A stretch of DNA of 64,000 nucleotides from Siphonodentalium dalli (lineage: Eukaryota; Mollusca; Scaphopoda; Gadilida; Siphonodentaliidae): the NCBI GenBank assembly GCA_032622095.1, contig CP136065.1, forward strand, positions 35,622,732 through 35,686,731. The letters are read 5' to 3'. The translations under genes were made by a program, and so were the position numbers. Below the pieces are notes generated by a model. It was not told where the DNA came from, did no database searches, and saw only the letters and a list, made by a program, of their open reading frames with translations. Numbering within the stretch: the stretch's first letter is position 1; every line of letters begins with the position of its first letter. Positions 1 to 64,000 of the stretch are shown here, piece after piece.

Positions 1-445
1 TTCCAATCTGCAGCACACCAGTTTGCGAGTCAATGACACCTCCAGCATCCTTAATAAAATTCCACCCTATAAGAGCCGGAAATGCTACACAGTTAGCAAC
101 AAGAAACATATAATCAAACTGTTTAGCACCAACTGATATTGAGATCCTTAATTCACCCAGTAATTCAACAGGTTGATCATTAACAGATGTAGCAGATATT
201 TTGATTGGAATAAGTTTTCTAGATCTCAATATCTCATGACTCTTCCTAAATTTGTCACTGATTATACACACTGAAGAACCTGTATCCACTAATACCTTGG
301 TTTGTACCCCATCAATAGTGACCAATATCAGAGAAGATAGACTCTTTAAGTCTGACACGTCGCCCAATTGTTTAACTTCAGAGGCCGGCATTTCGGGCTC
401 AATCCCAGCCACTAATAGTTTAAATCTTGACCTGAATCTCTTGAA
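1..445 (-). CDS. retropepsin-like protease at start of pol frame (partial)
   Basis: This frame is open from 445 to the window edge and lies -1 relative to gag. It carries the aspartic protease active-site motif VDTGSSV (Asp codon at 284-286), followed by a hydrophobic ALIGWNFI segment that resembles the second retropepsin signature. The protease would cleave the Gag-Pol polyprotein as a dimer in the virus-like particle. There is no separate start codon in a sensible place. Expression is therefore expected through ribosomal frameshifting from gag, which it overlaps between 412 and 445. Reverse transcriptase and the rest of pol are outside the window. Confidence 0.85.
362..424 (-). promoter_or_regulatory. 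candidate -1 ribosomal frameshift signal (slippery site + pseudoknot)
   Basis: On the minus strand the heptamer TTTAAAC (424-418) is phased T TTA AAC in the gag frame, the canonical X XXY YYZ arrangement. The gag stop TAG follows one codon later (414-412). After a 7-nt spacer, GGCTGG (410-405) can pair with CCGGCC (388-383). The loop bases GCCCGA (398-393) can pair with TTGGGC (367-362), giving an H-type pseudoknot of two 6-bp stems. A -1 slip here enters the protease frame. The sequence elements are directly visible; function is inferred. Confidence 0.75.
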
Positions 446-1341
446 TCATATCGCTGTCTGTTTAAATCTTGACCTGAATCTCTTGAATCATATTGCTGTC
501 TGTTTTGGGGGTAAAATCCACGTGAATATGAACCTCGACCACGACCTTGACCTCGCGGGTGTGAGCTACCTCTCTGAACTCCCGTACGACCCCTTTGTTT
601 TGAGACAGTGGGACATTCACGATATAAATGACCAATACCACGACAACCGTAACAGGTGACCCCCTCCATAGCAGAGAATCTCCCTCTAGATTGTGGCTGA
701 CCCCGATCTGAAACACTAAGTGCAGCTATCTGCTCTTGCATTCGGTCGAGCTGACTTTGAAGAGCAACAAATTCAGTACTTGCCTCATGGGAGTTCCCAT
801 GAGCTTGGATCATATTTACTTCTGCAATGTGTTTTTTCTCAATACTATTGCGAACTTCCAATTTCGCAGCCAATTCTAATGCATTTTGAACAGATTTTGG
901 CTCTTTCCTCCGAATTTTCATACCTATTTCCCCAATACCGGCAAGGAACCGAGTTAAAACTACATCCTCTTTTGCCTCCACATTGTATTTGGGATAAGCT
1001 TTTGTCACTAATCTCCGCAATTCACCAATATACGCTGCTAGATTCTCACCTGTTTTCCGAGATCGATTTGTCAGCTCAGCTCGAAATGCATCCACGAAAG
1101 CCACCGAAGAGTAAGCCTCTATAAAAACCTCAATTACCCTATCCCATTCTGTTTTCTTTTCCTTTGGTATGGCTCGAAAAACTGAAAATGCTTCATCACC
1201 CAGTAATGTAGGGAATATTTCTAAATATTTCTTTGGTGCATACACTTGGGCCCAGTATTCAAACCGTTCCAACCACCCTTCAAAGTCATCACCCTGTCGC
1301 CCAAGAAATTTATCAGGAGGAGGTGCAACAAATGATGCCAT
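412..1341 (-). CDS. gag: retrotransposon Gag with CCHC zinc knuckle
   Basis: This 309-aa protein has a helical Retrotrans_gag-type core (about residues 10-170, with segments such as WLERFEYWAQVYAP and NLAAYIGELRRLV). A short coiled-coil-like stretch follows, then one CCHC knuckle, CYGCRGIGHLYREC, and an RG/Q-rich basic tail. It would assemble the particle and bind element RNA. The start ATG at 1341 lies 2 nt after the stop codon of the upstream SGNH-like ORF (TAA-AT-ATG), so the two ORFs are nearly fused. The C-terminus contains a 42-bp in-frame tandem duplication that also duplicates the slippery heptamer. Confidence 0.92.
   Translation of the reverse strand: MASFVAPPPDKFLGRQGDDFEGWLERFEYWAQVYAPKKYLEIFPTLLGDEAFSVFRAIPKEKKTEWDRVIEVFIEAYSSVAFVDAFRAELTNRSRKTGENLAAYIGELRRLVTKAYPKYNVEAKEDVVLTRFLAGIGEIGMKIRRKEPKSVQNALELAAKLEVRNSIEKKHIAEVNMIQAHGNSHEASTEFVALQSQLDRMQEQIAALSVSDRGQPQSRGRFSAMEGVTCYGCRGIGHLYRECPTVSKQRGRTGVQRGSSHPRGQGRGRGSYSRGFYPQNRQQYDSRDSGQDLNRQRYDSRDSGQDLNY
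418..501 (-). repeat. 42-bp tandem duplication at gag 3' end, duplicating the slippery heptamer
   Basis: Two 42-bp copies (418-459 and 460-501) differ at a single base. The unit is 14 codons, so gag stays in frame. Both copies contain TTTAAAC in the frameshift-competent phase. A -1 slip at the upstream copy (466-460) would meet TGA at 448-446 before reaching the protease. Only the downstream copy leads into pol. Confidence 0.9.
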
Positions 1342-1343
1342 AT

Positions 1344-2192
1344 TTATTTATGTCTCTTGAAACAAATAAAGTCAACACTACGATCTGACTCTGAATCTGA
1401 ATCAGAACTTGATAAGCACTCAATGTCTGACTCAAAAAGGTTAATAATATATTGGCCAATATAACTACATCCAAATCCTGAAAATTTTGCAAAAAAATTC
1501 ACTTCGGCTCTAAATGCCTGAATCAAAACATTGAACCACTGCTTCTTCACCTCAGATACTGCATGCAGGCCATCATAAAGGTTACCGTACATATATCTCT
1601 TTTTACTTCGCAAACGCTTGTTTTTGACTCTCTTTATAATTTGTTGATCCCACGATATGGTCCAACACCCAGTGTAGGACTGCTTGGTGCAGTTATGTAA
1701 TTTAATCAATGAATTGATCTCAACAATATTCCGGTTAATTGTTTTTTGGTATCGAATAACGTCGGATGACTTCAAACCAAACTCAGACAGGACAATGTTA
1801 TATGTAGAATAATATTTCTCAAAACAGCAAGTTGGAATGTTCACAAACCCAACTAACGCAGTTGGAAATATTTTCTTTATAGCCGATTCAAATTCTACCA
1901 ACCGATTGAAAACTGTTTCAGCGGAATTGTCATTAGGGCGAATGAACTGTCCTCTTTTATCCAAGAAGTCATTGATGCCGGCCGCTATTTTGACAATAAC
2001 CTGTGTATCGGATGATTTCTCCCACGATGACAATATTACAACTGTCTCATCTTTCAACAGCTCAATGGACGCGCCTCGAATAATTTTGTATTCAATATTT
2101 ATATCTTTCGGCTGTGGATATTTGTCAAAATTATTTGCACGAGAATCGGCAGCAAAGAAACATCTTCCAACTCCAGGCACCATGATTATCAC
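1344..2192 (-). CDS. SGNH/GDSL-hydrolase-like ORF upstream of gag
   Basis: This 282-aa protein does not match any standard LTR-retrotransposon product that I recognise. It does show the four blocks of the SGNH hydrolase fold in order. They are ADS near the N-terminus (Ser17, after a hydrophobic strand), RGAS (Gly40), GIND (Asn74) and DGLH (Asp207/His210), with a C-terminal helix after the last block. A complete Ser-Gly-Asn-His set suggests an esterase or acetylhydrolase-like protein. The substrate is unknown. A serine/aspartate-rich acidic stretch lies near residues 260-271. The stop codon is 2 nt before the gag ATG, so both ORFs probably share one transcript. Catalysis is inferred from motif spacing only. 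Confidence 0.65.
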   Translation of the reverse strand: MIIMVPGVGRCFFAADSRANNFDKYPQPKDINIEYKIIRGASIELLKDETVVILSSWEKSSDTQVIVKIAAGINDFLDKRGQFIRPNDNSAETVFNRLVEFESAIKKIFPTALVGFVNIPTCCFEKYYSTYNIVLSEFGLKSSDVIRYQKTINRNIVEINSLIKLHNCTKQSYTGCWTISWDQQIIKRVKNKRLRSKKRYMYGNLYDGLHAVSEVKKQWFNVLIQAFRAEVNFFAKFSGFGCSYIGQYIINLFESDIECLSSSDSDSESDRSVDFICFKRHK

Positions 2193-2369
2193 AACCTGTC
2201 AAATTTAAAGCCATATTTCAGTTTCTTAGAATTGCACAAATTATGAGAGTATAAAATAGGGCTGTGTGTGTCAGAAGCAGTTTTATACTACCTCCATGAC
2301 AAAAGTACAAACAACACAATTTAAAACTTTTCTTGAAATTCCATTTGACTTCATATACTCGAATTTCTC
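2193..2369 (-). other. retrotransposon leader between primer site and first ORF
   Basis: This is untranslated leader of the LTR element on the minus strand. I see no further ORF or clear structure in it. Confidence 0.6.
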
Positions 2370-2388
2370 AATCCCACCGCTGCCACCA
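2370..2388 (-). promoter_or_regulatory. primer-binding site, tRNA-Leu-like
   Basis: The minus strand reads TGGTGGCAGCGGTGGGATT, 1 nt inside the LTR end. It is complementary to a tRNA 3' end of the form ...CCACCGCTGCCA-CCA, which from memory matches animal tRNA-Leu(AAG). Position and the leading TGG fit a minus-strand primer site. The tRNA identity is from memory and was not searched. Confidence 0.75.
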
Positions 2389-2389
2389 A

Positions 2390-2615
2390 TGTAATGGCCC
2401 TCTAATATACTCTTTAACTCACCTAGATCTCTTCTGTCCTTCGCACACTATCGTATCTCTTTTCCTCGTCCTTTCTTCCCTCTCTCTCGTTCCCGCTTAT
2501 CTCTGTCCGTTCAACTCGCTCTTCGTCCGTCTCGCCCCACTTCCTGTCGACCCAAGAGGCCAACTCCAATCCGCAGATGTGTACACCATTCATCAGCCTT
2601 TCGTAGTTCATTACA
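2390..2615 (-). repeat. 5' LTR (226 bp)
   Basis: The LTR is bounded by a perfect 7-bp inverted repeat, TGTAATG...CATTACA, with TG/CA ends, and its 3' end abuts the primer site. The flanking bases outside (TATAA) would be one target duplication copy. The second LTR is beyond the window, so the length cannot be confirmed by comparison. Confidence 0.7.
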
Positions 2616-2869
2616 TATAATCACATCACCCACCCCCCCCCAAATGTGAACCGGAATGTTTTTGTTTTGTCCATAGCAGCCATACGTTGAATTCGGTGTT
2701 TGCCCTGTATTTATAGCCTCTGAAACAAATACTCAACAAGCAAATGCGCCTAGTTCCGACAACAAGTTATCAATCTGAAACTGCGAATGGTAACTCACAC
2801 ACGAAGATAGGAAAGATAAAATGTTTTAGTAGATTTTCACTAATTTATCCAATTTGACAGTCTCTTTAA
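2616..2869. other. flanking DNA, nothing recognised
   Basis: AT-rich DNA between the LTR and the next MITE, with a short poly-C run near 2631-2640. No ORF or element is supported. The right end (TTAA, 2866-2869) is the target copy of the adjoining MITE. Confidence 0.5.
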
Positions 2870-3506
2870 GGTAGCAATACACGATTTCCAGCAAGTTTGC
2901 CAACCTGGGACGGGGTACTGTACTTCAAATCAATGCTCAACCATTATCTTTGGCATAGGTCCCATCAAACATGTTTTAATTTCGACAGAAATTTTAGGTG
3001 TAATCATTTGTCTGTACTTTAGCTTCTTCGTACAATTTGTCATTGAGTTATGCTCCTTGGTTTGCACACACAAAACGCTCAATTTTACCCATTTTTTTTA
3101 CTCAAATTGGCCATTTTCAACCCAAAAACAGACCATGATAGAGCGAATATCAGTAAATAAGCTTCCACCTGATAGAGCTGAGAAATATTTGAAATAGAAA
3201 AAAAAGTTATCGTATCAATTTGAAAAAGATTTTTCTTGCGAGCCCAGATGACTGAATTCAGGGGAGAGAATTCGGGCTATTTTCCTGTAACCAATAACAA
3301 AGAGTTGGCCTTCACTGAATACGAAAACCCTGTTGAATATCCAAATTTTTCACTTTTTTGAGAACTTTCCCAGTTTTGTAAAATAAATAAACCTTCAAAC
3401 CAGTAATGACACAGTTAACACAGGCTACACTGGCTGTTATGCCCCAAGATACTTATGTTTCTATTTTTCAGACCCCCTACAACCCGTGAAATCGTGTACT
3501 GCTACC
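2870..3506. mobile_element. TTAA-flanked MITE (piggyBac-like), family GGTAGCA
   Basis: Inverted ends GGTAGCARTACACGATTTC (19 bp, one mismatch) bound a 637-bp non-coding segment. The left flank is TTAA (2866-2869) and the right flank is TCAA (3507-3510), consistent with a TTAA target duplication in which one copy has mutated. Non-autonomous; no transposase. Confidence 0.65.
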
Positions 3507-3564
3507 TCAATATATATAGTTTATTTAATTCAGGCTCAAATGGCCCATATGATAGAGATATCAA

Positions 3565-6351
3565 TTATATGTAATACAGAATTTCTTTCCAATGTTTGAA
3601 AAGATAAGATTCATAAAATAAATCGGAATTAATGATTGCATGCAAAATTGTATTTTCAGATTCAGTCACACGTTCTCTCAGACCATACACACTCTTTCTT
3701 ATCAACATAGGAACAGAACTCACAACATCCCTGGCATACATCCCACTTGCGCTACATCTCCATTCATACCCCATAAACTTCCTATAGGCATTGTTATAAC
3801 ATACAATTAATTTGCGGTAACTGCGCTGGGTGAAATTTTCCCACAGAGTACAACAATATAATGATGAAATATAAGCATGAAAAAGATGGCGTTTTACATC
3901 AAATGAACACTTGTAAAACTTTTTCATGAGGATATTGGAACGGGAACAAATTGATCTATATTGCCTCAAAATATCATCATCATCAATAAGATCGTCTCTG
4001 AGAATATGTCCAAGGTATTTATAGGCGGGAACAAACTTAAGTTCTCTACCCATGAGAAAAAGTTTTGGAAAGGTCGTGAGGCGTAGGGATTTGGGTATGA
4101 ACGCCATCCCTACTGTTTTTGTGCAATTATATACCAAATTTATGGGTAAAGCTTCGGCTTCACATATTCTCACGAGACGACGAAGTCCCTCTAGAGAGGG
4201 TGCAAGTAGACACATGTCATCAGCATAGCATAAATGGTTTACTCTCTTACCACCTATCACACATCCACTCTCGCTTTCATTCAACCTCTCACTTATACCA
4301 TTTATGTACACATTAAACAAATAAGGACTGAGAACCCCGCCTTGTCGAACTCCACTCGTTGGCCGGAATGGAGGCGAGTGCGATCCTCCCCATCTGACGT
4401 TGTATTCCTGATTTCCAAACCAATTACTGAGGACATTGATGACTGAGGTCGGTATACCGCGTTTCCACAATAATTGGGTTAATGTTCTGTGATTGACTCT
4501 ATCAAATGCTTTGCTGGCGTCAAGAAAGCAGACGAAAGCAGGGGTATTCTTCGATATATAGTGATTTATTGTCTCTTTGAGTGCCAGAATGCAACTGTCA
4601 GTGGAATGTCCGCTCTTGAAACCGAATTGATTATCGGTTGTATGGAGGCGATGAGAAATTTTCTGCAGAACAACTTTTTCGAATATTTTTGATATGAGTG
4701 TTGATAGAGCTATAGGTCGATAATTTTCAGATGACGAGATGTTAGCATTCTTATTCTTTAAAATCGGAACAAGCGTTACTTTCAGCAGTTTTGGTGGAAG
4801 GTGACCGGTTTCCAGTATTTTGTTGAACAGAAACATGAGGCATGTATTGATTCTTTCGTCACAGTATTTAAGGTGTTCAGCTGCTAACCCATCTGGGCCT
4901 CGTGATTTACCCGATTTTAATGATTTTATTGATGTTTCGATTTCCTTCTCTGTGATGAAAATTCGTTTTTCAGGTTCGTCCTCGTATGTGTGAAGATCGT
5001 GCTGTTGAACGGTGTTACAAAATATGTTCTGGAAGTGTTCTCCCCAATACAATGTAATATCGGATTCGCCACTTTTCCCGTCTATGCAGTTAACATGTCC
5101 ACCGGAGTTACCACCTGTTACTGATTTCCAAAATTCCTTATAGTTTTTGTTCGTAAAATTATCCGCTAATTTATCCGCCTTCATTTGTTCTTTTCTTGAT
5201 TTGCAATTTCTCAGGGCTGATTTGAATATTTGTCTGCTCCTCCTCATGCAGTCGTATATATATCCAAATCTTGGTCGCTTCATTTTGACCCAATTTAGGA
5301 AATAGGTTCTTGCCTTCTCGTGTAAGTGACTGACGTATGTATTCCAACCTGGTGTTGAATAGCGGTGATTTTTGCGTCTTCTGACATCGATGATGCTTCT
5401 GTTTGCGGCCTCTGACAAAGCATATACAATTTCTTCATATGTATGATTTATCAATGCTTTTGCATCCTTTCCTTGTGATTCCTGATTGACGATGTCACTA
5501 TTTATCTTTTTGAGATAGTTTCGGCTCGTACGACGATAAGTTTCTAACTGAGAAGTTCCGGCGCGTGACCAATCTATTTTTTCCTGTTGATTGTTGTTTT
5601 CAATTGACGCAATATTTGTTGGAAGGATGTCTGTCTTCAGCGAAACAACAAGCGGGAAATGATCAGAAGTAATGTAATCATGGAGTATTTCAATCGATGA
5701 TATCGCTGTATCTACTGATGCTGTACACACACAATGGTCAAGCCAAGACACCGTGCCATGCGCAGAACTTAAGAACGTGAACGAATCTGGAGAATAGCCT
5801 AGCAATTTGATGTCCGATATATGTAGTGACGAATCCCGACAATACTCATTCAGCTCCGCCATATTCCCAGTATTCCTGATTGCACATGCATTGAAATCAC
5901 CCATGACTATCATATTACTTGTACTCGCCTCGTTCATGATCGCTTCGATTTTACCGAGGTAGTCAACGTATAACTCCGCATTGACTTCGTCATCAACCGG
6001 AAGGTAAACACATAGTATCAGCAATCTATATGTTGAATCTTTTATTTCAAGGCCAACTATTCTCGGGTCCCCATATGAAACAAACCGTACTTTATCGGCA
6101 AGCGTTTTTCTCCACATAAATGCCGTTCCACCATATGGTCTTCCACTAAGAATCTTACTGTCAGAATCAATGGCTGATTCACCACAAGCTTCAAATTCGT
6201 TGTTTATTGAACGCAATTTTTCCAACTCATTCTTCAACAGCCAATGTTCCTGGAGAAGTACTATGTCACAATTTTCTGAAAATTTTCGTACCTCAACATC
6301 CGATGTTTTCACAGACTTGCAGTTGTATGATGCGATTCTCAAGGCTCCCAT
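3565..6351 (-). CDS. LINE ORF2: APE-type endonuclease + reverse transcriptase
   Basis: This 928-aa protein has an apurinic-type endonuclease at residues 1-240: Asn10 in SYNC, Glu35 in LLQEHW, GDFNAC near 151-156, SWLDHC and a terminal SDHFP. The reverse transcriptase spans about 470-790: YRPIAL, QFGFKSGHSTD, FLDASKAFDRVNH, GVRQGGVLSPYLFN and the catalytic YADD at 709-712. It makes nicked-target-primed cDNA of the element RNA. There is no RNase H, and no stop or frameshift. The start is the first Met, directly before the endonuclease. The clade was not assigned (jockey/CR1/RTE-like range). Confidence 0.95.
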   Translation of the reverse strand: MGALRIASYNCKSVKTSDVEVRKFSENCDIVLLQEHWLLKNELEKLRSINNEFEACGESAIDSDSKILSGRPYGGTAFMWRKTLADKVRFVSYGDPRIVGLEIKDSTYRLLILCVYLPVDDEVNAELYVDYLGKIEAIMNEASTSNMIVMGDFNACAIRNTGNMAELNEYCRDSSLHISDIKLLGYSPDSFTFLSSAHGTVSWLDHCVCTASVDTAISSIEILHDYITSDHFPLVVSLKTDILPTNIASIENNNQQEKIDWSRAGTSQLETYRRTSRNYLKKINSDIVNQESQGKDAKALINHTYEEIVYALSEAANRSIIDVRRRKNHRYSTPGWNTYVSHLHEKARTYFLNWVKMKRPRFGYIYDCMRRSRQIFKSALRNCKSRKEQMKADKLADNFTNKNYKEFWKSVTGGNSGGHVNCIDGKSGESDITLYWGEHFQNIFCNTVQQHDLHTYEDEPEKRIFITEKEIETSIKSLKSGKSRGPDGLAAEHLKYCDERINTCLMFLFNKILETGHLPPKLLKVTLVPILKNKNANISSSENYRPIALSTLISKIFEKVVLQKISHRLHTTDNQFGFKSGHSTDSCILALKETINHYISKNTPAFVCFLDASKAFDRVNHRTLTQLLWKRGIPTSVINVLSNWFGNQEYNVRWGGSHSPPFRPTSGVRQGGVLSPYLFNVYINGISERLNESESGCVIGGKRVNHLCYADDMCLLAPSLEGLRRLVRICEAEALPINLVYNCTKTVGMAFIPKSLRLTTFPKLFLMGRELKFVPAYKYLGHILRDDLIDDDDILRQYRSICSRSNILMKKFYKCSFDVKRHLFHAYISSLYCCTLWENFTQRSYRKLIVCYNNAYRKFMGYEWRCSASGMYARDVVSSVPMLIRKSVYGLRERVTESENTILHAIINSDLFYESYLFKHWKEILYYI

Positions 6352-6379
6352 TTCCTATTTTTTTATTTTTTTTTTTTAT

Positions 6380-7738
6380 TTACGACCACGGTTCCCTAGT
6401 CGCGTGTTCCCAATCATTTCTGCCACCAGATCTTCGTTCAAAGAATTGTCGAACAAGAGCATTTTTTGGCCACAAAGTAGCATCCATTATTCTCTTCATT
6501 TCTTCGCGATCTTCAACTTGAAGTTTGAACGATGAATACGTATCAAATTTGGTAATCAATTTGGAACATTTCATCACCTGTGTATGAAACGTATCGTCAA
6601 CAAAAGATTTTAAGTCGGCCTCTGTTGTTTCCGGCGCAAGTCTCGAGACGAATATTAGACCAGGAGGACTGGTATTCACAGTTTTCAGCTTAGAATTACT
6701 CGACGTTCCTATCACTGGAGGTTTCTTAGGTTTCTTTCTCTGGACAGTTTGAAAACCATCGTCACGCAGGGTCTCAGCATAGGTTGGCACACGAACGGAG
6801 GCGGTATGACTATTTGAGACGTATGGTGTTCTCGTCTCGACTTCTGCAGAAAAGTCTGTTTCAATGTTCTGATTAGTGTTCGGGAAACGGGACGATGCTG
6901 TGACATTTCCCATAACATACTGACTTGGTGGTGTTATGTGTTCGATTCTGGGTTGTCGAGTGTTCTTATGCATATCAAGTTTCTTGTTCTCGTGAAACGT
7001 TTTCTCCTTTATCAGATCGCGTGTAAGATTTTCTTCTCTGACCGATTTTATGGCCGTACTGATATCGACGGACAGTTCATTTCTGAGCGTTTTTACAAGA
7101 TCCTCTTTCACTACTGTCAGCACATTCTTTTTGATTTCTTCACATACTTCTGCACTAATAACAGTCTTCAAATCACTGTTTTGTGATTTCACGGAAGATA
7201 TATCTTTCAGAAGAGTTGAAATATCCACATGATCAACATCTATAGGAGGCAATTTACTCAAATCATACGCCACGAACAGTGGCAAGTCATCCATATCCGT
7301 TTCATGGAGCAACGTGATTATGTCTTTGAGATTACTCATCGTTTTATCTTGTCCCTTTCGCTTTATACATCTTGACTTGCTTTGAGCTAAATCGAACAGG
7401 AGCATCTTAGCTTCTTCAATTTCGGAATCATCAAAATTTTCTATACACAGCTTAAGAATCACATTTGTTGTTAACTTAACAAATTTGTTAACCATAAAGC
7501 AGAGAAGTTCATTTATAACAATCGGCTTCGTGTCATCCTTTTGCGCTGATCTCTCGCCTGTTTTGCGGGCGACCACTGATTTCACGAGTGTTCCAGCTCT
7601 TGTCTCCACTGTCGTCGCATCTTTCACTTCAGTCGACAATATACCAAACCTTTTTCTCTCACATGGTGCGCATAAGTACTGATCACCTTGTGTGAATTTC
7701 ACGCCGGTTCCAGAACCACAATCTTCACAGGCCGGCAT
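6380..7738 (-). CDS. LINE ORF1: zinc-finger, coiled-coil and RRM-like nucleic-acid-binding protein
   Basis: This 452-aa protein starts with a four-cysteine zinc-finger-like motif (C4-x2-C7-x15-C23-x2-C26, PHD/zinc-ribbon-like). A long helical middle part with heptad-like runs follows (about 90-240), then a low-complexity linker. The C-terminal domain (about 350-435) resembles an RRM: GLIFVSRLAPETTEADLKSF ... FKLQVEDREEMK ... WPKNALVRQF. It would coat the element RNA as the ORF1 partner. ORF2 begins 28 nt downstream across an A-rich spacer, so ORF2 translation probably involves reinitiation. Assignment is by position and domains. Confidence 0.85.
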   Translation of the reverse strand: MPACEDCGSGTGVKFTQGDQYLCAPCERKRFGILSTEVKDATTVETRAGTLVKSVVARKTGERSAQKDDTKPIVINELLCFMVNKFVKLTTNVILKLCIENFDDSEIEEAKMLLFDLAQSKSRCIKRKGQDKTMSNLKDIITLLHETDMDDLPLFVAYDLSKLPPIDVDHVDISTLLKDISSVKSQNSDLKTVISAEVCEEIKKNVLTVVKEDLVKTLRNELSVDISTAIKSVREENLTRDLIKEKTFHENKKLDMHKNTRQPRIEHITPPSQYVMGNVTASSRFPNTNQNIETDFSAEVETRTPYVSNSHTASVRVPTYAETLRDDGFQTVQRKKPKKPPVIGTSSNSKLKTVNTSPPGLIFVSRLAPETTEADLKSFVDDTFHTQVMKCSKLITKFDTYSSFKLQVEDREEMKRIMDATLWPKNALVRQFFERRSGGRNDWEHATREPWS

Positions 7739-7790
7739 CGTCTAAGCAGGTTGGTAAGACTCCGACTCTCTCGAGCCCCGACAACGTCTT

Positions 7791-9119
7791 TGGAAAATAG
7801 AAATAACCGTGAACTATGAATATATTGAGTTTTTCTCCACAATTTTCAGCACACAGTTAGAACAACTAGGAATATTCATCTTGAAACATCACATAGTGTT
7901 AAACAGTTCCAAAAGTATCGAAAATTACTGTAAAAAGTTCGCCTTTTTGTAAGAGCAATTAGAAAATCCGTCTCTATGCGATGACGTCACAATACCATAT
8001 GTATCTTTCTATTAACACATGGGGAAATAAATTTAGAAATGAAAGGGTTAATCTGAAGTAAATCGGGAGACATAATTACTTCTCTCGAAGTACTTTTAAT
8101 AGTTTCTAATTTGTGGTTACATGTGGTATCTAGGGGTTTTCGAGAGGAGAACAAGTTGTGTTTCGTCGATTAAAATTTCGAAGATTAGAATCTGACAAAT
8201 GACTATTCGAGGCCTTGTCAGCGCTTAAATCTGCATATTATAAGGGGCGCCGTGATATTCGGCACCGCTCGATGAGAACTGTCTTTGAATTGCAGAATAG
8301 AGAGTCACGGAACACATTGAAAAGTGACTCGAAATTACCTTGAATGGTCTCAACTGAATGTGTTATATTCCGATAGCAACCATTACTGAATACAAAGTGG
8401 TCTATTTCATAGAGGCATGGTGGTTAGTCCAGTCATAAATTCAGTTTCATTATAATTACCATGTTGTTTGCATCGTTCATTGAGCACATGATTGTATTTT
8501 GCACCCATCTATGGCTCAAATTCATTCATTTGTTGCATATATTTTGTTCAGTATAAAAGGAGATGGTCCCATAAATAAACAAACCACATTTAACCATCTC
8601 CATGGATAAAAACACAATGCATACAGCTAACGTTAAAGTCATGACTTGTGTAAACTTACTTACATTCAGGAACAGGTAATCTAGGAAATTAATAAGTTCA
8701 ATTTGTACACCTAGACCTATTGGACGGAAAACATGAAATGAAACGCTGAACTCTCAGATGTTTACAATTGACATCCAAATTCTGGATGTTTGGCACAGTT
8801 TGGTGCATAATATCAAAACAGGATTTTGATTAATGATATCTCTTCTGGATTATCAATTCCAAAAGAAAAGTAAATCTACACCAGTCATGACATTCGGTGA
8901 AATTAATGCTTATTTTGTTGAATTTTGTTTATTTTGTCGCAATTTGTGTTGGTTGAGTTGCAACGTAGGAGGCGACGCACATCAGGAGCGACTAACACTG
9001 GTTAGTTTAACATTGTTTATACTAAATGGATGCTCCGACTGAGTTATTATATACATTATAATGATATATTATTCATCTGGATGGGGTTTGTGAGAAAAAA
9101 GCAGACGACAGATAGTAAA
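7791..9119. other. non-coding, mostly unassigned
   Basis: No supported gene. Apart from a repeat piece at 8457-8581 I see only AT-rich unique-looking DNA. Confidence 0.5.
8457..8581. repeat. fragment shared with the element end at 49,489-49,612
   Basis: About 125 bp in the same orientation as 49,489-49,612, including GTATAAAAGGAGATGGTC. The outermost terminal bases of that element are missing here, so this is a truncated or diverged copy. Confidence 0.75.
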
Positions 9120-9350
9120 CGTGCGGAAGAAGTCCTACTTATTAGAGGGAAATGGCAAATATGTTTTTTTGTTTGTTTTGAGGCCCCCTATCCCATTTAA
9201 AGTCTCAAACACACCACAAACTGAAAGGATATTAAACGAGTGCGCGAATGAAGGTAGTGGAAATCCTAGGGCAATTTTCAAAACGGCGACAAGAAAATAC
9301 GAAGTTGAATTGTCTTTTTTTTATGCCCCACATTTTAAGTCTTGAACATA
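9120..9350 (+). repeat. diverged satellite-like unit
   Basis: Contains the block that recurs at 17.1-17.8, 19.6-20.1 and 21.0-21.5 kb: a GCAAATA region, a T-rich stretch, then a CACCTACCC/CCCATTTAAAGTCT-like core and ACTGAA. Strongly diverged. Confidence 0.55.
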
Positions 9351-9352
9351 CT

Positions 9353-9801
9353 CACATTGGATCAACGGACACGAAACAAAACCGGAAGTCGTAGATTTCG
9401 AGGTGGAGAAATATCAGTCGACAAATATTTGTTGACATTTTTTGACGTGTTTTGGGGAAAATAAACGCTTGGATACCATATCTGACCAACTGAAGGTGAG
9501 TGAATATTTCTTCACTAATGTTCGGACACCGACGATCAATGTAAGGCAGTTGTCAGTGTTCTATCGCGGAAAAAATGCCATTTAAATATCGCCGCGAGAC
9601 GATTTCTTCCCCAAAATATTCCAGAAAATCACACGTTTCACATTCATCGCAGACATCTGTCGCAACAACCGATATACCAATCGAAAGGCCTGTTTTCCCC
9701 CCACAAATACATATTTTGAGAATTTTCACGGACTGTCTCAAAATTCCAAATTTCATCTTTTGATGCGGGTACCCACCTCGAAAATACTGCCCGGTTAGTC
9801 C
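9353..9801 (+). repeat. left arm of a 449-bp inverted repeat (partner 16,648-17,096)
   Basis: This is the near-identical reverse complement of 16,648-17,096. Outer ends read CACATTGGATCAACGG and CACAGTGGATCAACGG, and inner ends GGTTAGTCC. It contains a good splice-donor-like GAAG/GTGAGT at about 9494. It may be the terminal inverted repeat of a decayed 7.7-kb element or two inverted dispersed copies. No transposase is visible between the arms. Confidence 0.85.
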
Positions 9802-10740
9802 CCAAAAATTTAATCATTAGTTGTAAAAAATCTGTCCGCTTAGTCGTGATTTTGCTGAAATCTGCCATCTTCAATTTCTGGTCGAAAAAGCAACTTTTCC
9901 GTAGATGATGGGCGTTTCATTTGACTTTTGCATTGCCACAATGGTTCTGGGTGTTCATAATGTTGTATATGTCTCCTGGGACAACATAACATCCAGGCGG
10001 TATCTTATATATATAACTGAACTGTAACCTGTAACTGAAATCCAACCAAGAAGTACATGTTTGGTAAACATATAACTGTTGATGTATGTCATATTGTTAA
10101 CTCTGACTTGTCATCACTCTCGGAAGGCCGACATAAAAAAAATATTAGATTTACATCCAATTTTTTTCTTCAGAAAAATGCTGCGGCGTACCGATTTTTA
10201 ACCTTTATATTTGATTTCACACTCGCAACGAGTTGTGGGGTTATACAAGAGGCAGCTTGTTCGTCCTTCCGTGGATGCAATTTTCCGAGTTTTTATTCCT
10301 ATATTTTGCGGTCATTTGTTTTGTTTTTGCTCGGCATATATATTTAGAACTATGGGAACATGTGAACCTATGAAATATGTCAGACTTTTTTGTGGAGTTA
10401 TAATACAACTGACATTTTTCTACTTAGAAAATTAATGTTTTCAATATTCGGCAATGGTTAAAACAATAACGAGGAGGGGACTAAAACATACTGTCGGAGG
10501 GGTGTACAGTCTTACTAGTCCACTAAGCGATATTATTTTATAATTCCAGGTGCTACATACGAGAGGATAGCATGCCTGTCTTCATATGTGACCACTGTGA
10601 GGCAAAGGCTGGCGGCTTCGCTGAGGCAATCGACCATGGGATTTTATGGATGGATGGTTAACCAACGTTGTTACCAGATCCACCGGGTATATACCGGGAG
10701 AAAATATCACACAGACAAACATGAAGACTGATCCTACTCG

Positions 10741-10742
<2 letters not shown>
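9802..10742. other. non-coding, unassigned
   Basis: No supported gene or known repeat. The short ORFs around 10.06-10.43 kb have no recognisable motif. Confidence 0.5.

Positions 10743-10780
<38 letters not shown>
10743..10780. repeat. (TA)n microsatellite
   Basis: About 17 TA units, ending directly at the left terminus of the 10,781-15,997 inverted-end structure. Confidence 0.95.
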
Positions 10781-10783
<3 letters not shown>

Positions 10784-11079
10784 GGGAGGTCAAATTCACA
10801 TTTAATAATGAATTGCGCTTAAGCGCTATTACCACATATCGTGCTTTTAAGCATAATTGTAATGATTTGCGCTTAAGTGCAATTAATTGCGATTAAGCGC
10901 TATGAAATGATTAAGAGTAATTGTAACTATACCCATATTACCTAACTATTGGCATGACCGGGTGCATCACCAAGTAACCAAGAGGATCATTTGGCTAATT
11001 TAAACTAAAGGTCCTCAAACCGATCAGAAAGACCCATATTATAAAGATCCAACAACAACAGGAACAACAACAACAACAA

Positions 11080-11505
11080 CATTTCTTCAAAATGCACCAG
11101 CATATATCTCGGACATTCTTACGTTGTATGTACCAGGCCGTGATAACCTCCGTTCAAAGGAAAAACAGCTTCTGGCCGTTCACATGGGTAAATATAAGAA
11201 GATTGAACGTCGTCTGTTTAATACACACGCCGCACCAAGTGTCTGGAACTCCATCCCTCTCGACATTCGTCGTTCGCACTCTATCGACATCTTCAAGCAA
11301 CGACTTAAGACGCACCTGTTCAATATTTACCCGCACACAACTAGCCGTAGATAGCAACATTGCATCATTCTCCGTATCCATTGATAGTAAATATTCTAAT
11401 GTCTGTACATGTATATAACCTGCACATAGAGTCCCAAGCGCTTCGAGCTACACCAGGGATGAAGCGCTATACAAATGCTATATAATATTATTATTATAAA
11501 ATAAG
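11080..11505 (+). pseudogene. LINE 3' end fragment (RT C-terminus plus 3' tail)
   Basis: The 11,124-11,354 frame encodes the typical C-terminal segment of a reverse-transcriptase ORF: APSVWNSIPLDIRRSHSIDI followed by FKQRLKTHLFN. It ends with a stop and a 3' tail, GAAGCGCTATACAAATGC, followed by ATTATTATTAT. That tail form is usual for CR1/L2-like LINEs. The rest of the ORF is missing (5' truncated). Confidence 0.85.
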
Positions 11506-11950
11506 CTTTAGTTATCAGAATCGATTAACTGCAAAAAATAATGCTGACCACTGTCAACTATGGTATCAAATTTCCCCAAAACGTGTGATTTATAAACATT
11601 TTGTTCAACAAAATATGACCGTATAATTACTAAGGTATCACGAAATTTTACCGTATTGCCACTTGTGTTCGAGTTATCCATCTTCATCCGCAATTTTGAC
11701 CGAAACCACCCTTTTGATGGAGTGTTTCTGGGCAGCAATCAATTGAAATAAAAAACTTCAATAATAGATATCTGATCACACTTGAGCTTTGATGGGTTGG
11801 TTCCTCGACTCGACTAAAACAGAAGGTAATGCTGTCGCGAGTCACCCATTTGAATAAAGAAGTTAGGCTAGTTCCCAATCTCAACGATCCAAAGCAATGA
11901 AAACAAGGAGGTGATATGTCAATATGAGTTCAGGTTTAGTTATAGATACA
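11506..11950. other. non-coding, unassigned
   Basis: Nothing recognised between the LINE tail and the hairpin pair. Confidence 0.5.
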
Positions 11951-12100
11951 CCTATTTATTATATACTTGCCCATGAATTATAAGGTTTTAGCAGTGAGAT
12001 ATAATTGATATCACACTATTGAGTGATATCAGCTTAAAATTTATGATGTATTGACATTCATTGGGGGCCATAGGCAAGTAACTAAAGTATATAATAAACA
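11951..12100. repeat. imperfect hairpin with TTTATTATAT-type ends
   Basis: TATTTATTATATACTTGCC at the left is matched by GGCAAGTA...TATATAATAAACA at the right, about 120 bp apart, forming an inverted pair directly before the next hairpin. Confidence 0.65.
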
Positions 12101-12103
12101 TAA

Positions 12104-12255
12104 TATCCACACTTTTTCAGTGGATATGGGTTAAATCTCAATCGTGATGACAAAACATTTGAATTTCCACTCGTGGCTAAAGCCACTCGTGGAAATTCAA
12201 TGTTTTGTCATCACTTATGAGATATAACCCATATCCACTGAAAAAGTGTGGATAT
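12104..12255. repeat. 152-bp near-perfect palindrome
   Basis: Two arms of about 70 bp centred at 12,174-12,187 (GTGGCTAAAGCCAC). Arm ends read ATATCCACACTTTTTCAGTG and its complement. It adjoins TATATAATAAACA on the left. No ORF belongs to it. Confidence 0.9.
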
Positions 12256-12289
12256 CCTCTATGTATTCACCAGGGGTACATAGTTACAT

Positions 12290-12890
12290 ATAACCATGAA
12301 TTGCGCTTAACTGACTTAAGACCCCCTTGTTCGGACACATCATCATATCAACGATCATTCTTGCCCGCGACAACACGCCAGTGGAATAAATTATCTGATG
12401 ACCTGAAAAACTCAGAAACTCTAGAAAATTTCAAATACAAATTGAATACCAATCTGCGCCTAAGACAAAAGAATGTTCGCCATTATAGCTATAGCAAATG
12501 CCGCAAAGCCCAGTTAATTCACACGCAACTTCGACTAGGATGCAATAACCTCAATGATGATCTCAGTCGCAACCATTTAAACGAATCTGATAAATGCTCA
12601 TGTGGGGAAGTCGAGACTGCCGACCACTTTTTACTATATTGTCCCAGATACTCGACAATACGAATAGAAATTTTCTCAGTATTAGCACAAAATTTGTGGA
12701 GATCTGATATTTTACTTAAGGGATCTATTTCATTTCCCAAAAGACTTAATAAGGCCATATTTGAGGCAACTCAAACATTTATACTAACAAGCAATCGATT
12801 TCGTTAGTCGCCAATTGTATTTCTGATATTCACAATAAGTAGCTGCTCGAATTTGATAGTCTTCAGACACACAAAAAAAAAATGATATAG
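12290..12890 (+). pseudogene. LINE fragment, reverse-transcriptase C-terminal domain
   Basis: Open to 12,807. It encodes a YQRSFLPATTRQWNKL-type segment, then a zinc-knuckle-like CSCGEVETADHFLLYC typical of LINE ORF2 C-termini. The start lies in the right arm of the palindrome, so the element is 5' truncated at that junction. An A-run (12,870-12,880) and AATAAA-like sites follow. This is a different LINE family from 11.1 kb. Confidence 0.85.
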
Positions 12891-13095
12891 CAATAAATCA
12901 TATACATGTATATAGCTAACAACGTAGCAATAATTTCAATAACTCGATCCAAAAACAAATAAATAAAATTATAAAAAAGCCATATTAAGGTACTGGCAAA
13001 CTATTGACTCCACTCGACACAAATAGTTTTAAATTTTCCTATGTAAAACAATAACATGCATAAGGGTAGTGATCATCTATATCTATATTTGCGAA

Positions 13096-13096
<1 letters not shown>

Positions 13097-13142
<46 letters not shown>
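13097..13142 (+). repeat. (GTCT)n microsatellite
   Basis: About 11 units, just inside the 5' end of the Helitron-like element, as in other elements of this type. Confidence 0.95.
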
Positions 13143-13289
13143 GTTCTATAGAAATTCACAGGGGACCATCTATATGATACCAAAGGGGTCTACTAGGGGT
13201 AACTTTTTACGAGAAAGATAATGGTTGGGGTTAGAATTTTCTAAAATGATGCCGTTGTTGTCAGGGGCAGAAAAGGGGGAGGGGCAGAA

Positions 13290-14560
13290 ATTTTTTTTGT
13301 CGCCGATTGCCACGAAACTTACATATAATCATCCCCATGATATGAAGAATCTAACGGTGTGGTTTAAATATGTCAAAAATGGCGTCGTTCGAGTCCGCGA
13401 TGCACAGAAGGGGAGAGGGGCACCAAATTTGATAACACCAAAGGGGTCTACTAGGGGTAACGTTTTACGAGAAAGATAATGGTCGGGGTTAGAATTTTCT
13501 AAAGTGACGCCGTTGTTGCCAGGGGCAGAAAAGGGGAGGGGCAGAATTTTTTGTCTCCGATTGCCACGAAACCTACATATAATCATCCCCATGTTATGAA
13601 GAATCTAACGGTGTGATTTAAATAATGTCAAAAGTGGTGTCATTTGAGTCAGGGATGAATGGAAGGGAAGAGGGGTACCAAAATTGATAAAAACTAATTT
13701 TAGCGCCGATTTCCACCATATTGATATACATTCTTCTTCATGATACAATTAGGAATCTAATTGTGCACTAAATTTGATAATAATTGGTTTACTCGCCGAT
13801 TGCCACCACACTTATACAAAATCATCCCCATGGTATGAGGAGTCTAATGGTGCGGCTTAAATCTGTCAAATGTGGCCTCATTCGAGTCAGGGGTGCATTG
13901 AAAGGGAGAGGGGCACCAAAATTAATGCACAATTTTTTAGCGCCAATTTCCAACAAATTGATACACGTTCTTATCCATGCTACGAGGAATCTAATCGTGT
14001 GATTTAAAGACGCCATATTGGTGCTGTTTGGGTGAGAGATGGAGAGGGGGTGGGCACCAAATTTGATAACAAAAATTGTGTAGTCGCCGATTATCACCAA
14101 ACTTATAAACAATCATCTTCATGAAATCCGTAGTGTAATTGTGTGGCTTAAGGATGTCACAAGTGGGACCATTCGAGTTAGTGGTGTATAGAGGTGAGAG
14201 GGACACACAAAATTATAACAATATGTTTAGCGCCGATTTTTCCACCAGATTGATACATATTCTTCTCAGTGATACGAGGAATCTTGTCGTGTGGTTTAGA
14301 TACATCACATTGGTGCCCTATGTGTGAGAGATATTGGGACCTTAAATTTGATACGAATTTGTATATATATATATATAATCATCTCCAGTGAATCACGCAT
14401 CCATGAGTCTAATGGGCGTGGTTTAAATATGTCAAAAGTGGCAAAAGCTGATACAAATATATTTGACTCTAATTTCCACTAAATTCCTACACGTCTTCTC
14501 TAATGATATACGAATTAAATCACATTTGTTGTCGTTTGGGTCACGAATAGTGAGAGGACA
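13290..14560 (+). repeat. degenerate tandem repeats inside the Helitron
   Basis: Six or more diverged units with recurring blocks CGCCGATT, CATCCCCATG, GAATCTAA.GGTGTGG.TTAAA and GGGAGAGGGGCACCAAA. Spacing varies from about 110 to 240 bp. The small ORFs here shift frame between units and are not genes. Confidence 0.8.
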
Positions 14561-15997
14561 TGCATTATCATTGATAAGATTGCTATTCTCAAATATCCAC
14601 CTATAAGTTATATATAGTCACCCAGGCCATCTCGATATCATTTTAAGGAGTTTTGGGCGTTCACATTTCACAATCTCGACAAATGATGACCCACTTAAGT
14701 CACTTGAACAATTATATCTTCTCAACTGTCATATTTATATTGGGACGGCAATCATGGTATTCACACAATGAGCTATCAAAAAGAGATACATAGAAGAAGC
14801 ATTAAACGTATATTTATCATTCTATTTAAGAGATACATATATTCGTTCAAATTGAGAGACCTCGAACCGTCAGAGGATTGCATATATATTATAACACAAT
14901 TGAGACTGTTTTATTCAATACAGTTTCCACAACAAAGTTACAATATGTCAAGAGATATGGAAGGCCTGTTCAAAAATGTTGGTCACAGTGTGCAGTCAAA
15001 TATAGTTTTTTCTAATATAAAAGAACACGCAGTCAATAGCACATGACTTTTCAGGATCCTCCAATACTGACATCTGAAAAGGGTTTTAGAACAGACTCAT
15101 CGACTGACATAAACAACTCAAAATCTCGCTCTGTTCCTGGCACGTGTAGCTGATATACATGCGCAGCAACAATTCGTTTAAACTGAGAATATTTAGCCAA
15201 TATATAGCACCATGAACAGAGGAGCACCTGGAAATTTCTTTGAAACATCTGTATCTTCAAGGAGATATGATAGCCAGGTGTCCTCAATATCTTGGTCCAG
15301 CCCACTAGATTGATTGATACACCTCAATATGTAAAACTAAATTGCCGTCTTTTCTTTTTTGCAATCTAATGTGTTTATGATATTCATGTATCATATTATA
15401 ACGTCTGAAGTATACGCAGTTGTATTATTGATGGAACGGATTAATCGCGCTTATCAAAATGACAATTGACAAGGTGAATCACTGCTTATATTCCATGAAT
15501 GCAATAATCATGTTTTGTGATGCTATTTGAATATACAATTTATGAAAATACGTATAACACTTTGAGCAAGAGTATTCTCTATTCCCAAACAAATATCCAC
15601 AGCATGCAGATGGTTTCACATCGCATTAACCTGGGCAACGCCGGGTAACCCTGCTAGTTGTAAATATATGTGTTAATTGCTTTTTTTCCCTCTGTTCTCA
15701 CACAACTGTAATCCATCAGTTCATTAATCTTCTTATCATGCTCTGTATCTCTTCCTCTCACTTAATCTTGACTTCCACTTCTCACTGAACACTATATGTA
15801 ATCTATTCCTGTCTGAGGAGATGGCTCTATATAAGCATCTGATGCTTGTTGTCAAATCCTCTTCCTCCCTTCTAGTCTTCTATTCATACATGCGTCATGT
15901 TTTATAATTATATAATTTTGGGAAGAAATAAAATATTGTTTAAACCGAATTGCGCTTAATCGCAATTAATTATGAAATGTGAATTTGGCCTCCCATA

Positions 15998-16647
15998 GAA
16001 ATGGAAATAAACATTTGCATATTTGATGGCTATGCTATAATATGTAATATTAGCGAAAAATGTCCGAAATATGGGTGGGTGCCAGTAGTTTAAAACATAA
16101 AAATAAAGGGGTGTGTACCCGAAAAATGTAGCGAAAACATTATACAATCGTAATAAAAACTGGGGTGGTGGGTCCCGAAAGTGGCCATAATGAAAAAACA
16201 GCCATGGGTCCTAATTTGTTTTTCTGAAATTAATCGAATTTTAATTTTTTTTTTTTCAAGTATCAAATTTCACACTAAATACTGGCTGAAATATCAAACT
16301 ATTGGAAAATGCATCTACACCTCCCACCATCACAACAATCCTGTTGCTACGGCCTTTGTCATGGAGGGCATTGTAATATCCGTGTTCTAAAAATATTTTC
16401 ATAAATAATTCTTTGATTAATGACCTTACACGACCTGAACGAATGTTATGAGAACAAATTGCAAACTGTACTCGGTAACTAAACTTGATCAGTATACAAT
16501 AGTTGCAACAGAAAAGCAGTTGGCCAAAAACGTGCCACTGTTAACGAAAGGCAGACAACCAACTAATCCATTTCGACTCTTGATTGAACAACAAAAACTG
16601 TCCGCCGGGTCTGGTGGATTGCGACTAAATTCCGGGGTGTATATATA
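15998..16647. other. non-coding, unassigned
   Basis: AT-rich, with a T run near 16,245. No gene or known repeat recognised. Confidence 0.5.
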
Positions 16648-17096
16648 GGACTAACCGGACAGTATTTTCGAGGTGGGTACCCGCATTAAAAGATGAAATT
16701 TGGAATTTTGAGACAATCCGTGAAAATACTCAAAATATGTATTTGTGGGGGGAAAACATGCCTTTCGATTGGTATATCGGTTGTTGCGACAGCTGTCTGC
16801 GATGAATGTGAAAAGTATGATTTTCTGGAATATTTTGGGGAAGAAATCGTCTCGCGGCGATGATTAAATGGCATTTTTTCCGCGATAGAACACTGACAAC
16901 TGCCTTACATTGATCGTCGGTGTCCGAACATTAGTGAAGAAATATTCACTCACCTTCAGTTGGTCAGATATGGTATCCAAGCGTTTATTTTCCCCAAAAC
17001 ACGTCAAAATATGTCAACAAATATTTGTCGACTGTTATTTCTCCACATCGAAATCTACGACTTCCGGTTTTGGTTCGTGTCCGTTGATCCACTGTG
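16648..17096 (-). repeat. right arm of the 449-bp inverted repeat (partner 9353-9801)
   Basis: Reverse complement of the left arm and the same length. The shared GTGAGT donor-like site is on the minus strand here. Short ORFs in both arms are mirror images and not independent genes. Confidence 0.85.
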
Positions 17097-17129
17097 ACAC
17101 TACGAATTGAAATAAATTGTTCCCAGTTT

Positions 17130-17760
17130 TAACTGATAGTGTAGAGCAGTGGACGCTATATCAGGAAATACGCATATTTAATGGCTGGGTTCATAGTTTC
17201 CGAATGTCTGGGATACTTTACAAAAAGCGGCGGGCAAATGAGATAGGCCAATTCTTACTGTTTTTGGGGCACCTCCTAACCCATTTAATATCTTGGACAC
17301 ATTATGAATTGAAGTTATATATTCTCACAAGAAGTTGGTGTGTGAACGAAAGGTAGTTCTATCGGTATCGGTATCGGTATTATTATCAGGAAGTACACAT
17401 ATGTTATGGATGGGATGGTTCACTATGGCACTTTACAAAAAGAGGCTGCCAAACGAAAAAGGCTAATATTCACTGCCATAGAGGCCCCAATCACTATCTG
17501 AAGTCTTGAACACATCATTAGCTGCATGTATGTGCTATCAATATCACCAGAGATGAATGCACATGGCCGCATAACTGTTTAGTGATATTCAAAGGGTAGT
17601 AACGTGGGCAAAGGGTATGGATAGGTTGGTTCACGAAAGCATGCGACACCTTACAGATAGCGGATGACAAACGATAAAGGCGAATTTCAATTTCACTGAA
17701 TTGGTGCCCGACAGCCAGGGACACTTTACAACAAGACATTCAATGACTGTGGAGTCGCTC
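17130..17760 (+). repeat. satellite of about 180 bp, several diverged units
   Basis: Units share GTATCAGGAA.TACACAT, TGGTTCACGAAAGC, CACTTTACAAAAAG.GG and a poly-T/CACCT core. The same family flanks the twin Helitrons further right. Confidence 0.7.
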
Positions 17761-19110
17761 ACCTCACTGCAAAGACTGAGAAGACCGGCTACAACAGTCA
17801 GTATTTGTCAAAATTACTAAAGACGAGTAGTTATAAACAGGGACATAGCTGGATGATCTTCGTTGAGCAGATGCCTTCACCTTGAAATTTCTAATTGCAC
17901 ACCACTGACAAAATTCAACCCCAACTCTTTTTTAAACAAGATAACCAGACCACATTCCTGAGTTTACAAAATTTATTTTGCACATCCCTCTTAGGTTGGA
18001 ATATTGCAACTGGTATATCAAGTTCTACAACTTTTGGAAATTGCCACCCTGATACCCCCCATAAAGCTAAAATTTTTGGCCAACCTGACATCCCCATAGA
18101 GTTAAGATTTATGGGTAACCCGACCCACCCACATAAAGTTAAAAAATGTGGTAATTTCGAATTTCGGTCCAACAGTTTAACAGGATGTAGGAAAATATTG
18201 ACTGTTGGTCTAAGAACATAGTGGTTGGAAAATCAAACTATGAGAACAATTTCTAACATATGCTTGGTGTGAAAATCAAATTTACAACTAATGTATCAGG
18301 CATGAACTGTACAACTGTTGAAAATTTTGACCCCAATGACCCTCTACACTCCCTCACATTGCCACCATATACCCCTCCATCCCAACCTGTCAGCTTAGAA
18401 ATCATTAGCAATCTATATATTAATATACCAGTACCAAACTTGAATTCAACAGCATAGGCAGGTAGGGTGGATGAGTGAGAGTTAAATCCCTTATCACTGC
18501 CCTATTCTGCCCCTATTTTAACCAATGTAACTATCAATTTATGAGATCCATTCATCTAGTAATTTCAAACGGTATATGTCGGTATATTTTAAGAGTTGAA
18601 GTGAATTCATTTTCTTCAAAAGTAGTCACAAAATTTAGGGAAGGGTTCAATAGATCGACACATCACTAGCATGGATAAAGAGTTAACAGCCTGTATACAC
18701 ATAATATTGTAACATCTGTTACATCTACAACTAATAATTTAATCAAAAATAGGATCACAGGAATCCATATATTTAGGGTGGGTGGGGTAGTTTTCAAAAC
18801 CATAGCTCTGTCCCTATGCACATCATACTAAGAGCTCTCACTATCGTATCCAATGGTTTAGTGATTTCAAAGAATAGGATCAGGAGATGGAAGTCAACTC
18901 TTTGAACGCAAAAGTGTTAAATCCCTATCTCAGCCACTTTTGACTAGCCAGATATTAAAATCAATCTACATAAATAATTTATTCTATCACAAATCTAAAT
19001 TGAACATTAATGACCCCACACTCTCCCCATTTAATTGTTTATCAAACAGGTCAGATAAGATCTGATAAATAAGGCATGCTTATTGGCAATAGCATTACAG
19101 TGCAGTGCAG
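17761..19110. other. non-coding, unassigned
   Basis: No supported gene. Short ORFs lack recognisable motifs. Confidence 0.5.
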
Positions 19111-19309
19111 TACAAGTGTTTCACAACAGGTGAGTTATATTTTCATAAAAATTGTTAAATTGAGTAAGGAGTTAAATCTAAATTAAATAAAAAAATAATA
19201 TAATAAAATAAATATATATTTATTAATTTAAAAAATAAATAAAAATGAATAATTTGTTTGTTGTTAAATTGAACAATGGGTTCATTCTATAAACATGTTT
19301 TTTTTTTTT

Positions 19310-19635
19310 TTTGATATTTTTTTTAAGTTATGTCCCTTACCCCGCCCATATTTGAACCAGTGAGCCCATTTGAACAAATCTGAACCACAGTCACCCAAGG
19401 CCCCTCCACACCAAATATAAGCTAAATCGGCCCAATGGTTATTGAGAAGAAGTCGTTCTAAGAATTACTATGGAGGAATATAGTTATGGCCCTGATTTCG
19501 CAACTAATTGACCTGGTGACCTTATTTGAACAAATCTGAATGTGAGTAACTCATGGTACTGGAGAAGAAGACGATTCTTGACGGACGGACGGAATAGGAG
19601 TGATGACTATAGCTCCACCGGAGACTTCATCTCAG
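19310..19635 (+). repeat. interspersed repeat with ACGGACGG ... GGTGAGCTAAAA end
   Basis: Contains AAATCGGCCCAATGG, GACGGACGGACGG, TATAGCTCCACCGG and the terminal CTCAGGTGAGCTAAAA. From memory this resembles a repeat 3' end widespread in bivalves. The class is not certain. Confidence 0.5.
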
Positions 19636-20117
19636 GTGAGCTAAAAAGCGGCTGGCAAATAAAAATGTGATTTTTTCACTGTTTTTAGGACACCTACCCA
19701 AAAACACACACCGAACTGGAACGACACCCTTTATAGATTATCTGAGTGTATGGACAATGGTTAGTTGTTTAAGGAAGTACACAATTTATATAGATGGATT
19801 TGGTTCAGAAAAGTGTCTGGCAAATAAGAAAGGCAAACTTTCTGTTTTGAGGGCCTCCTACCCAATCTGAAGTCTGGACGACACTACACACTGAAGTATT
19901 ATCTAAGTGTGTGGCCAAAGGTTAATTTGTATCAGGATATACACACTAGGAATGTGTTGGTTCCCGAAAGCCTGCACCATGTGCACTTCACAACAAGCGG
20001 CTGGCAAATAATAAAGGCGAATTTTTATGTTCCCACCCTAATTGAAGTGTTGAACACGTCACGCATGGAAGGGATTATGCTCTCAATATCAACCGATGGT
20101 TATTTTATCAGGCAATA
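19636..20117 (+). repeat. satellite of about 180 bp (left of twin Helitrons)
   Basis: Three diverged units with AGCGGCTGGCAAATA, CACCTACCC and CACACTGAAGTATTATCT blocks. The last unit is interrupted at 20,117 by the Helitron pair and resumes at 20,984. Confidence 0.75.
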
Positions 20118-20623
20118 TCTCATATATATTTTGAAGACCTCTGTCTGTTTGTCTGTTTGTCTGTTTGTTTGTCATTTATACAAATCTACGATTCTCGACC
20201 GATCGGGACGAAACTTGGTACGTGTGTGTAGTTTGACCAGGCGGTGGACGTTGTCGTATTGGCGAGCCCGTGCGGCGCCCGCTTCGCGAATGCGCAGACG
20301 AGATCTCGGAAACGGGTGGAGCTATCGACTTGAAATTTGCTATGTGAATGTACCTTGCCCCGTATACGAATTTTATCGGGTCGCCGAGCCCGTGCGATGC
20401 CAGCTTCGTGCATGCGCAGACGAGATCTCGGAAACGGGTGGAGCTATCGACTTGAAATTTGGTATGTGGATGTATCTTGCCCCGGATACGAATTTTATCG
20501 GGTCGCCGAGCCCGTGCGACGCCAGCTTCGCGCAAGCGCAGACGAGATCTCGGAAACGGGTAGAGCTATCGACTTGAAATTTGGGTTTTGAATAGCCCGG
20601 ACAACGTCGGGCTCATCGGCTAG
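20118..20623 (+). mobile_element. Helitron copy 1 (506 bp, complete ends)
   Basis: Begins TCTCATATATATTTTGAAG after A (20,117). Contains a TCTG-rich tract and three tandem internal blocks with GAGATCTCGGAAACGGGT. Ends with the hairpin AGCCCGGACAACGTCGGGCT (20,594-20,613), then CATCGG and CTAG (20,620-20,623). Non-autonomous. The 222-aa ORF across it is spurious. Confidence 0.9.
20594..20613 (+). terminator. Helitron 3' terminal hairpin
   Basis: AGCCCGG/CGGGCT stem with an ACAACGT loop, 6 nt before CTAG. This is the structure thought to terminate rolling-circle transfer. Confidence 0.85.
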
Positions 20624-20983
20624 TCTCATATATATTTTGAAGACCTCTGTATGTTTGTCTGTATGTCTGTCTGTCATTTATACAAATCTACGATTCTCGC
20701 CCGATCGGGACGAAACTTGGTACGTGTGTGTAGTTTGACCAGGCGGTCGTCCTTGTCGTATTGGCGAGCCCGTGTGACGCCCGTGCAGCGCATGAGCAGA
20801 CGAGATCTCGGAAACGGGTGGAGCTATCGACTTGAAATTTGCTATGTGAATGTATCTTGCCCCGGATACGAATTTTATCGGATCGCCGAGCGCGTGCGAC
20901 GCCAGCTTCGCGCATGCGCAGACCAGATCTCGGAAACGGGTAGAGGTATCGACTTGAAATTTGGTTTTTGAATCATCGACTAG
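20624..20983 (+). mobile_element. Helitron copy 2 (360 bp), 3' hairpin deleted
   Basis: Starts at the very next base after copy 1 CTAG with the same TCTCATATATATTTTGAAG end. It is shorter by one internal block and ends TTGAATCATCGACTAG. Compared with copy 1, exactly the 20-nt hairpin is missing while flanking TTGAAT and CATCG-CTAG remain. T follows at 20,984, giving an A/T target for the pair as a unit. Confidence 0.9.
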
Positions 20984-21540
20984 TACGATATATAAGGCTG
21001 TGTTGGTTTTCAACTTCATGGGACACTTTACAAAAAACGGCTGGCAAATAACAGAAATAACGTTTTATCTGTTTTTGTGATCACCTATGTTATTTTTAGT
21101 CATGAATACACCACGGACTGAGGGGGTGTGCTCTCATATATCTTTAAATACATCCGACATCCTTTATGTTTTATACATTTCCATACAGGGGCAGCAAGAA
21201 GACGACCAACCATGATCGTGTTGCTCATGTACAACACATATCACATACTTGTCCACCATTTTGTTGTTATATCATTTGCTATTTTACAAATAATAAATCA
21301 GTCAATCTCAGTGTTAACTGACGGCGTGGACAGAGAGCAGTACTCAGGAAGTAAACAATTTATATTGATTGGCTGGTTCCTACACCCTGGTTGGCAAATA
21401 CGAAAGTTCACTGTTGTTTTACCCCCACCCCTTACAAAAAAGAAAACGACAAATAAGAAAGACGATTTTGTCCGATGGTTTGGAGGCTACCAGCCCTATT
21501 TTAAGTCTTTAACAGCCAGCGAACTGAATATATGACAACT
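20984..21540 (+). repeat. satellite of about 180 bp, right of twin Helitrons
   Basis: Resumes the unit broken at 20,117 (CACTTTACAAAAAACGGCTG...). An unrelated piece of about 170 bp lies at 21,130-21,300, then another diverged unit. Confidence 0.65.
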
Positions 21541-21835
21541 TTATCTCAGCTACACATCATACTATTTTGCTTTAGATATATTGGTATATAAAACTAAGAG
21601 AACTGCCACCTTGGTGAGACTATAGTGGGGATTCATTTGAGCATAATATTTATGTTCTATATATTTTATTATTTAGAGGGACATTTACAATCACTTTGGC
21701 AACAAACGTGATTTTGTTTTATATCTGTGAGACTACATGTATACGTATACACTGTGTCATTGTTTATTTCAAATAGTTCAGTCCTACAATCAGTAGAAAC
21801 TGTAGAATGTCGAATTCGATGCATGTTTATCTTAA

Positions 21836-22353
21836 AGATACGGGCGGTGTTGGCGGTGGGTATGCTGTTAAAATATTCACCCCCGTCAAAAACTACCATA
21901 AACAGAAGGAATAGTAAGATATAGACAGACTCTGTTCATATGCCAATCAGAAATATGGCATAAACAGTATTTTATTGTAAATCCCCCCCCTTTGTTATGT
22001 AAACAAAAGCAAAAAACGTTACGTTTCCTGGCTTTTGTTTAGATCCGGATATGGTAAACATAAAGAGCGTTATTTGTTACTGTTTTCCTGATATGGAAAT
22101 AATAAAGAGCGTTTATATAATTTGTGTGTGATTAACCAATATAATTGCGCTGTGTTATGTAACCAGAAGCACAACTTCTGTAATACGAGCAGGCTCTTGT
22201 TTACGTACAACATCGAACGTCATGACGACAATATACTATTTACGCGCTGATTATGTTTGGCACATGAGCGGAACTGTATATATTTTGGTGATCCTTCTGT
22301 TGATGGCGATTTGAACAAATATGAATATTTCTGCAACGAACGCCGCCGTGCCT
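21836..22353. mobile_element. TTAA-flanked MITE (family AGGYACG), copy 1
   Basis: 518 bp between TTAA (21,832-21,835) and TTAA (22,354-22,357). Ends AGATACGGGCGG and, reversed, AGGCACGGCGGCG. Most of it matches the reverse complement of 54,402-54,891. Confidence 0.8.
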
Positions 22354-22357
22354 TTAA

Positions 22358-24190
22358 CTGTTTTCAATAAAATGTGTTGTTTTTGTTGTAAATGGGGGTA
22401 TGACGTTCCTATAAAAATATGTAATTTTTGGATGAGGGGTAGCTAAAATCCATTATGTCGCAAACTGTTAAAACTTTTTGTTAACTTCTTTCTTTATATG
22501 CTTGTCCGATAACTACACGATATGGATTAACTATTGTGGCATTATTTCAATATATTGAATGATAATGTTTGAAAACAAAAAAAGAATTCTGTGAAAAAGA
22601 GTGATTTTTCAGCAAAAAAATAAATGTTTCGGCTCCAAATGGCAGGAAAATCCAAATCAACCAACGCTTTCTTCCTAACAACTAGATATATCGTGTGATG
22701 TAGTAATTTTAACACCAACAATGTTGGCAAATAAGTTAGGACTTAGCCACAGGGCTCACTTTAGGGTATCTCGAAAACTAGAGCTCTTTTTATATTTTGT
22801 GGCTGCATTAAATGTATGCCACGTGTAGAGATGCATAGTTTTACGTCGTGACGTCAGCATGTTTCTTAGTCATCAGTCACTTGATATTCCATGCATATGT
22901 TTCCTAATTCATATAACACTATAGCAAGCTACTTTTGATATATTCAATTTTCCTCATTTTTAATTAATATTATAACAACTTCCTATTTTAAATCAATGTG
23001 AGAGAAGAACTATTTCTCTAACTACGATGTAGTTCTACTATGGGTATAAACGTGTAACACATGGAATGCCATTTGAACATTTACACCCACATAAGACATT
23101 TATATCCACAGTAGGGTGTATACATGTAGATGAAATTTACAAAACAGGTGTTACACGCACAATTAATAGTACATGCAATTATGGTATATATACACTAGTT
23201 TTAACTTCTAAGACCGATAAGTCTCCATTTTGACACAGGGTCCCCTGGTCTCTCAACCCCAGATTGATCTCCCCAAACTGTTCTATGGTTCTGGCAAATT
23301 ATGAGGATGACGACCCCCACCCTTATCGGACGCCGGATTCGGGGTCTGTTATGGCGTATTCCGGATGCCAGACCAGCGTACGCCGGATGACGGATGCTTC
23401 CATTGACATTCTTCTTGACGTTAAACACCGAAAACACCCGTCCGCTAATTCATATTTCTTCGCTCGATCATAATATTCTCCACAATTTAGCTTGTTATAT
23501 ACTTCTCGTTATCATACCTATTGTGCTAATTAATAATTGTATAGTGTTCAACTTGACAAGTCAGAACGTTGATCATATAAGTTTGTAATGCCGAGTGCAC
23601 CACACCATATACTATAATGGAGTAGTTACGTTGATTGAATGGAATTTCTTAGAATTGGAAGAATTTGCAAGTCAAAATGCGAAAATTGTCAATCCTTTGA
23701 CACTGCATTTCAGATCATAAATGCGACAAATATCTTACAAAACTCAGTGGATTAATAACTACATACAACCCCAGCGGGTTGGTGGTACATTTTTCGGGAG
23801 GTATCTTAATTATTCGTCAACGGCACGCTATATCCGTATACAGTGCCGTTTATTCCGTGAAAATCGGACCAGAATGTTTTCAATAAGGAATAGGTAACTG
23901 ATGTCACGTGATCGAACTTTCAATGGTTTTTTTCTGCACAAATATTGTCTCAACATAATTCTATACCAATGTATTCATTTATGTGTTATCAGATTATAAC
24001 TTGAGTAAAAAAATGAGTTCAGTCAAGCTGCTAAAAGTCTGCTATGGCCAATATGCAGACCAATTCCAATGCATTATGTCAACTTTTGCTTCATTACTCA
24101 CTCTATTTTCAATAAATGTAGTGAAGAGAATTCCGGATGCCGTCTTTTATGGAGTATTCCGAATGCTGGGGTCAGTTTTAAACCGGATGC
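22358..24190. other. non-coding, unassigned
   Basis: No supported gene. GGATGCC/ATTCCGGATGCC motifs recur at 23.3-23.4 and 24.13-24.19 kb and may mark the ends of a further repeat. Confidence 0.45.
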
Positions 24191-24194
24191 CTTA

Positions 24195-25318
24195 ATTATA
24201 GAGCTTCGCAATTCTACCTAAGAAATAGACGAAACAGTCCAAAGGACAAGATATGATCCGAGTCATTCCTAAATTTAGCTCCGTCCGATGACGAAACGAA
24301 ACTCAAAAGTTGTAACGAGTAGGGAAATTCCCTCCGATTTCACGAATGTATTTCCGTACTTCCGACAATATATAATGATCTTCTGTGTTCATGTAGGTTC
24401 CTGCACGTACGAGTGTAGTAGATAATGGGACTGGATAATACACATTTCAATACAAAATAAATAAATGTATCATCGCAGTGCTATATGCCTCCTTGAACAT
24501 TAATTATTGTTGACAAAGCGAACGGCAACACATCGCTAACCCTATTTTGTGCACACAATTCCGGACAGTGCGATAGACACTGCTATGGAATAATGCTATA
24601 CAATGTACACATGCCGGCTCACTAGTAAACATCTAAACATATAAAAGCATGCGCTGTACTTCTCTGTCGATAGATGGGATGTACCTAAAGTAATGTAATG
24701 TCTGATACTTACGTTTTGTTTGGTGGTTATCTTGTCTTGCCGAGTTACTAAATATGTCGATCAAAATATGATTCAACTTTGAACTTTCAGGATCCGGGGG
24801 TGGACCGCTCGTGCTTTTTGCCGGTAAACTCTATCGTAAAAGTTACCATTGTAAAATAATTCGATTGGGTTAGGAAAATACATCGCAGATGACGATAAAG
24901 AGTAAAATCCAACATGGCCTCTGACGACCATGTTTTTTAACGAACTCCGGAATATATCGTTGGCTCCCATCTAGAAGTCACCGTGAAGACGTTCACCACA
25001 TTCACACGCATGTCTGTGACATCAGTCAGCACCAGTCGCATATTCAGGGACGTGGCGAAAGGGTCCCTGTTGTGGTTGGGGTTGGGTGTAAGTGGGAGGG
25101 GGTTGGTTTACTACCTTGAAAGTTCCAATTTTATCCACCTTGAACAGGCTAAGCTCCCAAGTTATATTTGTTCCCACGCCCCTTTTGATCTGCGTGCGTG
25201 TCACAGTGTGTGTCATGTGGGGGTGTGGGAGTGGGTGGAGGTCATGATATCTCCATATCCTCGATGTTCAGCACTTTGTTGGGTACAGTTCAGCAGATTT
25301 CACCGAACGAAGTTTAAC
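24195..25318 (-). repeat. inverted, diverged copy of the 26.9-27.96 kb repeat
   Basis: Reading the minus strand shows the same order as 26.9-27.96 kb: GGAGCTTAGCCTG, CACGTCCCTGAATATGCGAC, a CCGGCAAAAAGCACGAGCGG block and GAGTTTCGTTTCGTCATCGG. It is a fourth, inverted copy of this segment beside the direct copies in units A, B and C. Confidence 0.75.
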
Positions 25319-25877
25319 CCACACTAAATAGCCGTGTTTTCAACGGTAGAATACCGTTAATTTAACGGTATGTACCGCAATATCTATATTTACGGCAACA
25401 CTGTTAATGGCGCATGCGCGCAATGTATTTTGGGAAGGGGTTTCTTGCGTTGTCTGAACGACGACGCCATTTTCTCGGATTGTGAAGTCGTGTGTTAGTC
25501 AATCGTTGGGAAAAAAAACAGTTGTTGGGTTGACCTTAGTGTGTTTGTCAAGGTTTTGTGTTGAATAATTTATTGCTCATTGTTCGAAATCACGGTAGCT
25601 GCTATGTTATTATTAAAATTTTAGTCATTACGCCATTGACGACCAAATTACAATCAACCAGTGAACATGTGGAAAATACGGTGTTCTGTATATTTGACGG
25701 TATATAATTGTATAATTATACGGTAGTGGAATATACGGTGTACTGTATATTTGACGGTATTATTGTATACTTATACGGTAGTAGAATATACGGTATACTG
25801 TCATTTATAGGGTAGACTACTGGCAACTGAGCTGCCGGTATTCTACCGTAAAAATTACGGTGGGTTATTTACAGTGC
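25319..25877. mobile_element. MITE with ACGGTAGAATACCG-containing inverted ends
   Basis: Ends CACACTAAATAGCC and, reversed, GCACTGTAAATAACCC are followed on both sides by ACGGTAGAATACCG. Unit B has the uninterrupted target (GTTTAACCGATTTTTAACG at about 44.45 kb). Inside there is a repeat of about 65 bp with TATACGGTA. Target duplication is not clear. Confidence 0.7.
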
Positions 25878-26890
25878 ATTTTTAACGAAGATAGTCGGGT
25901 ATATATTACGCAAAATGACTTTTAACGATGGACCATACTTAAATGCAGGGAGGGAACAACATTTGACCGACCTCAATCCAGTTCAACAGTTCAAAATCCC
26001 GCTCAACGCTTATCTGGATCAGTTCAGCAGATTCTCCCAAACTCATTTAACTTATTTTTAACGAAGATAGTCGGGTATATGTTATGCAAATGACTTGTAT
26101 TCGATGGCCCGTAACTAAATTCCGGGAGGGATCATCATTTGACCGACGTTCACCCCAGTTCAACAGTTGAAAATACAGTTCAGCACTTTATTGGGTACAG
26201 TTCAGATTTTAACGAAATTAGTCGGATATATATTGCGCAAAGGACTATTTATCGAAGAGTCATGACGAAATACAGGGAATGCAGACCATTCGACAGACCT
26301 TCACCCCAGTTCAGAAGTTCAACATCCCGATCAGACTTTTTCAGCAGATTCTCCCAAACTCATTTAGCTGATTTTTATTGAAGATAGTCAGGTATAGGTT
26401 ATGCAGATGACTTGTAGTCGAGGTGCCATAACCAAATACAGGGAGAAAACACCATTTGACCCACATCCATCACAGAACAGCAGTTCAAAATCCCGTTCAG
26501 CACGTTATTTGGTAGTTCAGCAGATTCCACCGAACGCATCGCCAGTGTCTGAGGTACTTGTTGGAACATTCGAATCAAATAAATGTGGTGTGAGATCCAG
26601 TTCCATCACTTTATTAGTGTGAATTGACGGCGCAGCAAGTGGATTACTTATTCGGGTCAATATGATTTGGGAGTCACTTTGACTATAATCCACACCTTTC
26701 AGCGAGTCACTGCGACTAACTCTGCTGTTATATAGTCACATTGACTATATAATTAAGTTACACCAAGAATAACTTTAATTAAATTATGCTTAATATTCAT
26801 AGCTAAATATTAAATTTCCACTACATCGCGGTACTATTGCATCTATAACTGAACGAATCTGATGGGAGGGTATGATGGCATATATAAATT

Positions 26891-27381
26891 GAACTTTGAA
26901 CTTTCCGGATTTGAAGGTGGCCCGCTCGTGCTTTTTGCCGATAAACTTAATCTCAAAAGTGCCCATGCATGCTGTACGATAATACGATTGTGTTGGGAAA
27001 ATACATCGCGGATAACGATATCGAGAGCCTCTGAGAGGTACCAAATTGGGAAATTCCAATTATACGAACTTCGGAGCTTGGCCTGAACCAAGGAGGGGGG
27101 GGGGGGGGGTTCAGTTGAAAATGTCAATGTATAGTCACACCCCGCAGCCCACCCCGACGGAGACACTCTATAGCCACGTCCCTGAATATGCGACAGGTGC
27201 TGACTTGTGGCATAGACAGAAAAAAACGAGCGTGTAATGTGCTGAACGCTACAGTCATCCGCGGTGTATTTTCTAAACCCAATAACCCAATTGTATTATC
27301 GAAAATTGGTAAAGTTTTCGATTAAGTTTACCGGCAAAAAACACGAACGGTCCACCTCCAGATCCGGGAAGTTCAAAGTTC
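26891..27381. mobile_element. element with arms of about 60 bp (unit A copy)
   Basis: Left arm GAACTTTGAACTTTCCGGAT ... GTGGCCCGCTCGTGCTTTTT and its reverse complement at the right end (CCGGCAAAAAACACGAACGG ... AAGTTCAAAGTTC). Non-coding inside, with a poly-G run at 27,094-27,110. Copies in units B and C. Confidence 0.75.
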
Positions 27382-27384
27382 AAA

Positions 27385-29459
27385 CATATTTTTCATGGAC
27401 AATTAGTTGCTCGACAAAACAGATTAACTATCAAACAAAACGTGAGTATCAGGCAATACATTTCCAGGTACTTCTCAACCTATTGAGGAAGAAGTACAGC
27501 GCACGATTTAAAGGCCTTAGATATTTACATGTAAGCTGTACATATCATATACATGTAGGCTGGACATTGTATATAGTATTATTATTAATGCCACTCCCCA
27601 GAATTGTGTACACGAAATAGAGTTAGCGCGATGTGTTGTCATTCGCTTTGTCAACAATAATTAATGTTCACGTAGGTATATAGCACTGCGACATGTGACG
27701 ATAGGTGTATTTATTTTGTATTTGGGCTCTTTATCGGCAATTCGGAAATACGGAAATTCACCCGGGAAATTCATCGGGAATTCCCCGATGAATCCCTGCT
27801 TTTGAGTTTCGTTTCGTTATCAGACGGAGCTATATTTAGGAATGACTCAGATTAGATTTTGGGCTGTGCTATCTTTCTGATTCGTCTAGTTGGTAAGTCA
27901 TTTGGGTTGAATCACGAAGCTCTATGACTTGCCAGAACGAGAAGTAGCAAGGTTTGAAGAGATCGTTTGACGAAGCTTGTTCGTGAGTCTAAATTAAATT
28001 AGAACTTCATGAGGCTATAGGCTCTGTTCTCTTATGTTTTACCCGGAACTACCATTGGGCGTATTCGAATCTGTGTTCTTCTATGCCCGTGAGCAGGGTA
28101 AACCCGTTCTTGTGATGTGAACACCAGCAACAGACACAATCACAGGTCCCCAAAACAATAATTTACCCGCCCCCAATAATAAATAATCCTACAGGTTTAA
28201 GTTTTATTGGGGTGGAGTAAATTTTTGTTCAGGGTACCTGTGGAAATGAGCATATCATAACATCAGTTCCCTGGTTTGAGTTTTCACTTCCCATTTTGTG
28301 GGGAGTAAAGGTCACGAACAAGGAATTTCCACAACGGAGACTCTTAAATGTTTGTTCTCTGGTGTATCGATATATATATTACAGAGTAAATTATGTCTCT
28401 GTCTGTTTTTTTGTCGCGATTTTGCTCCCAGACGTGACCCTTGTACAGCTTTCGACCAGATTTGGTGTGATGCCTCGGGTACCCCGATGGGTATATATAT
28501 ATATATTTTTTATTAAATTTTTTAAATGTTAAATTGAGCAAAAATGGTTCAATCTGAAAAACAAAATTATATAAATTTTTTTTTTTAAATATCAAAACCG
28601 TGCACGAAGCGCATAAAGGAACCTGTTCCATATAGCTATTGCATAATGGCGAGCGCTGATAAGATAAAATATTTCTGCATACACCTTGTCTCCTAGCAAC
28701 CGTATGCTCGATCCTCCCACTAGTGAATATGTGCGGAAATATCCATTCACATCTGCTCACAATTCTAACACTCGAGACAGGAACGTAACGACAGGGGGGG
28801 GGGGGTGGGTGTCTCACAAAAAAGAGGACCATAATTTTCAATAGTTGGAAATTTCATGAATCATATTCCAATGGTCGTACTTATACATTTAGTTCCTCTC
28901 ATAGCAGTAGAGTAATCAGTTTATTTAAATTTGTCCTGCTAGGTACCAATGTAATGTCAATATTACAAGTTAATACACAATCATTGCGTAAATAAATTCC
29001 AGTAATGCTCTAATACCTGAACACATATTTGAAATTGAAAGCAAAGCATTTCCTTCAAGTTAAGACTGGTATGTTTTACCAACCATAGATTCATAATCAC
29101 TGGTCTATCATTAATGTCATAACTCCATATCTTTCTGAGGACAACTTTAACAATATAACAACCAGTCAGCATGCATACTTGTTACCATTGTGTGAGTTAT
29201 AACTTCTTGTATTTAAACACGTATTCGTTCCTCAACCATATTCTGATTAATATCATTATAATGTTCTGCAAGCATATGCCAATGCTATGTCTTTCTTGTT
29301 ACTAGTGTCAGTGTCTTTATTTACACAGTCCGTACTCTTAATAACAACATATATAAACCCATATTATTAAGCCATTAAGCCAATATTGGCATCGTGCATT
29401 ACTCAAAATCAAATCCTGTAATAGTTGGAAATTTTATTAGACCAAATCATATATAGTTC
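27385..29459. other. non-coding part of unit A
   Basis: Mostly matches 45.48-47.1 kb. It contains a GTCTCTGTCTG tract followed by CCTCGGGTACCCCGATGGG near 28.4-28.5 kb, a (TA) stretch and a poly-G run at 28.79-28.81 kb. A segment of about 560 bp (28.74-29.29 kb) is absent from unit B. No gene supported. Confidence 0.6.
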
Positions 29460-30260
29460 TCCACGGTGGCCTCTAGATGGGAGCCATTGATTTTTTCCGA
29501 AACTTGTTAAAAAACATGGCCTTGGATTTTACTCTTTGCATGACTAAATCCTCACGGGCCACACCCCTCATCCGATCGTCATTAAACTTCATATATAGAT
29601 CTTTTGGTGACCTCTAGATGGGGGCCACCGATTATTTCTGAAATTTGTAAAACAAAAGAAACATGGCCGCCAGCAGCTATATTGGATTTTACTCTTTACT
29701 CTTTGCATGACTAAATACTTTAGCACACCCTACAGGCCACATTCCTCGTCCGATCGTCATCAAACTTCATACGATCTTTGGGGTGACCTCTACATGGGAG
29801 CCATCGATTATTTCTGAAATTTGTTAAAAAACATGGCGCCAGCAGCCATCTTGGATTTCAAATTTGAATCCATCGGCATACCCTGTAGCCCGCTTATATC
29901 TGATAAATGTTTTGTAAATTTACAGGCATGATTAGGATCACCGCTAGATGTGCATGAGCTATCGATTTGAACGATTTTCGATTAAAACATGGACGCCGGC
30001 AGCCTTCATGTATTTTACATTTTGCATGACTAAATCCTTTGACACACAGTATACATTCCAAGTCCCTCATCTCTCATCCAAACTTCATATGGTTCTTTGG
30101 TGTGACCTTTAGATGCATGCTGCCCTATTCTTCAGAAATTTGTTTTAAAAAAACATGGGCGCCCGGAGCCATCTTGGATTTCACATTTGAATGCATCCGC
30201 ACACCCTGCAGCCCATATTTAGTGGATAAATGTTTGAAAACTGAAACTTTTTGACTTTCC
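29460..30260 (+). repeat. tandem repeat of about 160 bp (ATGGCCGCCAGCAGCC type), unit A
   Basis: Five diverged units spaced about 142-176 bp, each with CTCTAGATGGGAGCC, ATTTCTGAAATTTGT, AACATGG.CGCCAGCAGCCAT and TTGCATGACTAAATCCTTTG. The paralogous array in B (50.28-51.24 kb) sits inside an element with inverted ends. Confidence 0.8.
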
Positions 30261-30565
30261 TTCGTTATCATTATATTGACTGTTCAGCATATAATTATTA
30301 ACACCTCCCAAGTTGAACTACAGTGTCATTGACACTTTCATTTGGATTTTTTAGTGGGTTCCTGGCCCCTTTATGCTGTAATTGCGGAACTTAGGAATTT
30401 GGTTTGTGCCGTCAGTCCAGTCCTCCCGACAATTCAGGCACATTTCTTACTCAATAGTTCGAATAAAACTTTCAGGGCTCCCTAACTAGGAGTAAATATC
30501 AGTTTGAAATGGCATGAAACACTCGCATTACTTCAAATCAATTTATAAATTCTCGTTATATTGGA

Positions 30566-33345
30566 ATATCATTGTGACTACGTGTACACAGAGAAACCAA
30601 AACGAATATCACTGTGACTACATGGGTCTACATGCACACAGAGAAACCAAAACGAATATCACTGTGACTACATGCACACAGAGAAACCAAAACGAATATC
30701 ACTGTGACTACATGTACACAGAGAAACCAAAACGAATATCACTGTGACTACATGGGTCTACATGTACACAGAGAAAACAAAACGAATACCACTGTGACTA
30801 CATGGGTTTACATGTACACAGAGAAACCAAAATGAATATCACTGTGACTACATGGGTCTACATGCACACAGAGAAACCAAAACGAACATCACTGTGACTA
30901 CATGGGTCTACATGTACACAGAGAAACCAAAACGAATATCACTGTGACTACATGGGTCTACATGCACACAGAGAAACCAAAACGAATATCACTGTGACTA
31001 CATGGGTCTACATGTACACAGAGAAACCAAAACGAATATCACTGTGACTACATGGGTCTACATGCACACAGAGAAACCAAAACGAATATCACTATGACTA
31101 CATGCACACAGAGAAAACAAAACGAATATCACTGTGACTACATTCACACAGAGAAACCAAAACGAATATCACTGTGACTACATGGGTCTACATGTACACA
31201 GAGAAACCAAAACGAATACCACTGTGACTACATGCACACAGAGAAACCAAAACGAATATCATTGTGACTACATGCACACAGAGAAACCATAACGAATATC
31301 ACTGTGACTACATGCACACAGAGAAACCAAAACGAATATCACTGTGACTACATGCACACAGAGAAACCAAAACGAATATCACTGTGACTACATGCACACA
31401 GGGAAACCAAAACGAATATCACAATGACTACATGGGTCTACATGCACACAGAGAAACCAAAACGAATATCACTGTGACTACATGGGTCTACATGTACACA
31501 GAAAAACCAAAACGAATATCACTGTGACTACATGCACACAGAGAAACCAAAACGAATATCACTGTGACTACATGCACACAGGGAAACCAAAACGAATATC
31601 ACTGTGACTACATGGGTCTACATGTACACAGAGAAACCAAAACGAATATCACTGTGACTACATGCACACAGGGAAACCAAAACGAATATCACAATGACTA
31701 CATGGGTCTACATGCACACAGAGAAACCAAAACGAATATCACTGTGACTACATGGGTCTACATGCACACAGAGAAACCAAAACGAATATCACTGTGACTA
31801 CATGCACACAGAGAAACCAAAACGAATATCACGGTGACTACATGGGTCTACATGTACACAGAGAAACCAAAACGAATATCATTGTGACTACATGCACACA
31901 GAGAAACCATAACGAATATCACTGTGACTACATGCACACAGAGAAACCAAAACGAATATCACTGTGACTACATGCACACAGAGAAACCAAAACGAATATC
32001 ACTGTGACTACATGCACACAGGGAAACCAAAACGAATATCACAATGACTACATGGGTCTACATGCACACAGAGAAACCAAAACGAATATCACTGTGACTA
32101 CATGGGTCTACATGTACACAGAGAAACCAAAACGAATATCACTGTGACTACATGCACACAGAGAAACCAAAACGAATATCACTGTGACTACATGCACACA
32201 GGGAAACCAAAACGAATATCACTGTGACTACATGGGTCTACATGTACACAGAGAAACCAAAACGAATATCACTGTGACTACATGCACACAGGGAAACCAA
32301 AACGAATATCACAATGACTACATGGGTCTACATGCACACAGAGAAACCAAAACGAATATCACTGTGACTACATGGGTCTACATGCACACAGAGAAACCAA
32401 AACGAATATCACTGTGACTACATGCACACAGAGAAACCAAAACGAATATCACGGTGACTACATGGGTCTACATGTACACAGAGAAACCAAAACGAATATC
32501 ACTGTGACTACATGCACACAGAGAAACCAAAACGAATATCACTGTGACTACATGCACACAGGGAAACCAAAACGAATATCACTGTGACTACATGCACACA
32601 GAGAAACCAAAACGAATATCACTGTGACTACATGCACACAGAGAAACCAAAACGAATATCACTGTGACTACATGCACACAGAGAAACCAAAACGAATATC
32701 ACTGTGACTACATGCACACAGAGACACCAAAACGAATATCACTGTGACTACATGGATCTACATGTACACAGAGAAACCAAAACGAATATCACTGTGACTA
32801 CATGCACACAGAGAAACCAAAACGAATATCACTGTGACTACATGCACACAGAGAAACCAAAACGAATATCACAATGACTACATGGGTCTACATGTACACA
32901 GAGAAACAAAAACGAATATCACTGTGACTACATGCACACAGATAAACCAAAACGAATATCACTGTGACTACATGCACACAGAGAAACCAAAACGAATATC
33001 ACTGTGACTACATGGGTCTACATGTACACAGAGAAACCAAAACGAATATCACTGTAACTACATGCACACAGAAACCAAAACGAATATCACTGTGACTACA
33101 TGGGTCTACATGCACACAGATAAACCAAAACGAATATCACTGTGACTACATTCACACAGAGAAACCAAAACGAATATCACTGTGACTACATGGGTCTACA
33201 TGTACACAGAGAAACCAAAACGAATATCACTGTGACTACATGCACACAGAGAAACCAAAACGAATATCACAATGACTACATGGGTCTACATGCACACAGA
33301 GAAACCAAAACGAATATCACTGTGACTACATGCACACAGAGAAAC
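30566..33345 (+). repeat. minisatellite 1: alternating 40- and 50-bp units
   Basis: About 60 units. The 40-bp unit carries CACACAGAGAAACCAAAACG and AATATCACTGTGACTACATG. The 50-bp form has an extra CATGGGTCTA. The 620 bp at 31,241-31,860 are repeated at 31,861-32,480 with a single visible difference, so the array recently grew by unequal exchange. Unit B keeps only a stump near 51.57-51.60 kb. Short ORFs inside are not genes. Confidence 0.95.
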
Positions 33346-33429
33346 CAAAAAGAAGAACCAAACATACATGTTCTTCTTCGCGAAGAACTAAATGAAGACA
33401 CAAATAAAAAACGAAACATGTTGGTTCTT

Positions 33430-36090
33430 CACGATGAACGGAGTTAAAGAACCAAATCATGTACACAACACACATTCTGGTCCAACATGGAACCAAACAA
33501 AACATGTACACAACACACATTCTGGTCCCACGTGGAACCAAACAAAACATGTACACAACACACATTCTGGTCCCACATGGAACCAAACAATTCATGTACA
33601 CAACACACATTCTGGTCCCACATGGAACCAAACAAATCATGTACACAACACACCTTCTGGTCCCACATGGAACCAAACAAATCAAGTACACAACACACAT
33701 TCTGGTCCCACATGGAACCAAACAAATCAAGTACACAACACACATTCTGGTCCCACATGGAACCAAACAAATCGTGTACACAACACACATTCTGGTTCCA
33801 CATGGAACCAAACAAATCAAGTACACAATACACATTCTGGTTCCACGCGGAACCAAACAAATCAAGTAGACAACACACATTCTGGTTCCACGCGGAACCA
33901 AACAAATCATGTACACAACACACATTCTGGTCCCACATGGAACCAAACAAATCAAGTACTCAGCACACATTCTGGTTCCACGCGGAACCAAACAAATCAA
34001 GTACACAACACACATTCTGGTTCCACGCGGAACCAAACAATTCATGTACACAACACACATTCTGGTTCCACATGGAACCAAACAAATCAAGTACACAACA
34101 CACATTCTGGTCCCACATGGAACCAAACAAATCAAGTACACAACACACATTCTGGTTCCACATGGAACCGAACAAATCATGTACACAACACACATTCTGG
34201 TCCCACGTGGAACCGAACAAATCATGTACACAACACACATTCTGGTCCCACATGGAACCGAACAAATCATGTACAAAACACACATTCTGGTCCCACATGG
34301 AACCAAACAAATCATGTACACAACACACATTCTGGTTCCACATGGAACCGAACAAATCATGTACACAACACACATTCTGGTTCCACATGGAACCAAACAA
34401 ATGAAGTACACAACACACATTCTGGTTCCACATGGAACCAAACAAATCATGTACACAACACATATTCTGGTCCCACATGGAACCAAACAAATCATGTACA
34501 CAACACACATTCTGGTCCCACATGGAACCAAACAAATCGTGTACACAACACACATTCAAATCAAGTACACAACACACATTCTGGTTCCACGCGGAACCAA
34601 ACAATTCATGTACACAACACACATTCTGGTCCCACATGGAACCAAACAAATCATGTACACAACACACATTCTGGTCCCACATGGAACCAAACAAATCAAG
34701 TACACAACACACATTCTGGTTCACATGGAACCAAACAAATCATGTACACAACACACATTCTGGTCCACATGGAACCAAACAAATCGTGTACACAACACAC
34801 ATTCTGGTTCCACATGGAACCAAACTAATCAAGTACACAACACACATTCTGGTCCCACATGGAACCAAACAAATCAAGTACACAACACACATCCTGGTTC
34901 CACATGGAACCGAACAAATCATGTACACAACACACATTCTGGTCCCACATGGAACCGAACAAATCATGTACACAACACACATTCTGGTCCCACATGGAAC
35001 CAAACAAATCATGTACACAACACACATTCTGGTTCCACATGGAACCGAACAAATCATGCACACAACACACATTCTGGTTCCACATGGAACCAAACAAATG
35101 AAGTACACAACACACATTCTGGTTCCACATGGAACCAAACAAATCATGTACACAACACATATTCTGGTCCCACATGGAACCAAACAAATCATGTACACAA
35201 CACACATTCTGGTCCCACGCGGAACCAAACAAATCATGCACACAACACCCATTCTGGTCCCACATGGAACCAAACAAATCAAGTACACAACACACATTCT
35301 GGTTCCACATGGAACCGAACAAATCATGTACACAACACACATTCTGGTCCCACATGGAACCGAACAAATCATGTACACAACACACATTCTGGTCCCACAT
35401 GGAACCAAACAAATCATGTACACAACACACATTCTGGTTCCACATGGAACCGAACAAATCATATACACAACACACATTCTGGTTCCACATGGAACCAAAC
35501 AAATCATGTACACAACACACATTCTGGTTCCACAAGGAACCAAACAAATCATGTACACAACACATATTCTGGTTCCACCTGGAACCAAACATATCATGTA
35601 CACAACACACATTCTGGTCCACATGGAACCAAACAAATCATGTACACAACACACATTCTGGTCCCACATGGAACCAAACAAATCATGTACACAACACACA
35701 TTCTGGTCCCACATGGAACCAAACAAATGAAGTACACAACACACATTCTGTTCCCACATGGAACCAAACAAATGCAGTACACAACACACATTCTGGTCCC
35801 ACATGGAACCAAACAAATCATGTACACAACACACATTCTGGTCCCACATAGAACCAAACAAATGAAGTACACAACACACATTATGGTTCCTCAAGGAACC
35901 AAACAAATCAAGTACACAACACACATTCTGGTCCCACATGGAACCAAACAAATCATATACACAACGCACATTCTGGTTCCACAAGGAACCAAACTAATCA
36001 AGTACACAACACGCATTCTGGTCCCACATGGAACCAAACAAATCATGTACACAACACACATTCTGGTCCCACATGGAACCAAACTTGTTT
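33430..36090 (+). repeat. minisatellite 2: 45-bp units, about 59 copies
   Basis: Each unit contains ACACAACACACATTCTGGT followed by an imperfect palindrome GGTTCCACATGGAACC (or GGTCCC variant) and AAACAAATCATGT. Because 45 is a multiple of 3, most of the six frames stay open for hundreds of codons (up to 740), none preferred. A larger repeat of about 700 bp is visible. The array is preceded by the palindrome GTTCTTCGCGAAGAAC near 33.37 kb. Unit B has about 16 copies. Confidence 0.95.
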
Positions 36091-37077
36091 CTCAAACTGC
36101 GTTGGTTCTCTATCTGTTTCCCCGGATATAACCAGAACATGGCATATAATAAACTAGTTCCTATGTGTTCCACATTTGGTTCATTAAATGCATGTTCTAT
36201 GAAACAATTCTAATTGATTGTGGAAACAATGTCCCATGACACTATGTAGGTTATAAGCGCGTTTAAAGTGTCTTTGTTTCTGTATGTGCTATCAGTTCGT
36301 AAATACGTTACACCGTTTAAGATTGATATCACCCGATGTTGATTTAACGAATAGACCCCGACGATATTATGATGTCTGAAAGAAATATCGAATGATATTA
36401 ATACAGTGACGTTCCTCCCCTAGTTGTGACATGAGCAATATAGTTACCACTCCCGCCATCAATACAACGATCAGAGTCTATACCAGTCTAATTAAAAATG
36501 TAGACCATGCATATTTTAATTTCGAGTATGACTCGAAATAGTCAATGAAAACCCCATGCAAACGCGTGGATAAACTGTTCAATTTTAGACAAGGACATTT
36601 AATCTTGGCCGTGATCCCACACAAACCTTGAATTCGGTGGGTTCTTTGAAGAACCAAACTTAAGGTTTGTTTCCATATGATACCACAACAGCCGAGTTTG
36701 ATGGACTATCAACCGAGTTAATAAATAATACTATACAGTTTATGTTTGAATACCGAAATATCTCATGAGTATCTGGAAAGAAATATCGAATTTTCACGAG
36801 TGGCTGCAATGTGATATCTAATTAATAGTATGTAAATTCAAGCGTTTCCAAAGCCTTGAATTGTCATTTGGAAACCAGACCATTCCAAGATTTCAATTCC
36901 TCGCGAAACGCAACCTGTTTACCCCTTAGCAGAATCCCTGATATATACACCATAAATTACAAACTACTAGAAATATATCAAGGGAAGTAATTATGTCTCG
37001 TTATATATATATCTACTTCAGATTAAACCTTTATTTTCTAAATGGATTCTCCCATTAGTTATATAGAAAGATACATA

Positions 37078-37229
37078 CACAATAGTTAACTATTCTGAGT
37101 AGCGTACGGTTTTTCTCCTCGAGTGAGATGCAGAGGATTATTTTGACGTGGCGCCAGCCGAGTGAAAATAATCCTCGCATCTCAGAGAGGAGAAAACCCA
37201 TACGCTACTCAGAATAGTTGACTGTTGTG
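37078..37229. repeat. hairpin of about 150 bp next to TTTATTATAT
   Basis: Arms ACAATAGTTAACTATTCTGA ... GAGGATTATTT and their complement meet around TGACGTGGCGCCAGCC. GTTTATTATATG follows at once. About 100 bp on the left (36.97-37.08) are repeated on the right (37.51-37.61). Unit B lacks the insertion and has one copy of the flank. Confidence 0.85.
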
Positions 37230-37754
37230 TTTATTATATGTTCTATACCAGCTTGTTACAAACCAGACCACAATGAAACACACGGTTAGACCTAATACAT
37301 TCTTAAAGCTACAAAATCACCAGCCATTTCTGTTAAAAGAACGCGCAAGGATACCGAATGACGTACAAATTGATGCCATGACGCAGTGCTGAGAGTATAT
37401 GATAACATCTTGCGAGTAGGATGACACATTCCTTCTTCCGGTATGATTTATATTTACGTAAAAAGTTGATGAAAATATAATAAATTGAAATGGCCCATTA
37501 TATATATATATATATCAAGGGAAGTAATTATGTGTCGTTATATATCTACTTCAAATTAACCATTTATTTGCTTAATGGATTCTCCAATTAGTTATAGAAA
37601 GATACATTGAAATGGCCCATTATCCATCTCGAGGGATGTTCATAAAATATAATCAGGCGAAAGACAGATGAGTAGATAATATATATACAGAACAACACGA
37701 GTGTGTTAATTGGTTTGTTGATGCGACGCGATGGCTAGCGCGGGCGGATGGAAC

Positions 37755-37762
37755 TATATAAG
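37755..37762 (+). promoter_or_regulatory. candidate TATA box upstream of TRIM-like copy 1
   Basis: TATATAAG in GGAACTATATAAGCACAG, about 570 bp before the coding exon. The otherwise conserved paralogous site in unit B (about 53,925-53,945) reads GGAACTAGAGACACAG and lacks it. Promoter activity is inferred. Confidence 0.35.
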
Positions 37763-38312
37763 CACAGTCTCGAGTTCTATCCTTACACGATGGTACAAGT
37801 GCCGTATCCACAAACCCATTAACACTCGTGTCGTTCTGTGTTTATTAGACACCAGCCGTGATAGAATCCGTGCATTAAAAAATAGACTTCTAATGTTTAT
37901 AAAGGCATACACATGGCTTGTTTCGTCATGTGTGATGATACTTTTATTTTAGTCCATTCCATAGTTGAGGCGAATGTCATTTACATCGTGTGATGTCAAC
38001 GGGGTGCATATGGAATAAGTGTTGGATATATGGATGCGTAAATACGACACAACACAAACTGTAATTATAGAAAGTTATAAAAGTGCAGGAAGATTTATAT
38101 TCATCGGTGGAAAATGTTCCAATAATAAGTTCAACAAACGGCCATATGCAATTGCTGTTTGTTGAATGTTTCGCTCAACATCATTCTCCCAAAGGGATCT
38201 ATTCGTCTGTGTTTGTTTAGTGTAAAGAAAGGTTAATTAAGGCATCACGATAATATGCTATTTCCTATGACGAACCTTCCTGATTCAACAATGAGCGCCA
38301 TGTTGATAATTA

Positions 38313-38328
38313 TGCTTTTATTTTTCAG
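38313..38328 (+). promoter_or_regulatory. 3' splice acceptor before TRIM-like copy 1
   Basis: TGCTTTTATTTTTCAG, 7 nt before the chosen ATG. The same signal with one extra T is present in copy 2, where it breaks the upstream reading frame. This supports it as intron rather than coding sequence. Confidence 0.65.
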
Positions 38329-38335
38329 AAAAGTT

Positions 38336-39832
38336 ATGTCGTCCGCAGTATACTGTGAGCTGGACTCCAGACCATTTGATTCATTCTGTGGCACCCACTC
38401 CATACCATGCTGTGCCTTGTGCCATGAAATCACCTATCCCGAATGTGAACTCGAAGAGCTGTCGAAGGCTGCAGCAAAAATGAAAGCGGATGTCCAAAAA
38501 TACGAATCATGTCTTTATAAGTTAATCTCAAAAGCAAAAGAGGTGAAGGAATCTGTTCCCGGTTGGTTAACCAAACAGGACGGACGTGAGAAGGATATGA
38601 TAACTGAGATACAGACTTTATTTTCTGAGATTCGCCGTGTCGTTGATGACTGCGAGCAGAAAACGATCAATGGTGTTAGGGAGACTATGTCAAAGCACAA
38701 GTTATCAGCACGGAGTGTGGATAAGATAGTAAAAGTTCTGTCCGAACTGAAGCAAGAACAAGTATTGGCAGCAGAGCTTGGGCATGAGTTGGAATCAGGT
38801 TCTAGCGAGGGGGCCGCGGTGATAAATTCGGGAGTAGATACCGCTCCTGTCGCCTCTGAAAATGCCACCTCTGAAGAATCGATTGCACAAAGAGCTAAAT
38901 ATCTTAACGAGCGCACAACCAAACTCCGTCAGGCGATATCCAGGTCAGAACACCTGATCAGCGATTATGAAAACGTAATGCCGATAGATTACGAGACCGT
39001 CATCAATAAAGGAGTTTTGGATTCTGTGCAGAATATTTTGAAAGATTCCTGTAATATCCATAGTTGGCAGAAGCCTATCACGATCAGTCAATTGGTCAAG
39101 GAATTGGACCTTTCGTGCGGAGGAACTTTGTCGGTCATGGCGTTTCTCAACAAGAGTCAAAAGTCGGATATGATTGTTGCGTCCTCCGATCAGTACAGAC
39201 TCAGTGTGGTAACACAAAGTGGCAAAACCACCAAGTCTGCCGCTCTCAAGAACGCTTGCCGGCCACACGGTGTATGTCTTATGAATGATCGCATCTACAT
39301 AACAGATGGGCGTGATCAGATATCGGTATATAAAATATCAGATCTCAGTCACCAAACATCGTTTCCTGTATCCGGAGGGTGTGCAGGTATCGCAGCCGTC
39401 AACGACAGATTAGTTGTTGCATATTTCACTGATCGCTGTGTGCGTGCTTTGTCAACAAGCGGTGACGTCATTTCTCAGTCGTCACATACATTCAAGTATC
39501 CATGGGGCGTGGCTGTATCTCCGGAGGTCGACGCTGTGATTGTGACGGATTATAAGGCACACCAGGTGGTCGTGTTATCCCCAGATATCACGACACATCT
39601 CAGAACTATACCGTGTGGTGGGTCTAATCCGATGGATGTGTGTGTGTTTGGAGCCAACATTTACTTGTGCAACAACGGCAGTAATCAAGTGATGGAACTG
39701 AGTCGTGACGGACAACAAAGTCGCTCCGTAATATCAGTAACCAGTCCCATTGGAATGTGCGTCAACACTGCCAGAATGTGCTTCATGGTTTCAAATAGTA
39801 GTAATTCCAATATAACATCATACATTCCGTGA
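38336..39832 (+). CDS. TRIM-NHL-like protein: partial B-box, coiled coil, beta-propeller (copy 1)
   Basis: 498 aa from the ATG just after the splice acceptor. An earlier in-frame ATG at 38,255 is not kept in copy 2. Residues 7-37 hold cysteine/histidine pairs (C18-x2-H21-x3-CC-x2-C29 ... C37) like the second half of a B-box, with the usual HRxC changed to YPEC. Residues 38-150 are helical with coiled-coil character, and 155-185 are a Ser/Glu-rich linker. Residues 255-498 form NHL-type propeller blades (RPHGVCLMNDRIYITDG, YPWGVAVSPEVDAVIVTDY, NPMDVCVFGANIYLC). Proteins of this build act as ubiquitin-ligase-like or RNA-binding regulators. No RING is present here, so ligase activity is doubtful unless an upstream exon supplies it. 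Confidence 0.85.
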   Translation: MSSAVYCELDSRPFDSFCGTHSIPCCALCHEITYPECELEELSKAAAKMKADVQKYESCLYKLISKAKEVKESVPGWLTKQDGREKDMITEIQTLFSEIRRVVDDCEQKTINGVRETMSKHKLSARSVDKIVKVLSELKQEQVLAAELGHELESGSSEGAAVINSGVDTAPVASENATSEESIAQRAKYLNERTTKLRQAISRSEHLISDYENVMPIDYETVINKGVLDSVQNILKDSCNIHSWQKPITISQLVKELDLSCGGTLSVMAFLNKSQKSDMIVASSDQYRLSVVTQSGKTTKSAALKNACRPHGVCLMNDRIYITDGRDQISVYKISDLSHQTSFPVSGGCAGIAAVNDRLVVAYFTDRCVRALSTSGDVISQSSHTFKYPWGVAVSPEVDAVIVTDYKAHQVVVLSPDITTHLRTIPCGGSNPMDVCVFGANIYLCNNGSNQVMELSRDGQQSRSVISVTSPIGMCVNTARMCFMVSNSSNSNITSYIP

Positions 39833-39929
39833 ATGCTAAATGTCTAGAGAAGTTCCCATACATGTAGTGTATATAGGCACGATTTATATAACCAGGCGGA
39901 CATGTAATCAGTGACAGCACCGTCAAGTC

Positions 39930-40770
39930 ATAGTGGATCATGAGAGACACCGTCAAGTCACACTGGATCATGAGGGACACCGTCAAGTCACACTGGATCA
40001 TGAGGGACACCGTCAAGTCACACTGGATCATGAGGGACACCGTCAAGTCAAACGGGATCATGAGGGACACCGTCAAGTCACCCTGGATCACGAGGGACAC
40101 CGTCAAGTCACACTGGATCACGAGGGACACCGTCAAGTCATACTGGATCATGAGGGACACCGTCAAGTCACACTGGATCATTAGGGACACCGCCAAGTCA
40201 CATTGGATCATGAGGGACACCGCCAAGTCATACTGTATCACGAGGGACACCGTCAAGTCACACTGCATCATGAGGGACACTGTCAAGTCACATTGGATCA
40301 TGAGGGACACCGCCAAGTCATACTGTATCATGAGGGACACCGTCAAGTCACATTGGATCATGAGGGACACCACCAAGTCATACTGTATCATGAGGGACAC
40401 CGTCAAGTCAGACTGGATCACGAAGGAAACCGTCAAGATACACTGTGTCATGAGGGACACCGTCAAGTCACACTGGATCATGAGGGACTCCGTCAAGTCA
40501 CACTAGACCACGAGAGACACCGTCAAGTCACACTGGATCACGAGGGACAACGTCAAGTCACACTGGATCATGAGGGACACCGTCAAGTCACACTGGATCA
40601 TGAGGGACACCGTCAAGTCACACTAGATCATGAGGGACACCGTCAAGTCACACTGGATCATGAGGGACACCGTCAAGTCACACTGGATCATGAGGGACAA
40701 CGTCAAGTCAGACTGGATCATGAGGGACACCGTCAAGTCACACTGGATCATGAGGGACAACGTAGTCGAA
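39930..40770 (+). repeat. minisatellite 3: 30-bp units, about 28 copies
   Basis: The unit contains CACTGGATCATGAGGGACAC and CGTCAAGTCA. It lies about 100 bp after the copy-1 stop codon and is absent after copy 2. The period is a multiple of 3, so both strands show long meaningless ORFs (188-237 aa). Confidence 0.95.
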
Positions 40771-40780
40771 CTATGTTCTT

Positions 40781-41560
40781 TGCATTGATCTCCTTGAGAA
40801 CTACTGCGAAACATGGAAGCTCGAAATTAAAATAAATAAAACTAAAGCTATGACTTTCAGCAAAAAGAAAAAAAGTATATTCTAAATTCAATATTAGATT
40901 ATCAAATGCTGAACTTGAGATTGTCCAATGCTAAAAATGCCTCGGTTCTATATTTTATTATACTGGCAATTTACAAATGCGGCTAAACATATGGCAGATA
41001 AAGCTCTTAAAGCTATATATTTTCTCACTTAAATCTAAATGTTTTGAATTCAATACATCTACTTCATAATTAGCTAATTGTTTTTGACACCATCATGAGA
41101 CACATTATAACTTTTGGATCTGAAGTTTGGATATGAGACTACACTGAGAAGGGCTTGATCACAGATTCAACACCTTTTGAAAGAAATAACATCAGATTTT
41201 GTAAATTCGTACTAGGTATGAATCGAAAAGCTGCCAACATTTCAAGTCTGTGAACTTGGCAGAAACCCCATTTATATTACTATTTCGAAACTTGAATTGA
41301 AATATTATCTACGGCTTAAGTCGCTTCCATTTTTTTAAAAGGAGGCCTATGATGTTGGAACTATTCCTTGGTGAACATAATTCTTAGATCAGTGCAATTG
41401 ATATTGCATTAACTATATCTGATTTGATTATTAATTCTTTGGATAGCAATAGCATGGACAAACTGACAGATGACCATTACTAAAAGTCAATAATGAAACG
41501 ACTCAGTGATATTTCTCATAAAGATGAAGATATCAAACTGCTACTATATGGAAAAAAATC
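40781..41560 (+). pseudogene. LINE reverse-transcriptase relic (unit A)
   Basis: Broken frames show CIDLLENYCETWKLEIKINK-like and later FGSEVW and IYITISKLELKYYL segments, typical of the RT thumb/C-terminus of LINE ORF2. Stops and frameshifts throughout. The start coincides with the right edge of minisatellite 3. Confidence 0.8.
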
Positions 41561-41571
41561 ACCGTGTCAAC

Positions 41572-41740
41572 ATGATTTGATAGATTGAAAATAGCACTGA
41601 CTTCTGCTCCTAATTAGCCGTATCCCGATCATGAATCTGAATTCTTATTGGACACTGATGTCAGCTTGACAAGAATTGGCGCTGTTTTTGTCCAGAATTG
41701 ACAAGACAAGAGTTGTTTCCTATGCTAGTCATAAATTTCT
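41572..41740 (+). pseudogene. Ty3/gypsy pol relic, RT/RNase H junction (unit A)
   Basis: A short segment reading PDHESEFLLDTDVSLTRIGA in a broken frame resembles the start of the gypsy RNase H domain (TDAS..GIGAVL). Joined directly behind the LINE relic. Too decayed to function. Confidence 0.65.
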
Positions 41741-42062
41741 ATGGAAAAGTAAAATATAAACCTTATAAATATGACGGTTGAACCTTTTGAGATACTCGGA
41801 AATCTGCTCAACGCAAACAACCCAATGAACGCAAGATATATATATGTATGTGATTATATTCAGTGATGCATAGAAACTAGAATGGTTTAAATATGAACTT
41901 AATGTGATTTATTCTATTATTAAGTCAGAGTTCAGACCTCCAAGCTAGCGCTATCGTAGAACTGTAAATAGATACATATACCGTAATGCACATTCACTTC
42001 AATATCAATAGATACATATACCGTAATACACATTCACTTCAATATCAATATATTGAGGATAA

Positions 42063-42216
42063 CTATGGCTTTTGAGTGAATACCATAATTAGTTCATGAG
42101 TGACTAGCAGTGAAATATCAATTTTCAACCAGTGGCCGCAGGTCGCGAGTTGAAAATTGATATTTACACTGCTAGTAATGAATGACATAATATGGGATTC
42201 ACTCGAAACACCATAG
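42063..42216. repeat. hairpin of 154 bp next to TTTATTATAT (unit A)
   Basis: Arms CTATGGCTTTTGAGTGAATA ... CAATTTTCAAC and complement, centred on AGTGGCCGCAGGTCGCG. TCTATTTATTATATGC follows. In unit B the centre is partly deleted. Confidence 0.85.
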
Positions 42217-42277
42217 GTGTTCTATTTATTATATGCTTTAACCATGTCCATAATTATTTTTAATGTATTAATTTTCC

Positions 42278-42281
42278 TTAA
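42278..42281. other. empty TTAA target matching the MITE at 59,028-59,598
   Basis: TTTTCC-TTAA-TTGTTGCCAAA here aligns with the two flanks of the MITE in unit B, which shows the pre-insertion state. Confidence 0.85.
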
Positions 42282-42691
42282 TTGTTGCCAAATAATTTCC
42301 CTCAAAGCGTACACAAAATTTCAGTTGAAAATTGATTGTTGTTGTTCGCCATTTGATATATGCCAACGAACCACTTTCAAATGGCGAGAAGTTAGTTGTC
42401 GTCTAAAGAAATTGTTCCCACAAATGATCACTAAATGCGACAAATAATTATGGACGGATACCAATTTAATATCCCAAAATAGAATGAGCTTGACATTCTA
42501 ATCACGAAATAATAACATTATTTGGGTGCTTAGATGTAGTTCCGTCGCGCATTGATATTCGTTCACCATTATTCCGTGATTTTACGAGAAGTAAGTGACA
42601 GTGCAGATATCATTTTTGAATAACAAAATTATATCTTTACTGTCGGTGGAGATACTAAATACGGTATCTACGTTGTGGCAATTTCCCACTA

Positions 42692-42699
42692 TTCAACGG
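42692..42699. other. empty 8-bp target matching the hAT-like element at 60,016-61,616
   Basis: TTCAACGG occurs once here and twice, flanking the insertion, in unit B. Confidence 0.9.
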
Positions 42700-42917
42700 T
42701 GAAGCATATAATAAAATTGCATACTCATTTCTTTAATGTTATTATTTCACATTTTGCTATTATGTATATGTTTATACACTATTATCTATGGCTAGCTTTA
42801 ATAAAGAATCTTGACTCTTGAATCTATGGTATCAAATAATCGGAATGACGACTACATCATACATTAGTTGCAAATTTGTGGATAACATCATGTACATGTA
42901 TTACAGTATAAGCTTGT

Positions 42918-43827
42918 TATAACTGGACAGGCAAGTTATCAGTTAGCAACACGGTCATGGTACTACATACGGTACGGTCATGGTACTACGATACAATCTG
43001 GACAAGTATTGATGTTAGTCAACTGTTAAGTTATCAGTTAGCAACACTCATGGTACTACATACAGGTCCGACGATACAATCTGGACAAGTATTGATGTTA
43101 GTCAACTGTTAAGTTATCAGTCAGCAACACGGTCATGGTACTACATATAGGTCCGACGATTAAATATGGACAAGGATTGATGTTTATTAAGTTATCAGTT
43201 AGCAACACGGTCATGGTACTACATATATGTCCGACGATACAATCTGGACAAGGATTGGTGATTATTAAGGGAAATTCTTCCTCAGCTATTGTCATTCAAT
43301 CACGGGAGTGAACTGATGTGGAGTGTGCAGTATTGTTGGTTGTATAAATAATTCACGACAGTGGTGTATAGTTTGTTACACCGTTGAATGTATAATATTT
43401 ATGATTCATGGCACCAATTTGAAACATTGCTGGGTGGATAAAAACTCCATGACGGCAGCCGAATTCTGTTATTTCCAATAACGAGGGAACAGGTGCGTTG
43501 CAGTTTGGGGTTGTTTCACACCGTCCAACTTTGGCAAACCTTTCAACAGATGTAAAGCTCATGTCTGACACAGAAGTTGTTGTAAATATCAGACCAGAAC
43601 TCATTTGATTATTTTTCTGATATTTTGATATTCTAACGAGTATTTGTGCGAAATTTGTTGGTTTAAAAAAAATAATGTTAAATTAGACTAAGTAAAAGTA
43701 ATATATGTTCATACTTTCGGCTGTTCGGTCAAATGTAAATTTCGTATATAATTACGACTCATTAGAGATCCTCTAATGGTTGTAACTTGACCTTGTTGCT
43801 AACATATTACTTATCTGTCCAGTTATA
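42918..43827. mobile_element. MITE with internal tandem repeats (unit A only)
   Basis: Inverted ends of about 35 bp: TATAACTGGACAGGCAAGTT ... GTTAGCAACA versus, reversed, TATAACTGGACAGATAAGT ... GTTAGCAACA. The left part has about 4 tandem units of 79-87 bp (AAGTTATCAGTTAGCAACAC, CAATCTGGACAAG). No counterpart in unit B. Confidence 0.75.
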
Positions 43828-43914
43828 GCCGATTAATAATTAAATATATGCATACGTAATTGTCTGCATACACGTTGCAGCTGTATGTTATGTAGGATGT
43901 TATGGTCACGACTC

Positions 43915-44099
43915 AGTTCCATCACTTCAGCCATAAATTAAATTTATATCAAATTATTAACTTTGATTTTAAGATAACCTATTAACCCAAACGTTTACAG
44001 AATACATCTTCGACTCAAATTACTTAGTTTTCTATCTATTATCGATATTAGATCGTTGTCATCACCGGGAATTTATGGAAAATGACGTACAGTACCCCT
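43915..44099 (-). mobile_element. half copy of the AGGGGTACTGTACG TTAA MITE
   Basis: Reverse complement of the first about 190 bp of 59,028-59,598, ending GACGTACAGTACCCCT before TTAA (44,100-44,103). The other half is missing. This end marks the A/B unit junction. Confidence 0.8.
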
Positions 44100-45023
44100 T
44101 TAACTGATTTTTAATGAAGATAGTCGGGTATAGGTTATGCATATGATTCGATGGCCCGTAACTAAATGCCGGGAGGGGTCACCATTTGAACGACGTTCAC
44201 ACCAGTCCAGCAGTTCAAAATCCCGATCACTACTTTTTCAGGAACAGTTCAGCAGATTCTCCCAAACACATGCAGTTAGCTGATTTTTATCGAAGATAGT
44301 CGGGTGTAGGTTATACAGATGACTTGTAGTCGATGTGCCATAACCAAATACAGGGAGAGAACACCATTTGACCCACATCCACCCAGAACAGCAGTTCAAA
44401 ACCCCGTTCAGCACGTTATTGGGTACAGTCCAGCAGATTCCACAGAACGCAGTTTAACCGATTTTTAACGAAAATAGTCGGGTATATGTTCTGCAAATGA
44501 CTTTTTATCGATGGACCATAACGAATTGCATTTCTACAAGTGTCATTGGACAAGTGGGCTCGATCCCATGTATGCCCTGTTCTCCATGGCTCTTGGGGGT
44601 GCAAATAGAATTTCCCGGACTTTCCCGAGAATTTGCGACTGGTCCTGATTTCTGAAGTTGGAAATTTTTAGTTGAACACTGGCTCCCACATTGGAAACCC
44701 TATACGTCCATGTCTGATGTACTTGTTGGAACATTCGAACCAAAAAGATGGGGTGTGAGATCCAGTTCCATCACTTTATTAGTGTGAATTGACGGTGCAG
44801 CAAGTGGATTACTTATTCGGGTCAATATGATTTGGGGGGGGGGGCACTTTGACTAACCCACACCTTTCAGCGATTCACTACGACTAACTCTGCTGTTAAT
44901 CACAGTGTCTAAGTTACACCAAGAATAACTTTAATTAAATATTAAATTTCCACTGCATCGCGATACTATTGGATCTGTAATTGAACGAATCTGATGGGAG
45001 GATATGATGGCATAATATAAATT

Positions 45024-45480
45024 GCACTTTGAACTTTCCGGATTTGATTTGCTCGTGCTTTTTGCGATAAACAGAATCTCAAAATTTACCCATGCATGCT
45101 GAACCGTAATGCGATTGTGTTGAGGAAAATACATCGCGGATGACGATATCGAGGGCCTCTGAGAGTTACCAAATTGGGAAATTCCAATTATGCGAACTTT
45201 GGAGCTTGGCCTGAATCAATGTAGTGGTTCAGTTGAAAATGCCAATGTATAGTCACACTCCACACCCCATCCCGTTTGAGACACTCTATAGCCACGTCCC
45301 TGAATATGCGACAGGTGCTGACTTGTGGCATAGGCAGTACAAAACACAGGCGTGCATCGTCATCCGCGATGTATTTTTCAAACCACAATTGTATTATCGA
45401 AAATTGATAACTTTTGCGATTAAGTTTACCGGCAAAAAGCACGAGCGGTCCACCTCCAGATCCGGAAAGTTCAAAGTTCA
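45024..45480. mobile_element. element with inverted arms (unit B copy)
   Basis: Same element as 26,891-27,381, with GCACTTTGAACTTTCCGG at the left and its complement at the right. Confidence 0.75.
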
Positions 45481-47345
45481 AACATATTTTTCATGGATAT
45501 TTAGTTGCTCGACAAAACAGATTAACTATCAAACAAAACGTGAGTACCAGGCAACACATTTCCAGGTACTTCTCAACCTATTGAGGAAGAAGTACAGCGC
45601 ACGATTTAAAGGCCTTAGATATTTACATGTAAGCTGTACATAACATTATAGGCTGGACATTGTATATAGTATTATTATCTATGCCACTCCCCAATAATTG
45701 TGTACTCGAAATGGAGTTAACGCGATGTGTTGCCCTTCGCTTTGTCAACAATGATGTTCATGTAGGTATATAGCACTGCGACATGTGACGATACGTGTAT
45801 TTATTTAGTATTTTGGCTCTTTATTAGCAATTGTTTGGAAATTCCCCCGGGAAATTCATCGGGAATTCCCCGAATCGTCCCTGATTTTGAGTTTCGTTTC
45901 GTTATCGGACGGAGCTATATTTAGGAATGACTCAGATTATATTTTGGACTATGCTTTCGGATTCGTCTCGTTGGTAAGTCATGTGGGTAGAATCACGAAG
46001 CTATGTAACTTGCCAGAACTAGAAGTAGATCGTTTGACGAAGCTTGTTCGACAGTCTAAAATAAATTAGAACTTCATGCTAGTGGAGTCGATAAAGTCAA
46101 ATTTAATTGCGACATTTAATAAATTATATGATCATGAAACGCTCTTTAAATTCGGAATACCTTTTAAAACTTAAAAGAGGGGTTAAAGTGAAATGTCAGC
46201 ATGGCCTGCATATCTAATATCAATTGGTATGTGAATATGTACATATGTGCTAAATGTTATGCTTCATTCACGAAGTGAACAATTATTTTACTAATCTACT
46301 CCACTATGCAGCAATGCTCTGTTCTCTTATGTTTTACCCGGTGTTCTTCTATGTCAACCTGTTATTTTGGGATGTGAACACCAGGAACAGACACAATCAC
46401 ATGTCCCCAAACAATAATTAATCCACCCACAATAATAAATAATCCTACAGGACTAAGTATTATTGGGGTGTGGTAATTTTTTGTTCTGGGCACCTGTGGA
46501 CATAAGCATATCGTAACATCAGTTCGCTGGTTTGAGTTTTCACTTCCCATTTTGTGGGGAGTAAAGGTCACGAACAAGGACTTTCCACGACGGAGACTCA
46601 TAAATGTTTGTTCTCTGGTGTATCGATATATATTACAGAGTAAATTATGTCTGTCTGTCTGTTTTTTTGGTCGCGATTTTGCTCCCAGACGTGACCCTTG
46701 TACATATTTCAACCTGATTTGGTGTGATGCCTCGGGTACCCCGACGGGTTTATATATATATATATTTTTTTTATTCAATTTTTTAAATGTTAAAGTGTTC
46801 AATCTGAAAATAAAATTATATTAAAAAAAATGTTTAAAATATCAAAATGTGCACGAAGCGCATAAAGGAACCTGTTCCATATAGCTATTGTATAATGGCG
46901 AGCGCTGATAAGATAAAATATTTATGCACGCACCTTGTCTCCTAGCAACCGTATGCTCGATCCTCCCACTCCTCATTTTTATTACTAGTGTCAGTGTCTT
47001 TATTTACACTAACCATACTCTTAAAAAGAACATATAGAAACCCAAATTATTAAGCCAATATTGGAATTTTGCATTACTCAAAATCAAATCCTATATATAG
47101 TTGGACATTTTATAAGACCAAATCCTATATAGTTGGATATTTTATGGTCTCACCCCCAGTTGGAACCCCATAGTAACGTCCCTAACTTGAGATCACCCGA
47201 GAACACGTTCACGAACATAGAAGAAGACGGATTGGAATTCACCCATTTCTGCCAAGTGCTGTACAGGAACTGTTACATCGGAAGTCATTCTATTGTCGGC
47301 TTTGTGATGGTTCAGGATTTATTGTTTACAGTTCCATATGGCTAA
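45481..47345. other. non-coding part of unit B
   Basis: Matches 27.4-29.46 kb of unit A with about 560 bp fewer; no gene. Contains GTCTGTCTGTCTG and a (TA) stretch at 46.64-46.77 kb. Confidence 0.6.
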
Positions 47346-49633
47346 AGGGGGACTGTACCCTAAATCCTGTCATTTATGGGACCATCCCCTTTTATATATA
47401 TCTTTAATTATCCTCCATTACTGAAGATTATATATGAACAAATGGCAACCAAAGAACATCACACAAACGCTTATACATAAGCATATGAACAATCAAAAGT
47501 ATATACAAATATATATATATCATTCTGCATGGAGTTGGGTCTGCGCGCCTACGTACACGTACCGTCAACCGTCACGTACTGTTCGGCATGACTACACGCG
47601 GTAGTAATGCATCCGAACGCCATTTCGTTGCCGTATGGTACGCACACATAGGGGCGCAGCCACAACGACATACATTGGTGTATGACAAACGCACGCACGT
47701 GCACCCGGACGCGCAGGATATACTGAAGCATTGGATTGTCAACCTACTGGCCAACTGATCCCAACCGAATGGGACGCACGCACCAACACGCACACGTGTA
47801 CACGCAACTTACACGATTTATTTCTATACTTGAATGGTTTTATAAAGCAAGTACGTTTTCAATATAGTATAATTCGTGTGAGAATTGGTGACATATTATA
47901 ACCTGGATATCACGTGTCACGTACATAGTTAAAGTGAAGTATAGTGAGGTATATATATAATTATATGTGACATATTATTCATTTCGATGACAATATTATA
48001 GTGGGCAATATATGTATGAATAAAAAGAAGGTCAAATGTGCACTATATTAAGTAACACCGGTCATACCAGCATATAGGTAATAAGCTTGCCACATTTTGA
48101 CAACATTTTTGAAAATTATAATTTGAATGTCGTCATCTTCAATCATTATATCTCTCTCAATTTCTGATAAGTTGCCAAGGAGCACACTTAATTTGGTTTC
48201 TCCTGAGAGTGATTCGTATTTGATGTAGGCATTAATCCCAAGTGCATCCATAATAAAATATTCCATCTCATTTCTAAACGAAAACATGACCGTACAATCA
48301 ATGAATATATGAGACAAAATGTCGGTCGTGGTAGAATCACAGTTCGTACATGAAATTACTCTGTTGATTCCTATTTGGCTTATCAATTTGCCAATTGTGA
48401 GATACATGGTCTTGTATTCTGGATATAATTTGCTTAGGCGCCAAACATAGGACATACATAATTCTGTGTGTATTCTATTGAAGAGAGAAAAACTTGGGTC
48501 AGAATTTGTTCTTGATTTCCATGCATCCGCGTGTGATGTTTCCATTCATGTGTTAAAAATATGTTTCCACGAGTTTTTGTCTGGAAAAAAAGACTCTGTG
48601 GCAAATTGGTAAAGGTAATTCGATAAGTCATATTGATCATGTATTTGCATAATGTCACAAAAGTAGTTTTTAGAACAAGACAAACGAGACTCAGTGGTAG
48701 ACAGAAGCGTGTATTCATACATTCTGTGAAAGAAAACTTGTTTAACAGTTTTCTTATTGTTGCATTCAACATTGCACAGGGATGATAATAGTGACATTTT
48801 CTTTTTCTTTATGTAGAATTCTATTGAGTGAATTCCAAGTAAGCCAAGAGCTATATCGGTCCGGGTCCTGGGTTCTAATCCCTGTATCGTTTTTATGCAA
48901 AATCTATGAGTTCTTTCTATTTTAAGAATTTCATTTTGGGTTATATTCCACAATAGCTCCGTGCCGAACAACGCTCTTGGCAAAATGACTGATTTATATA
49001 TTAGCGAAGAACTCAGAGGAGTTAGACCTCCAGCATATAAGCCAGAATTCGACAGCATAAGGAATGTGCTTCTCAGTTTGTCACATACATGTGCGATAAA
49101 ATTATATGTTTGTTTATACTTCGCAATTGGGATTCCCAGGTGGACTGTACTGTCCACTTCTTTAAGGTGTTCAGACCCCATGATCCATTGGCGTTTACAC
49201 TTATCGGATTGTGTCTTTGTCTCATTGAGTACCATTATTACAGATTTAGATGTGTTATACTTGTAACGCCATGTATAGCTATTACTGAAACACATATAAT
49301 ATTGATAAGTGAATTCAAACCACGTTCAGTTAGTGATAAAAGTAGCATGTCATCAGCGTGAGTTGGGCATGTACAATTAATTGATTCCATATGAAAGCCA
49401 TACATTGACTTTGATAGCAATGTGATCAGTTCGTCACGTAGACCATGTAAAATTTCGGAGAGCATAAATTCGTTTTCATCATTCATTACCATGTTGTTTG
49501 AATCCTTCATACAACACATGAGTGCATTTTGCACTAAATCTATGGCTCAAATTTATTCATTTGTTGGATATGTTCTGTTGAGTATAAAAGGAGATGGTCT
49601 CATAAATGGCCGGATTTAGTGTACAGTACCCCT
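47346..49633. mobile_element. 2.3-kb TTAA-type element with ends of about 70 bp (unit B only)
   Basis: Left end AGGGGGACTGTACCCTAAAT and reversed right end AGGGGTACTGTACACTAAAT continue matching for about 70 bp. The right flank is TTAA, the left flank CTAA. Related to the MITE at 59,028-59,598 by its tip. A LINE reverse-transcriptase relic lies inside. Confidence 0.75.
48048..49490 (-). pseudogene. LINE reverse-transcriptase relic inside the TTAA-type element
   Basis: Three broken frames. At 49.24-49.49 kb THADDMLLLSLTERGLNSL is a mutated YADD box. 49,295-48,546 continues the RT thumb and C-terminal region (STVHLGIPIAKYKQTYNFI). After an in-frame TGA at 48,546-48,548 the frame resumes to 48,048 with a C-terminal cysteine/histidine segment. 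5' truncated and inactive. Confidence 0.85.
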
Positions 49634-49637
49634 TTAA

Positions 49638-49789
49638 GAATAAAACATTTCGGGACAAAATCACGAATAATTATATTTGTACCACGATCACCTGCTCTAC
49701 TATAGTATTAACGGTCATTGTGAGAAAAAAAGTTGTTAATTGGGTATAAAGGCACGTTATATGTATAAATGTTTCCCATATAGTTATGG
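49638..49789. other. short non-coding spacer
   Basis: Unit-B-only DNA between two elements; nothing recognised. Confidence 0.5.
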
Positions 49790-51480
49790 AGCCCAGAAAA
49801 TTGTATTCGAACTATTGAGAGCGAAAGGCTTGACACAAACCAAATTCTTAAGTTCCGCAATTACAGCATAAAGGGGCCAGGGGCCCAGCAAAAAAACCCC
49901 CGAAAATCACGTTTAAACGAACTTTCGAGTACGAGCATGACATTTGCTGTAATCATAACATAACTTAAGAAATTGATTTGTGCAGCATTTTCTAATAACA
50001 AGGGGTCTTTTGAGTCTTGACAAATAACTTTTATTCGAACTTTCGCGCACGTCCTTGAAATTTACACATTTTACTGTGGTGAATCTTATGTATATCCTTA
50101 ACACAGCAACCCAACTTAATAAGTGGATATCTGTAGCATTTCAGGTAAGAAGGGGTAGTTTGACCCTCCCCTAAAACTTTGGAAACTGGCTATTTGAACG
50201 AGAACTGATAGCCTAGTGTACCTGCAACCCATGACTTAAATTCAACCTCTAATTTTATTCCGCATTTGTTAGAGAAATGATTTTTAAATTTACAGGCATG
50301 TTTAGGATCACATCGAGATTGGACCTATCAAATGTTTGCGATTTTCGATGAAAAACATGGCCGCCGGAAGCCATCTTGAATTTTAGTCTTTTCATGAATA
50401 AATCCTTTGGCACACCATACAGACCACATCCCTCATTTAATCACCACCAAACTGCATATTCATCTTCACGGTGACCTCTAGATGGAAGTCATTGATTATT
50501 TCCGAAATTTGGTAAAAACATGGCCACCAGCAGCCATCTTGTATTTTACTCTTTGCATGACTAAATCGTTTGGCACACCCTACAGGCCACACCCTCATTC
50601 GATCGTCATTAACTTCATATGGATTGTTTGGGTGACCGCTAGATAGGAGCCACCGACTATTCTGAAATTTGTGAGAAAAAAAAACATGGCCGCCAGCAGC
50701 TATCTTGGATTTTACTCTTTGCATGACTAAAACCTTTGGCACACCCTACAGGCCACATTCCTCACCCGCTCATCATCAAACTTCATACGGATTTTTGGGG
50801 TGACCTCTAGATGGGAGACATCGATTTTTTTCTAAAATTAAAAACAAACATGGCTGACAGCACCCATCTTGGATTTCAAATTAGAATCCATCGGCACACC
50901 CTGCAACCAGCATATATCTGAGAAATGTTTTGTAAAGTTACAGGCATGATTAGGATCACCGCTAGATGAGAACTATCGATTTCAACGATTTTCGATTAAA
51001 AACATGGACGCCGGCAGCCATCACGTATTTTACTCTTTGCATGACTAAATCTTTTGGCACACACTATACATGCCACGTCCCTCATCTCTCATCCAAACTT
51101 CATATGGTATTTTGGTGTGACCTTTAGATGGATGCTGTCCAATTGTTCCGAAATTTGTTTGTAAAAGCATGGGGGCCTGCAGCCATCTTGGATTTCACAT
51201 TTGAATCCATCGGCAGACCACTTTTAGTGAAGAAATGTTTTAAATGAAATTAATTAATTAATTAATTGTATTGACTGCTCAGCATACAATTATTAACGCA
51301 TCCTAAGTTGAGTTACAGTGTCATTGACACTTTGATATGGATTTTTGGTGGGTTCCTGATACCTTTATGCTGTAATTGCGGAACTTAAGAATTTGGTTTG
51401 TGCCGTCAGTCCGGTCCTCCCGACAATTCAGGCACATCAAACCTTTCGTAGTCAGTAGTTCTAATAAAACTTTCTGGGCT
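49790..51480. mobile_element. 1.7-kb element with inverted ends of about 110 bp and internal tandem repeats
   Basis: Ends AGCCCAGAAA and TTTCTGGGCT are followed by matching CAAACCAAATTCTTAAGTTC, GCAATTACAGCATAAAGG and related blocks in inverted orientation. The interior has several units of about 160 bp, the same as 29.46-30.26 kb. Unit A keeps the right end (to about 30,480) but not the left. Confidence 0.8.
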
Positions 51481-51714
51481 CACTAACTAGGAGTAAATAT
51501 CAGTTTGAATCGGCACGAAACACTCGCATTACTTCAAATCAATTTATAAATTCTCGTTATATTGGAAAATCACTGATTACATGCACAGAGAGAAACCAAA
51601 AACGAAGAACCAACCATACATGTTTCTCATACATGTTGTTGTTCTTCGCGAAGAACTAAATGAAGACCCAAATGAAAAACGAAACATGTTGGTTCTTCAC
51701 GCTGAACGGAATTA

Positions 51715-52440
51715 AAGAACCAAATCATGTACACAACACACATTCTTGTTCCACATGGAACCAAACAAACCGTGTACACAACACACATTCTGGTCCCACA
51801 TGGAACCAAACAAATCAAGCACACAACACACATTCTGGTCCCACGTGGAACCAAACAAATCAAGTACACAACACACATTCTGGTCCCACATGGAACCGAA
51901 CAAATCAAGTACGCAACAAACATTCTGGTCCCACACGGAACAAAACAATCATGTACACAACACACATTCTGGTCCCACATGGAACCAAACAAATCATGTA
52001 CACAACACACATTCTGGCTCCACATGGAACCAAACAAATCAAGTACACAACACACATTCTGGTTCCACATGGAACCAAACAAATCATGTACACAACACAC
52101 ATTCTGGCTCCACATGGAACCAAACAAATCAAGTACACAACACACATTCTGGTCCCACATGGAACCAAACAAATCAAGTACACAACACACATTCTGGTCC
52201 CACATGGAACCAAACAAATCAAGTACACAACACACATTCTGGTCCCACATGGAACAAAAACAGAATCATGTACACAACACACATTCTGGTCCCACATGGA
52301 ACCAAATCAAGTACACAACACACATTCTGGTCCCAGGTGGAACCAAACAAATCATGTACACAGCACACATTCTGGTCCCACATGGAACCAAACAAATCAT
52401 GTACACAACACACATTCTGGTCCCACGTGGAACCAAACTT
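51715..52440 (+). repeat. minisatellite 2 in unit B (45-bp units, about 16 copies)
   Basis: Same unit as 33.43-36.09 kb, preceded by the same GTTCTTCGCGAAGAAC palindrome (about 51.64 kb). ORFs of up to 316 aa across it are spurious. Confidence 0.95.
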
Positions 52441-52532
52441 GTTTCTCAAACTGCGTTCGTTCTCTATCTGTTTCCCTGGATAGAACCAGAACATGGAATA
52501 AAATAGTTTCTCAAACTGCGTTGGTTCTCTAT

Positions 52533-52793
52533 GAATGCCGGCTGATACGGACCCTGGCTTATGCGGACCCTCGGCTTATACGGACCCTGGCTCATACGGA
52601 CCTCAATTAAAATATACAATTTTATTTTTTATTTTTATTTTATTTTATAACAAAAATGTCAATTTATAATCCCATAGAAATAAAGGAGTATGACTTTCGG
52701 GTAATGAACGACTGTAGTGAACGAGAATTAAGCCAGGGTCCGTAAGAGCCAGGATCCGTATAAAGAGCCAGGGTCCGTATCAGCCGCATACCG
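52533..52793. mobile_element. 261-bp MITE with GGCTGATACGGACCCTGGCT inverted ends
   Basis: Inverted ends of about 27 bp. Flanks TTCTCTAT and CTCTCTAT (one mismatch) suggest an 8-bp target duplication. Unit A has the uninterrupted GGTTCTCTATCTG. Inserted into one copy of a local 65-bp duplication. Confidence 0.8.
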
Positions 52794-54177
52794 CTCTCTA
52801 TCTGTTTCCCCGGATAGAACCAGAACATGGAATAAAATAGCTCCTATGTGCTCCACATTTGGTTCATTAAATGCATGTTCTATGAAACAATTCTAATTGC
52901 TTGTGGAAACAATGTCCCATGACACTATGTGTAGGTTATAAACACGTTTAAAGTGTCTTTGTTTCTGTATGTTCTATCAGTTCGTAAATACGTTATACCG
53001 CTTACAATTGATGTCACCCGATGTTGATTCGCCGAATAGAGTTCAATAGACCCCGACGATGTCATGTGACCCCCCGACGATGTTCTGATGTCTGAAAGAA
53101 ATATCGAATGATATTAATACAGTGACGTTTCTCCCCTATTTGTTACATGAGCAATATAATTACCACTCCCGCCAGCAATAAATGATCAGAGTATATACAA
53201 GTCTAATTAAAACTATAGAACCTGCATATTTTAATTTCAAGCATATATGACTCGAAATAGTGAATGAAAACCCCATGCAAACGCGTGGACAAATTGTTAA
53301 ATTTCAGACCAGGACATTTAACCTTGGCCGTGTTCCCACATAAACCTTGGATTCGGTGGGTTCTTTGAAGAACCAAACTTAAGGTTTGGTTCCAGATGAT
53401 ACCACAACTGATATCAGCCGAGTGTGATGGGCTATTAGCCGAGTTTATAAAGAACACTATATATACAGTTTATGTTTGAATACCGAATATCTCATCAGTG
53501 TCTGGAAAGAAATATCTAATTTTCACGACCGACGGCAATGTGATATATAATTAATAGTATGTAAATTCAAGCGTTTCCAAGGCCTTGAATTGTCATTTGG
53601 AAACCAGAACATTCCAAGTTTTAAATTCCTCGCTTAACACTTAGCGGAGTCCCTGGTATATACATCATACATTACAAACTAATAGAATATATCAATGGAA
53701 GTAATTATGTCTCGTTATATGTCTAATTCAGATTAACCCTTTATTTGCCAAATGGATTCTCCCATTTGTTATAGTAAGATACATGGAAATGGTCCATTAT
53801 TCATCTCGAGGGATGTTCATAAAATATAATCAGACGAAAGACAGATGAACAGATAATATACACACAGAACAAACCGAGTGTGTTAATGGGTTTGTTGATG
53901 CGACAGGAGTGCTAGCGCGGGCGGGTGGAACTAGAGACACAGTCTCGAGTTATATCCCTACACGTCATAGAATCCGTGCATTAAAAAATACAGACTTTCA
54001 CGGTTTATAAAGGCACACACAGGGCTTGTTGTGTCATGTGTGATGATGCTTTAATTTTACTCCGTTCCATAGTTGAGGCGAACGTCATTTACATCGTGTG
54101 ACGTCAACGGGGTGCATATGGAACACATGTTGCATACTTGCATATGGATGCGCAAATAGGACACAACAAAAACTGTA

Positions 54178-55673
54178 ACTAGAATGCACTCAGAGAGATG
54201 CCAACGTGCGCAAAAATGTAATACAAAATAATTAAAAAAATAATTTCACTGTATTTTACTTAATTTATTTTATTTAATTTAATGTTAGCAAAAAAAGACA
54301 ATTACCATTTCTCATTTCATCACATATAAAAGGCAAATTACTATATTAATCATTTAAGTAATTAAAACCAATTCCATGTTGCCGAAAGGATGAGACTTTA
54401 AAGGCACGTGAGGCCTTAGTTGTCGAAAATATTCATATTTGTTCCAATCACCGTAAACAGAAAAAACAGTAAAACGCATACAGTTTCGTTCATATATACC
54501 ATGACCATCGCGTAAACAGCATGTTATCATAAAGACCTACTATATTTTACCTAAGCAAGAGCCTGATTGTGTTACAGAAGACAGCACAATGCTACTGGCT
54601 AATCACACACAAATGGCATAAACGCTCTTTATTAGTTCCATATCAGGAATTCACCCACAAAGAACGCTCTTTATGTTTACCATCATAATATAAACAAACA
54701 CCAGAAAAGTTACTTTTTATGCTTTTGTTTACATAACAATGGTCAACCATAGGACAATAACATACTGTTTATGCGATATTTCTTATTTGTATACGGACAA
54801 AGTATGTCTACATTTTGATGTTCTTTCTGTTTGTGGCGGTTTTTGACGGTTGGAAATATTTTCACAGGATACCCACCGCCAAGGCGTACCTTTAATATCG
54901 ATTACATTTTTTTTAGCGGCATATTTTATTTTCCGATAGTCAAAGTTGACCAAAGGAGCAATTATAAGAAATAATTAATACCATTTGTGTAAATATTGAC
55001 AGCAGCCAATATGCAACAATAAATATCAATAATTAATCAATAATTAATCAATAACGATCATTTTATGTAATAATAAACTCTTCAAACGGTGTTTGTGTCA
55101 ACAAATGCGTTTTGTTTTGTGTTACGTCATTCGTCGTATTTGACCCGGAACTCGGCTGAAGGTTAGGCTATTCAGCCTTTTGTGTCGAATTACGAAATCG
55201 CGTTTTGAATGTCTCTCTTTTCCCGCACGATAAAAAGAGGTCTTCGCACGAACCAAAAATGATAAAACTTCCCAATTATAAGTAAAAATACCCAAATGAA
55301 GGAGTCTATGTAGGTCCCGAAGGAGTCTATAGACTCTTTGATGTAGAGTTCTGATGGAGAAAATGTAGGTCGATCTATTTTTGTCATAACTCTGACGTAT
55401 TTTGACCTGGGAGAAAAAATCGAAATCGAGGCTCACTACGAGCATGCCAGTTTTAAATATAGAAACAGGAAATCCCGACAAATGGCGATATCGGCGACAA
55501 ACAAATAATCGAAAACAACACATAAAATAAACATAGCAAAAACGCGGCACAGTAAAAATGTCAGAACGCCACGAGGTTTTACGTCGTTTTTGGTGACGTC
55601 ATGGAGTGAAACGGAGCAGAGTGACACCAACCTACGAATCTGTCTGATCGCCATACTGTTGCCCGAGCGCACG
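54178..55673. mobile_element. 1.5-kb insertion in the 5' flank of copy 2
   Basis: Unit A reads continuously AACTGTAATTATAGAAAG across the site. Weak inverted tips (TGCACTCAG near 54,186; reversed TGCGCTCGG near 55,671). A target duplication around GTAA...TAGAA is possible but imperfect. The 142-aa ORF at 55,122-55,550 has no recognisable domain. Confidence 0.65.
54402..54891. mobile_element. TTAA-flanked MITE (family AGGYACG), copy 2, nested
   Basis: 490 bp between TTAA (54,398-54,401) and TTAA (54,892-54,895). Ends AGGCACGTGAGGCC and, reversed, AGGTACGCCTTGGCGG. Inverted relative to 21,836-22,353. Confidence 0.85.
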
Positions 55674-55938
55674 TAATTATAGAAAGTTATAAAAGTGCAG
55701 GAAGATTTCTATTCATTGGTGGAAAATGTTGCAATAATACATTCAACAAACGGCCATATGCAATTTATGTTTGTTGAATGTTTCGCTCAACATCTCCCAA
55801 AGGGATCTATTCGTCTGTGTTTGTTTAGTGTAAAGAAATGAAGGAGTCACGATAATATGCTATTTCCTATGACGAACCTTCCCGATTCAACAATGAGAGC
55901 CATGTTCATAATTTTGCTTTTATTTTTTCAGAAAAGTC

Positions 55939-57441
55939 ATGTCGTCCGCTGTGTTCTGTGAGCTTGACTCCCGACCATTTGATTCGTTCTGTGGCACCCA
56001 CTTTATACCATGCTGTGCATCGTGCCATGAAATCGCCTATCCCGAATGTAAACTCGAAGAGCTGTCGAAGGCTGCAGCAAAAATGAAAGCGGATGTCCAA
56101 AAATACGAATCGTGTCTTGATAAGTTAATCTCAAAAGCAAAAGAGGTGAAGGAATCTGTTCCCGGTTGGTTAACCAAGCAGGACGGACGAGAGAAGGATA
56201 TGGTAACGGAGATACAGACTTTATTTTCTAAGATTCGCCGAGTCGTTGATGAATGCGAGCAGAAAACGATCAATGGTGTTAGGGAGACTATGTCAAAGCA
56301 CAAATTATCAGCACGAAGTATGGATAAGATAGTAAATGTTCTGTCCGAACTGAAGCAAGAACAAGTATTGGCAGTAGAGCTAGGGCATGAGTTGGAGTCA
56401 GGTTCTAGCGAGGGGGCCGCGGTGATAAATTCGGGAAGAGATGACGCTCCTGTCGTTTCTGAAAATGTATCTTCTGAGGAATCGACGGCACAAAGAGCCA
56501 GACCCATTAGCGATCGCGCAATAAAGCTCCGTCAGGCGATATCCAAGTCAGAACGCCTTATCAGCGATTATGAAGACTTATCGCCGATAGATTACGAAGT
56601 CATCACCAACAAAGGAATTCTGGATACTGTACAGAATATTTTGAAAGATTCCTTTAATATCCATATTTGTGAGAAGCCTATCATACAATTAGTCAAGGAA
56701 TTGGACTTTTCGTGCGGAGGACATTCATCTGTCATGGCATTTCTCAACAGGAGTCCGAAGTCGGACATGATTGTTGCGTCCTCCGGTAAATACAGACTCA
56801 GTATGGTAACCCAAAGTGGCGAAACCACCAAGTCTGTTGCCCTCAAGAACGCTATCCGACCATATGGTGTATGTCTTATGAATGATCGCATCTACGTAAC
56901 GGATGCGCTTAATCAGATATCGATATATCAAACATCAGATCTCAGTCACCAAGCATCGTTTCCTGTATCCGGAGGGTGTGCAGGCATCGACGCCGTCGGC
57001 GACAGATTAGTCGTTGCATGTTTCACGGATCGCTGCGTGCGTGCTCTATCAACGAGCGGTGGCGTCATTTCTCAGTCGACATATTCCTTCAAGCATCCAT
57101 GGGGGTTGGCTGTATGTCCAGAGGCCGACGGGGTGTTTGTGATGGATAATACAGCATATAAGGTTGTAGTTTTGTCCCCAGATCTCACGACACATCTCAG
57201 AACAATACCGTGTGGTGGGTCTAATCCAATGGATGTGTGTGTTTTTGGAGCCAACATTTACGTCTGCAACTACAGCAGTAATGAAGTGATGGAACTGAGC
57301 CGTGACGGACAGCGTAGTCGCTCAGTAATATCAGTAACAAGTCCAGTCGGAATATGTGTCAACACCGCCAGAATGTGCTTCGTGGTTTCAAATAATAACT
57401 CCAATATTACATCATACATTCCGCGGATGCAAAATGTCTAG
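55939..57441 (+). CDS. TRIM-NHL-like protein, copy 2
   Basis: 500 aa, same layout as copy 1: partial B-box (FCGTHFIPCCASC, then YPEC), coiled coil, Ser/Glu-rich linker and a C-terminal NHL-type propeller (YGVCLMNDRIYVTDALN, HPWGLAVCPEADGVFVMDN, SNPMDVCVFGANIYVCNY). Open over the full length with mostly conservative changes and small indels (the TIS near residue 250 of copy 1 is reduced). This suggests selection or recent duplication. The start is set by the splice acceptor ending at 55,931 and by agreement with copy 1. Upstream, unlike copy 1, a 1.5-kb transposon insertion and loss of the TATA-like motif may affect expression. The RING domain is not visible. Confidence 0.85.
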   Translation: MSSAVFCELDSRPFDSFCGTHFIPCCASCHEIAYPECKLEELSKAAAKMKADVQKYESCLDKLISKAKEVKESVPGWLTKQDGREKDMVTEIQTLFSKIRRVVDECEQKTINGVRETMSKHKLSARSMDKIVNVLSELKQEQVLAVELGHELESGSSEGAAVINSGRDDAPVVSENVSSEESTAQRARPISDRAIKLRQAISKSERLISDYEDLSPIDYEVITNKGILDTVQNILKDSFNIHICEKPIIQLVKELDFSCGGHSSVMAFLNRSPKSDMIVASSGKYRLSMVTQSGETTKSVALKNAIRPYGVCLMNDRIYVTDALNQISIYQTSDLSHQASFPVSGGCAGIDAVGDRLVVACFTDRCVRALSTSGGVISQSTYSFKHPWGLAVCPEADGVFVMDNTAYKVVVLSPDLTTHLRTIPCGGSNPMDVCVFGANIYVCNYSSNEVMELSRDGQRSRSVISVTSPVGICVNTARMCFVVSNNNSNITSYIPRMQNV

Positions 57442-57499
57442 AGAAGTTCCCGTATACATGTAAGTTGATGGTTCTTCAGAATGTGATTAGAACTGCTGT

Positions 57500-58330
57500 G
57501 AAAGCTAAAAATTAATATAAATATAACTAAAAAGATAAAAGGTTATTCTAAACTAAATTTTACATTATCAAATGCTTTACATGAGATTGTCCAATGTTAC
57601 AAATAGTCCAATACCTCGGTTATATATTTTACTATACTAGCAGTTTACAACATGATGTTAACATATGGCTGATACAACTCTTAAATCTATTTTCTCACTT
57701 AAATCTAAATTTTTGGAATTCAAAACATCTAATACAGAATTAGCTAATAAACTTTTTGAAACCCTCATCAGACACATTATAATTTATGGATCTGAATTTT
57801 GGATAGGAGATTACACCGAGAAGGGCTCGATCAGACACATTATTACTTATGGATCTGAAGTTTGGATATTACACTGAGAAGGGCTCGATCAGACACATTG
57901 TAACTTATTGATCTGAAGCTATATTATTACACTGAGAAGTGCTTGATCAAAGATTCAACGGTTTTTGAAAAGATTAACATCAGCTTTTGTAAATTCGTAA
58001 AAGGTATAAATCGAAATTCTACCAACATTTTAAGTCTGTGTGAACATGGCAGAAAACCCATTTATATTACTATCTAGAAACTTCCATTGGATATTATCTA
58101 TGGCTTAAGTCGCTTCCATTTTTTCTAAAGGAGGCCTATGGAGTTGACCTGGAATAGTTCCTTGGTGAACATGCATAAATCTTGGTTCAGTGCAATTGAT
58201 ATTGCATTAACTATATCTGATTTGAATATTAATTCTTTGGATAGCAATAGCTTGGGAAAACTGATATAGATGACCATTACTCAAAGTCAATAATGAAACG
58301 ACTCAGTGATATTTCTCATAAAGATGAAGT
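57500..58330 (+). pseudogene. LINE reverse-transcriptase relic (unit B)
   Basis: Paralogue of 40.8-41.56 kb. The 57,665-57,877 piece reads KLFETLIRHIIIYGSEFW, a conserved RT C-terminal motif. It is locally repeated about three times with a period near 60 bp. Many stops. Confidence 0.8.
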
Positions 58331-58377
58331 ATCAAACTGAAACTATATGGAAAAAATCATCATGTCAACACTGATGT

Positions 58378-58560
58378 CAACATGATTTGATAGATTGAAA
58401 ATAGCACTGACTTCTACTCCTATTTAGCCATATCCCGATCATGAATCTGAATTCTCATTGGACAACTGATGCCAGCTTGACAATAATTGGCACTGTTTTG
58501 TCCAGAATGGGCAACACAAGAGTTGTTTCCTATGCTAGTCATAAAATGATGACAAGATTA
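58378..58560 (+). pseudogene. Ty3/gypsy pol relic, RT/RNase H junction (unit B)
   Basis: Better preserved than in A: DRLKIALTSTPI, then after one stop PYPDHESEF and TDASLTIIGTVLSR...RVVSYASHK, matching the gypsy RNase H start. Confidence 0.75.
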
Positions 58561-58842
58561 AAATGTTTATGAAAAAGTGAAATATAAACCTTATAAATAT
58601 GAGGATTGAACCATTTGAGATACTTGGAAATCTGCTCAACACAATGAACGCAAGATATATATGTGATTATCATTATATTCAGTGATGCATAGAAACTAGA
58701 ATGGTTTAAATATGAACTTAATGTGATTTATTCTCATATTGAGTCAAGAGTTCAGACTCCAAGCTAGCACTATTTTAGAACTGTAAATAGATACATATAC
58801 CGTAGTGCACATTCACTTCAATATCAATATATTGAGGATAAC

Positions 58843-58962
58843 TATGGTTTTTGAGTGAATACCATAATTAGTTCATGGGTGACTAGTAGGTCGCGAGTTG
58901 AAATTTGATATTTCCACTGCTAGTCATGAATGACATAATATGGGATTCACTCGAAACACCAT
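58843..58962. repeat. hairpin next to TTTATTATAT (unit B, centre deleted)
   Basis: Same as 42,063-42,216, but about 36 bp of the inner left arm and loop are missing, so the stem is shorter. Confidence 0.75.
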
Positions 58963-59027
58963 ATGTTCTATTTATTATATGCTTTAACCATGTCCACAAT
59001 TATTTTTAATATATTTATATTCCTTAA

Positions 59028-59598
59028 AGGGGTACTGTACGCCATTTTCATTAAATTTCCGGTGACAACAACGATCTAATATCGATAATATATAGAAACA
59101 TAAGTAATTTGAGTCGAAGATGTATTCTGTAAACGCTCAGGTTAATAGGCTATCTTAAAATTTAATAATTTAAAAGTTAATAATTTGATATAAATTGAAT
59201 TTATGACTGGAGCCATAAAATGGCGTCAATTAAATTACGAATTTGCGTAATCAAATAAAGTAAATGAGGGATACTGGCTTGTTAAACCGATCGCACACAC
59301 GATCGCTTAAAATATTATGATGATACGGGGAGAACACTCAAGCCACTCACTGACTAGCGACGATACAATAACTTAAATGATTATATGGGACGATTATACT
59401 TTTATTTGATTCATTTGGTTGAAAACTGTACAAAAATTACTCGACAACGACAATTTCTATTTTTGCATTCCGGTAAATTTGTCATCCGTAACACTACTTC
59501 GTACTCAACAGACTTTCAAATAATGAAAACAGTGTTACCTTATTCTCAGACTCGGAGACTATAGAAACCAACAACAACATTTGGCGTACAGTACCCCT
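59028..59598. mobile_element. TTAA-flanked MITE (piggyBac-like), family AGGGGTACTGTACG, complete
   Basis: 571 bp with perfect 17-bp ends AGGGGTACTGTACGCCA, flanked by TTAA (59,024-59,027 and 59,599-59,602). Unit A has the empty site with a single TTAA at 42,278-42,281. Non-coding. Confidence 0.93.
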
Positions 59599-60186
59599 TT
59601 AACTGTTGGCAAATAATGTCCCACAAAGCGTACACAAAATTTCAGTTGAAATTGATTGTTGTTGTTCGCCAACTGATAGCCAACGAACCACTTTCAAATG
59701 GCGAGAAATTAGTTTTAAAGAAAATAGTTTCCACAAATAATCACTAAAAGCGACAAATAATTATGGACGGATACCTAATTAATATCCCAAAATAACAATA
59801 CGCTTGACATTCTAATAACGAAATAATAACATTACTTGGGTGTTTATACAGGAAGTTCCGTCGCGCATTGATATTCGTTCAGTATTATTCCGTGATTTTA
59901 CCCGAAGTAAGTGACAGCGAAGATATAATTTTTGAATAACAACATTATATCTTTACTGTCGGTCTAGACACTAAATACGACATCTACGTTGCGGCCATTT
60001 CCCACAATTCAACGGCAGAGGCGGCGTAAGCTACAAAAAAGTGGGGGGGGGGGGGCACCATTTAAAAATAATATACTACATGTATGAATTGAAAACTGTT
60101 CCATTGTGCACCAGCGCAAAGATTGTTTAGTGTGATGTTATTCGTGGCTACCATTATGAGGGTAGAGAATAAGAAAGAGTGTTTAA

Positions 60187-60745
60187 CTCTTTCAGCGCCA
60201 GGGACCGATCTCATCGGTCCTAATTTACGGTCTGTAGAGTGCCAGGGTCGATCAGATCGGCCCTAAAAAAATAATATGTCAAGAAATGTTGTTAAAAATA
60301 GGAATTTTCGAAATTTGTTATTTTTGGTAAAATTTCGTTTTTTTGGGATGTAAAAGGGTTTGACATTGGTTTTACAAATGTAAACAGCAGGTATGTAGTC
60401 GTATAATTCTCATATGCTGCTTCAGTTGGCCGGAGGTAGTTAATGAATTCCTGTGTCGATTCTCATATGCTGCTTCAGTTGGCCCGATGTAGTTAATGAA
60501 TTCCAGTGTCGATTCTCATATGCTGCTTCAGTTGGCCCGATGTAGTTAATGAATTCCTGTGTCGATTCTCATATGGGCATGCTTAAGCATGCTATAGCGA
60601 ATTTAAAAACAAACTTGATAAGTCCTTAGGGGCATGTTAAAACTCAAAACTATCACCAAGTATTCATAGTAATAATTTTGATGCCCATGAAAAACGTAAG
60701 ATTCCCTGGCACTAAACCTACAAAATAAGCCTGGCACTGAAAGAG
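60187..60745. mobile_element. TTAA-flanked MITE (family CTCTTTCAG) nested in the hAT-like element
   Basis: 559 bp with ends CTCTTTCAGCGCCAGG / CTCTTTCAGTGCCAGG, flanked by TTAA (60,183-60,186 and 60,746-60,749). Confidence 0.88.
60410..60575 (+). repeat. three tandem units of about 59 bp inside the nested MITE
   Basis: Each has TTCTCATATGCTGCTTCAGT, TGGCC and GTAGTTAATGAATTCC. Confidence 0.9.
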
Positions 60746-61792
60746 TTAAATGATGCTACTCTGCTACTCACTTATTTTTGCAGCCAATGTGTGATATATT
60801 CCAAAGATGACCGATGACGTTGATACAACTTCTAAAACCTGCATCCTTTGTCATAAATGTTATGATGAAATTAGTATACACTATACTGAATAATCCAATT
60901 CACTCCACATACGACAACCGTTGATATCGAAGAAACAATAATCACAAGTAACTTTGAATATTAAATAACACTATAATAATATATGTACACAAACACTTGC
61001 ATGTACACAGTAAACTTCATGTAGAAAATAATTATTCTAAATCTTCTTATTTCTCATTAATAACGAATTAGCTGAGTTGATAAAAATCCTAGTCAAGTTA
61101 TTCCAATGAATATTCAGCATCAACTGATATTGTATATAGCAAGTGATCTCATATCAGGAGTTTGACCACCTTGGCATGACATTGTATACCTGCCAAGGCC
61201 CATGTTTGCACTTTTATTGAAGACACTCAAATTTAAACCTTTGATTGGTATGATGAATGTGATTTTAATTAGACAAGTTGCTGTGCTCAAGACATGGCTA
61301 TAATGGTGCCCCCACAAGACATGAGCTCTACAAAGAACTCAAAGTCTGTAGTTAAATTCCCAGAGGGCTATTACTCAGACACAGTGTCAATACTGACCAA
61401 GGGATTAACTATCTATCTTGCTAGCTATGCATAGCCATATTGGCATAACTGATAAGATTAAACACATTTGTCTACTAATGGAATGTTTTCTTGGGAATAA
61501 AAATTATTTTCTACAATGTATTTCGTATTGGAAGATTATGTACCCATAATTGGGGGAAAAAGGTGGGGGGGGGGGGTGCACGTGCCCCCTGTGCCCCCCC
61601 GGCTCCGCCGCCCCTGTTCAACGGGGAAGCATATCATATAATGGCATACTCATTTCTTTAATGTTATTATTCCACCTTTTGTTATTATCTATATGTTTAT
61701 ACACTATTATGTATGGTTAGCTTTAATAAAGAATCTTGACTCGTGAATCTATGGTACCACATAGTCGGAATGTTCCACTACATCACACATTA

Positions 61793-64000
61793 GTTATGCA
61801 AATGACTTGTATTCGATGGACCATAACTAAATGCAGGGAGGGAAAACCATTTGACCGAACTCCACCCAGTTCAACATTTCTAAATTCCGCTCAGCACTTT
61901 ATCTGGACCATGCAGTTCAGCAGATTCCCCCCAAACTCATTTAACTGATGTTTAACGAAGATAGTCGGGTATAGGTTATGCATATGACTATTATTCAATG
62001 ACCCGTAACTAAATACCGGGAGGGATCGCCATTTGACCGACGTTCACCCCAGTTCAGCAGTTCAAATTCCCGATCAGTACTTTTTTGGGTACACTTCAGC
62101 AGATTCCACCGAACGCAGGTTTAACATATTTTTAACGAAGATAGTCTGGTATATGACGTTTTATCGACGAGACGAAATACAGGGAATGCAGACCATTTGA
62201 CCGACCTTCACCCCAGTTCAGCAGTTCAAAATCCCGATCAGCACTTTTTCAGGAACAGTTCAGAAGATTCTCACAAACTCAGTTTAACTGATTTTATCGA
62301 AGACAGTCGGGTGTAGGTTACGCAGATGACTTGTAGTTGATGTGCCATAACCAAATAAAGGGAGAGAACACCATTTGACCCACGTCCACATCAGAACAGC
62401 AGTTCAAAATCCCGTTCAGCACGTTATTGGGTACAGTTCAACAGATTCCACAGAACGCAGTTTAACCGATTTTTAACGAAAACAGTCGGGTATATGTTCT
62501 GCAAATGACTTGTTATTGATGGACCATAACGAATTGCATTTCTACAAGTGCCAGTGGACAATTAAGTGGGCTGGATCCCCTGTATCGCCCCGGTTCTCCA
62601 TGGCTCTTGGGGGTGCAAATAGAATTTCCCGGACTTTCCCAAGAATTTGCGTCTGGTTCGAGATTTCTGAAGTTGGAAATGTTTAGTTGAACACTGGCTC
62701 CCACAATGGAGCTACGTCCATGTCTGGGGTACTTGTTGAAACATTCGAATCAAAACGATGGGGTGTGAGATCCAGTTCCATCACTTTATTAGTGTGACTT
62801 GACGGCGCAGCAAGTTTATTACTTATTCGGGTCAATATGATCTGGGGGTCACTTTGACTAACCCACACCTTTCAGCGATTCACTACGACTATAACTCTGC
62901 TGTTAGTCACAGTGACTAAGTTACACCAAGAATAACTTCAATTAAATGATGCTTAATATTAATAGCTAAATATTAAATTTCCACTGCATCGCAGTACTAT
63001 TGGATCTGTAATTGAACGAATCTGATGGGAGAATATGATGGCATATACAAATTGCACTTTGAACTTTCCGAATTTAAATTGAAGAGGGCCCGCTCGTGCT
63101 TTTTACGATAAACATAATCTCAAAAGTTACCCATGCATGTACGATAATACGATTGTGTTGGGAAAATACATCGCGGATAACGATGTCGAGTGCTTCTGAG
63201 AGTTACGAAATTGGGAAATTCCAATTATACGAACTTTGGATCTTAGCCTGAATCAAGGTGATATGGGAGTTCAGTTGAAAATGTAAATGTATCTAGTTGC
63301 ACCCCGCACCCCGCCCCGCCCGACGACGGAGACACTCTATAGCCACGCCCCTGAATATGCAACAGGTGTAGACAGAAACAAAAACAGGCGTGTGATGTGC
63401 TGAACACTATAGTCATTTGCGATGTATTTTCTAAACCCAATTGTATTATCGAAACTTTTGCGATTAAGTTTACCGGCAAAAAGCCGGTAAACTTTTTTCC
63501 ACCTCCAGATCCGGAAAGTTCAAAGTTCAAACATATTTTTCATGGATATTTAGTTGCTCGACAAAACAGATTAAATATCAAACAAAACGTGAGTATCAGG
63601 CAATACATTTCCAGGTACCTCTCAACTTATTGAGGAAGAAGTCAGCGTATTATTTAAAGGCCTTAGATATTTACATGTAAGCTGTACATAACATTATAGG
63701 CTGGACATTGTATATAGTATTTATTAATAATATTATCTATGCCACGCCCCAGAATTGTGTACACGAAATAGAGTTAGTTCGATGTGTTGTCCTGCGCTTT
63801 GTCAACAATAATTAATGTCCATATAGGTATATAGTCACTGCGACATGTGACGATAGGTGTATTTATTTCTAATAGGGAATGCTCCAGACGGGAGACCAAC
63901 CACCCACCCATAACAAATAATATAAACACACAATGTAAACATCCGCTAGCACATGCGCAATATGAGACCTGACATGATATTTTACTACGAATGCAATGAT
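61793..64000 (+). repeat. tandem segmental duplication, unit C (start only)
   Basis: Matches the beginnings of units A (25.9-27.9 kb) and B (44.1-46.0 kb) in order and orientation: ACGAAGATAGTCGGGTATA units, then GGTGTGAGATCCAGTTCCAT, then the inverted-arm element. Continues past the window; another TRIM-like copy is expected near 73 kb if the period holds. The last about 130 bp no longer match. Confidence 0.85.
63054..63530. mobile_element. element with inverted arms (unit C copy)
   Basis: Third direct copy of 26,891-27,381. Its right arm carries a small local duplication (CCGGCAAAAAGCCGGTAAAC). Confidence 0.7.

Follow-up and report, generated by a model that had tools for sequence, protein, structure and literature searches.

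A predicted -1 frameshift cassette and its duplicated slippery heptamer at the gag-pol junction of a young Ty3/gypsy element in Siphonodentalium dalli

How is pol expressed from an LTR retrotransposon of the scaphopod Siphonodentalium dalli whose gag ends with two slippery heptamers, and does the second heptamer take part in it? The window, the whole stretch of 64,000 nt that was analysed (contig CP136065.1, positions 35,622,732 to 35,686,731), contains part of this element. An initial annotation of the window had described a -1 frameshift cassette at the gag-pol junction and had interpreted the duplicate heptamer as a decoy that could lower or tune the Gag-Pol ratio. Here, the junction is compared with its copies and relatives in the host genome (2.23 Gb, 9 contigs).

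The element lies on the minus strand at the left end of the window and extends leftward beyond it. The location of all features on the minus strand was absent from the initial annotation and is established here; the window coordinates of the element given below refer to this strand. The whole element spans C5:35618456-35625346, 6891 bp from LTR to LTR, and its LTRs (C5:35625121-35625346 and 35618456-35618681) start with TG, end with CA and are identical at 181 of the 182 compared bases. The 5' LTR (2390-2615, 226 bp, TGTAATG...CATTACA) is adjoined by TGGTGGCAGCGGTGGGAT (2371-2388), which by this position is the likely primer-binding site; no tRNA genes were found within the window. The gag ORF (412-1341, 309 aa; ATG 1339-1341, stop TAG 412-414) encodes a capsid domain (PF03732, 24.5 bits, cut-off 24.1) and one CCHC-like knuckle scoring under the Pfam cut-off (zf-CCHC, 15.7 against 20.8). 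The pol frame, -1 relative to gag, starts with the protease and runs on leftward out of the window; among the matches listed, it spans 1393 codons in 7 of 67 genome matches. The examined part of the reverse transcriptase matches RVT_1 (5.3e-35), and its best match among solved structures is the Ty3 reverse transcriptase (1.2e-41), with weaker matches to retroviral enzymes. The element is therefore placed in Ty3/gypsy. No plasmid relatives of gag were found outside the host genome, and the scanned viral contigs contained no relatives of gag, the protease or ORF0, an extra ORF preceding gag.

Three related families are present in the host genome, namely F1, to which the window's element belongs, and F2 and F3, which are 57-58% and about 52% identical to it in the protease. 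In eight F1 elements of 6.87-6.89 kb, each of the two LTRs closely resembles that at the 5' end of the window's element. Target repeats of 4 bp are legible in five of these eight full-length copies (TATA for the window's element), the other three being ambiguous or having damaged LTR ends. Since their 5' flanks share no match with one another, the eight young elements represent separate insertions.

The 3' end of gag reads GAT TTA AAC TAT TAG, and the -1 reading, TTT AAA CTA TTA, carries the protease. The initial annotation was right about the phasing of TTTAAAC as T TTA AAC (418-424) with the gag stop one codon on, about the 7-nt spacer (TATTAGT, 411-417, which includes that stop) and about a retropepsin frame open in -1, which occupies 2-445 and matches PF13975 with 29.9 bits (cut-off 28.2). 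Two TTTAAAC and no other in-phase heptamers of the form X XXY YYZ occur in the window's gag (310 codons), and a phased TTTAAAC within the last 30 gag codons was obtained in 7 of 2000 codon shuffles. This downstream heptamer is the likely working frameshift site. It is found at the junction in F1, F2 and F3, and in most copies the gag stop follows one codon later. Exceptions occur among the seven F1 copies that carry a single heptamer unit: four of them keep TTTAAAC, one has TTTAAAT and two (L014, L016) have an altered heptamer, and L011 and L012 use TAA as the gag stop. The six F2 copies have TTTAAAC (four) or TTTAAAT (two); one F2 copy (L063/L045) reads TTTAAAT and has lost the gag stop, and L080 keeps an F2-like TTTAAAC that is followed by unrelated DNA.

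Downstream of the spacer, an H-type pseudoknot can be formed. Stem 1 consists of GGCUGG/CCGGCC, extended by AUU/AAU beyond one G-G mismatch (5' arm 401-410, 3' arm 383-392), and stem 2 of six base pairs, GCCCGA/UUGGGC (5' arm 393-398, 3' arm 362-367). The initial annotation had proposed two stems of 6 bp each; this stands for stem 2, while stem 1 spans 10 positions. One layout is common to the three families: the spacer is 7 nt long, stem 1 has 10 positions, the first loop measures 2 nt and stem 2 comprises 6 bp, its 5' arm running directly into the 3' arm of stem 1 so that no base is left unpaired where the stems meet. The last loop is 15 nt in F1 and 12 nt in F2 and F3. With one sequence taken per family and stacking energy as the only term of the null, equally stable pseudoknot stems were reached in 1 of 300 (F1), 1 of 300 (F2) and 0 of 300 (F3) dinucleotide shuffles. 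Stem 1 is also present in the minimum-free-energy fold, in which the hairpin region is mildly more stable than its shuffles (z -1.37, 19/200).

The family junctions align without gaps through stem 1, which allowed the pairing to be compared between copies, as had been proposed along with the initial annotation. The alignment (A1) contains 16 sequences, rows identical over the stretch being omitted (L023, L062 and nine other two-heptamer F1 copies). In stem 1, 97.9% of cells are paired and both sides have changed in four of the nine counted pairs. The covariation score of the whole structure is 0.317, compared with at most 0.102 when the structure is slid along the alignment, and this score was reached by none of 500 shuffles. 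The numbers of paired cells and of double-change cells likewise beat all 500 shuffles; two further measures did less well, with 86 of 500 shuffles having at least as many doubly changed pairs (4) and 493 of 500 at least as many pair types (11). F1 and F2 share the G-G mismatch, and F3 pairs at 10 of 10 positions in the register of F1 and F2, including the G-G position. In stem 2, 88.5% of cells are paired with one-sided changes only, and the stem is broken in several old copies; because double changes are absent, stem 2 rests on conservation. A conserved structure is located 7 nt past the downstream heptamer, within the 5-9 nt expected of a stimulator, with stem 2 conserved by maintained pairs only. 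Codon usage points in the same direction: identical residues use the same codon more often in the knot than in the rest of the compared region (10/13 against 28/67, 6/7 against 26/67 and 10/10 against 35/75; one-sided Fisher p of 0.021, 0.023 and 0.001), for a knot region that was picked after being seen. In the old single-unit copies L014 and L016, in which the heptamer has decayed, stem 1 is still fully paired except for the shared G-G.

Because the three families share the heptamer, the H-type pseudoknot, covariation in stem 1 and the codon constraint, -1 programmed frameshifting is well supported as the way in which this junction would make Gag-Pol; slippage itself and its level we infer from these features. 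Ribosomes translating gag would meet U UUA AAC (424-418) while the pseudoknot 7 nt further on blocks the mRNA entrance. Some of them would slip back by one base to UUU AAA and read protease and reverse transcriptase as Gag-Pol, and the remaining ribosomes would terminate one codon on at UAG and release Gag. Production of pol by stop readthrough or by internal initiation instead of frameshifting is highly improbable. An ATG in the pol frame does sit 11 codons past the slip-site codon (E-P-E-M) and could serve such a route, but the 0 frame past the UAG soon stops, so that readthrough cannot yield pol, and the conservation of heptamer, phase and pseudoknot together with the compensatory changes in stem 1 speaks against both routes.

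The second heptamer has a different history. As described in the initial annotation, a 42-bp unit is duplicated in frame as a direct tandem repeat (418-459 downstream and 460-501 upstream, 98% identical), which places a second TTTAAAC at 460-466 in the same phase. The comparison of other copies that had been suggested for this feature divides them into one-unit and two-unit forms. Copy counts are at least-values from the best-scoring candidates of the genome search. The junction could be read in 17 F1 copies. Ten of these have two heptamers (L001-L009, L015) and seven, which are more diverged, have a single unit (L010-L014, L016, L017), whereas each of the ten F2 and F3 copies checked (six and four) has one heptamer over a stretch that takes in the junction and the 150 nt ahead of it. 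Only the ten two-unit F1 copies were thus seen to carry the upstream heptamer. Outside these counts are L018/L019 (one F1 copy with the junction cut off), L020-L022 (parts of counted copies), L030 (the same as L024), L063/L045, L064-L069, L071-L075 and L077-L080. A tree calculated without the duplicated block (719 columns) splits the one-unit from the two-unit F1 group with a support of 0.841, which probably reflects one origin of the duplication, and no independent duplication was found among the 17 F1 copies. By this comparison of sequences, the duplication is the derived state among the sampled copies.

With regard to age, the sampled recent insertions have two heptamers and the datable single-unit ones are old. 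Both heptamers are present in all eight young full-length F1 elements, and the single-unit copies with paired LTRs show 91.8% (L012) and 91.3% (L011) LTR identity. The duplication is not brand new, since the two-unit copy L009 is itself older (92.0% over 176 bases of its LTR pair). By eye, the repeat boundaries have AAAC in common, which is part of CCAAAAC in one case and of the heptamer in the other, and the duplication may stem from a template switch between these two tetramers during reverse transcription. A third LTR is located near L011 (C6:230686343-230695219; L092, L093, L094) and is 99.5% identical to one of its two LTRs, which suggests that the site was later rearranged or locally duplicated.

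The gag-pol recoding signal of this young Ty3/gypsy element is very probably the downstream heptamer with its pseudoknot, the upstream heptamer being a passenger of the duplication. After its tandem duplication, which probably occurred once, the upstream heptamer would slip rarely, as it lacks a suitably positioned stimulator. The earlier suggestion that it acts as a decoy, sending ribosomes to a dead end and so lowering or tuning Gag-Pol, draws on the identity and phase of the heptamer and in the fate of a slip there, which was correctly predicted to stop before pol: the -1 reading from this site is FKQTAI-stop, six codons, ending at a TGA (446-448). The heptamer is also intact in all ten two-unit copies, though these are too similar to test selection. 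However, a slippery sequence by itself is insufficient for efficient shifting, according to the part of PMC3835772 considered here, and no stimulatory structure was found so placed as to make the upstream heptamer a second functional slip site. The interval 5-9 nt past the heptamer has none, the pseudoknot starts as far as 49 nt from it, and the 66 nt that follow the heptamer, including the sequence in between, fold no better than shuffles (z +0.30). The heptamer is moreover absent in the seven single-unit F1 copies and the ten checked F2 and F3 copies, and young elements carry it with no visible cost. We consequently found the decoy or tuner role not supported, and regard it as improbable.

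Somewhat less improbable, but still unlikely, is that the duplication was selected for the longer Gag tail, in which QRYDSRDSGQDLN is repeated, with the heptamer hitch-hiking. The duplication is in frame and occurs in eight of eight young elements, as such selection would have it, but hitch-hiking in one successful source copy gives the same pattern and an independent duplication was seen in none of the 17 F1 copies. What the eight young elements do indicate, by having both heptamers, is that the duplication caused no noticeable hindrance to spread. With no suitably placed stimulator, and with a slip product that would differ from normal Gag in its tail alone, the upstream heptamer is most likely a passenger. 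Its influence on the ratio of Gag to Gag-Pol would be small at most, and perhaps it adds a trace of altered Gag.

The frameshift cassette is of an already known kind. In the available part of a survey of animal LTR elements (PMC5009743), pol lies in the -1 frame in 28 of 51, many of which have heptamers, and U_UUA_AAC is listed among the shiftiest. The junction resembles the -1 gag-pol junctions described there in having a heptamer near the gag end, protease and pol in -1 and a stop soon after; it differs from those that this part of the survey covers in that a pseudoknot backed by covariation is present in three families and in that one subfamily has duplicated the heptamer. By the definition in the portion of PMC3835772 considered, the pseudoknot is of the CPK-1 type known from several nidoviruses, which it resembles in the UUUAAAC, a stem 1 of about 10-11 and a stem 2 of 6-7 bp, a first loop of 1-2 nt and abutting stems. 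In contrast, the spacer is 7 nt here and 5-6 nt in most of the table rows covered, and stem 1 has a G-G mismatch in two families; the likeness is structural and no kinship of sequence is claimed (PMC3835772). In the open-licence literature, searched mostly through titles and abstracts, no title or abstract on a duplicated heptamer at a gag-pol junction was found, which is weak evidence. The locus offers a recently mobile element whose frameshift cassette is supported by covariation, and the duplicated heptamer is a curiosity that comes with a natural control: because one- and two-heptamer versions of F1 share one genome, an unstimulated second slip site is measurable with native sequences.

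The more unusual part of the element, perhaps of greater interest to retroelement specialists than the duplication, is the combination of a splice donor-like sequence in the LTR with an ORF ahead of gag. This ORF0 (1344-2183, 279 aa; TAA 1344-1346) is conserved across the three families, with 45-54% identity in the F2 and F3 rows, and is open from end to end in two F3 copies. It contains the blocks ADSRANNF, GINDLL and YDGLHA (in the window and in L042, L044, L045, L054 and L060), of which ADSRA, GIND and DGLH resemble what we take to be the catalytic blocks of SGNH hydrolases. Searches of Pfam, PHROGs, NCBIfam and solved structures gave no significant match for ORF0, and because neither profiles nor structures matched significantly, the SGNH label is unproven. 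LTR elements of bdelloid rotifers with a GDSL/SGNH ORF3, as far as they are described in the part of PMC5408684 considered, also have an extra ORF, whereas the extra ORF here precedes gag and its SGNH nature is unproven.

The ORF0 stop and the gag ATG (TAAATATGG; 1339-1356, minus strand) are separated by 2 nt in F1 and F2 and by 7 nt in F3. A UGGGA motif is a lead for termination-reinitiation; it is absent from the last ~100 bases before the ORF0 stop in those F1 and F3 sequences that were inspected. The donor-like GTGAGT in the LTR (2417-2422) is conserved in the three families and lies 31-34 nt before the primer-binding site in five loci from three families where both were found; in L054 and L045 the donor is present and an exact primer-binding match is absent. 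An acceptor-like CAG|GT (AG at 2196-2197) directly precedes ORF0 in one F1, one F3 and two F2 sequences, and donor and acceptor occur as a pair in the window and in L042, L044, L054, L056 and L060. Splicing of the predicted intron would take out the primer-binding site, together with four upstream ATGs in the case of F1. F2 ORF0 has no obvious start codon after the acceptor, and the predicted splice supplies an in-frame start from the LTR (MAESDNCVKVTNYGKC...) in all three loci examined, which joins displaced by one base do not. A further acceptor-like sequence, TTTGTTTCAAG, is located just ahead of the ORF0 stop and gag start (1339-1356, minus strand) and could give a gag mRNA.

From these signals we tentatively propose a layered control of expression, as a reading that is possible and falls short of probable. 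Splicing from the LTR donor to the ORF0 acceptor would yield mRNAs without a primer-binding site, which would be used for translation only. ORF0, possibly an SGNH-type enzyme, would be read first, and Gag, which starts 2 nt past the ORF0 stop, would be made either through reinitiation or from another spliced RNA. Gag-Pol would follow by -1 frameshifting, and the second heptamer of the young subfamily would add a minor Gag isoform.

Other repeats were observed in the window and near the copies. A LINE-like element (3565-7741, minus strand) encodes an endonuclease and reverse transcriptase in a frame of 929 aa, with a second long frame (453 aa) ahead of it. Long tandem arrays occur at 30564-36084 and 51721-52438, and one 45-bp unit (CAAATCATGTACACAACACACATTCTGGTCCCACATGGAACCAAA) is found again some 15 kb away. 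Lastly, a near-palindromic short repeat (ATTCTCTTATATATGCGAGTCGACC...) interrupts or flanks L064, L076, L080 and the 5' flank of the C3 copy L037, and looks like a small inverted-repeat transposon.
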